Positions 1-64,000 of a DNA stretch of 64,000 bases are shown piece by piece (position 1 is the stretch's first letter; the number at the start of each line of letters is the position of its first letter). Source of the DNA: Cellulosimicrobium arenosum (lineage in GTDB: Bacteria; Actinomycetota; Actinomycetes; Actinomycetales; Cellulomonadaceae); assembly GCF_014837295.1 (NCBI RefSeq), contig NZ_JACYHB010000009.1:1-64000 (forward strand), read 5' to 3'. The notes below the pieces were generated by a model. It saw only the letters and a program-made list of their open reading frames with translations. It was not told the origin of the DNA and made no database searches. The position numbers and the translations under genes are program-made.

Positions 1-122
1 CAACCGTCGACGCCGTCAGCGCGGCCTCGGCAGACTCACCCCGGTCGAGTTTGAGATGATCTACCGGACCGCAGACGCGGCCTGACTACCGCACACCCCG
101 AGTGTCAACCAGACCGGGGGCA
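1..122 (+). mobile_element. Right end of an IS3-family insertion sequence (left part outside the window)
   Basis: The first 85 bases end a transposase reading frame of the IS3 OrfB type. About 18 bases after its stop comes tgtcaaccagaccgggggca (103-122), which ends in CA as IS3-family tips do. Right after it the sequence reads as the interior of a type I restriction subunit, so the element appears to have inserted into that gene. The exact boundary is inferred from the resumption of HsdR similarity and the terminal CA. A 3-4 bp target duplication would be gac or gacc at 123-126, but the left end is not visible, so it cannot be confirmed. Confidence 0.65.
2..85 (+). CDS. IS3-family transposase OrfB, C-terminal fragment
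   Basis: This is the last 27 codons of a frame entering from the left edge, stopping at TGA 83-85. The peptide runs NRRRRQRGLGRLTPVEFE and ends YRTADAA. The RRR...LG.LTPVEFE pattern is the standard tail just after the DDE catalytic core of IS3-family OrfB (rve/integrase fold) transposases. Only the tail is in view, so completeness, the OrfA/OrfB frameshift and the IS subgroup cannot be judged. The family assignment rests on this motif alone. It lies directly against the truncated hsdR and probably caused that truncation. Confidence 0.7.
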   Translation, partial: NRRRRQRGLGRLTPVEFEMIYRTADAA

Positions 123-1192
123 GACCCTCGGACAGCTTCCAGAACTACTACAAGGACCTGTCGCTGCGGATGAAGAACCGCGAGCTCGACCTGGTCATCG
201 TCGTCAACATGTTCCTCACCGGGTTCGACGCCACCACGATGAACACCCTGTGGGTGGACAAGAATCTGCGGGCGCACGGTCTGATCCAGGCGTATTCGCG
301 GACCAACCGGATCCTCAACTCGGTCAAGACCTACGGCAACATCGTCTCCTTCCGGGACCTCGAGGAGCAGACCAACGACGCGATCGCGCTCTTCGGCAAC
401 CCGGATGCCGCGGGGATCGTGCTGCTCAAGCCGTACGGGGAGTACTTCGACGAGTACGCGGAGAAGGTCACCGAGCTGCGTGAGCGGTTCCCGCTCGGTG
501 CGCAGATCGCGGGGGAGCAGGCGCAGAAGGACTTCATCGCCGTCTTCGGGGCGCTGCTACGCCTGCGCAACATCCTGCTGTCGTTCGACGACTTCAGCGG
601 CAACCAGATCCTCACGGACCGGGACCTGCAGGACTACCAGTCCCTCTATCTGGACTTCTACCAGTCCTTCCATCGCGCCGACACGGCCGAGCGGGAGTTG
701 ATCAACGACGACGTGGTGTTCGAGATCGAGCTGATCAAGCAGGTCGAGATCAACGTCGACTACATCCTCATGCTCGTCGAGCGCTTCCGGGCGGCGAAGG
801 GTGACGGTGAGGACAAGGAGATCAAGGCGACGATCGACCGCGCCGTCGACTCCAGCCCGTCCCTGCGCAACAAGAAGGATCTCATCGAGGAGTTCGTCGA
901 CCGCCTCTCCATCGACGAGAGCGTGGCCGACGAGTGGCGCACCTACGTCGCGGCCAAGCGCGAGGCCGAGCTCGAGCGGATCATCACCGAGGAGAACCTC
1001 AAGCCCGACCAGACGCGCGACTTCATCTCCGCGGCGTTCCGCGACGGGCAGGTCCGGACCACCGGCACGGCCGTCACCACGATCCTGCCGCCGGTGTCGC
1101 GGTTCGCGAAGAACTCGGGTCACGGCGCCAAGAAGCAGACGGTCATCGAGAAGCTCACCGCGTTCTTCGAGCGGTTCTTCGATCTCATGTGA
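123..1192 (+). pseudogene. hsdR: Type I restriction endonuclease subunit R (HsdR), 3' fragment disrupted by the IS
   Basis: The open frame gives about 355 residues matching the C-terminal third of EcoR124-type HsdR, the translocating and cleaving subunit of type I restriction enzymes. It begins at SDSFQNYYKDLSLRMKNREL and continues through the helicase motif V/VI region (VVNMFLTGFDA, WVDKNL, IQAYSRTNRIL) to the helical C-terminal domain that docks on the methylase core. Full-length HsdR proteins are about 1000 residues. The nuclease domain and the Walker A and DEAD-type motifs are missing, and the frame upstream runs into the IS3 element. The first ATG in the fragment (170) lies inside the motor domain, so no functional enzyme is expected. 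hsdM and hsdS are not in the window. A separately transcribed tail is possible but unlikely to act alone. Confidence 0.85.
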
Positions 1193-1200
1193 AGGCTGGC

Positions 1201-1782
1201 TCACGCCCTCAGTCGGGCGCAGGCAGCGCCGACGGCGACGCCGAGCACCGTACCGAGGACGACGTCGCTCGGGCGGTGCGCCCCGACGGCGACGCGGTCC
1301 AGCGCGGTGAGCACGACGACGAGCGCGAGCACGGCGGCGACAGTCCGGCGGGCGGTCGGCGAGAGCGCGCTGCCCGCCACGAGACCGTGCACGACGACCG
1401 CGACCACGGTGAGGTTCGTGACATGCCCGGACGGCGTGCTCGAGCCGGGCGTGGGGACGAGCGCGACGACGTCGGGCCGCGGGCGCCGCCAGGCCGCCTT
1501 GGCGCCCGCCTGGGCCGCCCAGCCGAGGAGGACGGTGCCGACGGCACGTGCGGAGGTCTTCGGCGAAGGCATTCCCGAGCGCGAGAGGCGGGCGGCCGCG
1601 AGGGCGACCGCGGGGAGCACGACCAGGTCGACGCGACGGGCGGTGAACGCGACGTCCCACGCGACGGCCGCGTGCCGGAGCGACGGACGCTCGCGCGTGC
1701 ACGTGACCGCGGCGCGCACGGCGCGCTCGTCCCACGCGGCACACGTGCGCGCCACGTCGCGGATCCGCGGGGCGAGGGGCAC
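1201..1782 (-). CDS. PAP2-family phosphatase, membrane-associated
   Basis: A 193-residue protein with the three signatures of the type 2 phosphatidic acid phosphatase superfamily: K95...RP103 (KAAWRRPRP), PSGH at 117-120, and R163..H169..SD172-173 (RVAVGAHRPSD). These residues bind phosphate and supply the histidine nucleophile. Several hydrophobic segments (about 52-66, 83-92, 122-137, 148-162, 174-188) indicate an integral membrane enzyme acting on lipid phosphates or pyrophosphates. The substrate cannot be told from sequence. The GTG start at 1782 follows TAGGTT by 6 nt on its strand, so the transcript is probably leaderless. It is convergent with the broken hsdR and divergent from the chitinase. 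Confidence 0.85.
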   Translation of the reverse strand: MPLAPRIRDVARTCAAWDERAVRAAVTCTRERPSLRHAAVAWDVAFTARRVDLVVLPAVALAAARLSRSGMPSPKTSARAVGTVLLGWAAQAGAKAAWRRPRPDVVALVPTPGSSTPSGHVTNLTVVAVVVHGLVAGSALSPTARRTVAAVLALVVVLTALDRVAVGAHRPSDVVLGTVLGVAVGAACARLRA

Positions 1783-1887
1783 CTGGGGAACCTACGTGCT
1801 GGCGCGGTGGCCCGCACGACGGCGGGACGCCGGGAGAGGTGTAACCCGAAGGACACGCGAACGAGACACGATGGTTTCGTTCGGACT

Positions 1888-1915
1888 CTGGTCTAAAGGT
1901 CGCGCCAGCGATAAT
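1888..1915 (+). promoter_or_regulatory. Probable chitinase promoter with a DasR-like half site
   Basis: A good -10 hexamer, GATAAT, lies at 1910-1915, about 57 bases before the chitinase start. TGGTCTAAAGGTC sits just upstream (1889-1901) over the -35 region. Streptomyces chitinase genes are controlled by DasR at sites like ACTGGTCTAGACCAGT. Here the left half (TGGTCTA) matches perfectly but the right half does not. The -10 is fairly convincing and the operator is speculative. Confidence 0.35.
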
Positions 1916-1972
1916 GTGAAGGAGACCGAACAAACCCCGGCGACGTCCGGGCCGAAGAGCGACGAGGCCTTC

Positions 1973-3685
1973 ATGTCTGATCGATCTCCCACCCGCCCGG
2001 TTCCTCCCAGCACCGCACCCGGCGCGCGGCGTCGGCTCGCTGGCGCCGTCGGCGCCACGGCGTCCACCGCGCTCCTGCTCGGCGCACTCGCAGCCCCCGC
2101 CGTGGCCGCACCGGCGGACCCCCCCCACGGCGCCGCGGACCTCAACGGGTACCGCAGCGTCGGCTACGTCATGGCCGACTCGCGCGTCACGCGCGACTTC
2201 CAGATCGCCGACCTCGTGCGCACCGGCGCGATCGAGGACCTGACCCACATCAACTACGCGTTCGGGAACGTCACCGCGGACCTCGTGTGCGACATCGCGG
2301 ACGTGCCCGGCGAGGGCGACCCCGAGAACGACTACCTCGCCGAGGTCTCCGCGGCCGACTCCGTCGACGGCACGGCCGACGTCCCGGGCCAGGCGCTCGC
2401 GGGGAACTTCAACCAGCTCCGCGAGCTCAAGGACGTCAGCCCGGGCACGAAGGTCCTCGTCTCCCTCGGCGGGTGGACCTGGTCCGACCACTTCTCCGAG
2501 GCCGCGTCGACGCCCGAAGGCCGGACCGCGCTCGTCGACTCGTGCATCGACCTGTACATCGACGGAAACCTGCCCGAGGTCGGGGGCAGAGGTGGCCCGG
2601 GGGCCGCGGCAGGGATCTTCGACGGCATCGACATCGACTGGGAGTGGCCGGTCACCGGCGGCGAGACCGCGAACGCGCGGCCCGAGGACAAGGAGAACTT
2701 CCTCCTGCTCATGGAGGAGTTCCGCAGCGCGCTCGACGCGGCCGGGGCGGCGACGGGCGAGGACTACCTGCTGACGGCCTTCGCTCCGGCGGGTGGCTGG
2801 AACGCCGGCGAGGGCGGCTGGCTCGACCCGCGCCTGTTCGACGTCGTCGACTTCCTCAACGTCCAGGGCTACGACTTCCACGGCGGCTGGGTGCCGAACC
2901 AGACGGGCCACCAGGGCAACCTGCACCCCGACGGCGACAACAACTGGGGTCTCGGTCTCGACGGAGCGCTCGGGATGTACGTGGATGCGGGTGCGGACCC
3001 GAGCCAGATCAACGCCGGCCTCGCCGCGTACGGGCACGGCTGGTTCGGCGTCGAGGACGGGTCGCAGGCGTGGCAGCCCGCGCAGGGCTACGTGGGCACC
3101 AAGACCTACGCGGAGCTGCAGGCGCTCGACGGCGAGTCCTTCTTCGACCCGGAGCTCGGCGCGTCCTGGCTGTACGACGGCGACGAGTGGTGGTCCTACG
3201 ACGACCCGACGTCGGTCACGGCCAAGGCGGAGTTCGTCGCCACGCAGGGCTACGGCGGCGCCATGTGGTGGGACCTGTCCGGTGACCACCGCAACGAGCT
3301 CGGCGACGCGCTGGGCTCGACGCTGCGCGCCGCCACCCCGGGCCCCGGCGTCGCGGCCGAGTGTGCGGTCCCCTGGTACGGCTCGGGCGTCTACACGGGC
3401 GGCGACGTCGTCTCGCACGGGGGCACCGAGTACGCGGCCCAGTGGTGGACCCGCAACCAGGTGCCGGGCTCCAGCAGCGCCTGGCAGCAGATCGGCCCGT
3501 GCGGCACGGCGCCCGACGTCGAGGTCCAGCCCTGCGCGTCCGAATGGTCGCGAGAGGCGGTCTACACCGGAGGTCAGACGGTCACCCGTGCGGGCGTGAA
3601 CTACACGGCGCAGTGGTGGACGCGGGGCGAGCTGCCCGGGTCGACCCCGTGGGGCTCGTGGGACCCGGTCGGCCTCTGCGCATGA
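1973..3685 (+). CDS. Secreted GH18 chitinase with two C-terminal CBM5/12 chitin-binding modules
   Basis: This extracellular endochitinase has 570 residues. Residues 1-45 are a long Sec-type signal peptide (RRR, hydrophobic stretch, then AVAAPA). The catalytic domain spans about 52-455, with the SxGG motif at S164-LGG and the GH18 signature DGIDIDWE, giving D217, D220, D222 and the acid/base E224. Retaining GH18 enzymes use this glutamate with substrate assistance. After a short linker come two similar modules (about 463-510 and 518-570), each with a W-Y..G.xVYTGGDxVxHxGxxYxAxWWT pattern typical of CBM5/12. An in-frame ATG at 1871 lies upstream of the -10, so ATG 1973 was chosen. The gene is monocistronic. 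Confidence 0.93.
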   Translation: MSDRSPTRPVPPSTAPGARRRLAGAVGATASTALLLGALAAPAVAAPADPPHGAADLNGYRSVGYVMADSRVTRDFQIADLVRTGAIEDLTHINYAFGNVTADLVCDIADVPGEGDPENDYLAEVSAADSVDGTADVPGQALAGNFNQLRELKDVSPGTKVLVSLGGWTWSDHFSEAASTPEGRTALVDSCIDLYIDGNLPEVGGRGGPGAAAGIFDGIDIDWEWPVTGGETANARPEDKENFLLLMEEFRSALDAAGAATGEDYLLTAFAPAGGWNAGEGGWLDPRLFDVVDFLNVQGYDFHGGWVPNQTGHQGNLHPDGDNNWGLGLDGALGMYVDAGADPSQINAGLAAYGHGWFGVEDGSQAWQPAQGYVGTKTYAELQALDGESFFDPELGASWLYDGDEWWSYDDPTSVTAKAEFVATQGYGGAMWWDLSGDHRNELGDALGSTLRAATPGPGVAAECAVPWYGSGVYTGGDVVSHGGTEYAAQWWTRNQVPGSSSAWQQIGPCGTAPDVEVQPCASEWSREAVYTGGQTVTRAGVNYTAQWWTRGELPGSTPWGSWDPVGLCA

Positions 3686-3753
3686 CCTGTCGCCGCGCCC
3701 CTCGTGTCACTCGTCGACGAGCCGGTCCGGCGCGGGCTGTGTAGGAAGGGGGG

Positions 3754-4245
3754 ATGAAGCAGTCAGCGGGACTCGTGCTCTACCGCGTCGCGGACGGCGT
3801 GGTCGAGGTGCTGCTCGGGCACATGGGCGGTCCGCTGTGGGCGCGCAAGGAGGCGGGCGCCTGGACCATCCCCAAGGGCGAGCTCGATCCGGGGGAGGAG
3901 GCGCACGCGGCCGCGCTGCGCGAGTTTGCGGAGGAGCTCGGGGTGCCGGCGCCGTCCGGGGCGGGCCCGGACCTCGAGCTCGGGACGGTGCGCCAGCGGG
4001 CGGGCAAGCTCGTCACGGCATGGGCCCGGGAGGGGGATCTCGACGTCGGCGCGGTGGTGAGCAACACGTTCGCGCTCGAGTGGCCGCCGCGCTCGGGGCG
4101 GATGCAGGAGTTCCCCGAGATCGACCGGGCCGGGTGGTTCCCGCTCGCCCGTGCCCGTGGCGTGGTGGTGTCGGGCCAGGTGGAGCTCCTCGACCGGCTG
4201 GAGGCCGAGCTCGGACGACGAGCGGACGGTCAGCCCAGCAGGTAG
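3754..4245 (+). CDS. Nudix hydrolase
   Basis: A 163-residue protein whose Nudix box, GELDPGEEAHAAALREFAEE followed by LG, fits GX5EX7REUXEEXGU exactly at about residues 42-64. The box binds Mg2+ and hydrolyses nucleoside-diphosphate-linked compounds. KQSAGLVLYR at the N-terminus, WTIPKG before the box and the WxPRSG..QEFPEIDRAGWF stretch resemble the NUDIX proteins often annotated as bis(5'-nucleosyl)-tetraphosphatase-like or dATP pyrophosphohydrolase-like. The substrate remains unknown. A strong GGAAGGGGGG ribosome site sits just before ATG 3754. The last 16 bases overlap the end of a small gene on the other strand. Confidence 0.88.
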   Translation: MKQSAGLVLYRVADGVVEVLLGHMGGPLWARKEAGAWTIPKGELDPGEEAHAAALREFAEELGVPAPSGAGPDLELGTVRQRAGKLVTAWAREGDLDVGAVVSNTFALEWPPRSGRMQEFPEIDRAGWFPLARARGVVVSGQVELLDRLEAELGRRADGQPSR

Positions 4246-4406
4246 GGAGCGGCCAGGAAGCCGCCGAGCAGACCGAGCACGACGACGGCGCCGGCGGACA
4301 GGTGCGAGCGGCGGGCGCGGTCGGTGGCGCGGCGCACGGGCCCGGCCGTGCGGGCGCGGCGCGAGTCGGCGCGGGAGTCGGTCAGGTGATGGGTCATGGT
4401 GGTCAT
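4230..4406 (-). CDS. Small single-pass membrane protein, function unknown (58 aa)
   Basis: A 58-codon frame with an Arg-rich, hydrophilic first half (MTTMTHHLTDSRADSRRART...) and one hydrophobic helix at the end (LSAGAVVVLGLLGGFLAAPY). It is preceded by a GAGAG stretch about 7 nt upstream that could bind ribosomes. A second ATG at 4397 would shorten it by three residues. The charge pattern implies a cytoplasmic N-terminus and a membrane-inserted tail. It converges on and overlaps the Nudix gene by 16 bases. I recognise no family. Support is only the frame, the start context and the membrane helix, so expression is uncertain. Confidence 0.5.
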   Translation of the reverse strand: MTTMTHHLTDSRADSRRARTAGPVRRATDRARRSHLSAGAVVVLGLLGGFLAAPYLLG

Positions 4407-4460
4407 GTCGGCTCTCTCGTCGTGGACGTTCCAGGACTAGAGACCGTGCACGGCCCGATC

Positions 4461-4502
4461 TGTGACGCGATCTGACCAACCTGTGAAGCGATCTGCGTCA
4501 CA
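4461..4502. repeat. Widely spaced inverted repeat TGTGACGC...GCGTCACA with GATCTG direct repeats
   Basis: Perfect 8-base arms at 4461-4468 and 4495-4502 flank a spacer that holds further copies of CGATCTG. It sits upstream of the small membrane gene (4230-4406, minus strand) and downstream of the thiolase gene, so it could be an operator or a transcript-end structure. There is no T-run and I recognise no specific regulator. Confidence 0.35.
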
Positions 4503-4585
4503 CGGCGACCGGTGAAACGCGCCAGCCCTGATGCATCATCGTGCACCAGGGCTGTTCGGCTCGCGCGCGCAACACTCTCGGACGG

Positions 4586-5824
4586 TCAGCCGGCGCGCAG
4601 GACGAGCGCGTCGCCCTGGCCGCCGCCGCCGCACAGGGCCGCGGCGCCGACGCCGCCGCCCCGGCGCCGCAGCGCGAGCGCGAGGTGCAGGGCGAGGCGC
4701 GCGCCGGACGCGCCGACGGGGTGCCCGAGGGCGATCGCCCCGCCGTCGGCGTTCACGACGTCCGCGTCGATGCCGAGGTCCGCGATCGACTGCAGCGCCA
4801 CGGCGGCGAACGCCTCGTTGATCTCGACGAGGTCGAGGTCCGACGCCGCGAGCCCCTCGCGCTCCAGCGCGGCCTCGATCGCCCGCGAGGGCTGCGAGTG
4901 CAGCGAGCTGTCCGGGCCGGCGACCTGCCCGGCCGCACCGATCTCGGCGAGCCACGTCAGTCCGTTGCGCTTCGCGAAGGCACGGCTCGCGACGACGACC
5001 GCCGCCGCGCCGTCGGACAGCGGCGAGCTCGACCCGGCCGTGATGGTGCCGTCCGCGACGAACGCGGGCCGCAGGCGCTCCAGCGCTTCGAGGCTCGTGT
5101 CCGCGCGGACACCCTCGTCGTGCTCGACGACGACCGGGTCGCCCTTGCGCTGCGGGACGCTCACGGGCGCGATCTCCTCGCCGAGGCGGCCGGCGTCGCG
5201 CGCGGCCGCCGCGCACTGGTGCGAGCGGAGCGCGAACGCGTCCTGCTCGGGCCGTGCGATCCCGCGGGTCGCGCACCCGCGGTCGGTGAGCTCGCCCATG
5301 ACCTCGCCGGTGAACGGGTCGTCGAGTCCGTCGTACGTGATCGAGTCGGCCATCGTGACGTCTCCGAACGCGTGGCCCGCGCGGGAGCCGAGCAGCAGGT
5401 GCGGGGCGTTCGTCATGGACTCCTGGCCGCCTGCGACGACGACGCTCGCCTCGCCCGTGCGGACCAGGCGCGCGGCGTCGATGATCGCGGTGAGCCCGGA
5501 CAGGCACAGCTTGTTGACCGTCACCGTCGGCACGTCCCAACCGATGCCGGCCTGGATCGAGGACTGACGGGCCGGGCCCTGCTTGCCGCCGGCCTGGATG
5601 ACCTGGCCGACGATCACGGTGTCGACCTGCTCGGCCGAGACGCCCGCGGCGGTCAGCGCGCCGCGGATCGCGTGCGCGCCGAGGTCGGTCGCGGACAGCG
5701 ACGCGAGCGCGCCGCGGAAGCGGGTGAAGGGCGTGCGAGCGCCGTGCAGCAGGACGGGCGTGACCTCGTCCTCGGGGGTGATCTCGGTGGGGAGGCCGCC
5801 GTCGGCCACCGGGGACTGCGTCAT
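4586..5824 (-). CDS. Acetyl-CoA acetyltransferase (thiolase)
   Basis: A 412-residue thiolase-superfamily enzyme that condenses or cleaves acyl-CoAs. It carries the nucleophilic Cys in NKLCLSGL, the EINEAFAA segment, the GGAIALGHPVGASGAR block with the catalytic His, and the C-terminal CGGGGQG with the second catalytic Cys. All catalytic elements are present and the length is typical of biosynthetic or degradative thiolases (about 390-410). ATG 5824 was chosen because MTQSPVADGG follows a GGAG-like site; the open frame extends further but reads as low-complexity Pro/Arg. It lies 76 bases downstream of, and in the same direction as, an acyl-CoA dehydrogenase gene. The pair probably forms a small acyl-CoA degradation operon. 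Confidence 0.9.
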   Translation of the reverse strand: MTQSPVADGGLPTEITPEDEVTPVLLHGARTPFTRFRGALASLSATDLGAHAIRGALTAAGVSAEQVDTVIVGQVIQAGGKQGPARQSSIQAGIGWDVPTVTVNKLCLSGLTAIIDAARLVRTGEASVVVAGGQESMTNAPHLLLGSRAGHAFGDVTMADSITYDGLDDPFTGEVMGELTDRGCATRGIARPEQDAFALRSHQCAAAARDAGRLGEEIAPVSVPQRKGDPVVVEHDEGVRADTSLEALERLRPAFVADGTITAGSSSPLSDGAAAVVVASRAFAKRNGLTWLAEIGAAGQVAGPDSSLHSQPSRAIEAALEREGLAASDLDLVEINEAFAAVALQSIADLGIDADVVNADGGAIALGHPVGASGARLALHLALALRRRGGGVGAAALCGGGGQGDALVLRAG

Positions 5825-5900
5825 CGTCGCGCTCCGTTCGGGAGAGGTGGCCCCGGCGCCGCGAGGAGGGGAGCGGCGCCGGGGAGCAGGGTGGGGTGGG

Positions 5901-7142
5901 TCAGGCGAAGGCGGAGACACCCGTGATGTCGCGGCCGACGATGAGCGCCTGCACGGACTCGGTGCCCTCGTAGGTGTGCAGGGCCTCGACGTCGGCGAAG
6001 TGCCGCGCCACCCGGTTCTGCAGCAGGATGCCGTTGCCGCCGAGCAGGTCCCTGGCGCTCGCGGCGATCTCGCGTGCCCCGCGGGTGCACGTGTACTTGG
6101 CGAGCGACGCCTGCGGGCCGGTGAGCTCCCCCGCCTCGTCCCGGCGCGTCATCTTCGCGACGAGGAGCTGCAGCTGGGTGAGCGTCGAGAGCATCCGGGT
6201 CAGGCGCTCCTGGATCATCTGGTTCGCCGCGAGCGGGCGGCCGAACTGCACGCGCTGCGTCGCGTAGGCGACCGCGGTCTCGTAGCACGCGACCGCGTGC
6301 CCGACGGCGGCCCACGCCACCCCGAGCCGCGTCGCGAACAGCACGCGCGACGTGTCCTTGAACGACCGTGCGCCGGGGAGCGCGGCGTCGGCGGGGACGA
6401 ACACGTCGTCGAGCACGACGTGCGCCTGCCAGATCGCGCGCAGCGAGAACTTGCCGGTGATGGTCGTGCCCGTGTAGCCGGGGGTGTCCTGCGGGACGAC
6501 GAACCCGTGCACCTGTCCGTCGGCATCTTCACCCACGAGCCGGGCCCACACCACGGTGATGTCGCCCGACGACCCGTTGCCGATCCACTTCTTCTCGCCG
6601 TTCAGCACGTAGCCGTCAACCCCGCCACGAGTCGTCGCGACCGCGGTCGTCTCGAGCGAGACCGAGTCGGAGCCGTGCGTCGGCTCGGTGAGGGCGAAGG
6701 CCCCGATGATCTCGCCGCGGGCCATCGGCTCGGCGTACCGGGCGCGCTGGGCGTCCGAGCCGAGCATCTGGATGGACCGCAGCGCGAGCCCGCCCTGCAC
6801 GCCGCAGATCGTCGCGACCGAGCCGTCGCCGCGAGACATCTCCATCGCGGCGAGTCCCGCGGCCATGAGGCTCACGCGCGGACGGCCCTCGACGTCGACG
6901 CCGTCGCGCAGGAGGTCGAGGTCGCCCAGTCGCTCGACCAGGTCGAGCGGGACCTCGGCGCGCTCCCAGTAGTCGTCGATGACGGGCAGGACCTCGTCCT
7001 GGACGAACTGGCGCACGAGCTGCTGGTGCGCGCGGTCGGCGTCGGTCGCGTCCGCGAACGCACCGGCGTAGTCGATGTCGAGCGGTGTGGTGAGGTCGTA
7101 GCCGGGCTCGGTGACCCCGGGCGTGATCGGCGTTGCGGGCAT
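5901..7142 (-). CDS. Acyl-CoA dehydrogenase, glutaryl-CoA dehydrogenase-like
   Basis: A 413-residue FAD flavoenzyme of the acyl-CoA dehydrogenase family. The N-terminal helical domain spans about 30-145. The flavin-binding middle region has AFALTEPTHGSD and GYVLNGEKKWIGNGS. The C-terminal helical domain has RVQFGRPLAANQMIQERL, LLGGNGIL and YEGTESVQALIVGRDITG, where the E of YEGTE is the catalytic base position of this subfamily. The layout is closest to glutaryl-CoA dehydrogenase and plant short-chain acyl-CoA oxidase relatives, but the substrate is not provable here. ATG 7142 follows GGGAG. With the thiolase downstream it suggests amino-acid or short-chain acyl-CoA catabolism. Confidence 0.9.
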   Translation of the reverse strand: MPATPITPGVTEPGYDLTTPLDIDYAGAFADATDADRAHQQLVRQFVQDEVLPVIDDYWERAEVPLDLVERLGDLDLLRDGVDVEGRPRVSLMAAGLAAMEMSRGDGSVATICGVQGGLALRSIQMLGSDAQRARYAEPMARGEIIGAFALTEPTHGSDSVSLETTAVATTRGGVDGYVLNGEKKWIGNGSSGDITVVWARLVGEDADGQVHGFVVPQDTPGYTGTTITGKFSLRAIWQAHVVLDDVFVPADAALPGARSFKDTSRVLFATRLGVAWAAVGHAVACYETAVAYATQRVQFGRPLAANQMIQERLTRMLSTLTQLQLLVAKMTRRDEAGELTGPQASLAKYTCTRGAREIAASARDLLGGNGILLQNRVARHFADVEALHTYEGTESVQALIVGRDITGVSAFA

Positions 7143-7344
7143 CGGTGCTCCCTCGGCGTGCGGTCGTCGGCCGGCCAGGACGACGGTCGCGCCGACCGTT
7201 GCGGGGCCGGCGTCGACGGTGGTTCCCTCCATGGTCGCGCGATACCGCGTCTCAGTCAATGTGAGACCTAGTATCGAAGCCTCGCCCGACACCGGCTCGA
7301 TCGTCGCGCCCGGCGCCACGGGCACCGTGGGCGATGATGAACCC

Positions 7345-7644
7345 ATGACGCTGACCCAGTTCCTGCTCGCGCGGATCGCCGACGACGAGGCAGCGGCGGA
7401 CTCGCCGGTCGGGTCGGCGGGAACCTTCTGGTCACCGGCACGCGTCCGGGCGGAGTGCGCGGCGAAGCGACGCATCGTCACGCTGGCCTACGAGGCCACG
7501 GGGTACGACATGACCGTCGATCTCGAACGCGAGTCGGACTCACGCACCGAGAGCGGCGTCGAGTTCGTCGGTGACCGCATCCTCAGGGCGCTCGCGACGC
7601 CCTACGCCGACCACCCCGACTACGAACCCCGGTGGGGCGCCTGA
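7345..7644 (+). CDS. DUF6221 family protein
   Basis: A 99-residue soluble protein with the layout of the actinobacterial DUF6221 family: an N-terminal LTQFLLARIADDEAAA helix, a central W then RAECAAKRRIV, and the C-terminal signature LRALATPYADHPDYEPRW. The family is widespread in Streptomyces and relatives and has no established function. ATG 7345 is preceded by GATGAT and 6 nt, so a leaderless transcript is plausible; no ribosome site is seen. It faces the riboflavin transporter across a hairpin and diverges from the acyl-CoA dehydrogenase. Assignment is by recalled motif, not by a search. Confidence 0.75.
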   Translation: MTLTQFLLARIADDEAAADSPVGSAGTFWSPARVRAECAAKRRIVTLAYEATGYDMTVDLERESDSRTESGVEFVGDRILRALATPYADHPDYEPRWGA

Positions 7645-7651
7645 CCACGGG

Positions 7652-7674
7652 CCGGCGCCGCGGACGCGCGCCGG
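7652..7674. terminator. Hairpin between convergent genes
   Basis: CCGGCGC (7652-7658) pairs with GCGCCGG (7668-7674) around a 9-base loop between the stop codons of the DUF6221 and riboflavin transporter genes. It probably ends transcription from both sides, although no T-run follows. Confidence 0.45.
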
Positions 7675-7681
7675 GAGGTGC

Positions 7682-8380
7682 CTAGGCCTGCGTGCCGGCG
7701 GCGACCTCCGCCGCCGTGGCCTGCCGCCTGACCCGCCACCACACGAAGAACCCGACGAGCGTGAACGCGCCGTAGAACACATACATGAACGCCGACGCGT
7801 AGAACCCCGCGTCGACCAGGAGCGGGACGCCGACGACGTCGACCGCCACCCAGACCAGCCAGAACTCGACCCAGCCCTTCGCCATGCCGTACGTCGCTAG
7901 CAGCGAGCCCATGAAGATCCACGCGTCCGCCCACACGGGCTCGTACGACTCGAGGGCACGGAAGATGGGCGTCAGGACGAGCGTTCCCCCGACCAGCGCG
8001 CCGACGAGGAACGCGCGCTGACGCCACGTGGCCCAGTGGGGCACGACGGCGACGCCGTGGCTGTCCGCGTCCGCGTCGCCGAGCTTCCGCTGGGTCCCGC
8101 GCCACTGGACCCAGCCGTAGACCGACACGATCACGAACATGACCTGCCGTCCCGCCTGACCGAGCAGGTTCACCGGGTTGGGCGTCGCGAACACCGCGCC
8201 GAGGAACACCGTGAGCAGCAGCAGGTTGCCGACGATGCCCACGGGCCACGCCCACACCTTGCGCCGCATGCCGCCCAGCGCCGACGCCAGGCCGAACCCG
8301 TTGCCGACGATCTCCCGCCACAGCAGGTGCTGGTCGCCGATCGTCAGCTGCGCGTCGAACAGCGCGTGAATCGGATCCAT
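7682..8380 (-). CDS. ribM: PnuC-family transporter under an FMN riboswitch, predicted riboflavin transporter (RibM/PnuX)
   Basis: A 232-residue integral membrane protein with about seven helices and the PnuC-type motifs WPVGIVGNLLLLTVF, YGWVQWRG and WADAWIFMGSLLATYGMAKGW. PnuC proteins carry nicotinamide riboside, but a subgroup (PnuX/RibM) in actinobacteria carries riboflavin and is typically controlled by an FMN riboswitch. An RFN element sits 100 nt upstream here, which favours riboflavin as the substrate. ATG 8380 follows GGAGGACGAGGAC. The Shine-Dalgarno can be masked by a stem in the leader (separate entry). It stands alone, with no riboflavin biosynthesis genes beside it, which fits a salvage importer. 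Confidence 0.85.
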   Translation of the reverse strand: MDPIHALFDAQLTIGDQHLLWREIVGNGFGLASALGGMRRKVWAWPVGIVGNLLLLTVFLGAVFATPNPVNLLGQAGRQVMFVIVSVYGWVQWRGTQRKLGDADADSHGVAVVPHWATWRQRAFLVGALVGGTLVLTPIFRALESYEPVWADAWIFMGSLLATYGMAKGWVEFWLVWVAVDVVGVPLLVDAGFYASAFMYVFYGAFTLVGFFVWWRVRRQATAAEVAAGTQA

Positions 8381-8390
8381 CGGATGTCCT

Positions 8391-8429
8391 CGTCCTCCCG
8401 GGCACGACGGCTCCGGGGGCGTGAGGACG
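8391..8429 (-). promoter_or_regulatory. Shine-Dalgarno-sequestering stem in the ribM leader
   Basis: On the minus strand CGTCCTC (8429-8423) can pair with GAGGACG (8397-8391), which overlaps the GGAGGACGAGG ribosome site of ribM. This is the expression platform expected of an FMN riboswitch that blocks translation. The pairing is read by eye; no folding energy was calculated. Confidence 0.5.
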
Positions 8430-8480
8430 GCCGCGACCGGTCGCCGTCGGCTGTCGACGGGCACGGCCACGCCGCACGTG

Positions 8481-8593
8481 CTTCTCCCATCCGGACTGTC
8501 ACCGTCGGTCCCGGAGTTCCACCAGGTCAACCGCGCGTAGGGCGCGGGTCGCGGACTGTCACCGCCGGCTCGGAATTGCACCGACCCCGGAGC
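8481..8593 (-). promoter_or_regulatory. FMN riboswitch (RFN element)
   Basis: The minus strand reads GGGGTCGGTGCAATTCC, then GCCGGCGGTGACAGTC, a variable arm, GAACTCCGGGACCGACGGTG and finally ACAGTCCGGATGGGAGAAG. These are the conserved blocks of the RFN aptamer in order and spacing, including the two GGTGACAGTCCG repeats and the terminal GGATGGGAGAA. FMN binding normally lowers expression of the downstream gene, here the PnuC-type transporter. Confidence 0.93.
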
Positions 8594-8698
8594 ACGTTCG
8601 TGCGTACTGCACTGCAACGGCAGATGCTACCGACCCATTCCCCGAGCTGTCAGCCCTCCGTACGGCTCTGGGGTCACCGGGGGCCGACAGGTCGTGGG

Positions 8699-9472
8699 TC
8701 AGGACAGGGCGTCGCGGACCGCGCGGGCGACGGCGTCCGCGACGTCGTCCGCGGTCGTGCCCGGGTCCACCACGGTCACCACCACGCGGGGGGTCGTGCC
8801 CGGCCCGACGGCGCGGGCGTCGTCGGGCACCTGGCGTGCGGGCCCGGCGGGCGCGGCGGCACGGCCCGACGTCGCGGCGCGGCGCAGGTCTGCGAACGCC
8901 TCCTCGAGCTGTGGGCGCAGGTCCTGGTCGGGCGCTCGCAGCCAGCGACGCAGGAGCGCGTTGTGGACGGCGACGACGGACGCGGCGAACGCGATCGAGG
9001 CCGTGGACCGGCGCTGGTCCGGAGGGAGGGCGTCGCGCAGGTAGGCCGTGAACGCGCGCTCGTAGCGGTGCGTGGTGACCAGCTCTCGGTCGCGCAGCGC
9101 CGGGACCTGCTGCAGCAGGTCGTGGCGCGCGAGCGACGTCTCGCGCTGGCCCACGTGGTGGTCGAACACGAGCCGCGCCGTCCGGCACACCTCGACGTAC
9201 GGGTCGACGGACAGGTCGGCCACGAGGTTCCCCGCGGCGTCGGGCACGGGGCGGGTGGCCGCGAGCATGACGACCACCTGGTCGAGCAGGAGCTCGTGGT
9301 CGGCGAAGACCACGTCCTCCTTGGAGCGGAAGCGCCGGAAGAACGTGGCGCGGCTGACCTGGGCGGCGTCGGCGATCTCCTCGACCGTGGTCTGCTCGTA
9401 CCCCTGCCGGGTGAAGAGCTCGATCGCGGCGTCGACGGCCTGGGCGTGGGTGCGGCTGCGGACGTCGGTCAT
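8699..9472 (-). CDS. TetR-family transcriptional regulator
   Basis: A 257-residue protein with a TetR helix-turn-helix at about 23-47 (TVEEIADAAQVSRATFFRRF, then RSKEDVVF) and a helical ligand-binding domain after it. The C-terminal 50 residues (RAAAPAGPARQ... TVVDPGTTADDVADAVARAV) form an extension beyond the usual 200-220 residues. The extension is Ala/Pro-rich, then resembles a short beta-alpha segment. ATG 9472 was chosen; a TACCGT element lies 8 nt upstream. It diverges from the MOSC gene, whose start is 62 bases away, so it may control that gene or itself. No obvious palindrome was found in the gap. Confidence 0.85.
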   Translation of the reverse strand: MTDVRSRTHAQAVDAAIELFTRQGYEQTTVEEIADAAQVSRATFFRRFRSKEDVVFADHELLLDQVVVMLAATRPVPDAAGNLVADLSVDPYVEVCRTARLVFDHHVGQRETSLARHDLLQQVPALRDRELVTTHRYERAFTAYLRDALPPDQRRSTASIAFAASVVAVHNALLRRWLRAPDQDLRPQLEEAFADLRRAATSGRAAAPAGPARQVPDDARAVGPGTTPRVVVTVVDPGTTADDVADAVARAVRDALS

Positions 9473-9534
9473 GGTTGCCGACGGTACACCGGGCGGGCTC
9501 GCCCGCCAGGGCGGGACGGTGCGAGGCTGGTGCC

Positions 9535-10077
9535 GTGACCGAACCACCGACGGCCCCGGCGAGCGACCCGTCGACCAGCCCGCAGCTCGATCCACCCCGC
9601 GTGCACGCGATCCACGTCGCCAAGGCGCGCCGCCTGCCCACCCGGACCGTCCCCGAGGTCGAGGCGGAGGCCGGGCGCGGGCTCGTGGGAGACAGGTACC
9701 ACGGGTCGAAGCACCGGCACGTGACCGTGCAGACGCTCACCGACCTGGCCGCCGCGTCCGCCGAGCTGGGCTCGGACATCGATCCCGGACTGACCCGTCG
9801 CAACGTGACCCTCACGCACGGCGACCTGCCCACGAGGCCGGGCTCGTTCCTGACCATCGGCGACGTCGAGCTGCAGGTGCTCCGGATCGCCGCACCGTGC
9901 CGGCTGCTCGACGACTGGATCGCGCCCGGAGCGATGCGCTCGATGCACGGCCGCGGCGGTGTGGTGTGCCGGCTGCTGACCTCCGGGACGATCCGAGTCG
10001 GCGACGAGGCGCGCTGGCCGATGTCGGACGGCACGCCCGAGGCATCGCGGCCGACGCGTCAGAGGACGAGCCGGTAG
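9535..10077 (+). CDS. MOSC domain-containing protein
   Basis: A 180-residue stand-alone MOSC (molybdenum cofactor sulfurase C-terminal) protein. Visible motifs are GLVGDRYHG, HVTVQTLTDL, LTRRNVTLTHGDL, FLTIGDVELQVLRIAAPCRLL and RGGVVCRLLTSGTIRVGDE. The Cys in IAAPCR is the conserved sulfur-carrying or metal-binding position. Stand-alone MOSC proteins relate to YiiM-type and mARC-type Moco enzymes, and their reaction is often unknown. The GTG start at 9535 lies 6 nt after GAGGCT. The 3' end overlaps the convergent methyltransferase gene by 19 bases. Confidence 0.85.
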   Translation: MTEPPTAPASDPSTSPQLDPPRVHAIHVAKARRLPTRTVPEVEAEAGRGLVGDRYHGSKHRHVTVQTLTDLAAASAELGSDIDPGLTRRNVTLTHGDLPTRPGSFLTIGDVELQVLRIAAPCRLLDDWIAPGAMRSMHGRGGVVCRLLTSGTIRVGDEARWPMSDGTPEASRPTRQRTSR

Positions 10078-11201
10078 AACCGGAAGAACGAGAAGTCCTC
10101 GACCGGGAGGACCTCCAGGCCCGAGAACCCCGCGTCGAGCGCGTAGCGCCGCAGCGTCGCGGGTCGAAGGACCGTCCCCGTGCCGACCGACGGCTGCGAC
10201 GAGAGCCCGTCGGGCAGGCACACGAATAGGCTGTAGCCGTACATCACCCGGTCCACGTCGTCGGCGGGTGCCGTGAACTCCTCACCCACGGCCTCGTCCA
10301 TGACGACGACGAGACCGCGCGGCCGCACGGAGCGCCGCACCGCGTCGAGCACCGCGACGGGCCGGGGCATGTCGTGGACGCACTCGAACGCGAACGCCGC
10401 GTCGAACGGGTCGGTCGCGTCCAGCTCGGACGCGTCGCCGTGGTGGAACGTCACGCGGTCGGCGAGTCCCGCCGCTGCCGCGGCTGCTCGCGCCGCCTCG
10501 ACCGACGGGCCGTCCAGGTCGACGCCCTGCACGACGGCGTCCGGGAACGCACGTGCGATCGCGAGCGTCGACCACCCGAACCCGCACCCGACGTCGAGGG
10601 CCCTCGCCCCGGGACGCGACAGCGCGCTCTCGGCCGCCGGCAGGCGCCGCAGCGTCGGCCCGAGCTCGTGCTCGAACCATGGCCGGTTGATGTCGGCCTG
10701 GGCCTGGCGCGCGTCGTCGCCCAGCTGGTCCCACGACACCCCGCCGCCCGTCCGGTACGCGTCGAGCAGGTGCGGGAGCTGCGGCCCGACCGCGGCGATC
10801 ATCCGGGCGAGCGGAGCCGTGTACGCGAGCGACGACGCGTCGGTGAGGACCTCCGCGTGCGCGGCGGGCAGCGCGTAGAGACGCTCGCGCGCGACGTCCT
10901 GCGGGTCGGCGTCCAGCGCGGGTGCCGCGCCGGAGTCCTGGGCGACGAGGATCCCGGTCGCCGCCTGCTGCTCGAGCCACTCGCGCGCGTACCGCTCGTG
11001 CGTGCCGGTGGCCTCGGCGAGCGCGGTCGACGTCAGCGGACCGCCGTCGGCGAGCGCGCGGTACCAGCCGAGCCGGTCGCCGACGTGGACCGCCAGCACG
11101 TCGAACGCCCCGAGCGCCGCGTCGAACAGCCGCGTCGCGAACGCGTCCACGGGTGGTGGCAGGCGCTCCGGGACGGGTGTCGACTGCTCGTCGGCCGTCA
11201 T
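10059..11201 (-). CDS. Class I SAM-dependent methyltransferase with N-terminal winged-helix domain
   Basis: A 380-residue protein. Residues about 15-105 resemble the winged-helix dimerisation domain found before O-methyltransferases and Rv2258c-like enzymes (DVLAVHVGDRLGWYRAL, TSTALAEATGTHERYAREWL). Residues about 175-300 are a Rossmann methyltransferase: motif I LDVGCGFGWS, the acidic VQGVDLDG that binds the ribose, DASELD, and AFECVHDMP. The C-terminus (RRYALDAGFSGLEVLPV, FFRFYRL) is typical of Rv2258c-like methyltransferases acting on small molecules. The substrate cannot be inferred. It converges on the MOSC gene with an overlap, and no pathway partner adjoins it. Confidence 0.85.
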   Translation of the reverse strand: MTADEQSTPVPERLPPPVDAFATRLFDAALGAFDVLAVHVGDRLGWYRALADGGPLTSTALAEATGTHERYAREWLEQQAATGILVAQDSGAAPALDADPQDVARERLYALPAAHAEVLTDASSLAYTAPLARMIAAVGPQLPHLLDAYRTGGGVSWDQLGDDARQAQADINRPWFEHELGPTLRRLPAAESALSRPGARALDVGCGFGWSTLAIARAFPDAVVQGVDLDGPSVEAARAAAAAAGLADRVTFHHGDASELDATDPFDAAFAFECVHDMPRPVAVLDAVRRSVRPRGLVVVMDEAVGEEFTAPADDVDRVMYGYSLFVCLPDGLSSQPSVGTGTVLRPATLRRYALDAGFSGLEVLPVEDFSFFRFYRLVL

Positions 11202-11351
11202 CGTGCCGAGACTCCGTCCCTGCGTTGGCCGGGCGTGCCGAGGTCGACGACGCCCGTCCCTCGACGGTAGACCTCACGGCACAGCGCGTCGAGAGGTCGG
11301 GACGTGCGGGGTGGGCGAATTCGGTGCCGGTCGATGGCGCCAGGTGGCAGC

Positions 11352-12887
11352 ATGGCGGCCATGCTCGTCACCCTGACCGCCACGGCGGCACCCGACGCCG
11401 GTCTCGACGATGCGACGGATCTCGGGTTCCTCCTGCACAAGCACCCCGGGCGGGCCCAGGTGTTCGAGCTGCCGGTCGGTCGCGCGCACGTCTTCTACCC
11501 CGAGGCGACGTCGGAGCGGTGCACGGTCGCGCTGCTGCTCGAGGTCGACCCGGTGGGGATCGTGCGGGACAAGCGGTTCGGCGGTGGCGGTGGTGGCTTC
11601 GCGCTCGCGCAGTACGTCAACGACCGGCCGTACGCGGCGTCGTCGATGGTCGCGGTCGCGCTGGGCAAGGTGTTCTCGACCGCGACGGCAGGCAGGTGCG
11701 ACGCGCGCCCGGGGCTCGTCGACGTCGCGATACCGCTCGAGGTCCACGTCCCGTCGCTGCCGTGCCGGGGCGGGGTCGACCTCGTGCGCCGGTTGTTCGA
11801 GCCGCTGGGCTGGACGGTCGACGCCGCGGCCGAGCCGCTCGACCCGACGGTGCCCGCGTGGGGCGCGTCGCGCTCCGTCGACCTGCGGCTGCGCGGGAGG
11901 TCACGGCTCGCGGACGCGCTGACGCAGCTCTACGTCCTGCTGCCCGTGCTCGACGACGCGAAGCACTACTGGGTGTCGACGGACGAGGTCGACAAGCTCG
12001 TGCGCGCGGGCGAGGGCTGGCTCGCCGGCCATCCCGCGCGCGAGGAGATCGCGCGCCGGTATCTCGCCCACCAGCGGCGTTACGTCGACGACGCCGTCTC
12101 TCGCCTCGCAGAGCCCGACGACACGGCCGCCGACGTCGGCTCCGCTGCCGCGGGTCCCGGCCTCGCGGCCCCGGACGGGACCGGACCGGAGAGCGGGGCC
12201 GGGCCCGCCGACGCCGGGCCGCCGCCGCTCGCCCGGCAGCGTGCCGACGCGGTGCTCGCCGCGCTGCACGACGCCGGTGCCCGGACCGTCGTCGACCTCG
12301 GCTGCGGCGAGGGAGCGCTGCTGCGCAGGCTCGCCGCGGACCGGACGTTCACGCGGATCCTCGGGACCGACGTGTCGGCGCGCGAGCTCGAGCGTGCCGC
12401 CGCCCGCCTGCGCCTGCACGACGCGAGCGACGCCGAGCGCGAGCGCGTGCGACTCGTGCAGTCGTCCCTCACCTACACCGACGACCGGCTGGCGGGGTTC
12501 GACGCCGCGGTGCTCATGGAGGTCGTCGAGCACGTCGACCCGTCACGGCTCGACGCGCTCGAGCGTGCCGTGCTGGGCCACGCGCGCCCGCGGACCGTCG
12601 CCGTGACGACCCCGAACGCCGAGTACAACGTGCACTACCCGGCGCTGCACGAGGGGCCGCAGGGCGGGATGCGCCACCCGGACCACCGGTTCGAGTGGAC
12701 GCGCGCGCAGTTCCGCGCCTGGGCGGACGCGGTAGGGGAGCGGTACGGATACGGAGTGGCGTACCGCGACGTCGGCCCGGTGGACACCGGCCCGCCCACC
12801 CAGATGGCCGTCTTCACCGAGCTGTCAGCGCTCGGTGGGCCCAGAGACTCACGAGGTGCTGACAGGTCGTCGGGGGGTGCGGCATGA
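11352..12887 (+). CDS. hen1: 3'-terminal RNA ribose 2'-O-methyltransferase Hen1
   Basis: A 511-residue bacterial Hen1, which methylates the 2'-OH of a broken RNA 3' end so that the repaired junction resists recutting. The N-terminal half (about 1-240: LGFLLHKHPGRAQVFELPVGRAHVF, ERCTVALLLEVDP, YVNDRPYAASS) is the Hen1-specific domain. After an Ala/Gly/Pro linker (about 255-290) comes the methyltransferase: motif I VVDLGCGEG at 313-321, the Mn2+-binding E390-VVEH-394, TTPNAEYN and RHPDHRFEWTR. ATG 11352 follows AGGTGG; ATG 11361 (MLVTLT) is an equally good start by homologue shape. Its stop overlaps pnkp in ATGA. Confidence 0.93.
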   Translation: MAAMLVTLTATAAPDAGLDDATDLGFLLHKHPGRAQVFELPVGRAHVFYPEATSERCTVALLLEVDPVGIVRDKRFGGGGGGFALAQYVNDRPYAASSMVAVALGKVFSTATAGRCDARPGLVDVAIPLEVHVPSLPCRGGVDLVRRLFEPLGWTVDAAAEPLDPTVPAWGASRSVDLRLRGRSRLADALTQLYVLLPVLDDAKHYWVSTDEVDKLVRAGEGWLAGHPAREEIARRYLAHQRRYVDDAVSRLAEPDDTAADVGSAAAGPGLAAPDGTGPESGAGPADAGPPPLARQRADAVLAALHDAGARTVVDLGCGEGALLRRLAADRTFTRILGTDVSARELERAAARLRLHDASDAERERVRLVQSSLTYTDDRLAGFDAAVLMEVVEHVDPSRLDALERAVLGHARPRTVAVTTPNAEYNVHYPALHEGPQGGMRHPDHRFEWTRAQFRAWADAVGERYGYGVAYRDVGPVDTGPPTQMAVFTELSALGGPRDSRGADRSSGGAA

Positions 12888-15631
12888 GCGAGCTCAGGGT
12901 GCCGGCGTCCAGCCTCGTCGTGCTCGTCGGGGTGTCCGGGTCGGGGAAGTCGACGTTCGCGCTCGAGCGGTTCGGTCCGTACGAGACCGTGTCGTCCGAC
13001 GTGTGCCGCGGCCTCGTGTCCAACGACGAGAACGACCAGTCCGCCACGAAGGCCGCGTTCGAGGTGCTCCACACGATCGTCGCGCAGCGCCTCGCGGCCA
13101 ACCTCCTGACCGTCGTCGACGCGACGAACGTGCAGCGCGAGGCCCGCAAGAGCCTCGTCGCGCTCGCCCGGTCCCACGACGTCCTGCCCGTCGCCATCGT
13201 GCTCGACGTGCCGGCGCAGGTCGCGATCGAGCGCAACGTGGCGCGCCTCGACCGGGACTTCGGCGCGCACGTCGTCAAGCGGCAGCACGCCGCGCTGCGG
13301 TCGTCCCTGAAGTCGCTGCAGCGCGAGGGGTTCCGGACGGTCCACGTGCTGCGCGGCGAGGACGAGGTCGCCGCCGCACGGATCGTGCGCACGCCCCTGC
13401 TCACGGACCGCCGCGACGAGACGGGCCCGTTCGACGCCATCGGCGACGTGCACGGCTGCCTCGACGAGCTCGTCACCCTGCTGGACCGCCTCGGGTACGT
13501 CGTCGTGCGCGACGACGCGGGCCGGCCCGTCGACGCCGCCCACCCCGAGGGTCGGCGCGCGATCCTCCTCGGCGACCTCGTCGACCGCGGCCCCGACTCG
13601 CCGGGCGTGCTGCGCCTCGCGATGGGCATGGTCCGTGCCGGGCACGCGCTCGCCGTCCCGGGCAACCACGAGCACAAGCTCGTGCGTGCGCTCGCCGGCC
13701 GGGACGTCACGGTCTCGCACGGGCTCGAGACGACGCTCGCCCAGCTCGCGGACGAGCCCGAGGAGTTCCGGCGCGACGTCGAGTCGTTCTGCCGCGACCT
13801 CGTCTCCCATCTCGTGCTCGACGGCGGCGCGCTCGTCGTCGCGCACGCCGGGCTCAAGGAGTCCTACCAGGGCCGGGCGTCGGGGCGCGTGCGCAGCTTC
13901 GCGCTCTACGGCGACACGACCGGAGAGACCGACGAGTTCGGCCTGCCCGTGCGCTACCCGTGGGCGGACGACTACCGCGGCCGCGCGACGGTGCTCTACG
14001 GCCACACTCCGACGCCCGAGGCGCGGTGGGTCAACAACACGATGTGCCTCGACACGGGCTGCGTGTTCGGCGGCAAGCTCTCCGCGCTGCGCTACCCCGA
14101 GAAGGAGCTCGTCGAGGTCCCGGCCGCCCGCGTGCACTACGAGCCGGCCCGGCCCTTCCTGCCCGACGACGCGGGGCCCGGACCCGGCGCCGGTTCCCCC
14201 CGCGGGGTCGGCGGCGCGCGCGAGCCCGACCTGCTCGACGTGACCGACGTCCTGGGGCGCCGCGTCGTCGAGACCGCGACGCACGGGCGGGTGTCGATCG
14301 GCGAGGAGAACGCCGCGGGCGCGCTCGAGGTCATGAGCCGGTTCGCCGTCGACCCGCGGCTCCTGCTGCACCTGCCGCCGACCATGAGCCCCGTCGCCAC
14401 CTCCACGCTGCCGGGTCTGCTCGAGCACCCCGACGCCGCGTTCGCCGCGTACGCGCGCGACGGCGTCGGGCACGTGGTGTGCGAGGAGAAGCACATGGGC
14501 TCACGCGCGGTGCTGCTGGTCGCGCGGGACTCCGGCGGTGGAGATGGTGCGGACGGGTCCGGTGGTGCAGGTCGCGGACGGTCGGTGTCGCGGATCGTCG
14601 CGGAGCGGTTCGGGATCGAGGCCCCCGGGGCCGTGCACACACGGACCGGCCGGTCCTTCCTCGACGAGCCGACGACTGCCCTGCTCCTCGCGCGCGCCGC
14701 CGCGGCCCTGGAGGCGGCCGGGACGTGGGACGCGCTCGGCGCGGGCTGGGTCCTGCTCGACGCCGAGATCCTCCCGTGGTCGCTCAAGGCGGACCAGCTC
14801 CTGCGCGACCAGTACGCGAGCGTCGGTGCGGCGGCGCGCGCCGTCATGCCCGCCGCGCTCGACGCCCTCGCCGCGGCGCAGGCGCGCGGGATCGACGTGG
14901 GGGAGCTGCGGCGTCGTACCGCCGAGCGGGCCACGGACGCGGAACTGTTCGTCGAGTCCTACCGTCGGTACCGCTGGGACACGGGGGGCGCGACCCCCGA
15001 CGACGTGTCCGGCGAGGGGGCGATCGGCGACCCGTTGCGCGGCGTGCAGGTCGCGCCGTTCCAGGTTCTCGCGAGCGGGACCGCCCGGCCGGGGGGTGGG
15101 CAGGGAGCCGCCGTCGGACCGGGCTCGGCCGGGACGACGTACGGCGACCGCGACCACCTGTGGCACCTCGACGTCGCAGACGCCCTCGTCGCGGCGGACC
15201 CGGAGCTGTTCCGCACGACCCGGCGCGTCGTCGTCGACCTGTCCGACGACGCGTCCCGCGCCGCGGGCACCGCCTGGTGGGAGGAGCTGACGGCTGCCGG
15301 GGGAGAGGGCATGGTCGTCAAGCCGCTCGAGAACCTCGTGCGGCGCGGCGGCGGCGGGACGACGGGCGGCGGGCTGGTCCAGCCCGGTCTCAAGGTCCGG
15401 GGGCGGGAGTACCTGCGCATCATCTACGGACCGGAGTACACGCAGGAGCACAACCTGGAGCGGCTGCGGGAGCGGTCGCTCGGGCGCAAGCGCTCCCTGG
15501 CACTACGGGAGTACGCGCTCGGCCTCGAGTCGTTGGACCGCGTCACCCGGGGCGAGCCGCTGTGGCGCGTGCACGAGGCGGTGTTCGCCGTCCTCGCGCT
15601 GGAGTCGGAACGAGTGGACCCCCGCCTCTGA
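12884..15631 (+). CDS. pnkp: Polynucleotide kinase-phosphatase-ligase Pnkp
   Basis: A 915-residue end-healing and sealing enzyme. Residues 1-170 are the 5' kinase, with P-loop GVSGSGKST at 16-24. Residues 180-440 are a calcineurin-like phosphatase with DVHG 188-191, GDLVDRG 230-236, GNHE 260-263 and YGHTPTPEARW. Residues 470-915 are an adenylyltransferase/ligase domain with nucleophile K536 in EEKHMGSR, a later DAEILPWS and the C-terminal LKVRGREYLRIIYGPEY. This order matches the Clostridium thermocellum Pnkp (about 870 residues). In that system the ligase is active only when assembled with Hen1, so the 4-base overlap with hen1 fits a coupled complex. A low-complexity Gly/Ala stretch at about 548-565 is an insertion. 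Confidence 0.95.
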   Translation: MSELRVPASSLVVLVGVSGSGKSTFALERFGPYETVSSDVCRGLVSNDENDQSATKAAFEVLHTIVAQRLAANLLTVVDATNVQREARKSLVALARSHDVLPVAIVLDVPAQVAIERNVARLDRDFGAHVVKRQHAALRSSLKSLQREGFRTVHVLRGEDEVAAARIVRTPLLTDRRDETGPFDAIGDVHGCLDELVTLLDRLGYVVVRDDAGRPVDAAHPEGRRAILLGDLVDRGPDSPGVLRLAMGMVRAGHALAVPGNHEHKLVRALAGRDVTVSHGLETTLAQLADEPEEFRRDVESFCRDLVSHLVLDGGALVVAHAGLKESYQGRASGRVRSFALYGDTTGETDEFGLPVRYPWADDYRGRATVLYGHTPTPEARWVNNTMCLDTGCVFGGKLSALRYPEKELVEVPAARVHYEPARPFLPDDAGPGPGAGSPRGVGGAREPDLLDVTDVLGRRVVETATHGRVSIGEENAAGALEVMSRFAVDPRLLLHLPPTMSPVATSTLPGLLEHPDAAFAAYARDGVGHVVCEEKHMGSRAVLLVARDSGGGDGADGSGGAGRGRSVSRIVAERFGIEAPGAVHTRTGRSFLDEPTTALLLARAAAALEAAGTWDALGAGWVLLDAEILPWSLKADQLLRDQYASVGAAARAVMPAALDALAAAQARGIDVGELRRRTAERATDAELFVESYRRYRWDTGGATPDDVSGEGAIGDPLRGVQVAPFQVLASGTARPGGGQGAAVGPGSAGTTYGDRDHLWHLDVADALVAADPELFRTTRRVVVDLSDDASRAAGTAWWEELTAAGGEGMVVKPLENLVRRGGGGTTGGGLVQPGLKVRGREYLRIIYGPEYTQEHNLERLRERSLGRKRSLALREYALGLESLDRVTRGEPLWRVHEAVFAVLALESERVDPRL

Positions 15632-15662
15632 CCGACCCCCCGCCCGGCCTCGCCATGGGGGC

Positions 15663-15681
15663 TTAGGTTCGCCTATCCTGA
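15663..15681 (+). promoter_or_regulatory. DtxR/IdeR-like iron box overlapping the -10 of the ECF operon
   Basis: TTAGGTTCGCCTATCCTGA matches about 16 of 19 positions of the DtxR/IdeR consensus TTAGGTTAGSCTAACCTAA. It contains the probable -10 TATCCT (15674-15679), which ends 7 nt before GTG 15687. A repressor bound here would block a leaderless transcript of the ECF operon when iron is plentiful. Confidence 0.6.
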
Positions 15682-15686
15682 CCTGC

Positions 15687-17552
15687 GTGGCGGACGAGGT
15701 GAGCGGGGACCGGGCGGCGGCTCGCTCGCCCCTGCTCGCCGTACGGGGCGTCAGCATCCGGCACCACGAGCACGACGACGACCCTGCGCACGACGACCCT
15801 GCGCACGACGGCGCGGCGGACGACCGATCGCGCGGCGCGACAGCACCGACACCGTGCGACGTCACGTTCGACGTCGGGCCGGGCGAGGCGGTGCTGCTCC
15901 TCGGTCCGTCGGGCTGCGGCAAGTCGACGCTCGCGCTCGCGACGAACGGCCTCGTGCCGCACGTCGTCGGCGCGGACCTCGACGGCACCGTGCACGTGCG
16001 CGGGCGGTCCACGGCCGACCACGACACGCCGGACCTGTCGCGCGACGTCGCGATGGTCTTCCAGGACCCGGACGCCCAGGTCGTCACGGGGACGCTGCTC
16101 GACGAGGTGTGCTTCGGTCCCGAGAACCTGTTCGCCCCGGTGGACGACGTGCTCGCGCGCGCCGAGGATGCGCTGCGCCGCGTCGGGCTGTGGGACCGCC
16201 GCGCCGACGACCCGGTCACTCTGTCCGGCGGCGGTCGTCAGCGCCTCGCGATCGCGTGCGCGCTCGCGCTGGGCTCGCCGCTGCTCGTGCTGGACGAGCC
16301 GACGGCGAACCTCGACCCGGCGGGGACCGAGGAGGTCTACGCCGTGCTGCGCGAGGTCGTCTCGACGGGGGACCGTGCCGTCCTGCTCGTCGAGCACGAC
16401 CTCGACGCCGCGGTCTCGCTCGTCGACCGGGTCGTGGTGCTCGACGCCGCGGGCCGCCTCGTCCTCGACGGAACCACGCGTGACGTCCTCGCGGGCCGGG
16501 CGGACCTGCTCGCCGACCTCGGCGTGTGGCTGCCCACGGCGACGCTCGCGGCGCTGCGGCTGCGCGACGCGGGCGTCGGGATCGACACGTCGGGCGGGCT
16601 GCCGCTCACGCCCGCCGAGCTCGCGGCGCTGCTCGACGCCGTAGCCGTCCTCCCCGACCACGGCCAGCCCGACGTCCCGCCCACGACGCGGGACGCGGGC
16701 CGCGCGGGCGGGCCGACGCTCGTCGTGGAGCACCTGACGTTCCGGCGCGGTCGCGGCCGGGGCGCGACCACCGTCCTGCACGACGTCTCCCTGGCCGTCG
16801 CGCCGGGCGAGCTCGTCGCCGTCGTGGGGTCGAACGGGGCCGGCAAGACGACGCTCGCCCAGCTCGCTGCCGGGGTGCTGCGGGCGCCGCGCGGCAGCCT
16901 CGACGGGAGCGTGCGCGTCGCCGGTCTGGACCCGACGCGGACCGACCCGCGCGAGCTCGCCGGCCACGTCGGGTTCGTGTTCCAGAACCCCGAGCACCAG
17001 CTCGTCACGAGCCGGGTCGACGACGAGCTCGCCCTCGGCCTGCGTGTGCGGGGCGTGCCCGACGACGAGGTCGAGGCCCGCGTCGAGGACGTCCTGCGGC
17101 GGTTCGGGCTGACCCACCTGCGCGACCGGCACCCGTTCCTGCTGTCCGGAGGGCAGAAGCGACGCCTGTCGGTCGGCACGGCGATCATCTGCCGCCCGGA
17201 CGTCCTCGTGCTCGACGAGCCCACGTACGGGCAGGACCGCGAGCGCGCCGCGGAGCTCCTCGACCTCCTCACCGCGCTGCACCGCGAGGGCACGGCCGTC
17301 GTCGTCGTGAGCCACGACATGCAGCTCGTCGCCGAGCACGCGACGCGCGTCGTCGCGCTCGCCGGCGGGCGGGTCGTCGCCGACGGGACCCCGTCGGCGG
17401 TCCTGGCCGACGACGCGGTGCTGAGCGCGTGCGGGCTGCGCGTCCCCGCGCTCGCGCGCGCGACGCGTGGTCTCGTCCGCCACCCGGCGTGGCGGGGCGT
17501 CACGCGCCTCGTGGACCTCCCGGTCGCGGCCGTCGCGCGGGTGCCGGCATGA
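15687..17552 (+). CDS. ECF transporter ATPase, two nucleotide-binding domains fused
   Basis: A 621-residue fusion of two EcfA/CbiO-type ATPases that powers a group II energy-coupling-factor importer. The first domain has Walker A GPSGCGKST at 73-81, Q-loop VFQDPDAQV, LSGGGRQR and [13 protein letters not shown]. The second has GSNGAGKTT at 381-389, VFQNPEHQLV, LSGGQKRR and VLVLDEPTYGQD. YkoD-type proteins share this fusion. Unusually, the first beta-sheet region before Walker A holds a His/Asp-rich insert at about 26-46 (HHEHDDDPAHDDPAH) encoded partly by a 15-bp tandem duplication. The start is GTG, apparently leaderless. It is followed by ecfT with an ATGA overlap. Confidence 0.9.
   Translation: MADEVSGDRAAARSPLLAVRGVSIRHHEHDDDPAHDDPAHDGAADDRSRGATAPTPCDVTFDVGPGEAVLLLGPSGCGKSTLALATNGLVPHVVGADLDGTVHVRGRSTADHDTPDLSRDVAMVFQDPDAQVVTGTLLDEVCFGPENLFAPVDDVLARAEDALRRVGLWDRRADDPVTLSGGGRQRLAIACALALGSPLLVLDEPTANLDPAGTEEVYAVLREVVSTGDRAVLLVEHDLDAAVSLVDRVVVLDAAGRLVLDGTTRDVLAGRADLLADLGVWLPTATLAALRLRDAGVGIDTSGGLPLTPAELAALLDAVAVLPDHGQPDVPPTTRDAGRAGGPTLVVEHLTFRRGRGRGATTVLHDVSLAVAPGELVAVVGSNGAGKTTLAQLAAGVLRAPRGSLDGSVRVAGLDPTRTDPRELAGHVGFVFQNPEHQLVTSRVDDELALGLRVRGVPDDEVEARVEDVLRRFGLTHLRDRHPFLLSGGQKRRLSVGTAIICRPDVLVLDEPTYGQDRERAAELLDLLTALHREGTAVVVVSHDMQLVAEHATRVVALAGGRVVADGTPSAVLADDAVLSACGLRVPALARATRGLVRHPAWRGVTRLVDLPVAAVARVPA
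15776..15805 (+). repeat. Two perfect 15-bp tandem units inside the ECF ATPase gene
   Basis: CGACGACCCTGCGCA occurs twice in tandem and adds DDPAH units to the His/Asp-rich loop near the N-terminus of the ATPase. Being in frame and perfect, it looks like a recent slippage product. Confidence 0.85.
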
Positions 17553-18451
17553 GCGCCGTCGTGCGCCCCGGGCCCGCCGGCGTCGAGACCAGGCCCGCCG
17601 CCGTCGACCCCGGGCCTGCGGCAGGTAGCCCGGGCGACCGGTCCGGAGCGCGTCCGGGGACCTTCGCGGGGCCCGCGTGGGACCTGCGGACGTACGACCC
17701 GCTCGTCACGACGCTCGGGCCGCTGCCCGTCGTCGTCTTCGTCTTCACCACGCGCGACCTGCTCACCCCGGCACTGATCGCCGCCGCGGCGCTCGCCGTC
17801 GTCCTCGTCATGGTCCGTCCGCCCGGGCGTGTCCTCGCGGCACTGCTCCTCGGGCTGCCCCTGCTGGCGGTGGTCATGACCGTCTCGTTCGGCGTCCTCA
17901 CCGACCCGCACACCGTGGACGGCACGACGCTCGTCGCGAGCGTCGGACCGTTCGAGCTGTGGTCGGGTGCGCTCGTCACCGGGCTCGCGACGAGCCTGCG
18001 GACCGTCGCGCTGCTGCTGCTCGTGCTGGTCGGCGGGCTGTCGACCACCGGTGCGGACGTCGTGCGGGCCATGGTGCAGCAGCTCCGGGTGCCCTACCGG
18101 ATCGGCTACGCGGCGCTCGCCGCGCTGCGGTTCGTCCCGCGGTTCGGCCACGAGCTCGAGGTGATCCGCTCGGCGCACCGGGTGCGCGGCGTCGATCACG
18201 GTCGGGGCCCGCTCGCCGGGCTCCGCCGCCAGGCCGGGTACGCGGTGCCCCTGCTCGCCGGCGGGATCCGGCACGGCGAGCGCGTGTCCCTCGCGATGGA
18301 GGCGCGCGGTTTCGGGGCGCACCCGGCCCGCACCGAGCGGGTGCGGATCCCGTTCCGCGCGCGTGACGTCGTGTTCCTCGTCGCGACCTACGCGGTCCCC
18401 GCCACCATCGTGCTCGTCGTCGTGCCCGCCCTGGCGCGCTCGGCCGGCTGA
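17549..18451 (+). CDS. ecfT: ECF transporter transmembrane subunit EcfT (CbiQ/YkoC family)
   Basis: A 300-residue membrane scaffold that couples the ATPase to the substrate-binding S subunit. After a 45-residue Pro/Gly-rich N-terminus come helices at about 58-92, 95-120 and 136-165. Next is the cytoplasmic coupling region with RFGHELEVIRSAHRVRG and LAMEARGFGA, the two Arg-Gly motifs that contact the ATPases, and a last helix at about 278-297. Length and motifs fit EcfT. The start overlaps the ATPase stop (ATGA), showing translational coupling. The S subunit follows after 97 bases. Confidence 0.88.
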   Translation: MSAVVRPGPAGVETRPAAVDPGPAAGSPGDRSGARPGTFAGPAWDLRTYDPLVTTLGPLPVVVFVFTTRDLLTPALIAAAALAVVLVMVRPPGRVLAALLLGLPLLAVVMTVSFGVLTDPHTVDGTTLVASVGPFELWSGALVTGLATSLRTVALLLLVLVGGLSTTGADVVRAMVQQLRVPYRIGYAALAALRFVPRFGHELEVIRSAHRVRGVDHGRGPLAGLRRQAGYAVPLLAGGIRHGERVSLAMEARGFGAHPARTERVRIPFRARDVVFLVATYAVPATIVLVVVPALARSAG

Positions 18452-18548
18452 ACCCGGGCCGCCCACCCGGGTCTCCCGCCCCGGCCCGAGACCACCGACC
18501 ACCGACCCGACACCCGCCCGACCACCGACCCGACCCGGAGAACCCAGA

Positions 18549-19184
18549 ATGCCGACCTCGACCTCCCGGACCAGCCGGTCCCTCACCACGCGCTACCTCA
18601 TGACGTGCGCGGCGATCGGCGCCGCGACCGGCGTGCTCCTCGTCCCCGCGAACTTCGTGTCCGCGGCGCTCGCCTCCACGGTCCCCGTGCTCTACTCGGC
18701 GATGGTCGGGCTGTGGATCATCGGACCGGTCCTCGCCCTCGCGCTCGTGCGGCGGCCCGGCGCCGCCGTGCTGACGATGCTCGTCGCGGGCGTCATCAGC
18801 AGCGCGTCGCCGCTCGGGGCGTCGTCGATCCTGACGTGCCTCATGATCGGGGCCGCCCTCGAGCTCGTGTTCCTCGTGACGCTCTACCGGGTGTGGTCGC
18901 CGTGGCTGTTCTGCACGGGCACGTTCGTGTTCGCCGCGCTCTACACGTGGTCCGCGTTCGTCGCGTTCGACGCCGCAGCGATGGCGACCGTCGTCCAGGT
19001 GCTGATCGTCGTGCTCATGATGGGCAGCGCGCTCGCGGGCGCGTGGCTCGGGCTGCTGCTCGCACGACGCCTCGAGAAGGCGGGCGTGGCGCGCGGTCTC
19101 GCGCCGGCGCGGACGCGGACGGCGGCGCCCGTGGAGACGGCGGCGGCGCCGTCGGGCACGGCCACCGCTGCCGAGAGCGCCTGA
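18549..19184 (+). CDS. ECF transporter S component, YkoE family
   Basis: A 211-residue membrane protein with about six helices and the YkoE-type core VLYSAMVGLWIIGPVLALAL, then VRRPGAAVLTMLVAGVIS. Bacillus YkoE is implicated in uptake of hydroxymethylpyrimidine or thiamine precursors. Here no THI-box riboswitch is seen upstream and the operon has an iron-type box instead, so the substrate may differ. The C-terminal 40 residues are a polar Ala/Thr/Arg tail. GGAGAACCC precedes ATG 18549. The gene order ATPase-T-S matches a full importer. Confidence is high for the role and low for the substrate. Confidence 0.82.
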   Translation: MPTSTSRTSRSLTTRYLMTCAAIGAATGVLLVPANFVSAALASTVPVLYSAMVGLWIIGPVLALALVRRPGAAVLTMLVAGVISSASPLGASSILTCLMIGAALELVFLVTLYRVWSPWLFCTGTFVFAALYTWSAFVAFDAAAMATVVQVLIVVLMMGSALAGAWLGLLLARRLEKAGVARGLAPARTRTAAPVETAAAPSGTATAAESA

Positions 19185-19190
19185 GGCGGC

Positions 19191-19391
19191 TCAGCCGCCG
19201 AGGAAGGCGCTCAGCGCGAGCGCCGAGAAGATCACCGCCCCGACGACGACCGCGAGGGCGACGACCCAGCCGCTGGTGCGCTCGGCGGCGGGGGGCCGGG
19301 AGACCGGGCGGGAACGGGGCGGCGGCCGCGTGCCGGGCGTGCCGGTACGGGCCGGCCGGGTGGCCGGGGTGTCGGGGAGCTGGCTCGTCAC
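19191..19391 (-). CDS. Small single-pass membrane protein (66 aa), unknown
   Basis: The frame from GTG 19391 has a good CCGGAGG ribosome site 6 nt upstream. The first 40 residues are Pro/Arg/Thr-rich (TPATRPARTGTPGTRPPPRS), followed by one helix, GWVVALAVVVGAVIFSALAL, and a short tail. It converges on the YkoE-type gene with only 6 bases between stops. I recognise no family. The strong ribosome site and clean helix support a real gene, perhaps a small membrane modulator. Confidence 0.6.
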   Translation of the reverse strand: MTSQLPDTPATRPARTGTPGTRPPPRSRPVSRPPAAERTSGWVVALAVVVGAVIFSALALSAFLGG

Positions 19392-19578
19392 GTGCGCCTC
19401 CGGAGGTCGCGACGCCGCTGCCCGACGCCGTCCGTCCAGTCTTCGCCAGGACGTGACCCGCGCGCGTCGGCCGACCGGCGGATCCTGCACCCCGGTCGTG
19501 TACGACCTGCGGATGACAGCCGGGCGGCGGGCAGCCCGCGGGATCGGCCGACCGGCGTCGGGCAGGATCGGCCAGAGG

Positions 19579-19869
19579 TCAGCGGGGCGCGTTCTCCTGG
19601 TGCGGCGGTCGGTGGTCGTCGCCGCGGCCGTTGCGCGCGACGCGCTGCAACCAGCGGACCTCGCGCAGCGCGACGGCTGCCGCGACGAGCAGCGGGACCC
19701 AGGCCCAGGTACGGCCGCGCAGCACGAGGGTCAGGCACACGACGGCCACGACGATCCCGCCGAGAACCGTCGCGACGCTCGACCAGCGCGTGCGGGTGCG
19801 CACCGTGTCGACCCGCTGCCACCACCTGCGCAGCCGGTCGTGGGGGCCATCGCCCGTTGGTACGGTCAC
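19579..19869 (-). CDS. Small membrane protein with two helices (96 aa), unknown
   Basis: The N-terminus is charged (DRLRRWWQRVDTVRTRTRW). Two hydrophobic segments follow, VATVLGGIVVAVVCLTLVL and WVPLLVAAAVALREV, and then a basic tail (RWLQRVARNGRGDD). GTG 19869 sits 6 nt after TAGGGT, the same leaderless promoter spacing seen for other genes here. No domain is recognised. It is divergent from the polyphosphate kinase gene. Confidence 0.6.
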   Translation of the reverse strand: MTVPTGDGPHDRLRRWWQRVDTVRTRTRWSSVATVLGGIVVAVVCLTLVLRGRTWAWVPLLVAAAVALREVRWLQRVARNGRGDDHRPPHQENAPR

Positions 19870-19977
19870 GGGGCCACCCTAGCGATGCCGGCGGGAGTCG
19901 CCCTCCGGTCGCGCCCGTGCGTGGGACGACGCAGGTTGGATGCACGGCACGTGGCCGTCGAGCACCGAGGAGAGCGC

Positions 19978-20886
19978 ATGAGCGTCGTGAACCCGCCGAG
20001 CGACCTGCGGGAGTACATCGAGTTCCTGCGCGACCGCGGCTACACGGTGCGGGACGGGCACACGCCCGACCCGGACCTCATCGACCCCGAGGGGAACCCG
20101 GTCTACACGTGGCAGGAGGGATACCCGTACGACGAGCTCATGGACCGCGACGCGTACGAGCGCGAGAAGTACCGGCTCCAGGTCGAGCTCCTGAAGTTCC
20201 AGTACTGGCTGGAGGACAACGACCGGCGCGCGATCATCCTGTTCGAGGGCCGGGACGCGGCAGGCAAGGGCGGGACCATCAAGCGGTTCACCGAGCACCT
20301 CAACCCGCGCACCGCACGCGTGGTCGCGCTCTCCAAGCCGAGCGACCGCGAGCGCGGTCAGTGGTACTTCCAGCGCTATGCCCAGTACCTGCCCACCGCC
20401 GGCGAGATCGTGATGTTCGACCGCTCCTGGTACAACCGCGCGGGCGTCGAGCGGGTGATGGGCTTCTGCTCGGACGAGGAGTACCGGACGTTCATGGCGC
20501 AGGCCCCGGCGTTCGAGCGGATGCTCGTCGACTCCGGGATCCACGTGACCAAGCTGTGGTTCTCGGTGTCGCGCACCGAGCAGCGCACCCGGTTCGCGAT
20601 CCGTCAGCTCGACCCGGTGCGGCGGTGGAAGCTGTCCCCGATGGACCTCGCGTCGCTGGACCGCTGGGACGACTACACGGCCGCCAAGGAGGAGATGTTC
20701 CGGCGCACCGACAAGAGGTACGCGCCGTGGACGATCATCCGGTCCAACGACAAGAAGCGCGCACGCATCAACGCGATGCGGTTCTTCCTCAGCAGGTTCG
20801 AGTACGAGGGCAAGGACCACGAGGTGGTGGGGACTCCCGACCCGCTCCTGGTCATCCGGCGGAAGAACGAGCCGGCGGACGAGTAG
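19978..20886 (+). CDS. ppk2: Polyphosphate kinase 2 (PPK2)
   Basis: A 302-residue PPK2-family enzyme that transfers phosphate between polyphosphate and nucleotides. Walker A is GRDAAGKGG (91-99), the lid region is KPSDRERGQWYFQRY, and Walker B is MFDRSWYNRAG with DRSWYNR at 148-154. The C-terminal WTIIRSNDKKRARINAMRF is also typical. The length and single PPK2 domain fit class I (NDP-phosphorylating) enzymes, although class cannot be proved without residue-level comparison. ATG 19978 follows GAGGAGAG. The gene appears monocistronic. Confidence 0.93.
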   Translation: MSVVNPPSDLREYIEFLRDRGYTVRDGHTPDPDLIDPEGNPVYTWQEGYPYDELMDRDAYEREKYRLQVELLKFQYWLEDNDRRAIILFEGRDAAGKGGTIKRFTEHLNPRTARVVALSKPSDRERGQWYFQRYAQYLPTAGEIVMFDRSWYNRAGVERVMGFCSDEEYRTFMAQAPAFERMLVDSGIHVTKLWFSVSRTEQRTRFAIRQLDPVRRWKLSPMDLASLDRWDDYTAAKEEMFRRTDKRYAPWTIIRSNDKKRARINAMRFFLSRFEYEGKDHEVVGTPDPLLVIRRKNEPADE

Positions 20887-20973
20887 CCGGAGGGCGCCGC
20901 ACGGCCGACGCGCTCGACCGGCTCGCGCCGGCAACCCCAGGAGGGCTCGCGAGGAAGGGCCTAGGGTGTGGGT

Positions 20974-21273
20974 GTGATCCAGCACACCGTCGCCTTCCGC
21001 CTCGTCCATGCCGCCGACAGCCCGGAGGAGGTCGAGTTCCTCGCGACCGCGCGGCGGACGCTCACGTCGATCCCGGGCGTGCGGGACTTCACCGTCTCGC
21101 GGCAGGTGAGCGCCAAGAGCACGCTCACGTTCCAGTTCTCCATGGTGTTCGCCGACGCGGCCACCTACGCCGCGTACGACGCCCACCCCGCGCACCAGGG
21201 ATTCGTCGCGGAGCGCTGGGTGCCCGAGGTCGCCGAGTTCGCAGAGCTCGACCTCGTCCCCCTGACCGACTGA
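20974..21273 (+). CDS. Dabb family (stress-responsive alpha/beta-barrel) protein
   Basis: A 99-residue dimeric alpha/beta-barrel protein of the Dabb type: VIQHTVAFRLV at the start, PGVRDFTVSRQV, then TFQFSMVFADAATYAAYDAHPAHQGFV and FAELDLVPL. Family members form small ferredoxin-like barrels; few have known reactions. TAGGGT (20962-20967) ends 6 nt before GTG 20974, so this start was chosen over the in-frame GTG at 20968, and a leaderless mRNA is likely. Confidence 0.82.
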   Translation: MIQHTVAFRLVHAADSPEEVEFLATARRTLTSIPGVRDFTVSRQVSAKSTLTFQFSMVFADAATYAAYDAHPAHQGFVAERWVPEVAEFAELDLVPLTD

Positions 21274-21336
21274 GCGCACGCGGGGAGGGCCGGTCGCCGC
21301 GCGGGCGGTGCTCCCCGCGTGTGCCAGGGTGACGTC

Positions 21337-22266
21337 ATGACCCAGATCGACCTGCGCATCTTCACCGAGCCCCAGCAGGGGGCCACCTACGACGACGTCC
21401 TGGCCGTGGCACGGGCCACCGAGGACCTCGGCTTCGACGCGTTCTTCCGCTCCGACCACTACCTCGCGATGGGTGGCGACGGTCTGCCTGGCCCGACCGA
21501 CGCCTGGACGACCCTCGCCGGTCTCGCGCGCGAGACGAGCAGGATCCGCCTCGGCACGCTCGTGTCGTCGGCGACGTTCCGCCACCCGGGGGTGCTCGCC
21601 ATCCAGGTCGCGCAGGTCGACCAGATGTCGGGCGGGCGTGTCGAGCTCGGCCTCGGCGCGGGCTGGTTCGCGCGTGAGCACGAGGCGTACGGCATCCCGT
21701 TCCCGGAGCGGCGGTTCGGGATCCTCGAGGAGCAGCTCGCGGTGATCACGGGGCTGTGGGAGACCCCCGTCGGGGAGACGTTCGGCTTCGACGGCGAGCA
21801 CTACACGCTGACCGACTCGCCCGCGTTGCCGAAGCCCGCGCAGGCGCGGGTCCCCGTGATCGTCGGCGGCCACGGACCCAAGCGGACCCCAGCGCTCGCC
21901 GCCCGGTACGCGAGCGAGTTCAACGTCGCGTTCCCCGACCCAGGCGTCCTGCCCGACCGGATCGAGAACGTGCGCGCCGTGTGCCAGGACGCCGGCCGGG
22001 ACCCGGACTCGCTGGTCTACTCGGGCGCGTTCGTCCTCGCCGTGGGCAAGGACGAGGCCGAGTTCCGTCGCCGGGCCGCGGCGATCGGGCGCGAGCCCGA
22101 CGAGGTGCGACGCAACGGCCTGGCCGGGACCGTCCCCGAGGTCGCCGACAAGCTCGCGGTCCTCGCCGAGCAGGGCGCGACCCGCTTCTACCTGCAGGTC
22201 CTGGACCTGCACGACCTCGACCACCTCGATCTCGTCGCGCGCGAGGTCGCGCCGCAGCTGCGCTGA
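21337..22266 (+). CDS. LLM-class F420-dependent oxidoreductase
   Basis: A 309-residue TIM-barrel protein of the luciferase-like monooxygenase superfamily. Motifs include DLGFDAFFRSDHYL, RIRLGTLVSSATFRHPGVLAIQVAQVDQMSGGRVELGLGAGW, REHEAYGIPFPERRFGILEEQL and PVIVGGHGPKRTPALAARYASEFN. These match the F420-dependent TIGR03560-like group of actinobacteria. It probably uses reduced or oxidised F420 to act on an unknown organic substrate. ATG 21337 is 6 nt after CAGGGT, a weak -10, so it may also be leaderless. Confidence 0.85.
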   Translation: MTQIDLRIFTEPQQGATYDDVLAVARATEDLGFDAFFRSDHYLAMGGDGLPGPTDAWTTLAGLARETSRIRLGTLVSSATFRHPGVLAIQVAQVDQMSGGRVELGLGAGWFAREHEAYGIPFPERRFGILEEQLAVITGLWETPVGETFGFDGEHYTLTDSPALPKPAQARVPVIVGGHGPKRTPALAARYASEFNVAFPDPGVLPDRIENVRAVCQDAGRDPDSLVYSGAFVLAVGKDEAEFRRRAAAIGREPDEVRRNGLAGTVPEVADKLAVLAEQGATRFYLQVLDLHDLDHLDLVAREVAPQLR

Positions 22267-22308
22267 GGCGTCGCCGGTCCGGCCGGGCACGCGCGGCAGC
22301 GCGCTGCG

Positions 22309-22329
22309 GCGTCCCACCTGTCGGGACGC
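22309..22329 (+). terminator. Hairpin after the LLM oxidoreductase gene
   Basis: GCGTCCC (22309-22315) pairs with GGGACGC (22323-22329) around a 7-base loop about 45 bases past the stop codon. There is no T-run, so termination is inferred from position and stem strength. Confidence 0.4.
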
Positions 22330-22590
22330 ACGGCGCGCCGGCGCCGTGAATTCTTCGTTTCCGCCGATGAACGAGCGGTTTCCGGTTCGTGGAGGACGGC
22401 GCCGACGAGCGTGCCCGACGACGTCCGCGGCCGACGGCGGAACACGCGTGGGAACGCTGCCACGCCGCGGATGCCGTGCCTCCGCCGCGCTGCCGGGCGT
22501 GCCGGCGAGCATCTTCACACACGGTCGGGTGCCCCGGACGGTCGCGACACGTCGCCTCCCTTCACCCGTGACAGCACCCGGTGCGCGAGC

Positions 22591-22767
22591 TAGGTTCGCC
22601 GCAGACGACGAGGTGGCCCGCTCCCGAGCAGGCCACCTCGCACCGTCTCCGGGCGTTCGCCCGGTGGAAACGCACCACGCAGCACCCCCGACGCCGACGA
22701 GGTCGCCGCACCCGCGGACGCCGACCGGTGTCCGCGACTCGAGCCCACAGAGACCCGAGGACACGCG
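22591..22767 (+). promoter_or_regulatory. Promoter and structured 5' leader of the GT2-HlyD-GH81 operon
   Basis: The gap 22267-22767 has no credible gene. TAGGTT (22591-22596) looks like a -10 hexamer. Right after it lies a perfect 9-bp hairpin, GAGGTGGCC (22610-22618) with GGCCACCTC (22631-22639). A second hairpin follows, CCGGGC-GTTC-GCCCGG, at about 22648-22663. The remaining leader before ATG 22768 is about 100 nt. This leader of roughly 165 nt is long for this genome. It may be an attenuator or an RNA sensor, but I do not recognise a known riboswitch class. Confidence 0.5.
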
Positions 22768-24684
22768 ATGGCCGTCTCCGAGTTCGACCGCCTTGTCGTC
22801 ACCCCACGACGCACGCAGTACGTGCGCTCCGCGTCGTTCGGCCCCCCGGCCGAGCCCGCACGGTCCACCGCCCCGCCCCGGGACGAGAACTCGGCGGCAC
22901 GCTCGCCGTCGCTCGTGCTGATCATGCTGATCGCCACGCTCGGGGTCGTGGCCTATGCCGTCTTCCTGCTCAACCCTGCCAACCGGGGCGACGCGCTGCC
23001 CTACGTCATGGTCATCACCGCCGAGACGGTGCTGGTCACCCAGGCGCTGCTCGCGATGTGGACCGTGCTCTCGAGCGGGCACGACACGCGCGGCTTCTCC
23101 TTCCACCACGCGAAGGACCGGCTGTTCGACGTCCCCGAGATCATCCGCGACAACGCCGAGGACGACCCGACCCGCTGGAACCTGTACCTGCACGACGAGC
23201 CCGTCACCGTCGACGTCTTCATCACGACCTACGGAGAGGACCTCGACACCATCGCGCGCACCGTCCGCGCCGCCGTCGCGATCCGCGGAACCCACCGCAC
23301 GTGGGTGCTCGACGACGGCCGGTCCGACGACGTGCGCGACCTCGCCGCCCAGCTCGGTGCACGCTACGTGCGCCGGCTGTCGAGCAACGGCGCGAAAGCC
23401 GGGAACGTCAACCACGCGCTCGCCATCGCCAAGGGCGACTACTTCGTCATCCTCGACGCCGACTTCGTCCCCCGGCCCGAGTTCCTCGTCGAGACCGTGC
23501 CGTTCTTCGTCAAGGACGACGTCGCGTTCGTCCAGACGCCGCAGACCTACGGCAACCTCGACAACCTCATCTCGCGCGGTGCCGGGTACATGCAGGCCGT
23601 GTTCTACCGGTTCGTCCAGCCCGGCCGGAACCGGTTCAACGCCGCGTTCTGCGTCGGCACCAACGTGATCTTCCGCCGCGCCGCGATCGACGACATCGGC
23701 GGCATGCACACCGACTCCAAGTCGGAGGACGTGTGGACGTCGCTCATGCTCCACGAGCGCGGCTGGAGGACGGTCTACATCCCCACGACCCTCGCCGTCG
23801 GCGACACCCCCGAGACCGTCGAGGCCTACACCAAGCAGCAGCTGCGCTGGGCGACCGGCGGATTCGAGATCATGCTCCAGCACAACCCCCTGAGCCCGCG
23901 GCGCACGCTCACGCTCGACCAGCGCCTGCAGTACACGGTGACCGCCACGCACTACCTGGCGGGCATCGCGCCGCTCGTGCTGCTGCTCGTCCCGCCGCTG
24001 CAGATCTACCTGGACCTGACGCCCATGAACCTCACGATCTCGTGGGGCACGTGGCTGCTGTACTACGCCGGGTTCTACGTGCTGCAGATCGCCATCGCGT
24101 TCTTCACCCTCGGCTCGTTCCGGTGGGAGGTGCTCATGCTCGCGTCCGTGTCGTTCCCGATCTACACCAAGGCCCTGTGGAACGCGATGACCGGCAAGGA
24201 GCAGGCGTGGCACGTGACCGGGCAGAAGGGTGCCGTCCGGTCGCCGTTCACCTTCATGATGCCGCAGGTGCTGTTCTTCGCGTTCCTGCTCATCACGTCG
24301 GCGGTCGGGGCGTGGAAGGAGTGGGGCGACGCGATGCCGAGCCTCGCCCTCGCGTGGAACGTGACCAACACGTTCATCCTCGGGGCGTTCGTCGTGACGG
24401 CGTTCCGGGAGTCGGTCGCGGCGAAGAGCGTGGCACGTTCCGAGAGAGGGCAGCGGCCCGGCGGGGTGCGGCGGCGGGGGCGGGCGGTCGCGCCGGGTCT
24501 TCCATCCGGCGCCTCGTTCCTCGGCGCCTCCCGCCAGGCCCGCCACGACCCGGTGCGACCGCCCGTCCCCGCCGCCTCGTCCGACCGTGCGGACTCGCGG
24601 CGGTCCGCGGGTGCGCTCGCCGTCTCCTCCCTGCCCGACGGCGCGTCGTCGGGTCCCGTCGTCCCTGCCGGAGGTGTCGCATGA
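22768..24684 (+). CDS. Processive family 2 glycosyltransferase, cellulose/curdlan synthase-like
   Basis: A 638-residue inner-membrane synthase that would polymerise a beta-glycan from a nucleotide sugar and extrude it. There are two N-terminal helices (about 48-68 and 76-101). The cytosolic GT-A domain has the processive motifs D182-D-G, D230-A-D, S319-E-D (the TED position) and QQLRW 357-361. Further helices lie at about 389-410, 423-445 and 510-560. No PilZ domain follows; the last about 90 residues are a polar Arg/Ser/Pro tail, so direct c-di-GMP control as in BcsA is not evident. It is the first gene of an overlapping operon ending in a beta-1,3-glucanase, which points to a beta-1,3-glucan product. 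That is inference. Confidence 0.85.
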   Translation: MAVSEFDRLVVTPRRTQYVRSASFGPPAEPARSTAPPRDENSAARSPSLVLIMLIATLGVVAYAVFLLNPANRGDALPYVMVITAETVLVTQALLAMWTVLSSGHDTRGFSFHHAKDRLFDVPEIIRDNAEDDPTRWNLYLHDEPVTVDVFITTYGEDLDTIARTVRAAVAIRGTHRTWVLDDGRSDDVRDLAAQLGARYVRRLSSNGAKAGNVNHALAIAKGDYFVILDADFVPRPEFLVETVPFFVKDDVAFVQTPQTYGNLDNLISRGAGYMQAVFYRFVQPGRNRFNAAFCVGTNVIFRRAAIDDIGGMHTDSKSEDVWTSLMLHERGWRTVYIPTTLAVGDTPETVEAYTKQQLRWATGGFEIMLQHNPLSPRRTLTLDQRLQYTVTATHYLAGIAPLVLLLVPPLQIYLDLTPMNLTISWGTWLLYYAGFYVLQIAIAFFTLGSFRWEVLMLASVSFPIYTKALWNAMTGKEQAWHVTGQKGAVRSPFTFMMPQVLFFAFLLITSAVGAWKEWGDAMPSLALAWNVTNTFILGAFVVTAFRESVAAKSVARSERGQRPGGVRRRGRAVAPGLPSGASFLGASRQARHDPVRPPVPAASSDRADSRRSAGALAVSSLPDGASSGPVVPAGGVA

Positions 24685-25418
24685 CCTGGTCCAACCGCTT
24701 CCGACTCGTCGCCGGGCTGCTCGCGGTCGTGCTCGTGTGCGCCGCGCTGACGCTCGTCATGAACCGCCGCCTCGCGCAGGCCACGAGCGAGTCGGCCACG
24801 ATCCGGGCCGAGTCGCTCGGCATCGGCACGGACTACGCCGGGACCGTCAGCGAGGCGCTCGTGGAGGACGGTGACGAGGTCGCCGCGGGCGACCCGTTGT
24901 TCACCGTGAGCAGCCTGACGCTGCAGCACGACCTGGCGCTCGGGCTCGTGAGCACCGACACGGCCGCGTACCAGGTGGACGACGACGGCACGATCACGCT
25001 CGTCGCCCCGTACGACGCCGTCGTGACGGAGGTCGCCGCGCGCCAGGGCGCCTTCGTCGAGGCGGGGTCCACGATCGCGACGCTCGACCGGGCCGGTTCC
25101 CTGACCGTCGACGCCCAGGTCGAGCTCGACCCGAGCGACTTCGCGCGCGTGCGCACCGGCGCGCCCGTCAGGATCCTCCTGCCGGACCGGAGCGAGCTGA
25201 CGGGCGAGGTCGCGTCCGTGTCCGTGACCGACGACGAGGAGGAGAACAGGGTGCTCGCGACGGTCGAGGTGACCAGCGACGAGCTCGCCGACGGTGCGAA
25301 CGACGGGCTCGTGTCGTCGGGAACTCCGGTCGTCGCGAGCATCGACCTGCACGTCGACGGACCGCTCGCCGGGGTGAACGAGACCTTCGGGGACTTCCTG
25401 CGGAAGGTGGGGCTGTGA
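24681..25418 (+). CDS. HlyD/Alg44-like membrane-anchored accessory protein of the glycan synthase
   Basis: A 245-residue protein with one N-terminal helix (RLVAGLLAVVLVCAALTLV) and an extracytoplasmic part. The extracytoplasmic part holds two lipoyl-like half motifs (DYAGTVSEALVEDGDEVAAG and APYDAVVTEVAARQGAFVEAG) and a beta-barrel region (SDFARVRTGAPVRILLPD). This is the layout of periplasmic adaptor (HlyD) proteins and of Alg44-type polymer secretion partners. ATG 24681 overlaps the synthase stop, and its own stop overlaps the GH81 start (GTGA). It most likely guides the nascent polymer across the envelope. Confidence 0.72.
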   Translation: MTWSNRFRLVAGLLAVVLVCAALTLVMNRRLAQATSESATIRAESLGIGTDYAGTVSEALVEDGDEVAAGDPLFTVSSLTLQHDLALGLVSTDTAAYQVDDDGTITLVAPYDAVVTEVAARQGAFVEAGSTIATLDRAGSLTVDAQVELDPSDFARVRTGAPVRILLPDRSELTGEVASVSVTDDEEENRVLATVEVTSDELADGANDGLVSSGTPVVASIDLHVDGPLAGVNETFGDFLRKVGL

Positions 25419-27550
25419 GCACGCCGACGAACGGGCGCTACGCGCCGTGCGCGCTCGCCCTGGCGACGGCCCTGGTGCTGCTGAGCGGCTGCAGCGTCTT
25501 CGGGTCCGACGCCGCGCCGGCCGACAGCGAGGACGGTGGTGCCGTCGTGGTGCAGCCCGCCGCGGACCGCACCGGTACGCTCCCGGACGTGGACCCCTCG
25601 ATCCTGCCGCAGGAGTCGGTGGCGCCCGCGCCCACGATGCGTCTCGCCGACGGTCTCGTCCCGCCGACGAACCGCTGGTTCTCCGGGCTCGTGCTCGGCG
25701 ACGAGCCGCTCCCCGTGTTCCCGGTGCCGCTCGCGTTCGGCACGACCGACGGCGGGTTCGGCGTCGGGCTGCCGGCCGTGGAGGTCACCCCGACGGCGAT
25801 CGTCGGGCCCTTCGTCCCGCAGGTCGGGGTCGACGTGGGGGCCGCGTCGTCGGTCCTCACCGCGTACGACACGGCCTCGGTGACCCTCGAGCTGCGCGAC
25901 GCCGACGGCTCGCCGCTCGGAGACGTGAGCCTCGTCCAGGGGTCGCCCGTCCTGCGGTACACCGCGGCGACGGACCAGACGGCCGGGCTGACCCAGGCGT
26001 TCGTGGCGTCGGACGACGCGGACGGGCTCGTCACGGCGGAGATCGACGGGCGCACCTGGCTCCTGGTCGGTCCGGACGGGCCGTCCGACGCGGAGTCGAT
26101 CGCCGCCGACGGACGCTCCGTCGACCTTGCTGCGGGGGAGTCGGTCGCGTTCGTCCCGGCCCCCGACCCGGTCGGGTCGTCGGGGCAGACCTCCGACGAG
26201 GTGCTCGTCACGCTCGCGACGGCGGCGGCCATCCCGGTGACCGGCACGAGCCTCGCCTACGGCGCCGACGACTCCGGCGTGACGACCGCGATCACCTACG
26301 AGACGGGCTCGCCCGACGCGGGGACCGTCGTCGTGCGGATGCCGCACCAGCGCGAGGACGGGGCGACGTGCGACCTCGGCACGTACGCGACCGTCCACGG
26401 CACGGTCGAGGTGTGCGTCACGCGCACGCTCTCGTGGTCGAGCCCCGCGGTCGAGCCGGCGGGCGCGCTCGACGTCTCGGGGCTCACCGCCGACCAGGAA
26501 GCGGAGCTCGCCGACCAGGTGCGCGCGGACGCCGCGGCACGCGAGGACGGGCTGGACCTGCCGTCGGACACGTACTTCGGCGGCAAGTCGCTCGCCCGCG
26601 AGGCGAACCTGCTCGTCCTCGCGGAGCAGCTCGGTCTCGACGACGTCGCTGCCCCGCTGCGCGAGCAGCTCACCGCGGCGCTGCGCGAGTGGGCCGAGCC
26701 GGACGGCTGCCAGTCCCGCGACGCCCGGTGCTTCGTGTACGACCCGGCGGTGCGCGGGGTCGTCGGGAAGACGCCGAGCTTCGGTTCGGACGAGTTCAAC
26801 GACCACCACTTCCACTACGGCTACTTCCTGTACGCCGCGGGCATCCTCGCGGCCGACGACCCGGGGCTCGCCGCCGACCTCGCGCCCGTCCTGGACCTGC
26901 TCGCCGCAGACGTCGCGGCGGGTGCGGGCAGCGACGACTTCCCGGCGCTGCGGGTGTTCGACGCGTACGCCGGGCACTCCTGGGCTGCCGGGTACTCGCC
27001 GTTCGCGGACGGGAACAACCAGGAGTCCGCGTCCGAGGCGGTGTCCGCCTGGAACGGGCTCGCGCTCTGGGCCGCGGCGAGCGGCGACGACGAGCTGGAG
27101 ACCCAGGCCCGGTGGCTGCTCGGCGCCGAGGCCGCGTCGGCGCGGGAGTACTGGACGGACTTCGACACCGACGACCCCGCGGTCGACGGGTTCTCCCACT
27201 CGGTGACGTCGCTCGTGTGGGGCGGCAAGCGCGACTGGGCGACGTGGTTCAGCGCGGAGCCGAGCGCGATGCTCGGGATCCTCGTGCTGCCCACCCAGCC
27301 GGTAGCGCAGTACCTCGCGGGCGACCCGGAGCGCATCCGGGCCAACCTCGACGAGGCGCTCGGCGGCCCGCGCGAGGACCCGGCGTCGTGGGACGTCATG
27401 TTCGGCGACCAGCTCCTCATGTACTCCTCGCTCGCGGGGCCGGACGACGCGGCGTCGGCGCTCGACGTGGCCCGCGACCTGCCGGACGAGCGCATCGACG
27501 ACGGCAGCACGCGCTCGTACCTGCTCGCGTTCCTCATGTCCCGCACCTGA
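25415..27550 (+). CDS. GH81 endo-1,3-beta-glucanase lipoprotein
   Basis: A 711-residue family GH81 inverting endo-beta-1,3-glucanase. The lipoprotein signal ends VLLSGC with the lipidated C26, so the enzyme is anchored outside the membrane. An N-terminal beta-sandwich (about 75-330) is followed by the alpha/alpha barrel. The barrel holds the GH81 hallmark DEFNDHHFHYGYFLYAAG (D463 the likely acid) and GNNQESASEA at 533-542 with E537 and E541, the conserved acidic pair. The GTG start overlaps the previous stop. As the third gene of a synthase operon it occupies the place that BcsZ cellulase has in cellulose operons, suggesting it trims or releases a beta-1,3-glucan. Confidence 0.9.
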   Translation: MSTPTNGRYAPCALALATALVLLSGCSVFGSDAAPADSEDGGAVVVQPAADRTGTLPDVDPSILPQESVAPAPTMRLADGLVPPTNRWFSGLVLGDEPLPVFPVPLAFGTTDGGFGVGLPAVEVTPTAIVGPFVPQVGVDVGAASSVLTAYDTASVTLELRDADGSPLGDVSLVQGSPVLRYTAATDQTAGLTQAFVASDDADGLVTAEIDGRTWLLVGPDGPSDAESIAADGRSVDLAAGESVAFVPAPDPVGSSGQTSDEVLVTLATAAAIPVTGTSLAYGADDSGVTTAITYETGSPDAGTVVVRMPHQREDGATCDLGTYATVHGTVEVCVTRTLSWSSPAVEPAGALDVSGLTADQEAELADQVRADAAAREDGLDLPSDTYFGGKSLAREANLLVLAEQLGLDDVAAPLREQLTAALREWAEPDGCQSRDARCFVYDPAVRGVVGKTPSFGSDEFNDHHFHYGYFLYAAGILAADDPGLAADLAPVLDLLAADVAAGAGSDDFPALRVFDAYAGHSWAAGYSPFADGNNQESASEAVSAWNGLALWAAASGDDELETQARWLLGAEAASAREYWTDFDTDDPAVDGFSHSVTSLVWGGKRDWATWFSAEPSAMLGILVLPTQPVAQYLAGDPERIRANLDEALGGPREDPASWDVMFGDQLLMYSSLAGPDDAASALDVARDLPDERIDDGSTRSYLLAFLMSRT

Positions 27551-27610
27551 CCGCCCGGGCACTACCCTGCTCCGGGGGCTGTTCACAGGATCTACACGGG
27601 CGGGAGAGCC

Positions 27611-28933
27611 ATGAGCGCCATCGGGTGGCGGGTGCACGGGAACGGCAGGACGGTCGCGCCGGGGGACGCGGTGGCGCCGGACGAGCGGCTCAGCTGGCCG
27701 CGCACCGTCGGGATCGGCATGCAGCACGTCGTCGCGATGTTCGGCGCGACGTTCCTCGTGCCGCTCATCACCGGGTTCTCCCCGGCGACGACGCTGTTCT
27801 TCTCGGCGATCGGTACGGCCGGTTTCCTGCTCATCACGAGGAACCGGCTGCCCAGCTATCTCGGGTCGAGCTTCGCGTTCATCGCGCCCATCGGCGCGGC
27901 GACCGCGTCGCAGGGGCAGTCGGTCGCCGTCGGCGGCATCCTCGTCACGGGTCTCGTGCTGGCGGGCGTCGGTCTCGTCGTGCACCTCGCGGGTGCGCGG
28001 TGGATCGACGTCGTCATGCCGCCGGTCGTCACGGGCACGATCGTCGCGCTCATCGGCTTCAACCTCGCCCCGGCGGCGTGGGGCAACTTCCAGCAGGCGC
28101 CCGTGACGGCCGTCGTCACCCTCGCCTCGATCATCCTCGTGACCGTGCTGTTCCGGGGCATCCTCGGGCGGCTGTCGATCCTGGTCGGCGTGGTCGTCGG
28201 GTACGTCGTCGCGACGATCCAGGGCGAGGTGGACTTCGAGCCCGTGCGGGACGCCGCGTGGCTCGGGCTGCCCGAGTTCGTCACGCCGACGTTCGACGTC
28301 GCGGTGCTCGGGCTGTTCGTGCCCGTCGTGCTGGTCCTCATCGCCGAGAACGTGGGGCACGTGAAGTCGGTCGCCGCGATGACGGGCAAGAACCTCGACG
28401 ACCTCACGGGCCGCGCGCTGTTCGCGGACGGTCTCGCGACGACCTTCGCCGGCGTCGGCGGCGGGTCCGGCACGACGACCTACGCCGAGAACATCGGCGT
28501 CATGGCGGCGACGCGCGTGTACTCCACCGCCGCCTACTGGGTCGCCGCGGCGACCGCGCTCGTGCTGTCGCTGTCGCCGAAGTTCGGTGCCCTGGTCGCG
28601 ACGATCCCGGCCGGTGTCCTGGGCGGGGCCACGACGATGCTCTACGGCATGATCGGCGTCCTCGGCGCGCGCATCTGGGTGCAGAACAAGGTCGACTTCT
28701 CCGACCCGGTGAACCTCACCACGGCCGCGGTGCCGCTCGTCATCGGCATCGCGAACTTCACCTGGGTCACCGGTGACCTCACGTTCGAGGGCATCGCGCT
28801 CGGCACGGCGGCGGCGCTGGTGATCTACCACCTCATGCGGACCATCGCCCGATGGCGCGGCACGAGCGAGGAGCCCGCGAGCCCGGCGTCCGCGCCGGGC
28901 GGCGACGAGCACGCGGTCCACGACGCCCGCTGA
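27611..28933 (+). CDS. uraA: Uracil/xanthine permease, NCS2 family
   Basis: A 440-residue nucleobase symporter with about 12-14 helices. Family markers are GIGMQHVVAMFGATFLVPLITG near the start, the substrate-binding segment IAENVGHVKSVAAMTGKNLDD, GVGGGSGTTTYAENIGVMAATRVYS and PAGVLGGATTMLYGMIGVLGARI. The AENxGHV and GxxxTTYxENIGV motifs are those of UraA-type uracil permeases rather than xanthine-specific ones. A GGGAG site precedes ATG 27611. TACCCT (27562-27567) is a possible -10. No pyr-type attenuator is seen in the short leader. A short hairpin overlapping its stop may end the transcript. Confidence 0.92.
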   Translation: MSAIGWRVHGNGRTVAPGDAVAPDERLSWPRTVGIGMQHVVAMFGATFLVPLITGFSPATTLFFSAIGTAGFLLITRNRLPSYLGSSFAFIAPIGAATASQGQSVAVGGILVTGLVLAGVGLVVHLAGARWIDVVMPPVVTGTIVALIGFNLAPAAWGNFQQAPVTAVVTLASIILVTVLFRGILGRLSILVGVVVGYVVATIQGEVDFEPVRDAAWLGLPEFVTPTFDVAVLGLFVPVVLVLIAENVGHVKSVAAMTGKNLDDLTGRALFADGLATTFAGVGGGSGTTTYAENIGVMAATRVYSTAAYWVAAATALVLSLSPKFGALVATIPAGVLGGATTMLYGMIGVLGARIWVQNKVDFSDPVNLTTAAVPLVIGIANFTWVTGDLTFEGIALGTAAALVIYHLMRTIARWRGTSEEPASPASAPGGDEHAVHDAR

Positions 28934-28951
28934 CGGCGGGTGCACGTCGGG

Positions 28952-29602
28952 CTAGGACAGGCGCAGGCCCAGCGTCAGGCCGTCCTCGGTGACCGCGAGC
29001 TCCGTGAGCCCCAGGTGCCGGTAGAAGCCCACCGCCCCGACGTTGGCGCGCGCGACCCCGAGGTGCACGCCGGGGACGCCGGCCGACCGCAGGGCGTCGA
29101 ACAGCGTCGCGAGCAGCCGCCGCCCGTTGCCGCCGCCCTGTGCCCCCGGCAGCAGGTCGACGTGCAGGTGTGCCGGGTAGTCCGCGACCAGGTGCGGGTC
29201 CGTGCGCCGCGGTGCGTGGATCAGCCGCACGAGCTCGGCGTCGCGGGAGGCGTCCGGGAAGTCGTCGAGCGGATAGCGCTCGCGCAGGGCAGGCCACCAC
29301 TCCCGTTCGCACCGCTCCTCGAACGCGAGGGTGTCCCGCGTGCCGACGACGTACCCGACGGCGTCCCCTGCGTCGTCGAGCACCGACGCGAGGTCCGGCT
29401 CGAGCGCGAGGTACGCGCCGAGGTAGACCTCGCCGAGGAGCCGTGGATCGCGAAGGTCGGCCGTGGCGTCCTGGCCGGCGGCCCCGGTGCGCAGGCAGAC
29501 GTCGTAGAGGCGGTCGACCTCGGTACGGTCACCGACGCGGGCCGGCCGGATCGGGAGACGAGAGACCGGCGGCACCGGGGGTCCCGGTGGCCCCGAGGTC
29601 AC
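28952..29602 (-). CDS. GNAT family N-acetyltransferase
   Basis: A 216-residue acetyl-CoA-dependent acetyltransferase. The N-terminal strand and helix (IRPARVGDRTEVDRLYDVCLRTG), HLHVDLLPGAQGGGNGRRLLATLFDAL (the acetyl-CoA pyrophosphate loop, GNGRRL) and the C-terminal VARANVGAVGFYRHLGL define the GNAT fold. The long insertion and the overall shape recall the acetyltransferase-like domain attached to bacterial beta-N-acetylglucosaminidases. The substrate is unknown. The GTG start overlaps the LytR_C gene stop by 4 bases, so the two are translationally coupled. Confidence 0.82.
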   Translation of the reverse strand: MTSGPPGPPVPPVSRLPIRPARVGDRTEVDRLYDVCLRTGAAGQDATADLRDPRLLGEVYLGAYLALEPDLASVLDDAGDAVGYVVGTRDTLAFEERCEREWWPALRERYPLDDFPDASRDAELVRLIHAPRRTDPHLVADYPAHLHVDLLPGAQGGGNGRRLLATLFDALRSAGVPGVHLGVARANVGAVGFYRHLGLTELAVTEDGLTLGLRLS

Positions 29603-30276
29603 CCCTGGGCCGCCTCGGCGGCGGGGTCGTCCTCCGCGGGCGGGGCCGGCGACGGCGTCGGGGCGACCTCGTCGAGCGGGACGCAGCCGGCGGGGTCCTC
29701 GAGCGGGGTGTCGGCGTCCAGGCCGACCAGCTCCGGGTCGACCAGGCCGACGAAGTCCTCGCCGATGTACAGGTCGACCGCCCCGCCCTCACGGTCGTCG
29801 AGCACGAGGCCGGGATCCTGGTAGTGCGCCGCGAGGGTGTACGCGGCGGCGATCCCCTTCGCGCCGAAGTGGATCTGCGTGCGCGCCATCGGGTCCGGTC
29901 CGTCCACGCCGTCGGCGTCGGGCGCGTTGCCGATGGCGTCCACGGTGAAGCCGCGCTCGAGCAGGGACTCCTGGTTGGTCCCCGCCAGCGGGGCGCTCGA
30001 GCCGGACGCGTTGAGCACCGTCACGTGGACCTTCTTCGCGGCGACGGGCAGCGTCTCCTCCGGCAGGCACGGCACGTCGACGTCGGCGAGCTCGTCGGCC
30101 TCCTCGGGGGTCGACAGCGCGCGGTCGAACGGTGCCTCGATCGCTCCCGTGTAGACGGCGAGCGCACCGAGCCCGACGAGAGCGAGGAACGCGATGAGCA
30201 GCCCGAACACCACGGCCTGGCGCTCGTGCATACGCCGACGGCGCACGGTCCGGGCGCGTCGGGGGTCGGTGCTCAC
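29599..30276 (-). CDS. Membrane-anchored LytR C-terminal domain protein
   Basis: A 225-residue protein with a basic N-terminus (RRARTVRRRRMHERQ), one helix (VVFGLLIAFLALVGLGALAVYTG) and an external LytR_C domain at about 80-180. The domain runs KVHVTVLNASGSSAPLAG... LLERGFTVDAIGNA, RTQIHFGAKGIAAAYTLAAHY, then DLYIGEDFVGL. LytR_C domains often accompany LytR-CpsA-Psr enzymes that attach polymers to the wall, but no such catalytic domain is present. GTG 30276 lies 6 nt after TAGGTT on its strand, so it is probably leaderless. It is followed by the overlapping acetyltransferase gene. Confidence 0.82.
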   Translation of the reverse strand: MSTDPRRARTVRRRRMHERQAVVFGLLIAFLALVGLGALAVYTGAIEAPFDRALSTPEEADELADVDVPCLPEETLPVAAKKVHVTVLNASGSSAPLAGTNQESLLERGFTVDAIGNAPDADGVDGPDPMARTQIHFGAKGIAAAYTLAAHYQDPGLVLDDREGGAVDLYIGEDFVGLVDPELVGLDADTPLEDPAGCVPLDEVAPTPSPAPPAEDDPAAEAAQG

Positions 30277-30301
30277 GCCAGAAACCTACCGGACGCTCGC
30301 C

Positions 30302-30598
30302 TCATCGCACGGTCAGCACGCGCGCGTGGAGGATCGCACGCTGCTGGAGCGCGGCGCGCAGCGCGCGGTGCAGCCCGTCCTCCAGGTACAGGGCGCCCTG
30401 GTACTCGACGACGTGGGCGAACAGGTCGCCGTAGAACGTCGAGTCCTCGGAGAGCAGGGTGTCGAGATTGAGCGTGCGCTTCGTGGTGACCAGCTCGTCG
30501 AGCCGCACCTGACGTGGCGGTACGTCCGACCAGTCCGACGCGCTGACCCTGCCGTGGTCCGGGTAGGGGCGCCCGTCTCCGACGGCCTTGAAGATCAT
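30302..30598 (-). CDS. Conserved small actinobacterial protein, often annotated VapB-family antitoxin
   Basis: A 98-residue soluble protein: MIFKAVGDGRPYPDHGRVSA, then PPRQVRLDELVTTKRTLNL, STFYGDLFAHVVEYQGALYL and DGLHRALRAALQQRAILHARV. I recall near-identical proteins across Micrococcales. Databases often label them VapB antitoxin, but no partner PIN-domain toxin lies beside it and the sequence lacks an evident AbrB/VapB DNA-binding motif. The GLHR..A end recalls ParB-like substrate loops. ATG 30598 sits 7 nt after TATGAT, indicating a leaderless transcript; an in-frame ATG at 30610 is less likely. It precedes the LytR_C gene by 25 bases in the same direction. Confidence 0.7.
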   Translation of the reverse strand: MIFKAVGDGRPYPDHGRVSASDWSDVPPRQVRLDELVTTKRTLNLDTLLSEDSTFYGDLFAHVVEYQGALYLEDGLHRALRAALQQRAILHARVLTVR

Positions 30599-30742
30599 GC
30601 GGGCAATCATAGGTGCCCGACGGCGGCACGGGGCCCAGGTGTTCGGCTGATGGTCACGTGGTCGTCACGACTTCCCCACGGCGGCGGGGACTCGCTGTCC
30701 TGGGCGTGCCTCCCGAGGGTGGGCGCGTGGTGGACTGCAGCC

Positions 30743-31846
30743 ATGACGCCCACGCTGCCCGACGCGCCTCCCGCCGCGACGCGTCGTCGTGCGCTGAGCC
30801 CGTTGTCGGCCCGACGCCGCGTGATCGGCTGGGTCCTGGCGCTGACGTCCCCCGGAGCGATCTCGCTCCTGTTCCTGGACACGGGCGGTCTCGTCGGCCT
30901 CCCCACGCAGGTGCTCGTCTTCCTCGCCCTGACGGTCGCCGTCGCGCTGGTCGGGGGGACGTGGCCGGCGCTCGCGTGCGCGCTCGTGTCGTTCCTCTGC
31001 ATCAACTGGTTCTTCACGCCGCCGACCCGGCTCCTGAGCGTCGCGGACCCGGAGAACCTGCTCGCGCTGCTGCTGTTCGTGCTCGTCGCCGTCGGGGTCG
31101 CGTCGGTCGTGGACCTCGCGGCGCGGCGCCACGTCCAGGCGTCGCGAGCAGCGGTGCTCGCGGAGACGGATGCGGCCCGCACGGCGCTGCTCGCCGCGGT
31201 CTCGCACGACCTGCGCACGCCGCTGGCGGCGATCCGCACGGCCGTCGACGGGCTGCGCGCGACGGACGTCGAGCTCGCGCCGCAGGACGCGGACGCCCTG
31301 GTGGAGACGGTCGCGACGTCGACCGGGCGGCTGGAGCAGCTCATCGACAACCTGCTCGACCTCTCGCGCCTGCAGGCCGGGGCGGTCGTGCCGTCGCTGC
31401 GAGCGGTGTCGTTGGACGAGGTGGTGCCGGTCGCGATCGAGCCGGTCGCGGGCTCCGTCGAGCTCGCCCTGCCGGACGACCTGCCCTTCGTCCACACCGA
31501 CCCCGGGCTCCTCGAGCGCGTGGTCGCGAACGTCGTCGCGAACGCGGTGCGCTGGTCGCCGGGCCGAGTGCAGGTGGCGGTGGCGGTGTCGCCCGCCAGG
31601 GTCGAGCTGCGCGTCGTGGACCGCGGTCCCGGTCTCGACGCCGCCGCGAAGGCCCGGATGTTCGAGCCCTTTCAGCGCCTCTCCGACACCGGGGGGAGCG
31701 GCGTGGGTCTGGGCCTCGCGGTGGCTCAGGGCTTCGCCCGGGCGGTCGGTGCGACGATCCTCCCCGAGGACACCCCTGAGGGAGGGCTGACGATGGTCGT
31801 GTCGGTGCCCCGCGCCGAGCCGCACCGCGACGAGCCCGGGGTCTGA
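30743..31846 (+). CDS. Sensor histidine kinase, KdpD-like (DUF4118) without the N-terminal KdpD domain
   Basis: A 367-residue membrane kinase. Four helices of the DUF4118 type lie at about 28-125 (VIGWVLALTSPGAISLLFL, INWFFTPPTRLLSVADPENLL). The dimerisation domain has SHDLRTPLAAIRT with phospho-acceptor H155. The ATPase domain has NVVANAVRWS (N box), VDRGPGLD (G1), FEPFQRLSD and SGVGLGLAVAQGFARA (G2). True KdpD proteins are about 900 residues with a KdpD/USP sensor half, which is missing here. The start is uncertain because no strong ribosome site is seen. The response regulator follows after 2 bases and a potassium transporter lies just beyond. Confidence 0.85.
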   Translation: MTPTLPDAPPAATRRRALSPLSARRRVIGWVLALTSPGAISLLFLDTGGLVGLPTQVLVFLALTVAVALVGGTWPALACALVSFLCINWFFTPPTRLLSVADPENLLALLLFVLVAVGVASVVDLAARRHVQASRAAVLAETDAARTALLAAVSHDLRTPLAAIRTAVDGLRATDVELAPQDADALVETVATSTGRLEQLIDNLLDLSRLQAGAVVPSLRAVSLDEVVPVAIEPVAGSVELALPDDLPFVHTDPGLLERVVANVVANAVRWSPGRVQVAVAVSPARVELRVVDRGPGLDAAAKARMFEPFQRLSDTGGSGVGLGLAVAQGFARAVGATILPEDTPEGGLTMVVSVPRAEPHRDEPGV

Positions 31847-31848
31847 GC

Positions 31849-32547
31849 GTGGCGAATCAGGTGACCGGAAACCGCGTGCTCGTCGTCGACGACGACCCCG
31901 GTCTGCTGCGCGCGATGGCGATCACGCTCCGCGTGCACGGCTGGGACGTCACGACCGCCGCCACCGGACGCGCCGGGACGGACGCAGCGGTGACCGCGCA
32001 CCCCGACGTCGTGCTCCTCGATCTCGGCCTGCCCGACGTGAGCGGGCTCGAGGTCATCGCGGCGGTGCGTGGGTGGAGCCGCGTGCCGATCATCGTGCTC
32101 TCCGCGCGCCAGCTCGGCGACGACAAGATCGACGCGCTCGACGCGGGCGCGGACGACTACGTGACCAAGCCGTTCGCGATGCCGGAGCTCATGGCGCGCC
32201 TGCGCGCGGCGGTCCGCCGCTCGGCGCACGAGCCGGGCGAGGACGAGCCGGTCGTGGAGGCGGGCGACCTGCACGTGGACCTCGCGCGGCGCGAAGTCTC
32301 CCGGGGCGGCGAGGTCGTGCGGCTCACGCCGACGGAGTGGGCCCTGCTCGAGCTCCTCGTGCGGCACCGCGGTCGCGTCGTCGCGCGCGAGCAGATGCTG
32401 CGCGAGGTGTGGGGGCCTGCGGCGACCCGCGACACGCACTACCTGCGGGTCTACGTGGCCCAGCTGCGGCGCAAGCTCGAGGACGACCCGGCGTCGCCGC
32501 GGCACCTGCTCACCGCGCCCGGGATGGGCTACCGGTTCGAGCAGTGA
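31849..32547 (+). CDS. OmpR/KdpE-family response regulator
   Basis: A 232-residue two-component regulator. The receiver domain (8-120) has the acidic pair in LVVDDD, phosphorylation site D58 in VVLLDLGLPD, VLSARQ and the Lys in VTKPFAMPEL. The OmpR-type winged helix (about 135-230) ends RDTHYLRVYVAQLRRKLEDDP, GMGYRF. The THYLRVY and LRRKLEDDP motifs are typical of KdpE. The GTG start lies 2 bases after the kinase stop, so the pair is co-transcribed. It probably controls potassium-related genes, perhaps the convergent TrkH gene, but no binding site was found. Confidence 0.9.
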   Translation: MANQVTGNRVLVVDDDPGLLRAMAITLRVHGWDVTTAATGRAGTDAAVTAHPDVVLLDLGLPDVSGLEVIAAVRGWSRVPIIVLSARQLGDDKIDALDAGADDYVTKPFAMPELMARLRAAVRRSAHEPGEDEPVVEAGDLHVDLARREVSRGGEVVRLTPTEWALLELLVRHRGRVVAREQMLREVWGPAATRDTHYLRVYVAQLRRKLEDDPASPRHLLTAPGMGYRFEQ

Positions 32548-32563
32548 CGGGGTGCCTCCGTCA
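32545..32563. terminator. Bidirectional hairpin between convergent regulator and TrkH genes
   Basis: TGACGG (32545-32550) pairs with CCGTCA (32558-32563) and spans both stop codons. It is the only sequence between the two genes, so it probably terminates both. Confidence 0.45.
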
Positions 32564-33949
32564 GCCGATGACGGCGGTGCTCTCGGGGCGCCGATAGAGC
32601 CGGGGGCGCGAGCGCAGGGCGAGCGCGGTGCCGAGGGTGATCGGCCCGAGCCGCCCGAGGAACATGAGCAGGACGAGCGCGAGCTGGTGCGGCCACGCGA
32701 GGTCCGCGGTGATCCCGGTGGACAGCCCTGTCGTCGAGAACGCCGACACCACCTCGAACAGCACGCGGTCCAGACCGTGCGGCGAGGTGGCCGTGATCAC
32801 GAGCGTCGGGACGAGCACCACCGCGACCCCGAGGAGCGCGACGCTGACCGCCTGCCGTTGCGTGGCGGGGGAGACCCGACGGTCGAACGCGGTGACGTCC
32901 GGGTCGCCGCGCAGCTCGGACCAGATGAGGAACGCGAGGATCGCGAACGTCCCGACCTTGATCCCGCCCGCCGTGCCGGCGCTGCCGCCGCCGACGAACA
33001 TGAGCACGTCGGTGCCGAGCCACGTCCCGCTGTGCATCGCGGACGTGTCGACCGAGTTGAACCCGGCGGTGCGCGCCATGACCGACTGGGTCACCGCCGC
33101 GAGGAGCCGGTCGCCCACCCCGAGCGCGCCGAGCGTGCGCGGGTTGGTCCACTCCGACGCGAGGAAGAACAGCGTCCCGCCGCCGAGCAGCACCCCGGTG
33201 GCGAGGACCGTGATCTTGGTGTGCAGGCTCCAGCGCGACGGCCTGGCCCGCCGGTGCCGGTAGAGCTCGAACAGGACGGGGAACCCGATCCCGCCGACGA
33301 CGACGGCGGCGCACAGTGGGAGGCACACCCACGGGTCGCCGACGAACCCCATGAGCGAGTCGGGGTACAGCGCGAACCCCGCGTTGTTGAACGCCGAGAC
33401 CGCGTGGAAGAGCCCGCCCCACGCGGCCTCGCCCGGGGTGGCGTCGTACGCCACGAGCAGTCGTAGCCCGACGGCGAGCGCGACGACGCCCTCGACCAGG
33501 ACGGTCACGCGCAGCACCCCGACGAGCACGGACCGCAGGTCGCCGAGACCCACGTTGCGGGTCGACGCCGCGGCGACCATGCGGGTGCGCACGTCGAGCC
33601 GGCGCGAGATGAGCAGGCCGAGCATCGACGCGACCGTCATGACCCCGAACCCGCCGAGCTGGATGAGCACGAGGATCACCACCTGGCCGAACGGGCTCCA
33701 GAAGGTCGCCGTGTCCACGACGACGAGGCCCGTGACGCACGTGGCGGACGTCGCCGTGAACAGCGCCTCCACCGGTGTCGCCGACCGACCGGTCGCCGAC
33801 ACCGGGAGCAGCAGGAGCAGGGTGCCGACGCCGACCGCCACCGCGAACCCGGTGGCGACGAGCCGGCCGGGTCGCGCTCCCGACGACGGCCGGTGCGGCC
33901 CGCGGGGTCGGAGGCCGGGCACGACGCGCGGGGGCAGGAGACGGTGCAC
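32561..33949 (-). CDS. TrkH/KtrB family potassium uptake channel subunit
   Basis: A 462-residue membrane protein with four pore repeats. Filter-like segments are visible as SATCVTGLVVVDTATF, AVSAFNNAGFALY, ARTAGFNSVDTSAM and SAFSTTGLSTGI. GGSAGTAGGIKVGTFAIL forms the gating loop region between repeats. This is the KtrB layout (about 440-460 residues), acting with a RCK-domain partner (KtrA or TrkA) that is not adjacent here. The GTG start at 33949 follows TAGACC by 6 nt. It is convergent with the KdpDE-like pair, which makes regulation by that pair plausible. Confidence 0.9.
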   Translation of the reverse strand: MHRLLPPRVVPGLRPRGPHRPSSGARPGRLVATGFAVAVGVGTLLLLLPVSATGRSATPVEALFTATSATCVTGLVVVDTATFWSPFGQVVILVLIQLGGFGVMTVASMLGLLISRRLDVRTRMVAAASTRNVGLGDLRSVLVGVLRVTVLVEGVVALAVGLRLLVAYDATPGEAAWGGLFHAVSAFNNAGFALYPDSLMGFVGDPWVCLPLCAAVVVGGIGFPVLFELYRHRRARPSRWSLHTKITVLATGVLLGGGTLFFLASEWTNPRTLGALGVGDRLLAAVTQSVMARTAGFNSVDTSAMHSGTWLGTDVLMFVGGGSAGTAGGIKVGTFAILAFLIWSELRGDPDVTAFDRRVSPATQRQAVSVALLGVAVVLVPTLVITATSPHGLDRVLFEVVSAFSTTGLSTGITADLAWPHQLALVLLMFLGRLGPITLGTALALRSRPRLYRRPESTAVIG

Positions 33950-34015
33950 GCTCCCGGTCTACCCCACCGCCGCCGTCGGCTGTCCCGTCTTGACGGGATC
34001 CTGACGCCCCGCACC

Positions 34016-34777
34016 TCATCGGCCGATGAGCTCGGCCCGAGACCACCACCACGTGGTCGCCGCCCAGCCCGCGACCGCGACGAGCGGTGCGGTCGCGAGC
34101 TGCCAGGCGCTCACCACGACCCCGTCCCCGCCCATGCCGAGCCACAGCCCGGGCGCGGCCCACGGGAACCAGGCACCGCCACCCACCACGGTGACGACCT
34201 GCGTGACGACGACGATCCCCAGCACCGCGCCGACGCCCGCGAGCGCGTCGCGCCCCCACGTGGCGACGAGGCCGAACGGCAGCGCGAGCAGCGCCGCCAG
34301 GACCCCGCCGACGACTGCTCGCGCGGCACCGGGCCAGGGGGAGCCCGCCGTCGTGCCGAGGACGAGGCCGAGGCACAGCGCGACGGCCACCGCCGCGACG
34401 CTCGCCGCCGTCGCCCAGAGCGTGACGACCGCGAGCTTGGCCGACGCGATCCCCGCGCGGGACGGGCGTCCCGTGAGCAGGGGCTCGATCGTGCCCTGCG
34501 CGAGCTCGCGGCCGAACACCCAGCTCACGACGAAGCCCCCGGCGAGCAGCACGGCGACGGTCAGCACCTGACCGGTCGTCGTGGTGACCGCGTCCCACCC
34601 GTGGCCGGGGACCATCGGCCGGACCTTGAGCGCGAGCGTGCTGTCCCCGCCGTGCTCCGCGGCTGCGGCGAAGCCGACCGCGAGCAGCGGGACCGCGAGG
34701 ACCAGGACGGCGGTCGCGACGTGCGCGACCCGCGACCGCGCGAGCTTGAGCAGCTCGGCGCCGAACGTCGGGCTCAT
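34016..34777 (-). CDS. ABC-2 type transporter permease
   Basis: A 253-residue permease with six predicted helices: AHVATAVLVLAVPLLAVGFA, VLTVAVLLAGGFVVSWVFGRE, WATAASVAAVAVALCLGLVL, AVVGGVLAALLALPFGLVATW, GAVLGIVVVTQVVTVVGGG and LATAPLVAVAGWAATTWWW. The GRELAQGTIEPLLTGRPSRAGIASAKL segment is typical of the BcrB/NatB-like ABC-2 group that exports drugs or peptides or acts in lantibiotic immunity. It is the last gene of the TetR-ATPase-permease operon, and its ATG overlaps the ATPase stop (ATGA). A small stem, TCCCGT-CTTG-ACGGGA (33984-33999), lies after its stop. Confidence 0.83.
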   Translation of the reverse strand: MSPTFGAELLKLARSRVAHVATAVLVLAVPLLAVGFAAAAEHGGDSTLALKVRPMVPGHGWDAVTTTTGQVLTVAVLLAGGFVVSWVFGRELAQGTIEPLLTGRPSRAGIASAKLAVVTLWATAASVAAVAVALCLGLVLGTTAGSPWPGAARAVVGGVLAALLALPFGLVATWGRDALAGVGAVLGIVVVTQVVTVVGGGAWFPWAAPGLWLGMGGDGVVVSAWQLATAPLVAVAGWAATTWWWSRAELIGR

Positions 34778-35556
34778 CGCGGGCCCTCCGACTCGGCGGG
34801 GGTCACGTTCCCTGCGGCGGCGTGCACCGTGCGGAAGAACTGGCGCTCGAGGTCGACCCCGTCCGGCGGCAGCTCGCCGACGAGCAGGCCGTCGTGCACG
34901 ACGGCGATCGAGGTGGCGACGCGCGCCATCTCGTCGAGGTGGTGGCTGGAGACGAGGACGGCGGCGCCCTGCGCGGCCCGCGCGAGGACGCGTTCGCGCA
35001 CCTCGATGACGCCGGCGGGGTCGAGCGCGTTCGTGGGCTCGTCGAGCACGAGCAGGTCGGCGTCGTGGACGAACGCCGCGGCGAGCGCGAGCCGCCGCCG
35101 GTTGCCGTCCGAGAGCGTGCGGGCCGGCCGCGCGGCCCAGCGGTCGAGCGCGAGCGAGGCGAGCAGCTCGTCCGCGCGGTGGGCGGCGCCGCGCGGGGTG
35201 CACCCGTGCAGCCGTGCAGCGGTGTGCAGGTTCTCGCGCACCGTGAGCTCGCCGTACGCATCGCCGCTGCCGACGAAGGCCACCCGCGAGCGCACGGCGG
35301 CCGGTGCGCCCCACGCGGACGACCCCCAGAGCTCGGCGCTGCCGCGGCCCGGTCGCAGCAGGCCGACGAGCAGCCGCAGGAGGGTGGACTTGCCGGCACC
35401 GTTGAGCCCGACCAGCGCGAGCACCTCGCCCGCGCGCACCTCGAGGTCGATCCCGCGGACGGCGGCGACGTCGTCGAAGGAGCGGGCGAGCGCGGTGGCA
35501 CGGACGGCGGGCACGTCGCGTGCGGTGTCGGGGGTCGACGAGGTCACGTCACGCAC
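34774..35556 (-). CDS. ABC transporter ATP-binding protein (drug/antimicrobial type)
   Basis: A 260-residue ATPase with Walker A GLNGAGKST, the variant Q-loop region VAFVGSGDAYGELTVREN, signature LSDGNRRR, Walker [15 protein letters not shown] and the switch His in VLVSSHHLDEM. The signature LSDGN differs from the usual LSGGQ, as happens in the CcmA/BcrA-like group. GTG 35556 gives an 8-base overlap with the upstream TetR stop; GTG 35547 is an alternative start with no overlap. It pairs with the permease downstream and forms one autoregulated unit with the TetR gene. Confidence 0.85.
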   Translation of the reverse strand: MRDVTSSTPDTARDVPAVRATALARSFDDVAAVRGIDLEVRAGEVLALVGLNGAGKSTLLRLLVGLLRPGRGSAELWGSSAWGAPAAVRSRVAFVGSGDAYGELTVRENLHTAARLHGCTPRGAAHRADELLASLALDRWAARPARTLSDGNRRRLALAAAFVHDADLLVLDEPTNALDPAGVIEVRERVLARAAQGAAVLVSSHHLDEMARVATSIAVVHDGLLVGELPPDGVDLERQFFRTVHAAAGNVTPAESEGPR

Positions 35557-36169
35557 CGCGACCACCGCACGTCGTCGGCCCCGTCCGGTCGAGCCGGGGC
35601 ACGAGCACGGACAGCGCGCGCCGGACGGTGTCGGCGAGGTCGCTCCCGCCCGCGAGGTCGTCGGCGTCGGCCCAGTGCAGGAGCGCGGCGGTGAGAGCGG
35701 CCAGGGTCGCGCCGACGGCAGCGCGGGCCACGAGGGGGTCGGTGCCGTCCGCCACGAGCCGGTCGACCACGGCGTCCTCGGTGCGCGCGTTGTTCCGCCA
35801 GACGGCCCCCCGCAGGGACGGGGTGCGCGCCACGAGCCGCGTCCGCCGGCGGACCACCGCGACCGCGTCGTCGGGGATGTCCTGCCAGGCCGCACGCAGG
35901 CCGTCGACGGTGCGCGCGAGCGGAGGGTCGGTGCGGGGCCGCGCGCCGACGGCGGCGACGAGCACCGGGTCGTAGGGGTCGTCGAGGAGCACCTGCTCCT
36001 TGGTGGGGAAGTGCCGGAAGAACGTCATCTCGGTGACCCCGGCGGCGCCGGCGACCTGGGCCGCCGACGTCGCGTCGTACCCCTGGCGCTCGAACAGGTC
36101 GAGAGCAGCGGCGACGAGCGCGGCACGCGTGCGCAGGCTCCGCGACGAGGGCGACGACGGTGCGACCAT
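35549..36169 (-). CDS. TetR-family repressor of the adjacent ABC operon
   Basis: A 206-residue TetR protein. The helix-turn-helix is at about 30-55 (ATSAAQVAGAAGVTEMTFFRHFPTKE split across helices), and a ligand domain follows (TVDGLRAAWQDIPDDAVAVVRRR). ATG 36169 lies 7 nt after TAACAT, so translation is probably leaderless. A 27-bp palindrome covers this promoter (36172-36198). The gene leads a TetR-ATPase-permease operon, the usual arrangement for an efflux pump induced by its own substrate. Confidence 0.88.
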   Translation of the reverse strand: MVAPSSPSSRSLRTRAALVAAALDLFERQGYDATSAAQVAGAAGVTEMTFFRHFPTKEQVLLDDPYDPVLVAAVGARPRTDPPLARTVDGLRAAWQDIPDDAVAVVRRRTRLVARTPSLRGAVWRNNARTEDAVVDRLVADGTDPLVARAAVGATLAALTAALLHWADADDLAGGSDLADTVRRALSVLVPRLDRTGPTTCGGRGA

Positions 36170-36171
36170 GT

Positions 36172-36198
36172 CTTTGATGTTAGTCACTAACATCAAAG
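36172..36198. promoter_or_regulatory. 27-bp perfect palindromic operator of the TetR-ABC operon
   Basis: CTTTGATGTTAGT (36172-36184) and ACTAACATCAAAG (36186-36198) form perfect 13-base arms about one central base. The site is AT-rich against a GC-rich background and includes the TAACAT -10 of the repressor gene 7 nt from its ATG. This fits autorepression by the TetR protein. Confidence 0.85.
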
Positions 36199-36209
36199 TG
36201 TCAAGACTC

Positions 36210-36263
36210 GAGCAGATGGTCGCGGCGCGTCCGGTCGCCGGGACGGGCCACGACCACCTGCTC
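36210..36263 (-). terminator. Long imperfect inverted repeat after the second ABC permease
   Basis: GAGCAGATGGTCG (36210-36222) faces CGACCACCTGCTC (36251-36263) with one mismatch in 13. It lies just past the permease stop at 36277 (minus strand) and upstream of the TetR operator. It probably insulates the two ABC operons. Confidence 0.4.
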
Positions 36264-36276
36264 GGCGGCGACCGGG

Positions 36277-37944
36277 TCAGGTGGAGGTCACGTCCCGCCG
36301 CCGGAAGCCGACGAAGCCGACCGCGAGGAGGGCGAGCGCGACGAGCGTGAGCAGGCCCAGGCTGCCGGCGTCGAGGTCGTCGCCCGGCAGCTGCGGGACG
36401 TGCCAGTACGGCGAGACGCCCCGCGCGGCGTCGGGCAGGTCCTCGAGGAGCGAGCCGAAGATGCCCACGACGAACGCCCACAGGAACAGCACCCACGCGA
36501 GCCCGGCGAGGCCGGGCCGCCAGCCGAGGCAGACCCAGACGACACCGACCAGCGCGAGCACTGCGGGCAGGTACACCACCGCAGCCGCGACGTACTCGCC
36601 GAGCGTCGGGGTCGTCACGCCCACCGTCAGGGCGCCGAGGCCGAGCGCGAGTCCCGAGACGACGAGCAGGACCACCGAGCCCAGCACGGTCACGGCGAGC
36701 TGGGCGCCGAGCCACCGTGTGCGGCTCGTCGCCGTCGCGAGCACGGGCTCGGCCCGCCCGCTCGTCTCCTCGGCCCGGGCCCGCAGCGCGGAGGAGATCG
36801 CGAACCCGCCCACGGCGAGCGCCATGAACACGGTCAGGACCGCGACGAACCCGTTCACCAGGTCGTCCTCGCCGAAGAGCGCGGCCATCTCGGGGCTCGT
36901 CGCGGTGAGCTCGTCGACCATGTCTCCGACGGAGTCGACGAACGTGCCCGACGCGTACGCCATGACGGCGATCCCGGCCCCCCACGCGACGACCGAGCCG
37001 AGCTGCTGTCGCCACGCGAGCGCGAACGGCGAGCGCAGGCTCCGGGCCGCGTCGGCCGGACCGGCACGGGGCGGGAAGAGCCCGGCGCCGACGTCGCGCC
37101 GGGTCGCCAGGGACGAGGCCAGGAGCAGGAGCAGCACGACGAGCGCGAGGGACAGCGCGAGCGGCCACCAGCGCAGGTCGACGAACGATCGGATCTGCTG
37201 CGCCCACCCGATCGGGGAGAGCCACGAGACCCAGCTCCCGTGCGTCTGCTGGACGTCGCCGATCGCGCGCAGCAGGAACGCGACACCGAGCGCGGCGAGC
37301 CCCAGGCCCGACGCCGTGCGGGCGTGCTCCGTGAGCTGGCTCGTCACGAGCCCCACCGCGGCGAACACGAGGCCGGTCACGCCCACGGCGGCCCCGAGCG
37401 CGAACGAGTCCGCCGCTGCGAGGCCGGCCGCGACGAGGACGGCGCCGCTGAGCACCGCGACGAGCGCGTTCGCGATCAGCGCCAGCAGGAAGGTGGCGGT
37501 CGCCGGGGCGTGGCGACCGACGACGCCGGCCCGCACGAGCTCGGATCGGCCCGTCTCCTCCTCGGCGCGCGTGTGCCGCACGACGAGCAGGACGTTCATG
37601 ATCGCGACGGCGATCATGGCCCACAGCGCGAACTCGTTGGCGACCAGCGCGCCGAGCGTGTAGTCGTCGAGCCCGTAGCCCGGGCCGGACATCATGATCG
37701 CGGCCGGGCTCGACACGAGCTCCGCGCGGACCTGGCGGTCGGCCGCGGTGGGGTAGACGGCGTCGAGCGCCGTCACCGCGTAGAGGAAGAGGAGCGCGAC
37801 CGAGAACGCCCACACGGGGGTGCGCACGCGGTCGCGACGCAGCGCGAGGCGCAGGAGCGTCCCCGTCCCGGCGAGCGACGAGCCGCCGCGGTGCTGCTGG
37901 TGCCGCGCCGGTGCGGTGCGCGGGGTGGTCGCGGTGGCGCTCAC
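36277..37944 (-). CDS. Large ABC exporter permease (two half-permease units fused)
   Basis: A 555-residue membrane protein with about twelve helices in two similar halves (about 30-270 and 305-545). It starts SATATTPRT and continues with [21 protein letters not shown]. Each half has a helix pair, a polar [27 protein letters not shown]-like cytoplasmic stretch and a helix block; the first-half counterpart is [22 protein letters not shown]. This duplicated layout is seen in actinobacterial anibiotic-type exporters related to tetronasin/nodulation ABC permeases. The GTG start overlaps the ATPase stop (GTGA). With that ATPase and the upstream TetR it forms a complete efflux operon. Confidence 0.83.
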
Positions 37945-38912
37945 AGCGCACCGGCCGTGTCGATGCGCTCGAGCTCGTCGCCGTAGTGGCGCATGAACAG
38001 CTCCTCGAGCGAGGGCGGCGCGACGTGCAGGGACCGGACGCCGTAGGGACCGAGGGTGGTCACGAGCCCGGCCATGTGGTCGTTGTCGACGTCGAACCGC
38101 GCGCGCGGACCGTCGTCCGTGGGCTCGACGAGGAGGTCGTGCACGCCCGGCAGCGTCCCGAGGTCGGTCGCGTCCCGCTCGGTCACGACGGTCACGGCGG
38201 ACCGCGTGAGGTGGCGCAGCTCCTCCAGGGTCCCCGACTGCACGACCTTGCCCGCGCGGATGATCGTCACGGTGTCGCACAGCTTCTCGACCTCGGCCAG
38301 GATGTGGCTCGAGAGCAGCACGGACCGGCCTTCGGCGACGAGCTCGCGCACGCACTCGGTGAACACGGCCTCCATGAGGGGGTCCAGGCCCGAGGTCGGC
38401 TCGTCGAGGACGAGCAGCTCGACGTCGGACGCGAGCGCGGCGACGAGCGCGACCTTCTGCCGGTTGCCCTTGGAGTAGGTGCGCGCCTTCTTGGTCGGGT
38501 CGAGCTCGAACCGGTCGAGCAGGAGCGTGCGACGGGCCGGGTCGACGCCGCCGCGCAGGCGGGTCAGGAGGTCGATCGCCTCGCCGCCGGTGAGGTTCGG
38601 CCAGAGGTTCACGTCGCCGGGCACGTACGCGAGGCGGCGGTGCAGCGCGACGGCGTCGCGCCACGGGTCGCCGCCCAGGAGGCTGACGGAGCCCGAGTCG
38701 GCGCGCAGCAGGCCGAGCAGGACGCGGATCGTCGTGGACTTCCCGGCGCCGTTGGGGCCGAGGAAGCCGGCGACCTCGCCCTGGCGGACGGTCAGGTCGA
38801 GACCGTCGAGCGCCGTGAACGCACCGAAGGTCTTGCGCAGGTCGTGGATCTCGACGGCGGGCGTGCCGGCGCGCGCGACCGCGGCGCGGGAGGTGGTGGT
38901 CGGAGTCGTCAT
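37941..38912 (-). CDS. ABC exporter ATP-binding protein (DrrA-like)
   Basis: A 323-residue ATPase with Walker [30 protein letters not shown] at the Q-loop region, signature YSKGNRQK, Walker [14 protein letters not shown] and [13 protein letters not shown]. The C-terminal region ([20 protein letters not shown]... [15 protein letters not shown]) is the DrrA/CcmA-type accessory domain of drug exporters. The signature SKGNRQK is a variant of LSGGQ common to this group. ATG 38912 follows GAGAGAACCC. The TetR gene lies 56 bases upstream and the permease overlaps downstream. Confidence 0.87.
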
Positions 38913-38968
38913 GGGTTCTCTCGTCTCGGGGAGGTGTGCGGGCTCGAGGGACGACGGCGTGGGCGACG

Positions 38969-39673
38969 TCAGGCCGACGCGGCGTCGTCCTCGGCGGGCG
39001 GGTCGCCGACGTAGAGGAGGTACTCGTCGAGCATGCGGCGCGTCGTGAGGAACCCCTCGGTGTACAGCTCGAGGGCGGGCAGGGCGATCGAGTCGAGGTA
39101 GCGACGGGTCGCGCGCGCGAGGTCCGCCGGGTCCTGGGGCGGGTCGAGCGTCAAGGACAGCAGGAGCGAGCCCATCGAGCTGAGCACGAGGAAGCGGGCG
39201 CGCGCCTCCTCGTCGCGGCTCGGGGTGGCCACGCCGGCGTCCACGGACGCGCGAAGGTACGACACGGCGTCCGTGGTCAGGTGCTCGAGGAACTCGCGCG
39301 CGAGCGCGCCGCCGGACTGGAGGCTGCGCAGCGCGTAGCCGACGGTGGGGGCGTAGTCGTCCACCCGCGCGAACCAGGACGCCATGGGCATCGCACCCGC
39401 GGCGTCGGTCATGACGTCGTGCTTGGTCTCGCGCACCGTGGCGAGCACGTGCGCGTCGCACGCCTCGCGCAGGCCGTCCTTGGATCCGAAGTGGTGCAGG
39501 ACCAGCGCCGCGCTGACGTCGGCGTCGGTGGCGATGGTGCGCAGCGGTGCGCCGAACCCGTCCCGGGCGAAGCGCTCGATCGCGGCGTCGCGGATGCGTG
39601 CACGCGTCGTGAGGTCGCGCTCGGTCCCGGTCTGGCGGGGAGAGGCCGTGCGCCGGGGGGTTTCTGAACGCAT
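38969..39673 (-). CDS. TetR-family repressor of the second ABC operon
   Basis: A 234-residue TetR protein. The DNA-binding part is at about 25-65 ([45 protein letters not shown]), and a helical domain with [21 protein letters not shown] and [15 protein letters not shown] follows. ATG 39673 is 7 nt after TAGCAT, so a leaderless mRNA is likely; ATG 39682 would add MLN. Two copies of a 14-base operator flank this promoter. It is the first gene of a TetR-ATPase-permease operon parallel to the one downstream. Confidence 0.88.
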
Positions 39674-39698
39674 GTTCAGCATGCTAAACGTCTGTTCA
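39665..39698. promoter_or_regulatory. Twin operator sites upstream of the second TetR gene
   Basis: TGAACGCATGTTCA (39665-39678) and TAAACGTCTGTTCA (39685-39698) are two matching 14-mers with centres 20 bp apart, about two helical turns. The first is a perfect palindrome in its outer five bases, and the second has one arm changed. They surround the TAGCAT -10, which fits cooperative autorepression by two TetR dimers. Confidence 0.8.
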
Positions 39699-39872
39699 GC
39701 CGCTGTCCAGGCATGGGGGCGCGCGTGGACGGCCGGTCGGAGGACCTCCGTCACGGCCCGGTCTCGGCCCGCCGCTCGCCGAGACGACGTGGACATCCTG
39801 TGGCAGTGTCGTGACGACGGAGGTGCGCGACGCCGCGCGCCTGTTCGGGCTGGGTGAGCGGAGGACACCGCC

Positions 39873-42800
39873 ATGGGGGATCGTCGATCGGCGACGGACG
39901 GCACGACTCGAAAGGGTCGGGCGCGGCAGGAACGGCTCGCGCGCCGTGCGCGGAGGGCGTGGGCAACGCTGGGTACTGCTGTGCTCGCTCTTCCGCTCGT
40001 CCTCGTGCCGGCGATGCCCGCGTCGGCGGCAACGTGGGCGATCGGGAAGTCCGAGACCAGCACGGGGCCGTACCAGCCCGGACAGACCGTGACGTGGGTC
40101 GTGACGATCTCGTGCTCCGACCCCAACCAGGACCCGTGCACGCCGACCACGATGACGGACCCGATGCCGGAGTACGTCGATCTCGTCAGCGCGTCGATCC
40201 AGAGCGCGGGGACGGGTACGGTCAACCCGCAGATCGACGTCGATCAGGACACGGACACCGTGACCTACACGGCGGACAGCGTGAACAACGGTCAGCAGTC
40301 GCAGATCCTCATCACCGGGGTCGTCTCCGACGACATCCCGTACAGCCAGGACGGCGTGCCGATCACCAACACCGCGACGGTCGTCTCCGACAACGCTCCC
40401 GAGGAGCCGGCGTCCGACGACATCATCCCCGAGGTCCCGCTGGTCCTCGACTCCGAGACCACCAAGTCGATCGACCCGGACGGCGCGATCGCGAGCCCCG
40501 GCACCCCGGCGACGGTGACCATCGGCGGCACGAACACCTCCAACGACCCCGTGGACTCCCTGGTCATCACCGAGCCGACGGCCGGGACGGACCCGAACCC
40601 GTTCACCTATCTGGGCTTCACGGGCTGGGGGGCGGTGGCCTGGCCCGAGGGCGCGACGTCGGCGGACGTGACGTTCACCTGTGCCGACGGGTTGACCCCG
40701 ACCGACAGCAGCACGACCCCGGACACCCTGCCCGACCCGCCGGCCGGCTGCGAGGTCGAGGGCTTCACGGTCGAGTTCGAGGGCGACATCGAGATCGGAG
40801 CCTCCGCGTCGATCCCGTTCGACGTCGAGCAGTCCGACGCGGTCACGGAGCTCACCGACACCACGACGCTGACGAACACGACGTCGTCGAACGTGATCCA
40901 CGGCGACGACTCGTCCGACCCCACGGACGCGAGCGACACCTACGTCATCACACCGCCGAACAACTCCGTCACGCCGACCAAGTCGTTCGACCCCGCCGTG
41001 GTGAGCGCTGGCTCTCCGACGACCGTGACCCTCGGGGCCACGAACGACGGCGACCCGACGACGTCGATGACGATCACGGAGCCGTCGCCCGGCACGGACA
41101 GCCCGTTCGAGGGCGACGACCCGCTCACCTTTACCGGCTGGGGCACCGACGGCGCCGGGGCCGGCGTCGTCTGGCCGAACGACGCCGACGCCGCGAGCGT
41201 GACGTTCACGTGCGCCGACGGCACGACGACCGACCCGATCCCCGCGGAGGCGGAGGACACGTTGCCCGACCCGCCGGCCGGCTGCGACGTCGTCGGGTTC
41301 TCGATCGAGTACACCGGGAACATCGTCACCGGTGCCCAGGCGACGATCCCCTTCACCGCGGACACCGACCCGGACCAGGCCGAGGACAACGTCCTGCACC
41401 CGAACGAGATCACGGTCGACATCCCGAACGACTCCGAGACCGCGGACGCGACGCTGGAGACGCTCACGGACCGGCTCGCCACGGTCACGACCAAGTCGAT
41501 CTCGCCGTCCACGATCCCGGCGCTGCCGGGGCAGACGGTGATCGTCGGGCTCCCGACGCAGCTCCTGCCCTTCGGCGAGGACGGGTCCACGACGAACGCC
41601 GACCAGATCGTGGTCCAGGACCCGACCGACACCGGTGACCCGGGGCCGTTCTGGGACAGCTTCACCGCGTCGTCGGTCCGGTCGACGGACGTGCCGGCCG
41701 GCACCGAGCTCACGATCAACTACTGGAACGGCACGGAGTGGGTCGAGGCCCCCGGCTGCGGCAGCCCTGTGCAGGGTGCCGCGACGGTGAACTGCGACCT
41801 GCCGGACGACGCCCAGGGTGTCCAGTTCGTCTACGACGACACGACGGGCGACGGGATCCCGCCGGGCACGAGCGTCTCACCGAACTTCGTCGCGTCGTAC
41901 GACGGCCCTGAGGACGCCGACGACCCGATCGAGAACTGCGGCGCGTCGAGCGCGTCGAGCGGCACGGTCGCACCGACCGACCCGGCCGAGGGCTGCGACT
42001 CCGTCGACCCGTTCCCCGTGCCGGTCGGCCCGGGTGACCTCGACTTCATCGAGAAGTCATTCCTCGCCCCCGAGGGCCAGTCCGGCGAGCCGTACACGCT
42101 GCGCGCCCGCACGCAGGACGGGATCACCGCGCAGATCACCTGGTCGACCAACGGTTTCGAGGGCGTGGACCCGATGGTGATCAGCGACATCGCGGACCCG
42201 GTGGCCGCGGACGACCCGGCCATCGCCGGGTCGTTCTACGACGCGTTCGACCTGGTCCGGGTCGAGGCGATCGACCCGTCCGTGGACCCGCTCATGATCT
42301 ACGACGCCGTCACCGGCGTCGAGCTGTTCATCGCGGGCGCCTGGGTGGACGCCGTCGCCGACCCCTGCAGCGTGGCGGCGCCGTGCACCACGTCCTTCCC
42401 GGGCTACACGCTCACCGCCGACGAGCAGGCCAGCGCGACGTCGGTGCGACTCACCTACACCGAGTCCCCGACGCGCGCGGAGTTCCCGACCGACCCGACC
42501 CAGCCCGCTGCCGGGTCGGGCGTGGCGCGCTCGACACTGGCGGACGGGCGGCACCTCGACTTCACGTTCCGGCTCCGCGACGACCGCCGCAGCGGCGGAC
42601 CGGCGCTCGGCGAGCAGCAGGGCGAGATCTACAACAACCCCGACGACCCGGGCCTCGTCACGGACACCGCGCGGGGTACCGCGACGTTCCAGGGGACGGA
42701 CCGCACCGACACCGACGCCGACGACGTGCTCATCCTCGACGAGCCCATCAACGTGGGGATCACCAAGGACTGGACGGGCGGCCCGTTGTCGGTCCCGCCG

Positions 42801-45800
42801 GAGGGCACCCCGTACGAGGACTTCCCCTCGACCGTCGCGACCATCACCGGGTCGAACAACTCCGTCGCCCGGGTGGACGAGCTGCGCATCGCCGAGCCGT
42901 CCACGGCCAACGGTGACTTCGTCGTCGAGCCGGAGGTCGACGCGGGCACGAGCCCCTTCGACGCGTTCACCCTGACGGACATCATCGACGTCGCGCCCCC
43001 GGACGGGGTCGACACGACCACGGTGACGCTGACCACCGTCGGCGGAGGGACGACCGACTACACCGAGGCCGAGGCAGAAGCGCTGACGGCCGCCCAGCTC
43101 GAGGACGTCGTCGGCGTGGAGGTCACGTTCGACGGTCGCATCGCGTCCAACGAGTCCGGCAACAACGAGGGCGTCCTGGAGATGAACCTCAAGCTCCGCG
43201 AGTTCGACCGGTACACCGGCGAGCGGGTCACCGTCGACCACGACCCCAACCCGGTGCCGAACAGCGCCGGGGCGGAGGTCTCCGACCCGGGCGGCACGAC
43301 CGACCAGACGCCGCAGGCCTGGGACACGGCCGACATCGAGCTCCAGGACGCCGAGATCACCATGGAGGAGACCAAGTCGTTCAGCCCGGCCACCATCGTG
43401 GAGCCGGGGACGGACGCCGAGGAGAACCCCACGTCGACGCTGACCATCACCGGCCAGCCGACCGGCCCGTCGCGCGCCGTCGAGATGACGCTCCAGGACA
43501 TCGACGGCAGCTTCTGGAACCAGTACGACCTGATCGGCTTCGACGCCTCGACCCTCACCGCGCCGATCGACCAGGTGCAGGTGGACGCCTGCACGGGCGG
43601 CACGTACGACGAGGACAACGACACCTTCTCGGACTGCACGTGGACCGACGGGGAGCCGTCGAGCACGTTCGCGCTGCCCGCGGGCGTGGACGCCGCGGAC
43701 GTCGTCGGACTGCGGTTCACGTTCACCCGGGCCGACGGGGAGATCTGGGAGAACCCCGCGAACCCGACGCAGGCGGTGAACCTCGAGGTCCAGGTGCGTG
43801 ACACCCTGCGTTCCGACCCGAGCACCCCGGTGCCGAGCGACCTGGAGCTGAACGACCCGGCCCCGGGCGAGGATGCGCCGGGTGTCGCCACCAACGACGT
43901 TACCGCCACGGTCACGGGAGCGGACCTGGTCTTCAACCCGGACGACCCGGAGAACCCGATCCCGGTGAGCAGTGACGCCGACGCGTCGGGGACGATCGTC
44001 TACCAGCACACCGAGAACGGCGTGGAGATCGTCAAGGACTTCAACTCCGACATCACCGGGGGCACTGAGCCGCCGGGGGCGCCGTTCCCGATGAACATCA
44101 CGGTGACGAACGTCGGGAACCGGCCCATCTACGACCCGGTGGTGATCGACGACCCGATGCCCAGCGACGCGGACGGACCGCAGCTGCGACTCGCGGACGT
44201 CGACGAGCCCTACAGCTACGCGCTCACGGAGCCCACCGAGCTCGATCCGCCGCTGCCGGCGCCGCCAGGACAGCCGAATGGGCCCCAGATGCCCACGGAC
44301 CCGGACGACGTGACCGTGGACCGCACCGGCAACATCGCGGGCCTCACCTTCACGTTCCCCGAGGGCACCGTGCTCGAGGTGGGTCAGGTCTACACGATCA
44401 CCGTGCAGGTGGAGTTCCGGACGACCCTGGCTGCGAACACGGTCGTGAACAACACCGCCGGTGTGACAGGCGACCGGCCGTGGGACGTGTGCCAGGCGCA
44501 GTCGAGCGAGGACGGGAGTCCCATCGACGGGCGCCTCGACGAGGACACCGGGGCGTGCGAGGCGGACGCGGACGTGACGCCCGTCCCGTCGGGCGTCCTG
44601 GCCGAGTCGAAGTCCGTCAAGGCGACGAACGACGAGTACCCGCTCGGCATCATGGTCGACCCCGACCAGCCGGGGAGCGTCACCCCGGAGGAATGCGAGG
44701 CGGACGCGGACGGCTTCTACTCCTACCCGTGCACGCCGATCATCCCGCCGGGGGCGGACGAGACGTGGCGGATCCGAGTCGACAACGTCGGCAACCTCCC
44801 CATGGACAAGGTGGTCGTCTACGACCGGCTGCCCGTGCCGGGAGACACCTCGTCCGACCCGACCAGCAGCTCTGCCCGCGGCTCGCAGTGGAGGCCGTAC
44901 CTCAACAAGAACGAGCCGCCACGGCTGGTCAACGCACCGCCCGGCAGCACCACGACGTTCTACTACACGACCGTCGACGACTACTGCGCCGACGACCTGA
45001 TCGACCCGGTGAACGAACCGACCTGCCCGGACGACCCGGAGACAGGGTGGACCGCGCTCACTCCCGACCTCACGGAAGCGCAGTACCAGCAGATCACGGC
45101 GTTCAAGGCCGTCATCGAGATGGACCCGGACAACCTCTTCCAGCCGGGCAGCTACATCGCGGTGGAGGGAACGACGACCACCCCGCCCGAGGCGCCGGAG
45201 GCGGGCGACCGGTCGATCGCGTTCAACTCGGCCGCGGCGTCCGGCGTCGTGGTGACCCAGTCGGGCGACGAGATCAACTCGCTGCGTGCCGAGGGCGTCA
45301 AGGTCGGCGTCGCTACGGCGACCGGTCCGCTCGAGGTGAACAAGCTCGTCACCGGTGACGGCGCAGAGAACGCGCCGAGCTCGTTCGACCTGGAGGTGCA
45401 GTGCACGTCCGCCGTCGGGACCTGGGTCGAGACCGAGCTCGACCCGATCCCGATCACGGTGACGCCGGGGACCCCGGTCGTCGTGCCGAACCTGCCGTAC
45501 GGGGCCGAGTGCGTCATCACCGAGGACGCTGGCGCCGGGCAGACGCGCCTGCTGCTCGAGCCGAGCAACGTCACGATCGACAGCGAGGGCCCGGACGACC
45601 CGACCACGATCACGGCGATCAACGTGTACGACCTGTCGAGCATCGTGATCGACAAGGAGGTCGTCAGCGATGCCGTCGACCAGGACGGCGACGCGGTCGA
45701 GTTCGGGCCGTTCGACGGCACGGTGGACTGCACGTTCCTCGGCGAGGAGGTCTACGCGGACGGCTACGGCCCCGACGACCCGATGACGTTCGAGCTGGAG

Positions 45801-47885
45801 GACGGCGGCTCCGTCGAGTTCGACGGGCTCCCGGTGGGGGCCGAGTGCACCGTCACGGAGACGGGCGCCGGCAACGCGTCGTCGACCACCATCACGGTCC
45901 AGCAGGGCCCGCTCGGGGACCCGGTGGTCACGGACGGCACCTCGGCGGACCTCACGCTCGCGGGCGACGTCGTCGGCCAGCCGCGCAACGCGGTCACCCT
46001 GACCAACACCTACGACGTCGGCGTGATCGACCTGCAGAAGGTCGTGGACGGCGAGGGCGCGGACGCCTACGGGGCCGGGCCGTTCGACATCGACGTCGTC
46101 TGCACGTTCGACGACGGGGACGGCACGGGGCCGCAGACGGTCTACGACAGCACCGTCGTGCTCGGCGGCGGCGGCCCGCTCGACGCGGAGATCGCGAACC
46201 TCCCGGCGGGTGCGGTGTGCGACATCGAGGAGACCGACGACGCCGGCGCGACCGGCGCGGTCGTCGTCCCGGACCAGGTGACGGTCGACGCGGACACCCC
46301 GGCCGAGGTCGTCATCACCAACACGTTCGACGTCGGCTCGATCGAGGTCGACAAGGATCTCGCGGGTCTCGGCGCGCTCTACGGGCCGGGCCCGTTCGAG
46401 GTCGAGCTCGCGTGCACGTACGAGGGCGTGGACCTGACCATCCCGGGCGGAGCGGTGCGCGAGATCGACGGCGGGTCGAGCGTCACGTACGCCGGGCTGC
46501 CCGTCGGCTCCGAGTGCACGCTCACGGAGACGGACACGTTCGGTGCGTCGTCGACCACCATCACGGTGGACGGGGGCGACCCGGTGGACGGGACGTCCGT
46601 GGACGTCACGGTGCCCCCGGCGACCGACGGCGACCCGACGACGGTCGAGGTGGGCATCACGAACACCTTCGAGACCGCACCGCTGGTCGTGCAGAAGGTG
46701 GTCGACGGCGACGGGGCGGCGTTCGCGCCGCCCATGCCGGAGATCCCCGAGCTGCCCACGACGATCGAGGAGCTGCTCGACTTCGACTTCAGCTCCATCC
46801 CGTTCGACGAGTTCCCGTACGAGGTGTCGATCGAGTGCACCACGTCGCAGGGGACGCCCGCCTCCGTCCCCGGTGGCCCGAGCCGGATGTTCGGACCGGG
46901 CTTCCCGGCCCTGTACTTCGGTCTCCAGGACGGCGACGAGTGCACCCTGACGGAGACGGAGGACGGCGGAGCGACCTCGAGCACGATCGACCCGGACCCG
47001 GTCACGATCACCGGCGAGGCGACGATCGAGGACCCGATCACGGCGGTCGTGACCAACACCTACGACGCCGGGTCGGTCGAGGTCGACAAGGTCGTGGACG
47101 GTGACGGCGCGGACGCGTTCGGGGCCGGGCCGTTCGAGTCCACCCTCGCGTGCACGTTCGAGGGCGCGGACGTCACGATCCCGGACGGAGCGACGCGCTC
47201 GTTCGTCCCGGGTGAGCCCGCGGTCTACGACGGGCTCCCGGTCGGCGCCGAGTGCGTCGTGACCGAGACGGCGACCGGCGGAGCGACGTCGAGCACGGTC
47301 TCGGCGATCGGCGACGGTGAACCCGGCGCGGTGACGGTCGCCGGGGACCCGGCCGCACTCACGGTGACCAACACCTTCGACGCGGGCGAGGTGGTCGTCA
47401 CGAAGCAGCTCGCCGGCCCCGGCGCCTCGGAGCACGAGGGCGACGAGTTCACGGTCGAGCTCTCCTGCACGTGGGTCGTCGACGGCGAGACGACGGACGT
47501 CGACCTGCCCGACGGCGGAGAGCGGACGCTCTCGGCGGCGGACGACTGGACCGCGGTGTACCTGGTGCCCCAGGACGCGTCGTGCACGGTCGCTGAGACC
47601 GACGCCGGGGACGCCGAGGAGGTGAGCATCGCCGTCGACGGGACGGACGTGACGGCGGACGGTACGGACGGCGCCGCGACCTCGGACGCGTTCGACGGCC
47701 CGACGGCAGACGACGGCAGCGTCGACGTCACCGTGACGAACACGTTCCCGAGCAGCGGCGGGAGCGAGTCCGGCGGCGACCTCGCCAGGACGGGGTCATC
47801 GGTGCTCGTGATCACCGTGCTGGCGGTCCTGCTGCTCGCCACCGGGGCGCTCGTCGTGACCGGCTCCCGCCGTCAGGAGGAGTGA
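39873..47885 (+). CDS. Giant wall-anchored modular surface protein with LARTG sorting signal (2670 aa)
   Basis: A secreted protein with a signal peptide at about 28-53 (LGTAVLALPLVLVPAMPASA). The N-terminal two thirds consist of about eight Ig-like modules. Each opens with a Lys in a KS or KD strand, at about residues 198, 370, 541, 728, 965, 1168, 1388 and 1580, and several contain LxFTGWG...VTFTCADG. Next come seven DUF5979/CnaB-like repeats starting at about 1820, 1924, 2052, 2157, 2271, 2402 and 2507. Each has VxKxVxGxGA, GLPVGAECTVTET and VTNTF. The end, L2637-ARTG-2641 then a hydrophobic helix and RRQEE, is a class E type sortase signal. It is Asp/Thr/Pro-rich with very few Lys, typical of an actinobacterial adhesin or stalk. 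No sortase gene is nearby. GGAGG precedes ATG 39873. Confidence 0.9.
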   Translation: MGDRRSATDGTTRKGRARQERLARRARRAWATLGTAVLALPLVLVPAMPASAATWAIGKSETSTGPYQPGQTVTWVVTISCSDPNQDPCTPTTMTDPMPEYVDLVSASIQSAGTGTVNPQIDVDQDTDTVTYTADSVNNGQQSQILITGVVSDDIPYSQDGVPITNTATVVSDNAPEEPASDDIIPEVPLVLDSETTKSIDPDGAIASPGTPATVTIGGTNTSNDPVDSLVITEPTAGTDPNPFTYLGFTGWGAVAWPEGATSADVTFTCADGLTPTDSSTTPDTLPDPPAGCEVEGFTVEFEGDIEIGASASIPFDVEQSDAVTELTDTTTLTNTTSSNVIHGDDSSDPTDASDTYVITPPNNSVTPTKSFDPAVVSAGSPTTVTLGATNDGDPTTSMTITEPSPGTDSPFEGDDPLTFTGWGTDGAGAGVVWPNDADAASVTFTCADGTTTDPIPAEAEDTLPDPPAGCDVVGFSIEYTGNIVTGAQATIPFTADTDPDQAEDNVLHPNEITVDIPNDSETADATLETLTDRLATVTTKSISPSTIPALPGQTVIVGLPTQLLPFGEDGSTTNADQIVVQDPTDTGDPGPFWDSFTASSVRSTDVPAGTELTINYWNGTEWVEAPGCGSPVQGAATVNCDLPDDAQGVQFVYDDTTGDGIPPGTSVSPNFVASYDGPEDADDPIENCGASSASSGTVAPTDPAEGCDSVDPFPVPVGPGDLDFIEKSFLAPEGQSGEPYTLRARTQDGITAQITWSTNGFEGVDPMVISDIADPVAADDPAIAGSFYDAFDLVRVEAIDPSVDPLMIYDAVTGVELFIAGAWVDAVADPCSVAAPCTTSFPGYTLTADEQASATSVRLTYTESPTRAEFPTDPTQPAAGSGVARSTLADGRHLDFTFRLRDDRRSGGPALGEQQGEIYNNPDDPGLVTDTARGTATFQGTDRTDTDADDVLILDEPINVGITKDWTGGPLSVPPEGTPYEDFPSTVATITGSNNSVARVDELRIAEPSTANGDFVVEPEVDAGTSPFDAFTLTDIIDVAPPDGVDTTTVTLTTVGGGTTDYTEAEAEALTAAQLEDVVGVEVTFDGRIASNESGNNEGVLEMNLKLREFDRYTGERVTVDHDPNPVPNSAGAEVSDPGGTTDQTPQAWDTADIELQDAEITMEETKSFSPATIVEPGTDAEENPTSTLTITGQPTGPSRAVEMTLQDIDGSFWNQYDLIGFDASTLTAPIDQVQVDACTGGTYDEDNDTFSDCTWTDGEPSSTFALPAGVDAADVVGLRFTFTRADGEIWENPANPTQAVNLEVQVRDTLRSDPSTPVPSDLELNDPAPGEDAPGVATNDVTATVTGADLVFNPDDPENPIPVSSDADASGTIVYQHTENGVEIVKDFNSDITGGTEPPGAPFPMNITVTNVGNRPIYDPVVIDDPMPSDADGPQLRLADVDEPYSYALTEPTELDPPLPAPPGQPNGPQMPTDPDDVTVDRTGNIAGLTFTFPEGTVLEVGQVYTITVQVEFRTTLAANTVVNNTAGVTGDRPWDVCQAQSSEDGSPIDGRLDEDTGACEADADVTPVPSGVLAESKSVKATNDEYPLGIMVDPDQPGSVTPEECEADADGFYSYPCTPIIPPGADETWRIRVDNVGNLPMDKVVVYDRLPVPGDTSSDPTSSSARGSQWRPYLNKNEPPRLVNAPPGSTTTFYYTTVDDYCADDLIDPVNEPTCPDDPETGWTALTPDLTEAQYQQITAFKAVIEMDPDNLFQPGSYIAVEGTTTTPPEAPEAGDRSIAFNSAAASGVVVTQSGDEINSLRAEGVKVGVATATGPLEVNKLVTGDGAENAPSSFDLEVQCTSAVGTWVETELDPIPITVTPGTPVVVPNLPYGAECVITEDAGAGQTRLLLEPSNVTIDSEGPDDPTTITAINVYDLSSIVIDKEVVSDAVDQDGDAVEFGPFDGTVDCTFLGEEVYADGYGPDDPMTFELEDGGSVEFDGLPVGAECTVTETGAGNASSTTITVQQGPLGDPVVTDGTSADLTLAGDVVGQPRNAVTLTNTYDVGVIDLQKVVDGEGADAYGAGPFDIDVVCTFDDGDGTGPQTVYDSTVVLGGGGPLDAEIANLPAGAVCDIEETDDAGATGAVVVPDQVTVDADTPAEVVITNTFDVGSIEVDKDLAGLGALYGPGPFEVELACTYEGVDLTIPGGAVREIDGGSSVTYAGLPVGSECTLTETDTFGASSTTITVDGGDPVDGTSVDVTVPPATDGDPTTVEVGITNTFETAPLVVQKVVDGDGAAFAPPMPEIPELPTTIEELLDFDFSSIPFDEFPYEVSIECTTSQGTPASVPGGPSRMFGPGFPALYFGLQDGDECTLTETEDGGATSSTIDPDPVTITGEATIEDPITAVVTNTYDAGSVEVDKVVDGDGADAFGAGPFESTLACTFEGADVTIPDGATRSFVPGEPAVYDGLPVGAECVVTETATGGATSSTVSAIGDGEPGAVTVAGDPAALTVTNTFDAGEVVVTKQLAGPGASEHEGDEFTVELSCTWVVDGETTDVDLPDGGERTLSAADDWTAVYLVPQDASCTVAETDAGDAEEVSIAVDGTDVTADGTDGAATSDAFDGPTADDGSVDVTVTNTFPSSGGSESGGDLARTGSSVLVITVLAVLLLATGALVVTGSRRQEE
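45330..47750 (+). repeat. Seven DUF5979-type repeats coding for about 100 residues each
   Basis: Units of about 100-130 codons share VxKxV, GAGPF, C.xxG.D, GLPxGAEC, TETDxGGATSST and TNTF/TNTY. Repeats 3 and 6 are also close at DNA level, for example GTCGTGGACGG(C/T)GA and GGGGCCGGGCCGTTCGA near 46040-46087 and 47092-47137. This suggests recent duplication within the gene. Confidence 0.8.
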
Positions 47886-48018
47886 CGAACGCCGTCGCGG
47901 CGACCAAACCGTGGCGCCCCCTGCCCAACGGGGCCGATGAGCCGTAGGGTGGGTCGTAGCCGTCGGCGGCACCGCCGACGTTCACGTCCCGGCGCGTCGG
48001 ACCGTCGGGACGTCGGAG

Positions 48019-48049
48019 GACCCGCTGCACACACGTGCGGCGGGTCTTT
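48019..48049 (+). terminator. Strong intrinsic terminator downstream of the surface-protein gene
   Basis: GACCCGCTGCAC pairs with GTGCGGCGGGTC (one G-T wobble) around an ACAC loop and is followed by TTT. A second perfect stem, CGTCGGCGG-CA-CCGCCGACG (47961-47980), lies between it and the surface-protein stop codon. Confidence 0.8.
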
Positions 48050-48176
48050 CCGTTCGTCCGTCGGCCCGCGTGCTCCGGCTGACCACCGCCGCAGGCTTGA
48101 ACCGAACGCTCGGACGGAGCACCCGGAGGCGGGAACGACGACGGGCCCGCCGCGTGGTGCGGCGAGCCCGTCGGTC

Positions 48177-48265
48177 TGGCGGAGGATGGGGGATTCGAAC
48201 CCCCGAGGGCTGTTAACCCAACACGCTTTCCAAGCGTGCGCCATAGGCCACTAGGCGAATCCTCC
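48177..48265 (-). tRNA. tRNA-Ser(GGA)
   Basis: On the minus strand the acceptor arm GGAGGAT pairs with ATCCTCC, followed by discriminator G and an encoded CCA (48177-48179). The anticodon loop is CTTGGAAAG, giving anticodon GGA (48229-48231), which reads UCC/UCU. A long variable arm (about 48207-48221) marks it as a class II serine tRNA. The T arm has GGTTCGAATC. Confidence 0.95.
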
Positions 48266-48416
48266 TGGTGCGGTGCCGTCGGGACGCCCGCAGCAGCGGG
48301 ACGCGACCGGACGACAGCAGCGCAGACGAGGATACCGGACACGAGGGCGCCGCAACGAATCGGAGTTCTCCCGTGCGGGTTTCGAGGTCCGGGTGGTCCT
48401 GGGCTAGGGTTGGGGC

Positions 48417-48507
48417 AGACCCCTCGTGCGGCATCATCTCGCCGAACTCCCCCAGGGCCGGAAGGCAGCAAGGGTAGGTGAGCTCTGGTGGGTGCACGGG
48501 GGGTCCT
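48417..48507 (+). ncRNA. ffs: Signal recognition particle RNA (small bacterial 4.5S type)
   Basis: The core CCGGAAGGCAGCAAGGGTA with flanking CTCCCCCAGGG and GGTGAGCTCTGG matches the apical SRP domain that binds Ffh. GACCCCTCGTGC at the 5' end pairs with GCACGGGGGGTC at the 3' end, closing a hairpin of about 90 nt. TAGGGT (48405-48410) is a good -10. SRP RNA upstream of dnaX is a common actinobacterial arrangement. The exact ends are inferred from pairing. Confidence 0.92.
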
Positions 48508-48561
48508 TCTGCTCCCCGGGTGCTCTCGTGCGTGTCGGTCGTGGCGTCTAGAGTGACCGGG

Positions 48562-51366
48562 GTGAGCACCGCCCTGTACCGCCGCTACCGGCCCGAGACC
48601 TTCGCCGAGGTGATCGGTCAGGACCACGTGACCGCGCCGCTCATGCAGGCGCTGCGCAGCGGCAGGGTGAACCACGCCTACCTCTTCTCGGGGCCGCGCG
48701 GCTGCGGCAAGACGACGTCCGCCCGCATCCTCGCGCGCACGCTCAACTGCGAGCAGAACACGCTCGAGCACCCCGTCGACACCCCGTGCGGGCGGTGCCC
48801 CTCGTGCGTGGACCTGGCACGCGGAGGCCCGGGGAGCCTCGACGTTGTGGAGATCGACGCGGCGTCCCACGGTGGCGTGGACGACGCGCGGGACCTGCGC
48901 GAGCGCGCGACCTTCGCGCCGACGCGCGACCGGTACAAGATCTTCATCATCGACGAGGCGCACATGGTCTCGCCCGCGGGTTTCAACGCGCTGCTCAAGA
49001 TCGTCGAGGAGCCGCCCGAGCACGTGAAGTTCGTCTTCGCGACCACCGAGCCGGACAAGGTCATCGGCACCATCCGCTCGCGCACCCACCACTACCCCTT
49101 CCGCCTCGTCCCGCCGGACGTCCTGGGCCCGTACCTCGAGCAGCTGTGCGCTGCCGAGGGTGTCACCGTCGGGTCCGGGGTTTTCCCGCTCGTCACGCGA
49201 GCGGGCGGAGGGTCGGTGCGGGACTCCTTGTCCGTCATGGACCAGCTCATCGCCGGCGCCGAGGACTCGCACGTCGACTACGAGCGCGCCGTCGCCCTCC
49301 TCGGTTACACCCACGCGACGCTGCTCGACGACGTCGTGGACGCGCTGGCAGCACGCGACGGGGCCAGCATCTTCCGCGTCGTCGACCAGGTGATCGCGAC
49401 CGGGCACGAGCCGCGGCGGTTCGTCGAGGACGTGCTCGAGCGCCTGCGCGACCTCATCGTCATCGCCGTGTCGGGCGACGAGGCCGCAGCCGTGCTGCGC
49501 GACCAGCCTGCGGACCAGCTCGCGCGCATGCGTGCGCAGGCCCAGAACCTGGGCGTGGCCGAGCTGTCCCGCGCCGCCGACCTCGCCAACGACGCGTTGA
49601 CGGAGATGAGCGGCGCGACGTCGCCGCGCCTGCACCTCGAGCTCCTCGTCGCGCGGCTGCTGCTGCCGGGTGCGGACGACGGTGCTGCCGGCTTCGCCGC
49701 CCGCCTCGACCGGCTCGAGCGTGGCGGTCTGGCGGCCCCGGCAGGGGCGGCGGTGCCGGCGGCGCCCGGACCGGTGGCGACCGTCCGCCCCGACGTCGCC
49801 GCGGCGCCTGCACCGGCCCGGCCCGCGCCGGGTGCAGCGGGTGGGCTCACCGGTGCCGCCGCCGTGCGCGCGGCGCTGCGGCCGGCAGCCGGCGACCCCG
49901 TCGTGCCGGAGACCGGCGCAGCACCCGACCCCGTGCCCGTGCGTGCCACCGATCCCGTGCCTGTCACCGACCCTGTGCCTGCCACCGACCCTGTGTCTGC
50001 GTCCGACCCCGAGCCTGCTTCCTCGGGTCGTGCAGCGGACGCGGAGCCGGTCGGGACCGGTCACGAGACCGTCGGGCCGATCGAGGACGAGGCGGTCACG
50101 CCGCCGACGAGCGCGGTCGACGCGGGCGAGCCGGACGGGACGGCGTCGTCGTCGTCGTCCGACGAACCCACCGCGGGGACCATGACCACCGAGATGCTGC
50201 GGCGGCGCTGGGACGAGGTCGTCGCCGCACTGGGCAACCAGGTCACGCGCGCGCTCGTCGGGCCGAACGCGCAGGTCGTCTCGCTCGACGACGGCGTGCT
50301 CCGCATCGGCTTCGTCGCCCCGGGCATCGCCCGCACCTTCTCGCAGCCTCGGCACGTCGAGGCGGTCGAGGAGTCGTTGTACCAGACGCTCGGCGTCCGG
50401 GCGCGGGTCGAGGCGTCCGTGCAGGAGGGCGGGGCGGGACCAGCCGTCTCCGGTCCGGAGCGTGCCCAGGACCCGCCGTCGCCGGACGGGCCGCCGTACT
50501 CGGACGAGCCCGTCCAGGACGTGCCGCGCACGCCCGGGGACACCTCCGCTGCGGGTACGGCACGGTCCGGGCTGCGACCCTCACCCGGCACCGGAGGGGT
50601 GAACCCGCCGTCGCAGGGCGAGAACGTGGCTCCGCGGGGCACCGCGCCTGCCGGCACCGGCTCCGGCCGTGTCGCACCCGGCGGCCTGGGGGGCGCGCGA
50701 GCCGTCGGTGCCGCGGCCCCCGGTCCGTCGCGGTCGGCGCCACAGGCGACTGCAGTCGCCGTGGAGCGGGACCGATCGAGCCCGGGCGTCGGTGTCGCGG
50801 TGGCCGAGCGACCCGACCCCGGCGCGTCGACGACTCCCGGGGAGGCGTCCGTCGACGCTGCCGAGGCGGCCGACGCCGCATGGCTCGCGGGCGGTGGCCT
50901 CACGGCGCCCGTGCCGGCACCGGCGCCCGCAGGGACGGCGTTCCCGGCCGACCCCGCACCGGCGCCCGAGCCTTCGGTGCGCAGGACCTCTCCCGCGCCG
51001 GGTGCACCCGGTGCGGTCTCTCCCGCCCCAGCTGCCCTCGCCCCGGCCGCAGCCGCCCCGCGGTCGACGAGCCGGGCGTCCACGGACACCGGCGTCGCCG
51101 CTCCCGTCGACAACGCTCCCGTCGACGACGCTCCCGCGCGCCGCGTTCCCGAGTCCCCGCGTCGGCTCGCCGAGCGTCAGGTGCGAGAGGCGCGGTCGCG
51201 CACGGCACCTGCCGTCGCGCCGCCGACCTCGGTCGGGGTCGCAGAGTTCGACGAGCCGTCGGCGGACGATCCCGACATCGTCTCGAGCGGGCTGGTCGGG
51301 GCCGCGCTCGTCGCGAGGCTGCTGGACGGGAAGGTCATCGAGGAGATCCAGGACCAGGGCTCCTGA
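48562..51366 (+). CDS. dnaX: DNA polymerase III subunits gamma and tau
   Basis: A 934-residue clamp-loader ATPase. The AAA+ part (1-225) has YRRYRPETFAEVIGQDHV, Walker A GPRGCGKTT, a Zn-binding cysteine cluster (C near NCEQ plus CGRCPSC), Walker B IIDEAHM, FATTEPDKV and the arginine finger region TIRSRTHHY. The helical lid and collar reach about residue 370. The rest is long and disordered, Ala/Pro-rich, with an 18-bp repeat array, and a short folded segment at about 540-620 (MLRRRWDEVVAALGNQVTRAL) like the tau C-terminal domain. GTG 48562 is 7 nt after TAGAGT, so it is leaderless. The final residues VAARLLDGKVIEEIQDQG-like form a typical end. It is followed by recR with no ybaB between them. 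Confidence 0.95.
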   Translation: MSTALYRRYRPETFAEVIGQDHVTAPLMQALRSGRVNHAYLFSGPRGCGKTTSARILARTLNCEQNTLEHPVDTPCGRCPSCVDLARGGPGSLDVVEIDAASHGGVDDARDLRERATFAPTRDRYKIFIIDEAHMVSPAGFNALLKIVEEPPEHVKFVFATTEPDKVIGTIRSRTHHYPFRLVPPDVLGPYLEQLCAAEGVTVGSGVFPLVTRAGGGSVRDSLSVMDQLIAGAEDSHVDYERAVALLGYTHATLLDDVVDALAARDGASIFRVVDQVIATGHEPRRFVEDVLERLRDLIVIAVSGDEAAAVLRDQPADQLARMRAQAQNLGVAELSRAADLANDALTEMSGATSPRLHLELLVARLLLPGADDGAAGFAARLDRLERGGLAAPAGAAVPAAPGPVATVRPDVAAAPAPARPAPGAAGGLTGAAAVRAALRPAAGDPVVPETGAAPDPVPVRATDPVPVTDPVPATDPVSASDPEPASSGRAADAEPVGTGHETVGPIEDEAVTPPTSAVDAGEPDGTASSSSSDEPTAGTMTTEMLRRRWDEVVAALGNQVTRALVGPNAQVVSLDDGVLRIGFVAPGIARTFSQPRHVEAVEESLYQTLGVRARVEASVQEGGAGPAVSGPERAQDPPSPDGPPYSDEPVQDVPRTPGDTSAAGTARSGLRPSPGTGGVNPPSQGENVAPRGTAPAGTGSGRVAPGGLGGARAVGAAAPGPSRSAPQATAVAVERDRSSPGVGVAVAERPDPGASTTPGEASVDAAEAADAAWLAGGGLTAPVPAPAPAGTAFPADPAPAPEPSVRRTSPAPGAPGAVSPAPAALAPAAAAPRSTSRASTDTGVAAPVDNAPVDDAPARRVPESPRRLAERQVREARSRTAPAVAPPTSVGVAEFDEPSADDPDIVSSGLVGAALVARLLDGKVIEEIQDQGS
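49951..50004 (+). repeat. Three 18-bp tandem units in the dnaX linker
   Basis: GATCCCGTGCCTGTCACC, GACCCTGTGCCTGCCACC and GACCCTGTGTCTGCGTCC encode DPVPVT, DPVPAT and DPVSAS. A weaker unit precedes them. Further 15-bp repeats occur at 51100-51129. These expand the disordered linker between the clamp-loader body and the C-terminal tail. Confidence 0.75.
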
Positions 51367-51414
51367 GCGCGCGGGAGGGCCTGACGGGTGGGTAGGGCCC
51401 CGTAGGCTGGGGGC

Positions 51415-52014
51415 GTGTACGAAGGCGCGGTCCAAGACCTGATCGACGAGCTCGGCCGACTTCCCGGCGTCGGGCCCAAGAGCGCGCAGCGCATCGCGTT
51501 CCACCTGCTCGCTGCGGACACGTCCGACGTCCGACGGCTCGCCGACGCCCTGACCGAGGTGAAGGCCCGCGTGCGGTTCTGCGACACGTGCGGCAACGTC
51601 GCAGAGTCCGAGCAGTGCCGCGTGTGCGCCGACCCGCGCCGTTCGGTGGACGTGATCTGCGTCGTCGAGGAGCCGAAGGACGTCGTCGCGATCGAGCGCA
51701 CGCGCGAGTTCCGCGGCCGGTACCACGTGCTCGGTGGCGCCATCAACCCGATCGAGAACGTGGGGCCCGGTGACCTGCGGATCTCCCAGCTCATGACTCG
51801 GCTCGCGGACGGCCAGGTCACCGAGGTCATCCTCGCGACGGACCCGAACGTCGAGGGCGAGGCGACGGCGACGTACCTCGCCCGGATGCTCGGTCCCATG
51901 GGTCTGCGCGTGACACGCCTGGCGTCCGGGCTACCGGTCGGGGGAGACTTGGAGTACGCGGACGAGGTGACCCTCGGCCGGGCGTTCGAGGGCCGACGAC
52001 TCGTCGGCGGCTGA
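51415..52014 (+). CDS. recR: Recombination mediator RecR
   Basis: A 199-residue protein acting with RecF and RecO to load RecA at gaps. The HhH segment [24 protein letters not shown] opens it, the zinc finger FCDTCGN...QCRVCADP lies at about 55-70, and the Toprim domain has [25 protein letters not shown] and [19 protein letters not shown]. All hallmark motifs are present and the length is standard. GTG 51415 follows TAGGCT by 6 nt, so it is leaderless and transcribed separately from dnaX, 48 bases upstream. Confidence 0.96.
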
Positions 52015-52029
52015 CGGAGGGTGGACACC

Positions 52030-52599
52030 ATGGGGGAGATCGAGAACGATCCCGACCTGCAGGAGATCGCCGAGGGCATGGCGGGCCAGGCCCGCGCCTA
52101 CCTGACGACGACGACCCAGGTCGCGGCCGGCGCCGTGCCCGGTGCCGCCCTCCCGCTCCTGCTCCTCGCGCTCTCCGACGTCCTGGCCGCAGGAGCGCGG
52201 CTCGGCGCGGTCGGCGATGTCGTGCCGGTCGAGCGGTTCGAGCCCGACCCCGGCCCGGACACGGACCTGGATCCGCTGCGCACCGCGTTCACCCGCCTGT
52301 TCGACGGGTTCGACGACTACGTCGAGGTCACGGACCCCCTCGTCGGGCCGGAGATCGGCGCGGCCAGCCTGTCCGGCGACCTCGCGTGCGTCGCCGAGTG
52401 CCTCGCGAAGGGCTTGCAGCACTACGAGACCGGTCGCGAGCTCGAGGGCCTGTGGTGGTGGCAGTTCTCGTACGTCTCGTTGTGGGGTGAGCGCGCCGCG
52501 AGCGGTCTGCGCGTCCTGCAGAGCGCGCTCGCGCACCTGCGGCTCGACGTCGAGGACGACGTCGCCACCGAGGCGGAGTACGACGCCCTGCAGACGTGA
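52030..52599 (+). CDS. DUF5063 family protein
   Basis: A 189-residue, mostly helical protein: GMAGQARAYLTTTTQVAAG, PLRTAFTRLFDGFDDYVEV, then the family signature GRELEGLWWWQFSYVSLWGERAASGLRVLQSAL. DUF5063 genes commonly sit right after recR in actinobacteria; no function is established. ATG 52030 was chosen because GGAGGG lies 8 nt upstream; GTG 52021 is a possible longer start. It is 15 bases from the recR stop and probably co-transcribed. Confidence 0.85.
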   Translation: MGEIENDPDLQEIAEGMAGQARAYLTTTTQVAAGAVPGAALPLLLLALSDVLAAGARLGAVGDVVPVERFEPDPGPDTDLDPLRTAFTRLFDGFDDYVEVTDPLVGPEIGAASLSGDLACVAECLAKGLQHYETGRELEGLWWWQFSYVSLWGERAASGLRVLQSALAHLRLDVEDDVATEAEYDALQT

Positions 52600-52617
52600 T
52601 CGCGGGCGCGCGGGCGG

Positions 52618-53424
52618 TCAGGACCCGCCGGGCGTCGCGCCGTAGTGGTCGCCCAGGGCGGCGGGGTAGTCCTCCCACCGCAGGTCGGCAGGGTCGCGCC
52701 CCTCGCGAGCGGCGACGAGCCGGTCGAGGTAGTACTCCCAGCCCGGCCCGACGGAACGTGCGTCGTCGCCGGGTGCGAGGAGCTGACGGAACGTGAGCGT
52801 CGTGACGCCCTCGGCCTCGGCGAGGTCGAACCCGATGTGCCAGGTCTCGTCACCCGTCGCCGTGTCGGCCGCGAAGCGGAAGGGTGGGTCGCAGCGCGTG
52901 ATGGTGTACTCCTCGGGCTCGACGTCCTCGCCCTCGGCGGTCATCCGGAAGCTGACGTGACCGGTCGAGGGGTCTCCCGTCCAGCGTCCGATCCAGCGGG
53001 CGAGGCGGCCGGGTTCGGTGAGGCTGGCCCAGACATCCTCCACCGGCGCCCGGAACGTCCGGGTGACCACCAGCTCCGTCCCCGCGGGCCCGTGCTCGAC
53101 CAGCCCGCCGGGGACGAGCCGTGCCCCGGCCGCGGAGCCGCCCGCGTCGTCGGGTGCCGGGACCGGCGACGACGTGGCGAGCGCTGCGAGGAGTGCACGC
53201 ACCGGTTCGAGGCCCTCTGCCCGGGCCGAGTACACCCGGGTCCTCCCGCGGGTCACGACACCCACGAGTCCTGCCTCGCGCAGTACCCGCAGGTGGCGGC
53301 TCACTCCGGGACGCGAGACGCCGGGGCGTCCGGCCGCGAGGGCACCCGCGGTCAGGTCCTCGCGTCGGAGTGCGAGCAGCAGGTCCCGGCGCACCGGGTC
53401 GGCCAGCGCGGCGAACACGTCCAT
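52618..53424 (-). CDS. ArsR-type regulator fused to an SRPBCC/AHSA1 domain
   Basis: A 268-residue fusion. Residues 1-85 are an ArsR winged helix (MDVFAALADPVRRDLLLALR, PGVSRPGVSRHLRVLREAGLV, RGRTRVYSARAEGLEPVRALL). Residues about 110-255 are a START-like AHSA1 domain (ELVVTRTFRAPVEDVWASLT, LARWIGRWTGDP, EEYTITRCDPPFRF, GPGWEYYLDRLVAA). Separate ArsR and AHSA1 genes often adjoin; here they are one protein, so ligand binding by the SRPBCC pocket could control DNA binding directly. ATG 53424 follows TACGCT by 6 nt, and a palindromic operator covers that promoter. It diverges from a TSUP exporter gene. Confidence 0.88.
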   Translation of the reverse strand: MDVFAALADPVRRDLLLALRREDLTAGALAAGRPGVSRPGVSRHLRVLREAGLVGVVTRGRTRVYSARAEGLEPVRALLAALATSSPVPAPDDAGGSAAGARLVPGGLVEHGPAGTELVVTRTFRAPVEDVWASLTEPGRLARWIGRWTGDPSTGHVSFRMTAEGEDVEPEEYTITRCDPPFRFAADTATGDETWHIGFDLAEAEGVTTLTFRQLLAPGDDARSVGPGWEYYLDRLVAAREGRDPADLRWEDYPAALGDHYGATPGGS

Positions 53425-53431
53425 GGCTAAA

Positions 53432-53451
53432 GCGTAACGCGCCGGTTACGC
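53432..53451. promoter_or_regulatory. Palindromic operator between the ArsR-SRPBCC and TSUP genes
   Basis: GCGTAAC (53432-53438) and GTTACGC (53445-53451) form a perfect inverted repeat with a 6-base spacer. It overlaps the TACGCT -10 of the ArsR fusion gene and lies 22 bases from the divergent exporter start. It could therefore repress both. Confidence 0.75.
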
Positions 53452-53473
53452 ATCGTCGTGGTACCACTAGGGG

Positions 53474-54289
53474 GTGCTGCCGACCTTCGTCCTCCCGTCC
53501 TCCGGAGCGCTCGAGATCGACGGGCTGACGCTCGTGCTGCTCGTGGTCGCTGCGCTCGCTGCGGGCTGGATCGACGCCGTCGTCGGCGGGGGCGGTCTCG
53601 TCCAGCTCCCTGCCCTGCTCCTCGTGCCGGGGATCAGCCCGGTGCAGGCTCTCGCGACCAACAAGCTCGCGAGCATCATGGGCACGTCCGTCAGCGCGGC
53701 GACCTACTACCGGCGCGTGGGCCCGGACCTGCGGACCGCGGGCCCGATGGCGCTCACGGCCCTCGTCGGCGCGATCGGCGGTGCGGCGCTCGCGTCCCGC
53801 ATACCGGCCGAGCTCTTCACGCCGATCATCCTCGTCGTGCTGATCGGCGTCGCGGTGTACACGATCGCGCGGCCGCAGCTGGGGCACACGACGAACCTGC
53901 GCTGGGAGGGCAACGGGCACCGGTGGGCCGCCGCGGGGATCGGGCTCGTCATCGGGACCTACGACGGCCTGCTCGGGCCGGGCACGGGAACGTTCTTCGT
54001 CATCGCCCTGGTCAGCGGGCTCGGGTACGCGTTCCTGCCGGCGTCGGCGCTGGCGAAGATCGCGAACTTCGCGACGAACGCCGGCGCGCTCATCTTCTTC
54101 GTGCCGTACGGCGCCGTGATCTGGGGCCTCGGGCTCGCGATGGGCGTCGCCAACTTCGTCGGCGCGTACATCGGTGCGCGCATGGCCGTGGCGAAGGGCA
54201 GCGCGTTCGTGCGCGTCGTGTTCGTCGTCGTCGTCGGCGCCCTCGTGATCAAGCTGGGGTACGACGTCGTCCAGGACCTCCTGGGATGA
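53474..54289 (+). CDS. TSUP (TauE/SafE) family membrane exporter
   Basis: A 271-residue membrane protein with about eight helices. The first repeat has WIDAVVGGGGLVQLPALLLV and ISPVQALATNKLASIMGTSVSAATYYR. The second has IGLVIGTYDGLLGPGTGTFFVIALV and ASALAKIANFATNAGALIFFV. These paired G-rich and TNK/KIANFATN motifs define the TSUP family, which exports sulfite, sulfoacetate or related organosulfur anions. The substrate is not shown. The GTG start gives a short leader. Its divergent placement next to the ArsR-SRPBCC fusion and shared operator suggest regulation by that protein. Confidence 0.88.
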   Translation: MLPTFVLPSSGALEIDGLTLVLLVVAALAAGWIDAVVGGGGLVQLPALLLVPGISPVQALATNKLASIMGTSVSAATYYRRVGPDLRTAGPMALTALVGAIGGAALASRIPAELFTPIILVVLIGVAVYTIARPQLGHTTNLRWEGNGHRWAAAGIGLVIGTYDGLLGPGTGTFFVIALVSGLGYAFLPASALAKIANFATNAGALIFFVPYGAVIWGLGLAMGVANFVGAYIGARMAVAKGSAFVRVVFVVVVGALVIKLGYDVVQDLLG

Positions 54290-54342
54290 CGTGAGCCCGG
54301 ACTGACGTGAGCCGCGCGGGCCAGGGACGTCCGGGACGACGA

Positions 54343-54407
54343 GACCCGGCCGGGCCGCGCGCCACGGACCAGGGGCGTGGTCCGTGGCGCGGTCTCCCGA
54401 CCGGGTC
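54343..54407. terminator. Large bidirectional hairpin between TSUP and Opp-type operons
   Basis: A perfect 13-bp stem, GCGCCACGGACCA (54359-54371) with TGGTCCGTGGCGC (54378-54390), is enclosed by GACCCGG (54343-54349) and CCGGGTC (54401-54407). It sits between converging genes and should end both transcripts. Confidence 0.75.
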
Positions 54408-54461
54408 CGCCGAGGTGGGTGCGTCGCGCGACCGTGGGGACGGTCGACGAGGGCCCACCGG

Positions 54462-55607
54462 CTAGGAGGAGCGGCGCGGCCACCCCGTCGAGATCGTCTC
54501 CTCGTCCTCCGCTTCCGTCTCGAGCGGGTCCTCGTGGAGCTCGGCGATGACCGACGAACCCGGAGCGCCCGGCGTCGACCCGTGCAGGTCCGGACGGTTC
54601 GCCACGGTCGTGACGCCGCTCGACGCCTTGTAGCCCTTCTTCCGCATCGCGCGGGCACGCTCGCCCGCAGACCGCAGCCGCGGGTTCACGTACTCGTCGA
54701 TCCCGAAGTTGATGAGCGAGAGAGCCATCCCCAGCAGCGCGATGCACAGACCGGCCGGGATGTACCACCACCACGCGTCCGGGAACGCCCCGTTCTGCTG
54801 CGCCCAGAACAGGATGGTTCCCCAGTTCAGGTTGGTGATCGGGATGATGCCGATGAACGCGAGCGTCGTCAGGCCGAGCACGGCTGCGGTCACGGTGCCG
54901 ACGAAGCTGGACGCGATGATCGCGGTGAGGTTCGGCAGCATCTCGACCGTGATGATCCGGTACAGCTTCTCCCCGTTCGCGCGAGCAGCCTGGACGAAGT
55001 CCCGGTTGCGCAACGACATCGTCTGGGCGCGCAGGACACGTGCGCCCCAGGCCCAGCCGGTGAGCGCGAGGACCGCCGCGATGAGGAACAGGCTCGGGCT
55101 CTCGTAGTTCGACGCCACGATGATCATCAGGGGCAGCGCCGGGAGCACGAGGAACACGTTCGTGATCGCCGACAGGCTCTCGCTCTTCCAGCCCGCCACG
55201 TAGCCCGCGGTCACTCCGACGAGGACCGCCACGATCATGGCGATGATGCCCGAGAGGAATCCGACGACGAGGACACCGCGGGTTCCGTAGATGAGCTGGC
55301 TCAGGATGTCCTCTCCCATGTTGGTCGTCCCGAGCAGGTGGGCCATGGACGGTGCCTGGGCCCCGTATGCCTCCGGGTCCTGCGCGCGCGGCTCGTAGGG
55401 CGCGAGAACGTCGCCGAAGATCGCGACCAGCGTGAAGAACCCGAGGATGATCAACCCGGTCAGGGACTTGCCGTTGCGGAACATCGCGAACGCGGAGCCA
55501 GCCTTCGAGCGCTTGGTCTTCGCGGGCCGCGACGGGGGAGCGGGGTCCGGCGTCGCCGGGTCGGTGGTGCTGTCCTCGCTCGTCGCGGGGCTCGTGGTGG
55601 ACGTCAT
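54462..55607 (-). CDS. Oligosaccharide/oligopeptide ABC permease (DppC/OppC type)
   Basis: A 381-residue inner-membrane permease. After a 45-residue polar N-terminus comes FRNGKSLTGLIILGFFTLVAIFGDVLAPY, then the OppC-type HLLGTTNMGEDILSQLIYGTR. The EAA loop (LRNRDFVQAARANGEKLYRIITVEMLPNL) contacts the ATPases, and RLRSAGERARAMRKKG follows the last helix. About six helices are present, with an acidic C-terminal tail of about 50 residues longer than usual. It is the last gene of a five-gene transporter set (plus GH3 upstream), 3 bases after the DppB stop. Confidence 0.9.
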   Translation of the reverse strand: MTSTTSPATSEDSTTDPATPDPAPPSRPAKTKRSKAGSAFAMFRNGKSLTGLIILGFFTLVAIFGDVLAPYEPRAQDPEAYGAQAPSMAHLLGTTNMGEDILSQLIYGTRGVLVVGFLSGIIAMIVAVLVGVTAGYVAGWKSESLSAITNVFLVLPALPLMIIVASNYESPSLFLIAAVLALTGWAWGARVLRAQTMSLRNRDFVQAARANGEKLYRIITVEMLPNLTAIIASSFVGTVTAAVLGLTTLAFIGIIPITNLNWGTILFWAQQNGAFPDAWWWYIPAGLCIALLGMALSLINFGIDEYVNPRLRSAGERARAMRKKGYKASSGVTTVANRPDLHGSTPGAPGSSVIAELHEDPLETEAEDEETISTGWPRRSS

Positions 55608-55610
55608 GGC

Positions 55611-56594
55611 TCAGGCCTCCGTCATACGGGTGCGCGGGTCGAGGGCGGCGTGCGCGACGTCCGCCAGGATGTTGGCCACGAGGACCGCGAGGGTGATGAC
55701 GAGGAAGAGCCCCTGCATCAACGGGTAGTCCTTCGCGTTCGTGGCGTCGAGGAGCTGCTTGCCGACGCCCGGGTAGGAGAAGACGAGCTCCATGACGAGG
55801 GTCCCGCCGACGATGAAGCCGAGCGAGAGCGCGAAGCTCGACAGCTGCGGGAGGACGGCGTTGCGCGACGCGTAGTGGGTCAGGACCCGACGCGGGCTCA
55901 GCCCCTTGGCCTGGGCAACCGTCACGTAGTCCTCGTCGAGCACCGTCATCATCATGTTGCGCATGCCGAGGATCCAGCCACCGAGGGATGCGACCACGAT
56001 CGTCAGCGCGGGCAGCGTGCCGTGGTGGATGACGTCCCCGACGAAGTCCCAGGACCAGTTGGGCACGACGCCCTTGCTGTACGCGTGGGAGGCCGGGAAC
56101 CAGCCGAGCGAGACCGAGAAGACGGCGATGGCGATGAGAGCCATCCAGAAGTAGGGGACCGTCGACAGGAAGGTCGCGACCGGCACGATCGCGTCCGCCC
56201 TGCTGCCGCGACGCCAGCCGATCACGGCGCCGAGCGACGTGCCGAGGAAGAAGCTGAGGATCGTCGCGATCCCGACGAGCCCGATCGTCCACGGCAGTCC
56301 GGCCGCGATGACCTCGGTGACGGGCGCCAGCCCCTTGGAGAACGAGAGGCCGAGGTCGCCGTGGAGGAGGAGGCCCCAGTACTCGACGTACTGCTGCCAC
56401 AGGGACTTGTCCGTGTTCAGCCCGAACAGGATGCGCAGCGAGTCCGCGGCCTCGGGACTCACCCGACCCTGGTTCTTGGCCAGGTAGGCGTTGACGGGGT
56501 CGCCCTTGAGCATGCGCGGCAGGAAGAAGTTGATCGTGATCGCCGCCCAGGCCGTGAACAGGTAGAAGGCGGTGCGACGCAGGAAGAATCTCAC
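55611..56594 (-). CDS. Oligosaccharide/oligopeptide ABC permease (DppB/OppB type)
   Basis: A 327-residue permease. It starts MRFFLRRTAFYLFTAWAAI, then ITINFFLPRMLKGDPVNAY with the GDP motif of this group, GDLGLSFSKGLAPVTEVIAAGLPWTIGL, the EAA loop YVTVAQAKGLSPRRVLTHYASRNAVLPQL and VMELVFSYPGVGKQLLDA. Six helices are expected. The GLPWTI and SYPG-GK motifs are standard for the peptide/nickel/oligosaccharide (Pep5E-type) importers. It partners the OppC-type permease and the two ATPases encoded next to it. Confidence 0.9.
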   Translation of the reverse strand: MRFFLRRTAFYLFTAWAAITINFFLPRMLKGDPVNAYLAKNQGRVSPEAADSLRILFGLNTDKSLWQQYVEYWGLLLHGDLGLSFSKGLAPVTEVIAAGLPWTIGLVGIATILSFFLGTSLGAVIGWRRGSRADAIVPVATFLSTVPYFWMALIAIAVFSVSLGWFPASHAYSKGVVPNWSWDFVGDVIHHGTLPALTIVVASLGGWILGMRNMMMTVLDEDYVTVAQAKGLSPRRVLTHYASRNAVLPQLSSFALSLGFIVGGTLVMELVFSYPGVGKQLLDATNAKDYPLMQGLFLVITLAVLVANILADVAHAALDPRTRMTEA

Positions 56595-56598
56595 GGGG

Positions 56599-57404
56599 TC
56601 AGCTCCTCGACGGCGCAGCGGCCGGGCCGGTCCCGGAGAAGTGGATCTCCGGGTTCGGCGAGGCGTCGCGCAGCGAACGGGTGTACGGGTGCTGGGGATC
56701 GAGGATCACATCGTCCGACGGGCCGCGCTCCACGACGACACCGTGGTGCAGCACCATGATCTCGTCGCTGAAGTGCCGGGCCGTGGCGAGGTCGTGCGTG
56801 ATGTACAGGACGCCCAGGTTGTTCTCGCGCTGCAGGTCGGCGAGGAGGTTGAGCACGCCGAGGCGGATCGACACGTCGAGCATCGAGACCGGCTCGTCGG
56901 CGATGAGCAGCGACGGCCGGGACGCGAGCGCTCGCGCGATGGCGACGCGCTGCCGCTGCCCGCCGGACAGCTCGTGCGGCCGGCGCTCGGCGATGTCCGG
57001 GTCGAGGCGCACGTGCTCGAGAAGGCGGGCGACCTCCGCGTCGACCTCGTCCTTCGGGACCACCTTGTCGAGCCGCAGCGGACGCTCCACGTGGTGGCGG
57101 ATCGTGTGGTACGGGTTCAGGGAGGCGAACGGGTCCTGGAACACCATGCGGACCTGTTGGCGATAGCGACGCAGAGCGCTGCCCCGATGGGGGATCTGCT
57201 TGCCGTCGAGCAGGATGTCGCCCGACGTCGCGTGCTCGAGCTGCGTGAGGATCTTCGCGATCGTCGACTTGCCGCTGCCCGACTGTCCGACGAGAGCGAT
57301 GGTTCGCCCGGACGTGAGGGTGAAGCTCACGTCGTCGAGCGCGAGCAGCTCGCCGGCGCCACGGATCTTGTAGCGCTTGGTGACGTGGGAGAACTCGAGG
57401 GTGG

Positions 57405-57408
<4 letters not shown>
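56599..57408 (-). CDS. ABC importer ATPase (OppF type)
   Basis: A 269-residue ATPase with Walker A GQSGSGKST, Q-loop VRMVFQDPFASLNPYHTI (the PxxSLNP mark of the Opp family), signature LSGGQRQRVAIARAL, Walker B LLIADEPVSMLD and the His loop YITHDLATA. The C-terminal part (ERGPSDDVILDPQHPYTRSLRDASPNPE) is the oligopeptide/oligosaccharide-type regulatory tail. Its ATG overlaps the OppD stop by 4 bases and it is followed 4 bases on by the DppB gene. Confidence 0.92.
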
Positions 57409-58286
<878 letters not shown>

Positions 58287-58404
58287 ACGTCCTACCTGTT
58301 TCTGTGCTGGTTGGTGCGCGGGGTCCGCGGGGTGGGCGGGCGGAGGCCTCGGGAGGACGGCCGCTGCCCGCTCACCCCGCGGGTTCAGACGATCAGGGCT
58401 CTGA

Positions 58405-60087
58405 TCAGCCCTTGACCTGAAGCTCGTTGAGGATCAGGACGGCGGTCATCTGCGTCGGGTCCGGGTTGGCGTAGGGGTCGTCCTCGCTCGGCCAGCCGAC
58501 GTAGTTGCGCGTGTTGAACTCCGAGATGAACGGGCGCGTGCCGATCGGCATGGCCGGGACGTCCTCGACGAAGATCTTCTGGACCTTCTCGATGGCCTCG
58601 GTGCGCGTGGCGTCGTCGGTGGCGTTGGAGTAGTCCTCGAGCGCCTGGGTGGCTTCCGCGTTGTCGTAGCGACCGAAGTTCCAGTCGGCGGGCTCGCCGA
58701 CGGGCTTGAGCTGCCTGCCGTCCATGATGTTGCTGTAGAGGTCGAACGGCGTCGCGCCGGCGTCGGTCCAGTGCAGGATCGCGTCGAACTCGCCGTTCTG
58801 CTTGGCGGCCCACCAGGTGTCCTGGTCGGGGGTGTCGACCTTGGCGTCGACGCCGATGGCCTTGACCTCGTCGGAGATGAGCGAGATGCCGGTGACGTAG
58901 TCGTTCCAGCCCTGCGGCACGGAGAGGGTGAAGGTCACCGCGTCGCCGTCGGGGTCGATCAGGGTCTCGCCGTCCATCGTGTAGCCGGCGTCGGTGAGCA
59001 CCTTCTTGGCGCCGTCGACGTCGACCGAGTACTCCTGGCCGGCGAACTCCTCGGAGATGTACGGGTCGCCGGCGGGGGTCGGCAGACCCGTGACGGACGT
59101 CAGCAGCGGGACGCCACCCTCGCGGGCGACCTGCTGGTGCTTCTCACGGTCGACGACCATGTTGACGGCCTGGCGGAACGCCGGGTCGTCGAACGGCTTC
59201 TTCGTGGTGTTGACGTACATCGTGTCCGTGCCCAGGCCCGCGGGCGCGAAGTAGACGTTGTCCTCGTCCTTGTCGACGTAGGCCGACTCGACGTTCGGGA
59301 TGAACGCCTGCGCCCAGTCCGCGTCGCCGGTCGCCAGGGCGGTCGTCAGCGCGGTGTTGTCGTTGTAGGACACGTAGTACAGCGTGGGGACCGCGAGCTC
59401 GCCGCCCCAGTAGTCGTCACGGGCGCTGAGCGTCACGCTCTCCGTGCTGAAGCTGTCGAGCGTGTACGGACCGGTGCCGACCGGGTCCATGTTGGTCTCC
59501 GTGGCGGGGTCTGCGACGTCGGCCCAGATGTGCTCCGGCACGACGAACTTGTGCAGCACCTTGTCGCGCTTCGCGAACATCGCGTTCTCGAAGGAGACGG
59601 TGACCTTGTCGCCGTCGGTCGTGACCTCGTCGATGCCGAGCGCGGCGTTGTCGAGCTCGGGCTTGTCCTTGAGGAGCTGGTACGTGAACGCGATGTCGTC
59701 GGCGGTGAGGTCCTCGCCGTCGCTCCACTTCACGTCGGGCCGGGTGGTGAAGGTGACCGACTTGTAGTCGTCGGACCACGTGATCTCGGAGGCGAGCCAG
59801 GGCTTGTCCTCCTGGGAGGGGTCGATCACGTTGACGAACCCGACGGGCTCGTAGATCGCGTTGGCATAGCCGAGCTTGAGTGCGGACGAGTCGCCGATCC
59901 AGGGGTTGTTCGACTCGGTCGCGATGGCGCCGTCGGGCTTGGCGATCGTGAGCGCCTCGGTGCCCTGGCCCTCGGCCCCCTCGGTGGTGGTGTCGTCGCT
60001 GTCGTCGTTGCCGGAGGACGACGAGCAACCGGTCAGCACGAGTGCTGTCGCGATGCCCAGGGCGATCGCGGAGGCCTTCAACCTCAT
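58405..60087 (-). CDS. Family 5 extracellular solute-binding lipoprotein
   Basis: A 560-residue lipoprotein of the SBP_bac_5 family. The signal is MRLKASAIALGIATALVLTG with lipidated C21, followed by a Ser/Asp/Thr-rich tether. The mature part has EPVGFVNVIDPSQ, ITWSDDYKSVTFTTRPDVKWSDGEDLTADD (the classic family segment), MDPVGTGPYTLDSF, FDDPAFRQAVNMVVDREK and FDAILHWTDAGATPFDLYSN. The gene sits directly downstream of a GH3 glucosidase gene. Similar pairs in Thermotoga import cellobiose or laminaribiose, so beta-gluco-oligosaccharides are the likely ligand. AAGGAG precedes ATG 60087. Confidence 0.9.
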   Translation of the reverse strand: MRLKASAIALGIATALVLTGCSSSSGNDDSDDTTTEGAEGQGTEALTIAKPDGAIATESNNPWIGDSSALKLGYANAIYEPVGFVNVIDPSQEDKPWLASEITWSDDYKSVTFTTRPDVKWSDGEDLTADDIAFTYQLLKDKPELDNAALGIDEVTTDGDKVTVSFENAMFAKRDKVLHKFVVPEHIWADVADPATETNMDPVGTGPYTLDSFSTESVTLSARDDYWGGELAVPTLYYVSYNDNTALTTALATGDADWAQAFIPNVESAYVDKDEDNVYFAPAGLGTDTMYVNTTKKPFDDPAFRQAVNMVVDREKHQQVAREGGVPLLTSVTGLPTPAGDPYISEEFAGQEYSVDVDGAKKVLTDAGYTMDGETLIDPDGDAVTFTLSVPQGWNDYVTGISLISDEVKAIGVDAKVDTPDQDTWWAAKQNGEFDAILHWTDAGATPFDLYSNIMDGRQLKPVGEPADWNFGRYDNAEATQALEDYSNATDDATRTEAIEKVQKIFVEDVPAMPIGTRPFISEFNTRNYVGWPSEDDPYANPDPTQMTAVLILNELQVKG

Positions 60088-60197
60088 GAGAACTCTCTCC
60101 TTCGAAGAACTTCCGCCCGACGGCCGTCGGGTCGGTGCTGCGGGATGTGCGGGTCTTGCTCGGGTGGGACGAGGAGCGTCCCGGGACCGCGGTCCGG

Positions 60198-62711
60198 TCA
60201 CTCCTTGTCGATCGTGGTGTCCCGCACCTGGACCGCGGTGTCAAGGCGTAGGTCGCGGACGGAACGCCCTACCCGGATCCGGTACTCGCCGGAGGGTAGG
60301 TGCCAGCGTGCGCTGTTCGGGTCCCACACCTCGAGCACGCGGCGGGGGACGGTCACGGTGACGTGCTCGGCGGAACCCGCCGCGACGTCGAGCGAGGCGA
60401 AGCCGCCGAGCCAGCGCGCGGGCCGGTCGCGGTGCGCCACCGGCGCCGCGGGGGCGGCGGCCGGAGCCTCGAGGTACACCTGGACGGTCTCGTGACCGTC
60501 GCGGGTACCGGTGTTGGTGAGGTGGACGCCGACGGCGAGGTCGCCGTCGGGCAGCACGGTCACCGGGTCCAGCGCGTCGTACGACCACGTGGTCCAGCCG
60601 AGACCGTGACCGAACGGGACGGCCGGGACGCGACCGTCGCGCTCCCAGGCGCGATAGCCGACGTGCACGCCGTCCGTGTAGTCGACGAACCCGTCCCGGG
60701 GCCGCGCGTGCGGCACGGGCACGTCGGTCTCGTCGGCAGGCAGCGTCCAGGGGAGGCGACCCGTGGCCTCGACGTCGCCGGCGAGGACGTCCGCGATCGA
60801 GTGCCCGGCCTCCTGGCCGGGGAACCAGACCCACAGGACGGTCCGCGCGCGGTCGATCCAGGGCAGGAGCACGGGTGCGCCTGCGTTGACCACCACGACC
60901 GCGTCCGGGTCGACGTCCAGCACGCGCTCGACGAGCTCGTCCTGGCGGCCCGGAAGCGCGAGCGAGGCGCGGTCCCAGCCTTCCGACTCGACCTCCTCGT
61001 TCGTCCCGACGACGACCACGGTCAGGTCGGCGCTGCGCGCGGCCTCGACGGCCTCGGCGATCTCGTCCTCCGGGGACGGTCCGGGCACGTGGTGGCGCAG
61101 CTCGGCACGGACCATGTTCCCGTAGCCCTGGGCGCGGGTCACGAGCAGGGTGGCACGGACGTGCACGCGGCGGGGCGTGTCGACGTGCACGACGGTCGCC
61201 ACGCCCGCCGGGTTGTTGATGGACGAGTCGAGGATCACCTCGACCCCCGAGCGGCGGGCGTCGTGCGCGACGACCGCGCCGTCGATCTCCACGGTGTGGC
61301 CGGGGACGACGCCGACCTCGATCGTGTGGTCGCCGGGCTCGTCCAGGACGACGTCGGCGTCGAGCACGACCGTGTCGACCGCGTCGGGCAGGTCGTGCCA
61401 GAACCCGTCCCAGCCCGACAGCGTCGTGGTGCGCAGCGTGCTGCCGTCGGCGTCGAGCCAGGTCGCGTGCAGCGCGGCGCCGTCGCGACCGCGCCGGACG
61501 AGGTCCAGCGGCGGGGCGAGGCGGCGCGGGTCGCCGCCTCGCGCGACGGTCAGCCGGGCGCCCGGGTAGCGTGCCGCGAGGCCCTCGGCCGGCGTCACGA
61601 CGTGCGCCGGGGCCACGGTGGAGCTCCCGCCTCCGAGCACGTGGGGACGGACCGCGTTGGGTCCGACGAGCGCGATCGAGCCGGGCTCGGGTCGGTCCCA
61701 GACGGGGTCGTGGACGTCGGAGCGCAGCACGACGGTGCCCCGGGCCGCGGTGCGACGGACGAGGGCGCGCAGGTCGTCGTCGTAGGTGAGCGGCAGCGCG
61801 GGCTCGTCGAGCGCGCCGACGCGGCGTGCGAGCAGCAGGATGCGGGCGACCTTGTCGTCGATCTCGTGCTCGGGGACGGTCCCGTCCTCGACGGCCCGGA
61901 GCAGCCGGTCCTCCCACGGACCGCCGGGGCCGGGCATCACGAGGTCGAGCCCGCCGTTGGCGGACTGCTCGGTGGTGCGGGTCGCGACCCAGTCGGAGAC
62001 GACGACGCCGTCGAAGCCGAGCTCGTCCTTGAGGACGTCCACCAGGAGGTGGCGGTGCGCGGTCATGGGGCTGGACTCCGCACCGTCGTCCACCTGGTTG
62101 TACGCCGACATGACCGACCAGGCGCCCGCCGCGACGGCTGACTCGAACGGTGCGAGGTAGACCTCGCGCAGCGCGCGCTCGTCGACGCGGGAGACGTACG
62201 AGGTGCGGTCGGTCTCGGAGTCGTTCGCGACGTAGTGCTTGACGCAGGCCGCGACGCCCTGGTCCTGCAGGCCGCGCACGACGCCGCTCCCGACCTCCGC
62301 GGTCAGGTACGGGTCCTCGGAGTAGCACTCGAAGTGGCGACCGCCCACAGGGGTGCGCTGGATGTTGACCTGGGGGGCCAGCACCGCGTCGACCCCGTGG
62401 TCGCGGGCCTCGCGGGCGAAGGCCCGGCCGGTCTCGAACGCGACCTCGCGGTCCCAGGTGGCACCGATCGCGCTGGGGCACGGGAAGAGGATCGAGGTCT
62501 CGCCCTCGGCGTCGCCCGTGCCGCGGACACCGGCGGGGCCGTCGGACAGGACGACGGGCCGCAGTCCGAGCGAGTCCTGGGCGTGCAGGCGCCACATGGA
62601 CGAGCCGGTCAGGAGCCGCACCTTGTCGCGCAGCGGAAGAGCCTGCGCGGTGCTGCGCAGGGTCGCGAGCTCCGCTGCGGCGGGCGCTCCCGGGGGGGAC
62701 TGCAGTGTCAC
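60198..62711 (-). CDS. Glycoside hydrolase family 3 beta-glucosidase with PA14-like insert
   Basis: An 837-residue cytoplasmic GH3 enzyme with no signal peptide. The barrel (about 30-310) has GRHFECYSEDPYL and nucleophile D240 in VVVSDWVATRT. The alpha/beta sandwich is split by a PA14-like beta domain at about 385-520. Acid/base E577 lies in GTNEEVESEGWDR, followed by LPGRQDELV. A fibronectin-like C-terminal domain (about 720-830) ends VTVPRRVLEVWDP. GH3 enzymes with this insert cleave terminal glucose from beta-gluco-oligosaccharides. GTG 62711 follows GAGGAG. It heads the operon for the Opp-type importer and is divergent from a TetR gene across a palindromic operator. Confidence 0.93.
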   Translation of the reverse strand: MTLQSPPGAPAAAELATLRSTAQALPLRDKVRLLTGSSMWRLHAQDSLGLRPVVLSDGPAGVRGTGDAEGETSILFPCPSAIGATWDREVAFETGRAFAREARDHGVDAVLAPQVNIQRTPVGGRHFECYSEDPYLTAEVGSGVVRGLQDQGVAACVKHYVANDSETDRTSYVSRVDERALREVYLAPFESAVAAGAWSVMSAYNQVDDGAESSPMTAHRHLLVDVLKDELGFDGVVVSDWVATRTTEQSANGGLDLVMPGPGGPWEDRLLRAVEDGTVPEHEIDDKVARILLLARRVGALDEPALPLTYDDDLRALVRRTAARGTVVLRSDVHDPVWDRPEPGSIALVGPNAVRPHVLGGGSSTVAPAHVVTPAEGLAARYPGARLTVARGGDPRRLAPPLDLVRRGRDGAALHATWLDADGSTLRTTTLSGWDGFWHDLPDAVDTVVLDADVVLDEPGDHTIEVGVVPGHTVEIDGAVVAHDARRSGVEVILDSSINNPAGVATVVHVDTPRRVHVRATLLVTRAQGYGNMVRAELRHHVPGPSPEDEIAEAVEAARSADLTVVVVGTNEEVESEGWDRASLALPGRQDELVERVLDVDPDAVVVVNAGAPVLLPWIDRARTVLWVWFPGQEAGHSIADVLAGDVEATGRLPWTLPADETDVPVPHARPRDGFVDYTDGVHVGYRAWERDGRVPAVPFGHGLGWTTWSYDALDPVTVLPDGDLAVGVHLTNTGTRDGHETVQVYLEAPAAAPAAPVAHRDRPARWLGGFASLDVAAGSAEHVTVTVPRRVLEVWDPNSARWHLPSGEYRIRVGRSVRDLRLDTAVQVRDTTIDKE

Positions 62712-62751
62712 GTTCCGTGCTCCTCGACGTCGAGTGGCTTGCTGCTGCGAG

Positions 62752-62792
62752 AACTTACCGTGCAGTCAGTAAGTTTGGCAAGCACCACTATA
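62752..62792 (-). promoter_or_regulatory. Operator and promoter of the GH3-transporter operon
   Basis: AACTTAC (62752-62758) and GTAAGTT (62769-62775) are perfect 7-base arms around 10 bases. On the minus strand TATAGT (62792-62787) is a good -10 about 12 bases upstream of this palindrome, so the palindrome covers the transcription start. The divergent TetR protein is the likely binder. Confidence 0.7.
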
Positions 62793-62804
62793 AGCGCAGG
62801 TCAG

Positions 62805-62826
62805 AGGGTTGATACCAGGGTTGATA
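62805..62826 (+). repeat. Direct repeat AGGGTTGATA in the GH3/TetR intergenic region
   Basis: Two identical 10-mers (62805-62814 and 62817-62826) are separated by CC, giving a 12-bp period. They lie in the region where the -35 of the GH3 promoter would be, upstream of TATAGT. They could be activator half-sites or paired -35-like elements. Confidence 0.5.
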
Positions 62827-62960
62827 GGTCACGATTTGGTGACGAGCGCGCTCGAACTGTGCGTAGGATCTGCTCCGGGCACCGGCGCTCGCGATCCGTC
62901 GGAGGGTCGCCGAGGTCGACGGGACAGGTGTGTTCAGGTGCGGACGGGAGGTAGGGGGCC

Positions 62961-63578
62961 ATGGCGACGACCAGGCGGACGCAGCGCGTGCGCGCCGAGA
63001 CCTTGCGCCGGCGGGAGGAGATCCTCAACGCGGCGATGGCGACGTTCGGCAGCAAGGGGTACCACGCGGGTCCGCTCGGCGAGATCGCGGACCAGGTCGA
63101 CATGACGCACGCCGGGGTGCTGCACCACTTCGGCTCCAAGAACCAGCTGCTGCTCGAGGTGCTCCAGCACCGCGACGACACCGACGTCGCCGAGCTCGTG
63201 GAGCAGCGGATCCCGGGCGGGGTCGAGATGTTCCGGCACCTCGTGCGCACCGCGTTCCTCAACGCCCGGCGGGCCGGGCTCGTCCAGACGTACGCGGTGC
63301 TCTCCGCGGAGGCCGTCACCGACGAGCACCCGGCGCGCGCGTTCTTCCAGGACCGGTACCGCACGCTGCGTGCGGAGGCCGTGGAGGCCTTCGAGGAGCT
63401 GTGCGCCGAGCGTGGCGTCACCGCGACCGAGGCCGTCCGGCACGCGTCCGCCGCGATCCTCGCCGTGATGGACGGTCTGCAGGTGCAGTGGCTCGTCGAC
63501 CCCGAGCGGGTGGACCTGGGCGAGGCCAGCGCCTATGCCATCGACGCGATCGTCGCGGCCGTCGTCGGACCCCTCTGA
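62961..63578 (+). CDS. TetR-family regulator of the beta-glucoside operon
   Basis: A 205-residue TetR protein. The HTH is at about 18-65 ([47 protein letters not shown]), and a ligand domain follows (FRHLVRTAFLNARRAGLVQTYAVLSAEAV, ATEAVRHASAAILAVMDGLQVQWL). The latter resembles the C-terminal domain common in actinobacterial TetR regulators of carbohydrate genes. AGGTAGGGGGCC precedes ATG 62961. Its divergence from the GH3-transporter operon and the palindrome between them make it the probable repressor, relieved by a sugar or a degradation product. Confidence 0.88.
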   Translation: MATTRRTQRVRAETLRRREEILNAAMATFGSKGYHAGPLGEIADQVDMTHAGVLHHFGSKNQLLLEVLQHRDDTDVAELVEQRIPGGVEMFRHLVRTAFLNARRAGLVQTYAVLSAEAVTDEHPARAFFQDRYRTLRAEAVEAFEELCAERGVTATEAVRHASAAILAVMDGLQVQWLVDPERVDLGEASAYAIDAIVAAVVGPL

Positions 63579-63587
63579 CCTGCGCTC

Positions 63588-63687
63588 TTGCCACTCCGGG
63601 CGGCGTCATGTCTATCCTGGAGCGACCCACAAGCACCCGGCGGACCGTTGAGAGAGACGGCGGCCGGCGACAGATGGAGAGAAGCAC
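63588..63687 (+). promoter_or_regulatory. Promoter and leader of the aspartokinase gene
   Basis: TTGCCA (63588-63593) and TATCCT (63613-63618) are candidate -35 and -10 hexamers with 19-base spacing. A leader of about 65 nt follows, ending in GGAGAGAAGCAC before GTG 63688. No lysine riboswitch signature is seen in so short a leader. Confidence 0.5.
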
Positions 63688-64000
63688 GTGGCACTTGTCG
63701 TGCAGAAGTACGGCGGATCGTCCGTGGCGAACGCCGAGAGCATCAAGCGCGTGGCGAAGCGCATCGCGGAGTCCAGAAGAGCAGGTAACGACGTCGTCGT
63801 CGTGGTGTCGGCCATGGGCGACACCACGGACGAGCTGATCGACCTCGCCCAGCAGATCACCCCCCTCCCGCCGCAGCGCGAGATGGACATCCTCCTCACC
63901 GCCGGCGAGCGGATCTCGATGTCGCTGCTCGCGATGGCGATCACCAACCTCGGGGTGAAGGCCAAGTCCTTCACCGGCCAGCAGGCGGGCGTCATCACCG
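63688..64000 (+). CDS. lysC: Aspartokinase, N-terminal part (continues past the window)
   Basis: The first 104 codons of the enzyme that phosphorylates aspartate, the first step to lysine, threonine and methionine. The N-terminal [20 protein letters not shown] is the aspartokinase nucleotide/substrate-binding start (KYGGSSV), and [38 protein letters not shown] and [11 protein letters not shown] follow as expected. The ACT regulatory domains lie outside the window. GTG 63688 follows GGAGAGAAG. In many actinobacteria this gene follows recR closely; here about 11 kb of other genes separate them. Confidence 0.95.

Follow-up and report, generated by a model that had tools for sequence, protein, structure and literature searches.

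The locus studied here raises the question of which polymer is made by a bacterial operon that joins a polysaccharide synthase gene to a gene for a hydrolase, and whether the hydrolase can point to the product. It lies in a stretch of 64,000 nucleotides from Cellulosimicrobium arenosum (contig NZ_JACYHB010000009.1, positions 1 to 64,000), which was analysed as a whole and is called the window below. A first-pass annotation of this DNA had placed a putative curdlan-like synthase operon at 22591-27550.

A three-gene operon for a GT2, an HlyD-type adaptor and a GH81 lipoprotein

The features of the locus are as follows.

22267..22767, + strand, 501-bp region 5' of the GT2 gene, between an LLM-type ORF and the ATG at 22768, presumed to hold the operon promoter
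22768..24684, + strand, GT2 processive membrane glycosyltransferase, 638 aa, start ATG
24681..25418, + strand, HlyD/membrane-fusion-type adaptor, 245 aa, start ATG
25415..27550, + strand, GH81 lipoprotein, 711 aa, start GTG

The presence of a GT2-HlyD-GH81 operon (hereafter the cassette) is confirmed. Both junctions are 4-base overlaps (ATGA and GTGA), and each product was matched by a Pfam family: PF13641 for the GT2 (101 bits, cut-off 27), HlyD_3 for the adaptor (58 bits, cut-off 22.2) and Glyco_hydro81C for the hydrolase (184 bits, cut-off 25.6; PF17652, 6e-54). The three genes, their order and their overlaps, as first annotated, were borne out by the gene calls and Pfam. The end proposed for the region, 27550, is the end of the GH81 gene, whereas the proposed start did not stand, since 22591-22593 is the TAG stop opening the GT2 frame and the first start codon is the ATG at 22768. 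The upstream LLM-type ORF ends at 22266, and no gene was assigned in 22267..22767.

Co-inheritance of the three genes

Among the best 80 loci (of at least 583 relatives, in named genomes), GT2, HlyD and GH81 occurred together in 79. This number includes L082, L083 and L125, in which GH81 is split over frames, and L097, in which it is cut by the contig end. The genes that flank the operon in the window were found in only 19, 12, 10 and 1 of the same 80 loci, as against 80 for HlyD and 79 for GH81. The flanking queries PPK2 and CbiQ had no match around the 80 loci; the same was true of KdpD, but this gene lies outside the fetched flanks. The 4-base overlap of GT2 and HlyD was present in 74 of 82 pairs, HlyD starts being placed as close as possible to the conserved beginning of the protein. 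HlyD and GH81 lay at a distance of -4 in 54 of 79, a count biased towards overlap by taking for GH81 the start codon closest to the upstream stop.

The GT2s of C. cellulans are 92-93% identical to that of the window over the best segment. The best 80 loci include, among others, members of Cellulomonas, Isoptericola, Sanguibacter, Cryobacterium, Frigoribacterium, Curtobacterium and Microbacterium, as well as Demequina, Nocardioides, Micropruina, Propionicicella and Actinomyces. One of these loci is labelled as an Acidobacteria MAG. The lone exception among these best 80 of at least 583 is L055, a 4.7-kb contig on which GT2-HlyD is followed by a different gene, which is either a real absence or an assembly join. 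At L165, the GT2 is found in two frames.

The association was also seen from the side of the hydrolase. A GH81 search in 297 genomes of the order gave 41 places at 315 bits or more (cassette type) and 18 places at 206 bits or less (ordinary type), the cut between the two types being read off the scores of this same search. GT2 and HlyD adjoin GH81 in 37 of the 41 cassette-type places, namely in 29/29 newly fetched ones, which were picked as not previously seen, and in 8 earlier ones, window included; the places without GT2 are G027, G032, G552:C62 and G599:C3. No GT2 was found next to any of the 11 fetched ordinary-type GH81s (18 places in all), or of 12 if the second GH81 of the window's own genome is counted. 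A tree of 79 GH81 sequences, from which that of L167 was omitted as too short, sets the 12 ordinary GH81s apart on a single branch. The GH81s that lack GT2 at L038, L040, L045, L172 and L173 are placed among the cassette GH81s, in a part of the tree that is unevenly supported (one node 0.04), which suggests that GT2-HlyD may have been lost later at these five loci.

Strong GT2 matches (719 bits or more) were present in 19 of 59 relatives, all 19 of which had a cassette-type GH81; this GH81 occurred in 22, hence in three without GT2. Among 17 genomes of the window's genus, GT2 and the cassette-type GH81 are both present in 12 and both missing from 5. A further set of 18 loci held 14 full cassettes and 4 with GH81 alone. 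The cassette is not universal: the cassette-type GH81 was found in 50/81 Cellulomonas genomes, GT2 being checked in the fetched ones only.

The GT2-HlyD-GH81 trio is a conserved unit. The synteny search suggested in the first-pass annotation finds GH81 together with GT2 across actinobacteria, in 79 of the best 80 loci and with all three genes in 18 of 21 relatives' regions, and its view of the locus as a small synthase operon that has its own hydrolase is supported as well.

The GT2 forms a lineage of its own

The GT2 contains the motifs DD182-183, KAG210-212, D230xD232, QTPQ256-259, SED319-321 and QxxRW357-361, and its tail is variable beyond about residue 560. Residues were counted by position in 61 cassette GT2s sampled out of 101 collected; DD, KAG, DxD, QxPQ, ED and QxxRW are kept in 61/61. 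No match of the GT2 to the PilZ family was found in the Pfam scan, and the CelA model reached 251.8 bits, below its cut-off of 699.1. The nearest solved structure by sequence is BcsA. A fold model of the GT2 was poor (mean pLDDT 56) and was set aside.

In an IQ-TREE phylogeny of 48 sequences, the 16 cassette GT2s included form one clade (support 98) with a long stem (0.78), outside the BcsA group and outside the clade of CrdS, BgsA and rhizobial GT2s (support 100). FastTree, with 11 cassette GT2s, gave the same separation from CrdS, BgsA and BcsA and a different sister group for the cassette GT2s. L022, where GT2 and HlyD are fused in one frame, was excluded from the HMM and the tree. In the phylum sample, a GT2 match at 1e-30 was obtained in 25 of 296 genomes, and the 24 besides the window's own were 30-45% identical. 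The closest GT2s to the cassette clade are other actinobacterial GT2s, among them L131 (in the IQ-TREE phylogeny), which has a GH5 gene downstream. A GH26 gene lies directly 3' of L139, a more distant actinobacterial GT2.

Judged from these trees, the GT2 lineage is separate from the CrdS, BgsA and BcsA clades. The first reading of the locus had called for such a tree; the cassette GT2s did not group with the cellulose, NodC (chitin-oligosaccharide) or PgaC (poly-GlcNAc) synthases in this set, which contained no hyaluronan synthase, and this part agrees with that reading, while kinship with CrdS did not appear. Since the GT2 falls outside the known clades, its phylogeny alone is silent on the product, and it is the hydrolase partner that indicates it.

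The acceptor-site residues, whose inspection had likewise been proposed, correspond to those of CrdS only in part. According to the available part of PMC6821405, the gating-loop motif FxVTxK is fully conserved among BcsA, CrdS and BgsA; residues 481-485 of the GT2 are WxVTG instead, and in the cassette GT2s this loop is WxxTG, with W, T and G invariant (61/61) and the Lys surviving once (1/61). The site of RsBcsA Glu299 is Ala, Ser or Thr in 60/61, so that the Arg found there in CrdS and BgsA is missing. Among the key glucan contacts that this source gives for CrdS (Gln237, Gln259, Lys270, His374, Trp422, Glu439 and His442), the first two positions are Gln in 61/61 and the third is Arg or Lys in 61/61, conservatively Arg in the cassette GT2; His374, Trp422, Glu439 and His442 are absent, mostly with Val, Ile/Val, Leu and Ala in their places. 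The two Gln and the Arg for Lys270 are also common among other actinobacterial GT2s and not specific to the cassette. The variant FCVGT was considered as a mark of beta-1,3 synthases, as its Val occurs in 61/61 cassette GT2s and in CrdS; it is not diagnostic because the actinobacterial GT2s L144, L145 and L147 have the same Val.

The adaptor and comparison with known synthase systems

The predicted model of the adaptor (pLDDT 87) has an N-terminal helix at residues 3-31, serving as membrane anchor, followed by barrel-sandwich and beta-barrel domains without a long coiled-coil hairpin, the lipoyl halves being joined by a short link only. Its fold matches are ZneB, EmrA, BesA, MacA and MexA, with TM-scores of about 0.5-0.6 by query length. 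In this model, the adaptor is a membrane-fusion fold composed of a lipoyl barrel-sandwich and a beta-barrel. A part of a multidrug efflux system was considered and rejected, the gene being located after GT2 in the best 80 loci (of at least 583 relatives).

We took L043 as crdASC and L041 as bgsBA from gene order, a CrdA gene of 1455 bp (1458 in PMC10819609) and the CrdS residues at their published numbers. The proteins thus taken as CrdA and BgsB contain an HlyD domain too, and HlyD_3 is common to CrdA and the cassette adaptor. The first-pass annotation had stressed the absence of PilZ and of BcsB- and CrdA-like partners; the first two points hold by Pfam and by the HlyD type of the partner, whereas the third fails in the form given, because the presumed CrdA and BgsB carry an HlyD domain; the HlyD partner is a likeness to these systems, not a difference. 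As specific relatives of the cassette adaptor, CrdA and BgsB were rejected: its profile scored 3.6 bits against CrdA, 17 against BgsB and 19-28 against four other rhizobial partners, below the 31-37 bits of the best generic PDB adaptors.

CrdASC of Agrobacterium resembles the cassette in a GT2 with the D,D,D,QxxRW, KAG and QxPH/Q motifs, an HlyD-domain partner and the lack of PilZ. The cassette differs in the clade and acceptor site of its GT2 (see above), in an adaptor that is half as long as CrdA and encoded downstream of GT2, and in GH81 taking, by gene position, the place of crdC. BgsBA, the mixed-linkage system of Sinorhizobium meliloti, which is located on pSymB, shares the layout of two overlapping genes for a GT2 and an HlyD-domain protein. 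Its synthase belongs to a separate clade and has Arg at the RsBcsA-299 site, the partner order is reversed, and the annotation of 13 kb around bgsA includes no hydrolase, while the cassette has GH81. The Bcs system (BcsA, BcsB and BcsZ) and the clostridial Ccs system also join a synthase to a dedicated endo-glucanase, of family GH8 in BcsZ and GH5 in CcsZ according to the accessible text of PMC7710045. Compared with Bcs, the cassette has neither PilZ nor a BcsB-type partner, its hydrolase is a GH81 and its GT2 is outside the BcsA clade.

The GH81 lipoprotein

The hydrolase has a lipobox (LSGC, residues 23-26) and the conserved motifs NDHH462-465 and NNQESASE534-541. PDB GH81 chains match it with E down to 5e-60, and its nearest solved structures are GH81 enzymes; the Pfam model of the N-terminal GH81 domain remained under its cut-off (12.6 vs 25.6 bits). 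The motifs (NDHH, NNQExxSE) agree with the solved GH81 chains, save for an Ala in 6fop opposite Glu537, and we take their acidic residues to be of the catalytic type. They are present in 61 of 62 cassette members in the alignment of the GH81 tree and in 70 of 79 in the locus-wide count. Judged from its catalytic domain and acidic motifs, the GH81 partner is an enzyme of the beta-1,3-glucanase family.

The N-termini of the GH81s at the 79 loci carry a lipobox in 51, a membrane helix in 22 and neither in 6, in 5 of which a lipobox could be seen by eye. In the alignment, no export signal was found in the GH81s at L038, L040 and L045, which lack GT2-HlyD, L040 being judged from a likely internal start.

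The available part of PMC9609564 gives endo-beta-1,3-glucanase as the only activity reported for GH81. The enzyme described there had no detected hydrolysis of barley mixed-linkage glucan or celluloses, and the text cites minor activity of some GH81s towards barley glucan and CMC.

Proposed function of the operon

We consider it likely that the operon makes and exports a glucan with beta-1,3 runs, most likely a curdlan-like linear beta-1,3-glucan, and that GH81 trims or frees it. The cassette probably represents a bacterial beta-1,3-glucan synthase of a type of its own. The assignment of the product is drawn from the family specificity of GH81 and not from the GT2, because the latter lies outside the known clades and has only a partial set of CrdS contacts. 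In this proposal, UDP-glucose would be polymerised by the GT2, whose own membrane channel would let the chain through. The short membrane-anchored HlyD protein may guide or stabilise the synthase from the outer face, and could stand in for BcsB, BgsB or CrdA where the cell has no outer membrane. By analogy with BcsZ for cellulose, the GH81 anchored at the surface would trim, release or edit the chain as it emerges. We infer the donor sugar, the linkage, complex formation, transport and the roles of the partners as parts of this proposal.

Several observations were counted against a beta-1,3-glucan product: the lack of grouping with CrdS, the lost CrdS residues, C. gelida and the second GT2 of C. 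fimi and C. gilvus (both below), the minor activity on barley glucan and CMC cited in PMC9609564, the 4/41 GH81s without GT2, L055 and the Ala of 6fop.

Cellulomonas and curdlan

According to the available text of PMC3544764, C. flavigena is an abundant curdlan producer, and C. fimi and other species make a little of it. The full cassette is present in C. flavigena, C. fimi and C. gilvus, and the earlier remark that some Cellulomonas make curdlan is sustained by C. flavigena, a reported producer with the operon. The same text flags, in each genome, a pair of GT2s whose identity to the Agrobacterium curdlan synthase is low. From scaled positions, we infer that the cassette GT2s are Cfla_3154 (0.86/0.85), Celf_3456 (0.92/0.91) and Celgi_1506 (0.48/0.47); the second flagged GT2 would, by position, be Celf_3585 in C. 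fimi (L221) and Celgi_0939 in C. gilvus (L223). In this text, GH81 is mentioned solely as a beta-glucan-degrading family, and the reuse of curdlan by C. flavigena is called unclear.

It is unlikely, in our view, that this other GT2 is the Cellulomonas curdlan synthase and the product of the cassette a minor one there, which would be compatible with a cassette beta-1,3-glucan elsewhere. PMC3544764 flags both GT2s of each genome, and L221 and L223 keep FxVTxK and fall on the BcsA-CrdS side of the FastTree phylogeny, with weak support (0.69). However, their FFCGS motif is the BcsA form, no HlyD or GH81 was present among the five neighbours scanned with Pfam, and a search of three C. flavigena stretches did not reveal the gene. 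A plain connection between cassette and curdlan is opposed by C. gelida, which has all three genes (L057) and makes no curdlan according to the available part of PMC3035266.

Other possible products

A mixed-linkage beta-1,3/1,4-glucan, or another beta-glucan with beta-1,3 runs that GH81 cuts at those runs only, seems quite unlikely. The pairing of BgsA with an HlyD-type protein, an acceptor site of the cassette GT2 that is of neither the CrdS nor the BcsA type, and the minor barley-glucan activity cited for some GH81s in the available part of PMC9609564 are consistent with it, but the enzyme of that study did not hydrolyse barley glucan and the cassette GT2s are outside the BgsA clade. It is very unlikely that the polymer is not a beta-glucan and that GH81 is a nutritional enzyme co-transcribed by chance: although the GT2 phylogeny alone does not indicate the product and cassette-type GH81s occur without GT2 at the five loci named above, linkage in 79/80 and 37/41 places despite changing flanks, against 0/12 for the ordinary type, is unlike chance co-transcription. 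According to the accessible text of PMC3544764, neither C. fimi nor C. gilvus grew on curdlan, despite having the cassette GH81; as an argument against a nutritional role this is weak, because both also hold ordinary-type GH81s (G625, G631).

Relation to published work and implications

Among the matches listed, no description of a GT2-HlyD-GH81 operon was found in the open-access literature, as judged from titles and the starts of abstracts. Five locus tags were sought in this literature, and among the matches listed PMC3544764 was the only paper to contain any of them. PMC8325422, on the genome of an exopolysaccharide-forming Cellulosimicrobium, deals with levan, and GH81, GT2 and HlyD are absent from the available main text. 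In other settings, GH81 enzymes are known for digestion or lysis.

The operon supplies an adaptor and a hydrolase of the beta-1,3-glucanase family for one of the two GT2 homologues of PMC3544764. We tentatively propose, as a view that may or may not hold, that the cassette, which is spread over many actinobacterial genera, arose separately as a second class of beta-1,3-glucan synthase in bacteria, with GH81 built in, and that it is the curdlan synthase of Cellulomonas. If confirmed, it would provide cells that lack an outer membrane with a three-gene route to beta-1,3-glucan, give GH81 a part in biosynthesis and show another way in which GT2 enzymes naturally set the beta-1,3 linkage. Such glucans would then be predicted in the operon-bearing members of Microbacterium, Curtobacterium, Cryobacterium, Frigoribacterium, Demequina and Nocardioides, among others.

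GH81 genes outside the GT2-HlyD-GH81 cassette

In three relatives belonging to other genera (loci L038, L040 and L045), a GH81 gene is present and both the GT2 and HlyD genes are absent; the permease gene adjoining GH81 on its downstream side is the same in all three loci. No export signal was found by alignment in the GH81 proteins of these loci, and there appears to have been a switch from a surface enzyme to a cytoplasmic enzyme. The genome of Cellulosimicrobium arenosum itself contains a second GH81, 34% identical (L171; G000:C9:75173-77146), which is of the ordinary type, and GT2 is absent from the stretch fetched around it.

Variant arrangements of the cassette

Several genomes, Demequina among them, carry additional GT2 or HlyD genes in tandem in the vicinity of a single GH81 gene or of two (loci L106, L117, L122, L170, L174, L175, L187, L189, L195 and L196). 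In one relative, a single continuous frame of 853 aa spans GT2 and HlyD (L022:4097-6658), reflecting either fusion of the two genes or an error in sequencing. On a Cellulomonas septica contig, HlyD is directly followed by a gene other than GH81 (L055:4150-4714), whose product resembles an anchored protein at its start and is a different membrane protein in the remainder. This arrangement would be explained by a join made during assembly or by GH81 having truly been replaced.

Distant GT2 loci and their neighbours

Other hydrolase genes were observed near two distant actinobacterial GT2s, GH5 in one case (L131:4318-5514) and GH26 in the other (L139:2848-3912), which suggests that a neighbouring hydrolase may generally point to the product of a GT2. 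At the Agrobacterium locus taken as crdASC, the protein taken as CrdC (L043:4716-5996) matched Pfam no better than expected by chance (E 0.51).

The WxxTG form of the gating loop is common to the cassette GT2 and those of L140, L144, L145 and L147, all from actinobacterial genomes of 7-9 Mb. A gene near GT2 matches PMT_2 in L145, L147 and, below the cut-off, L144.
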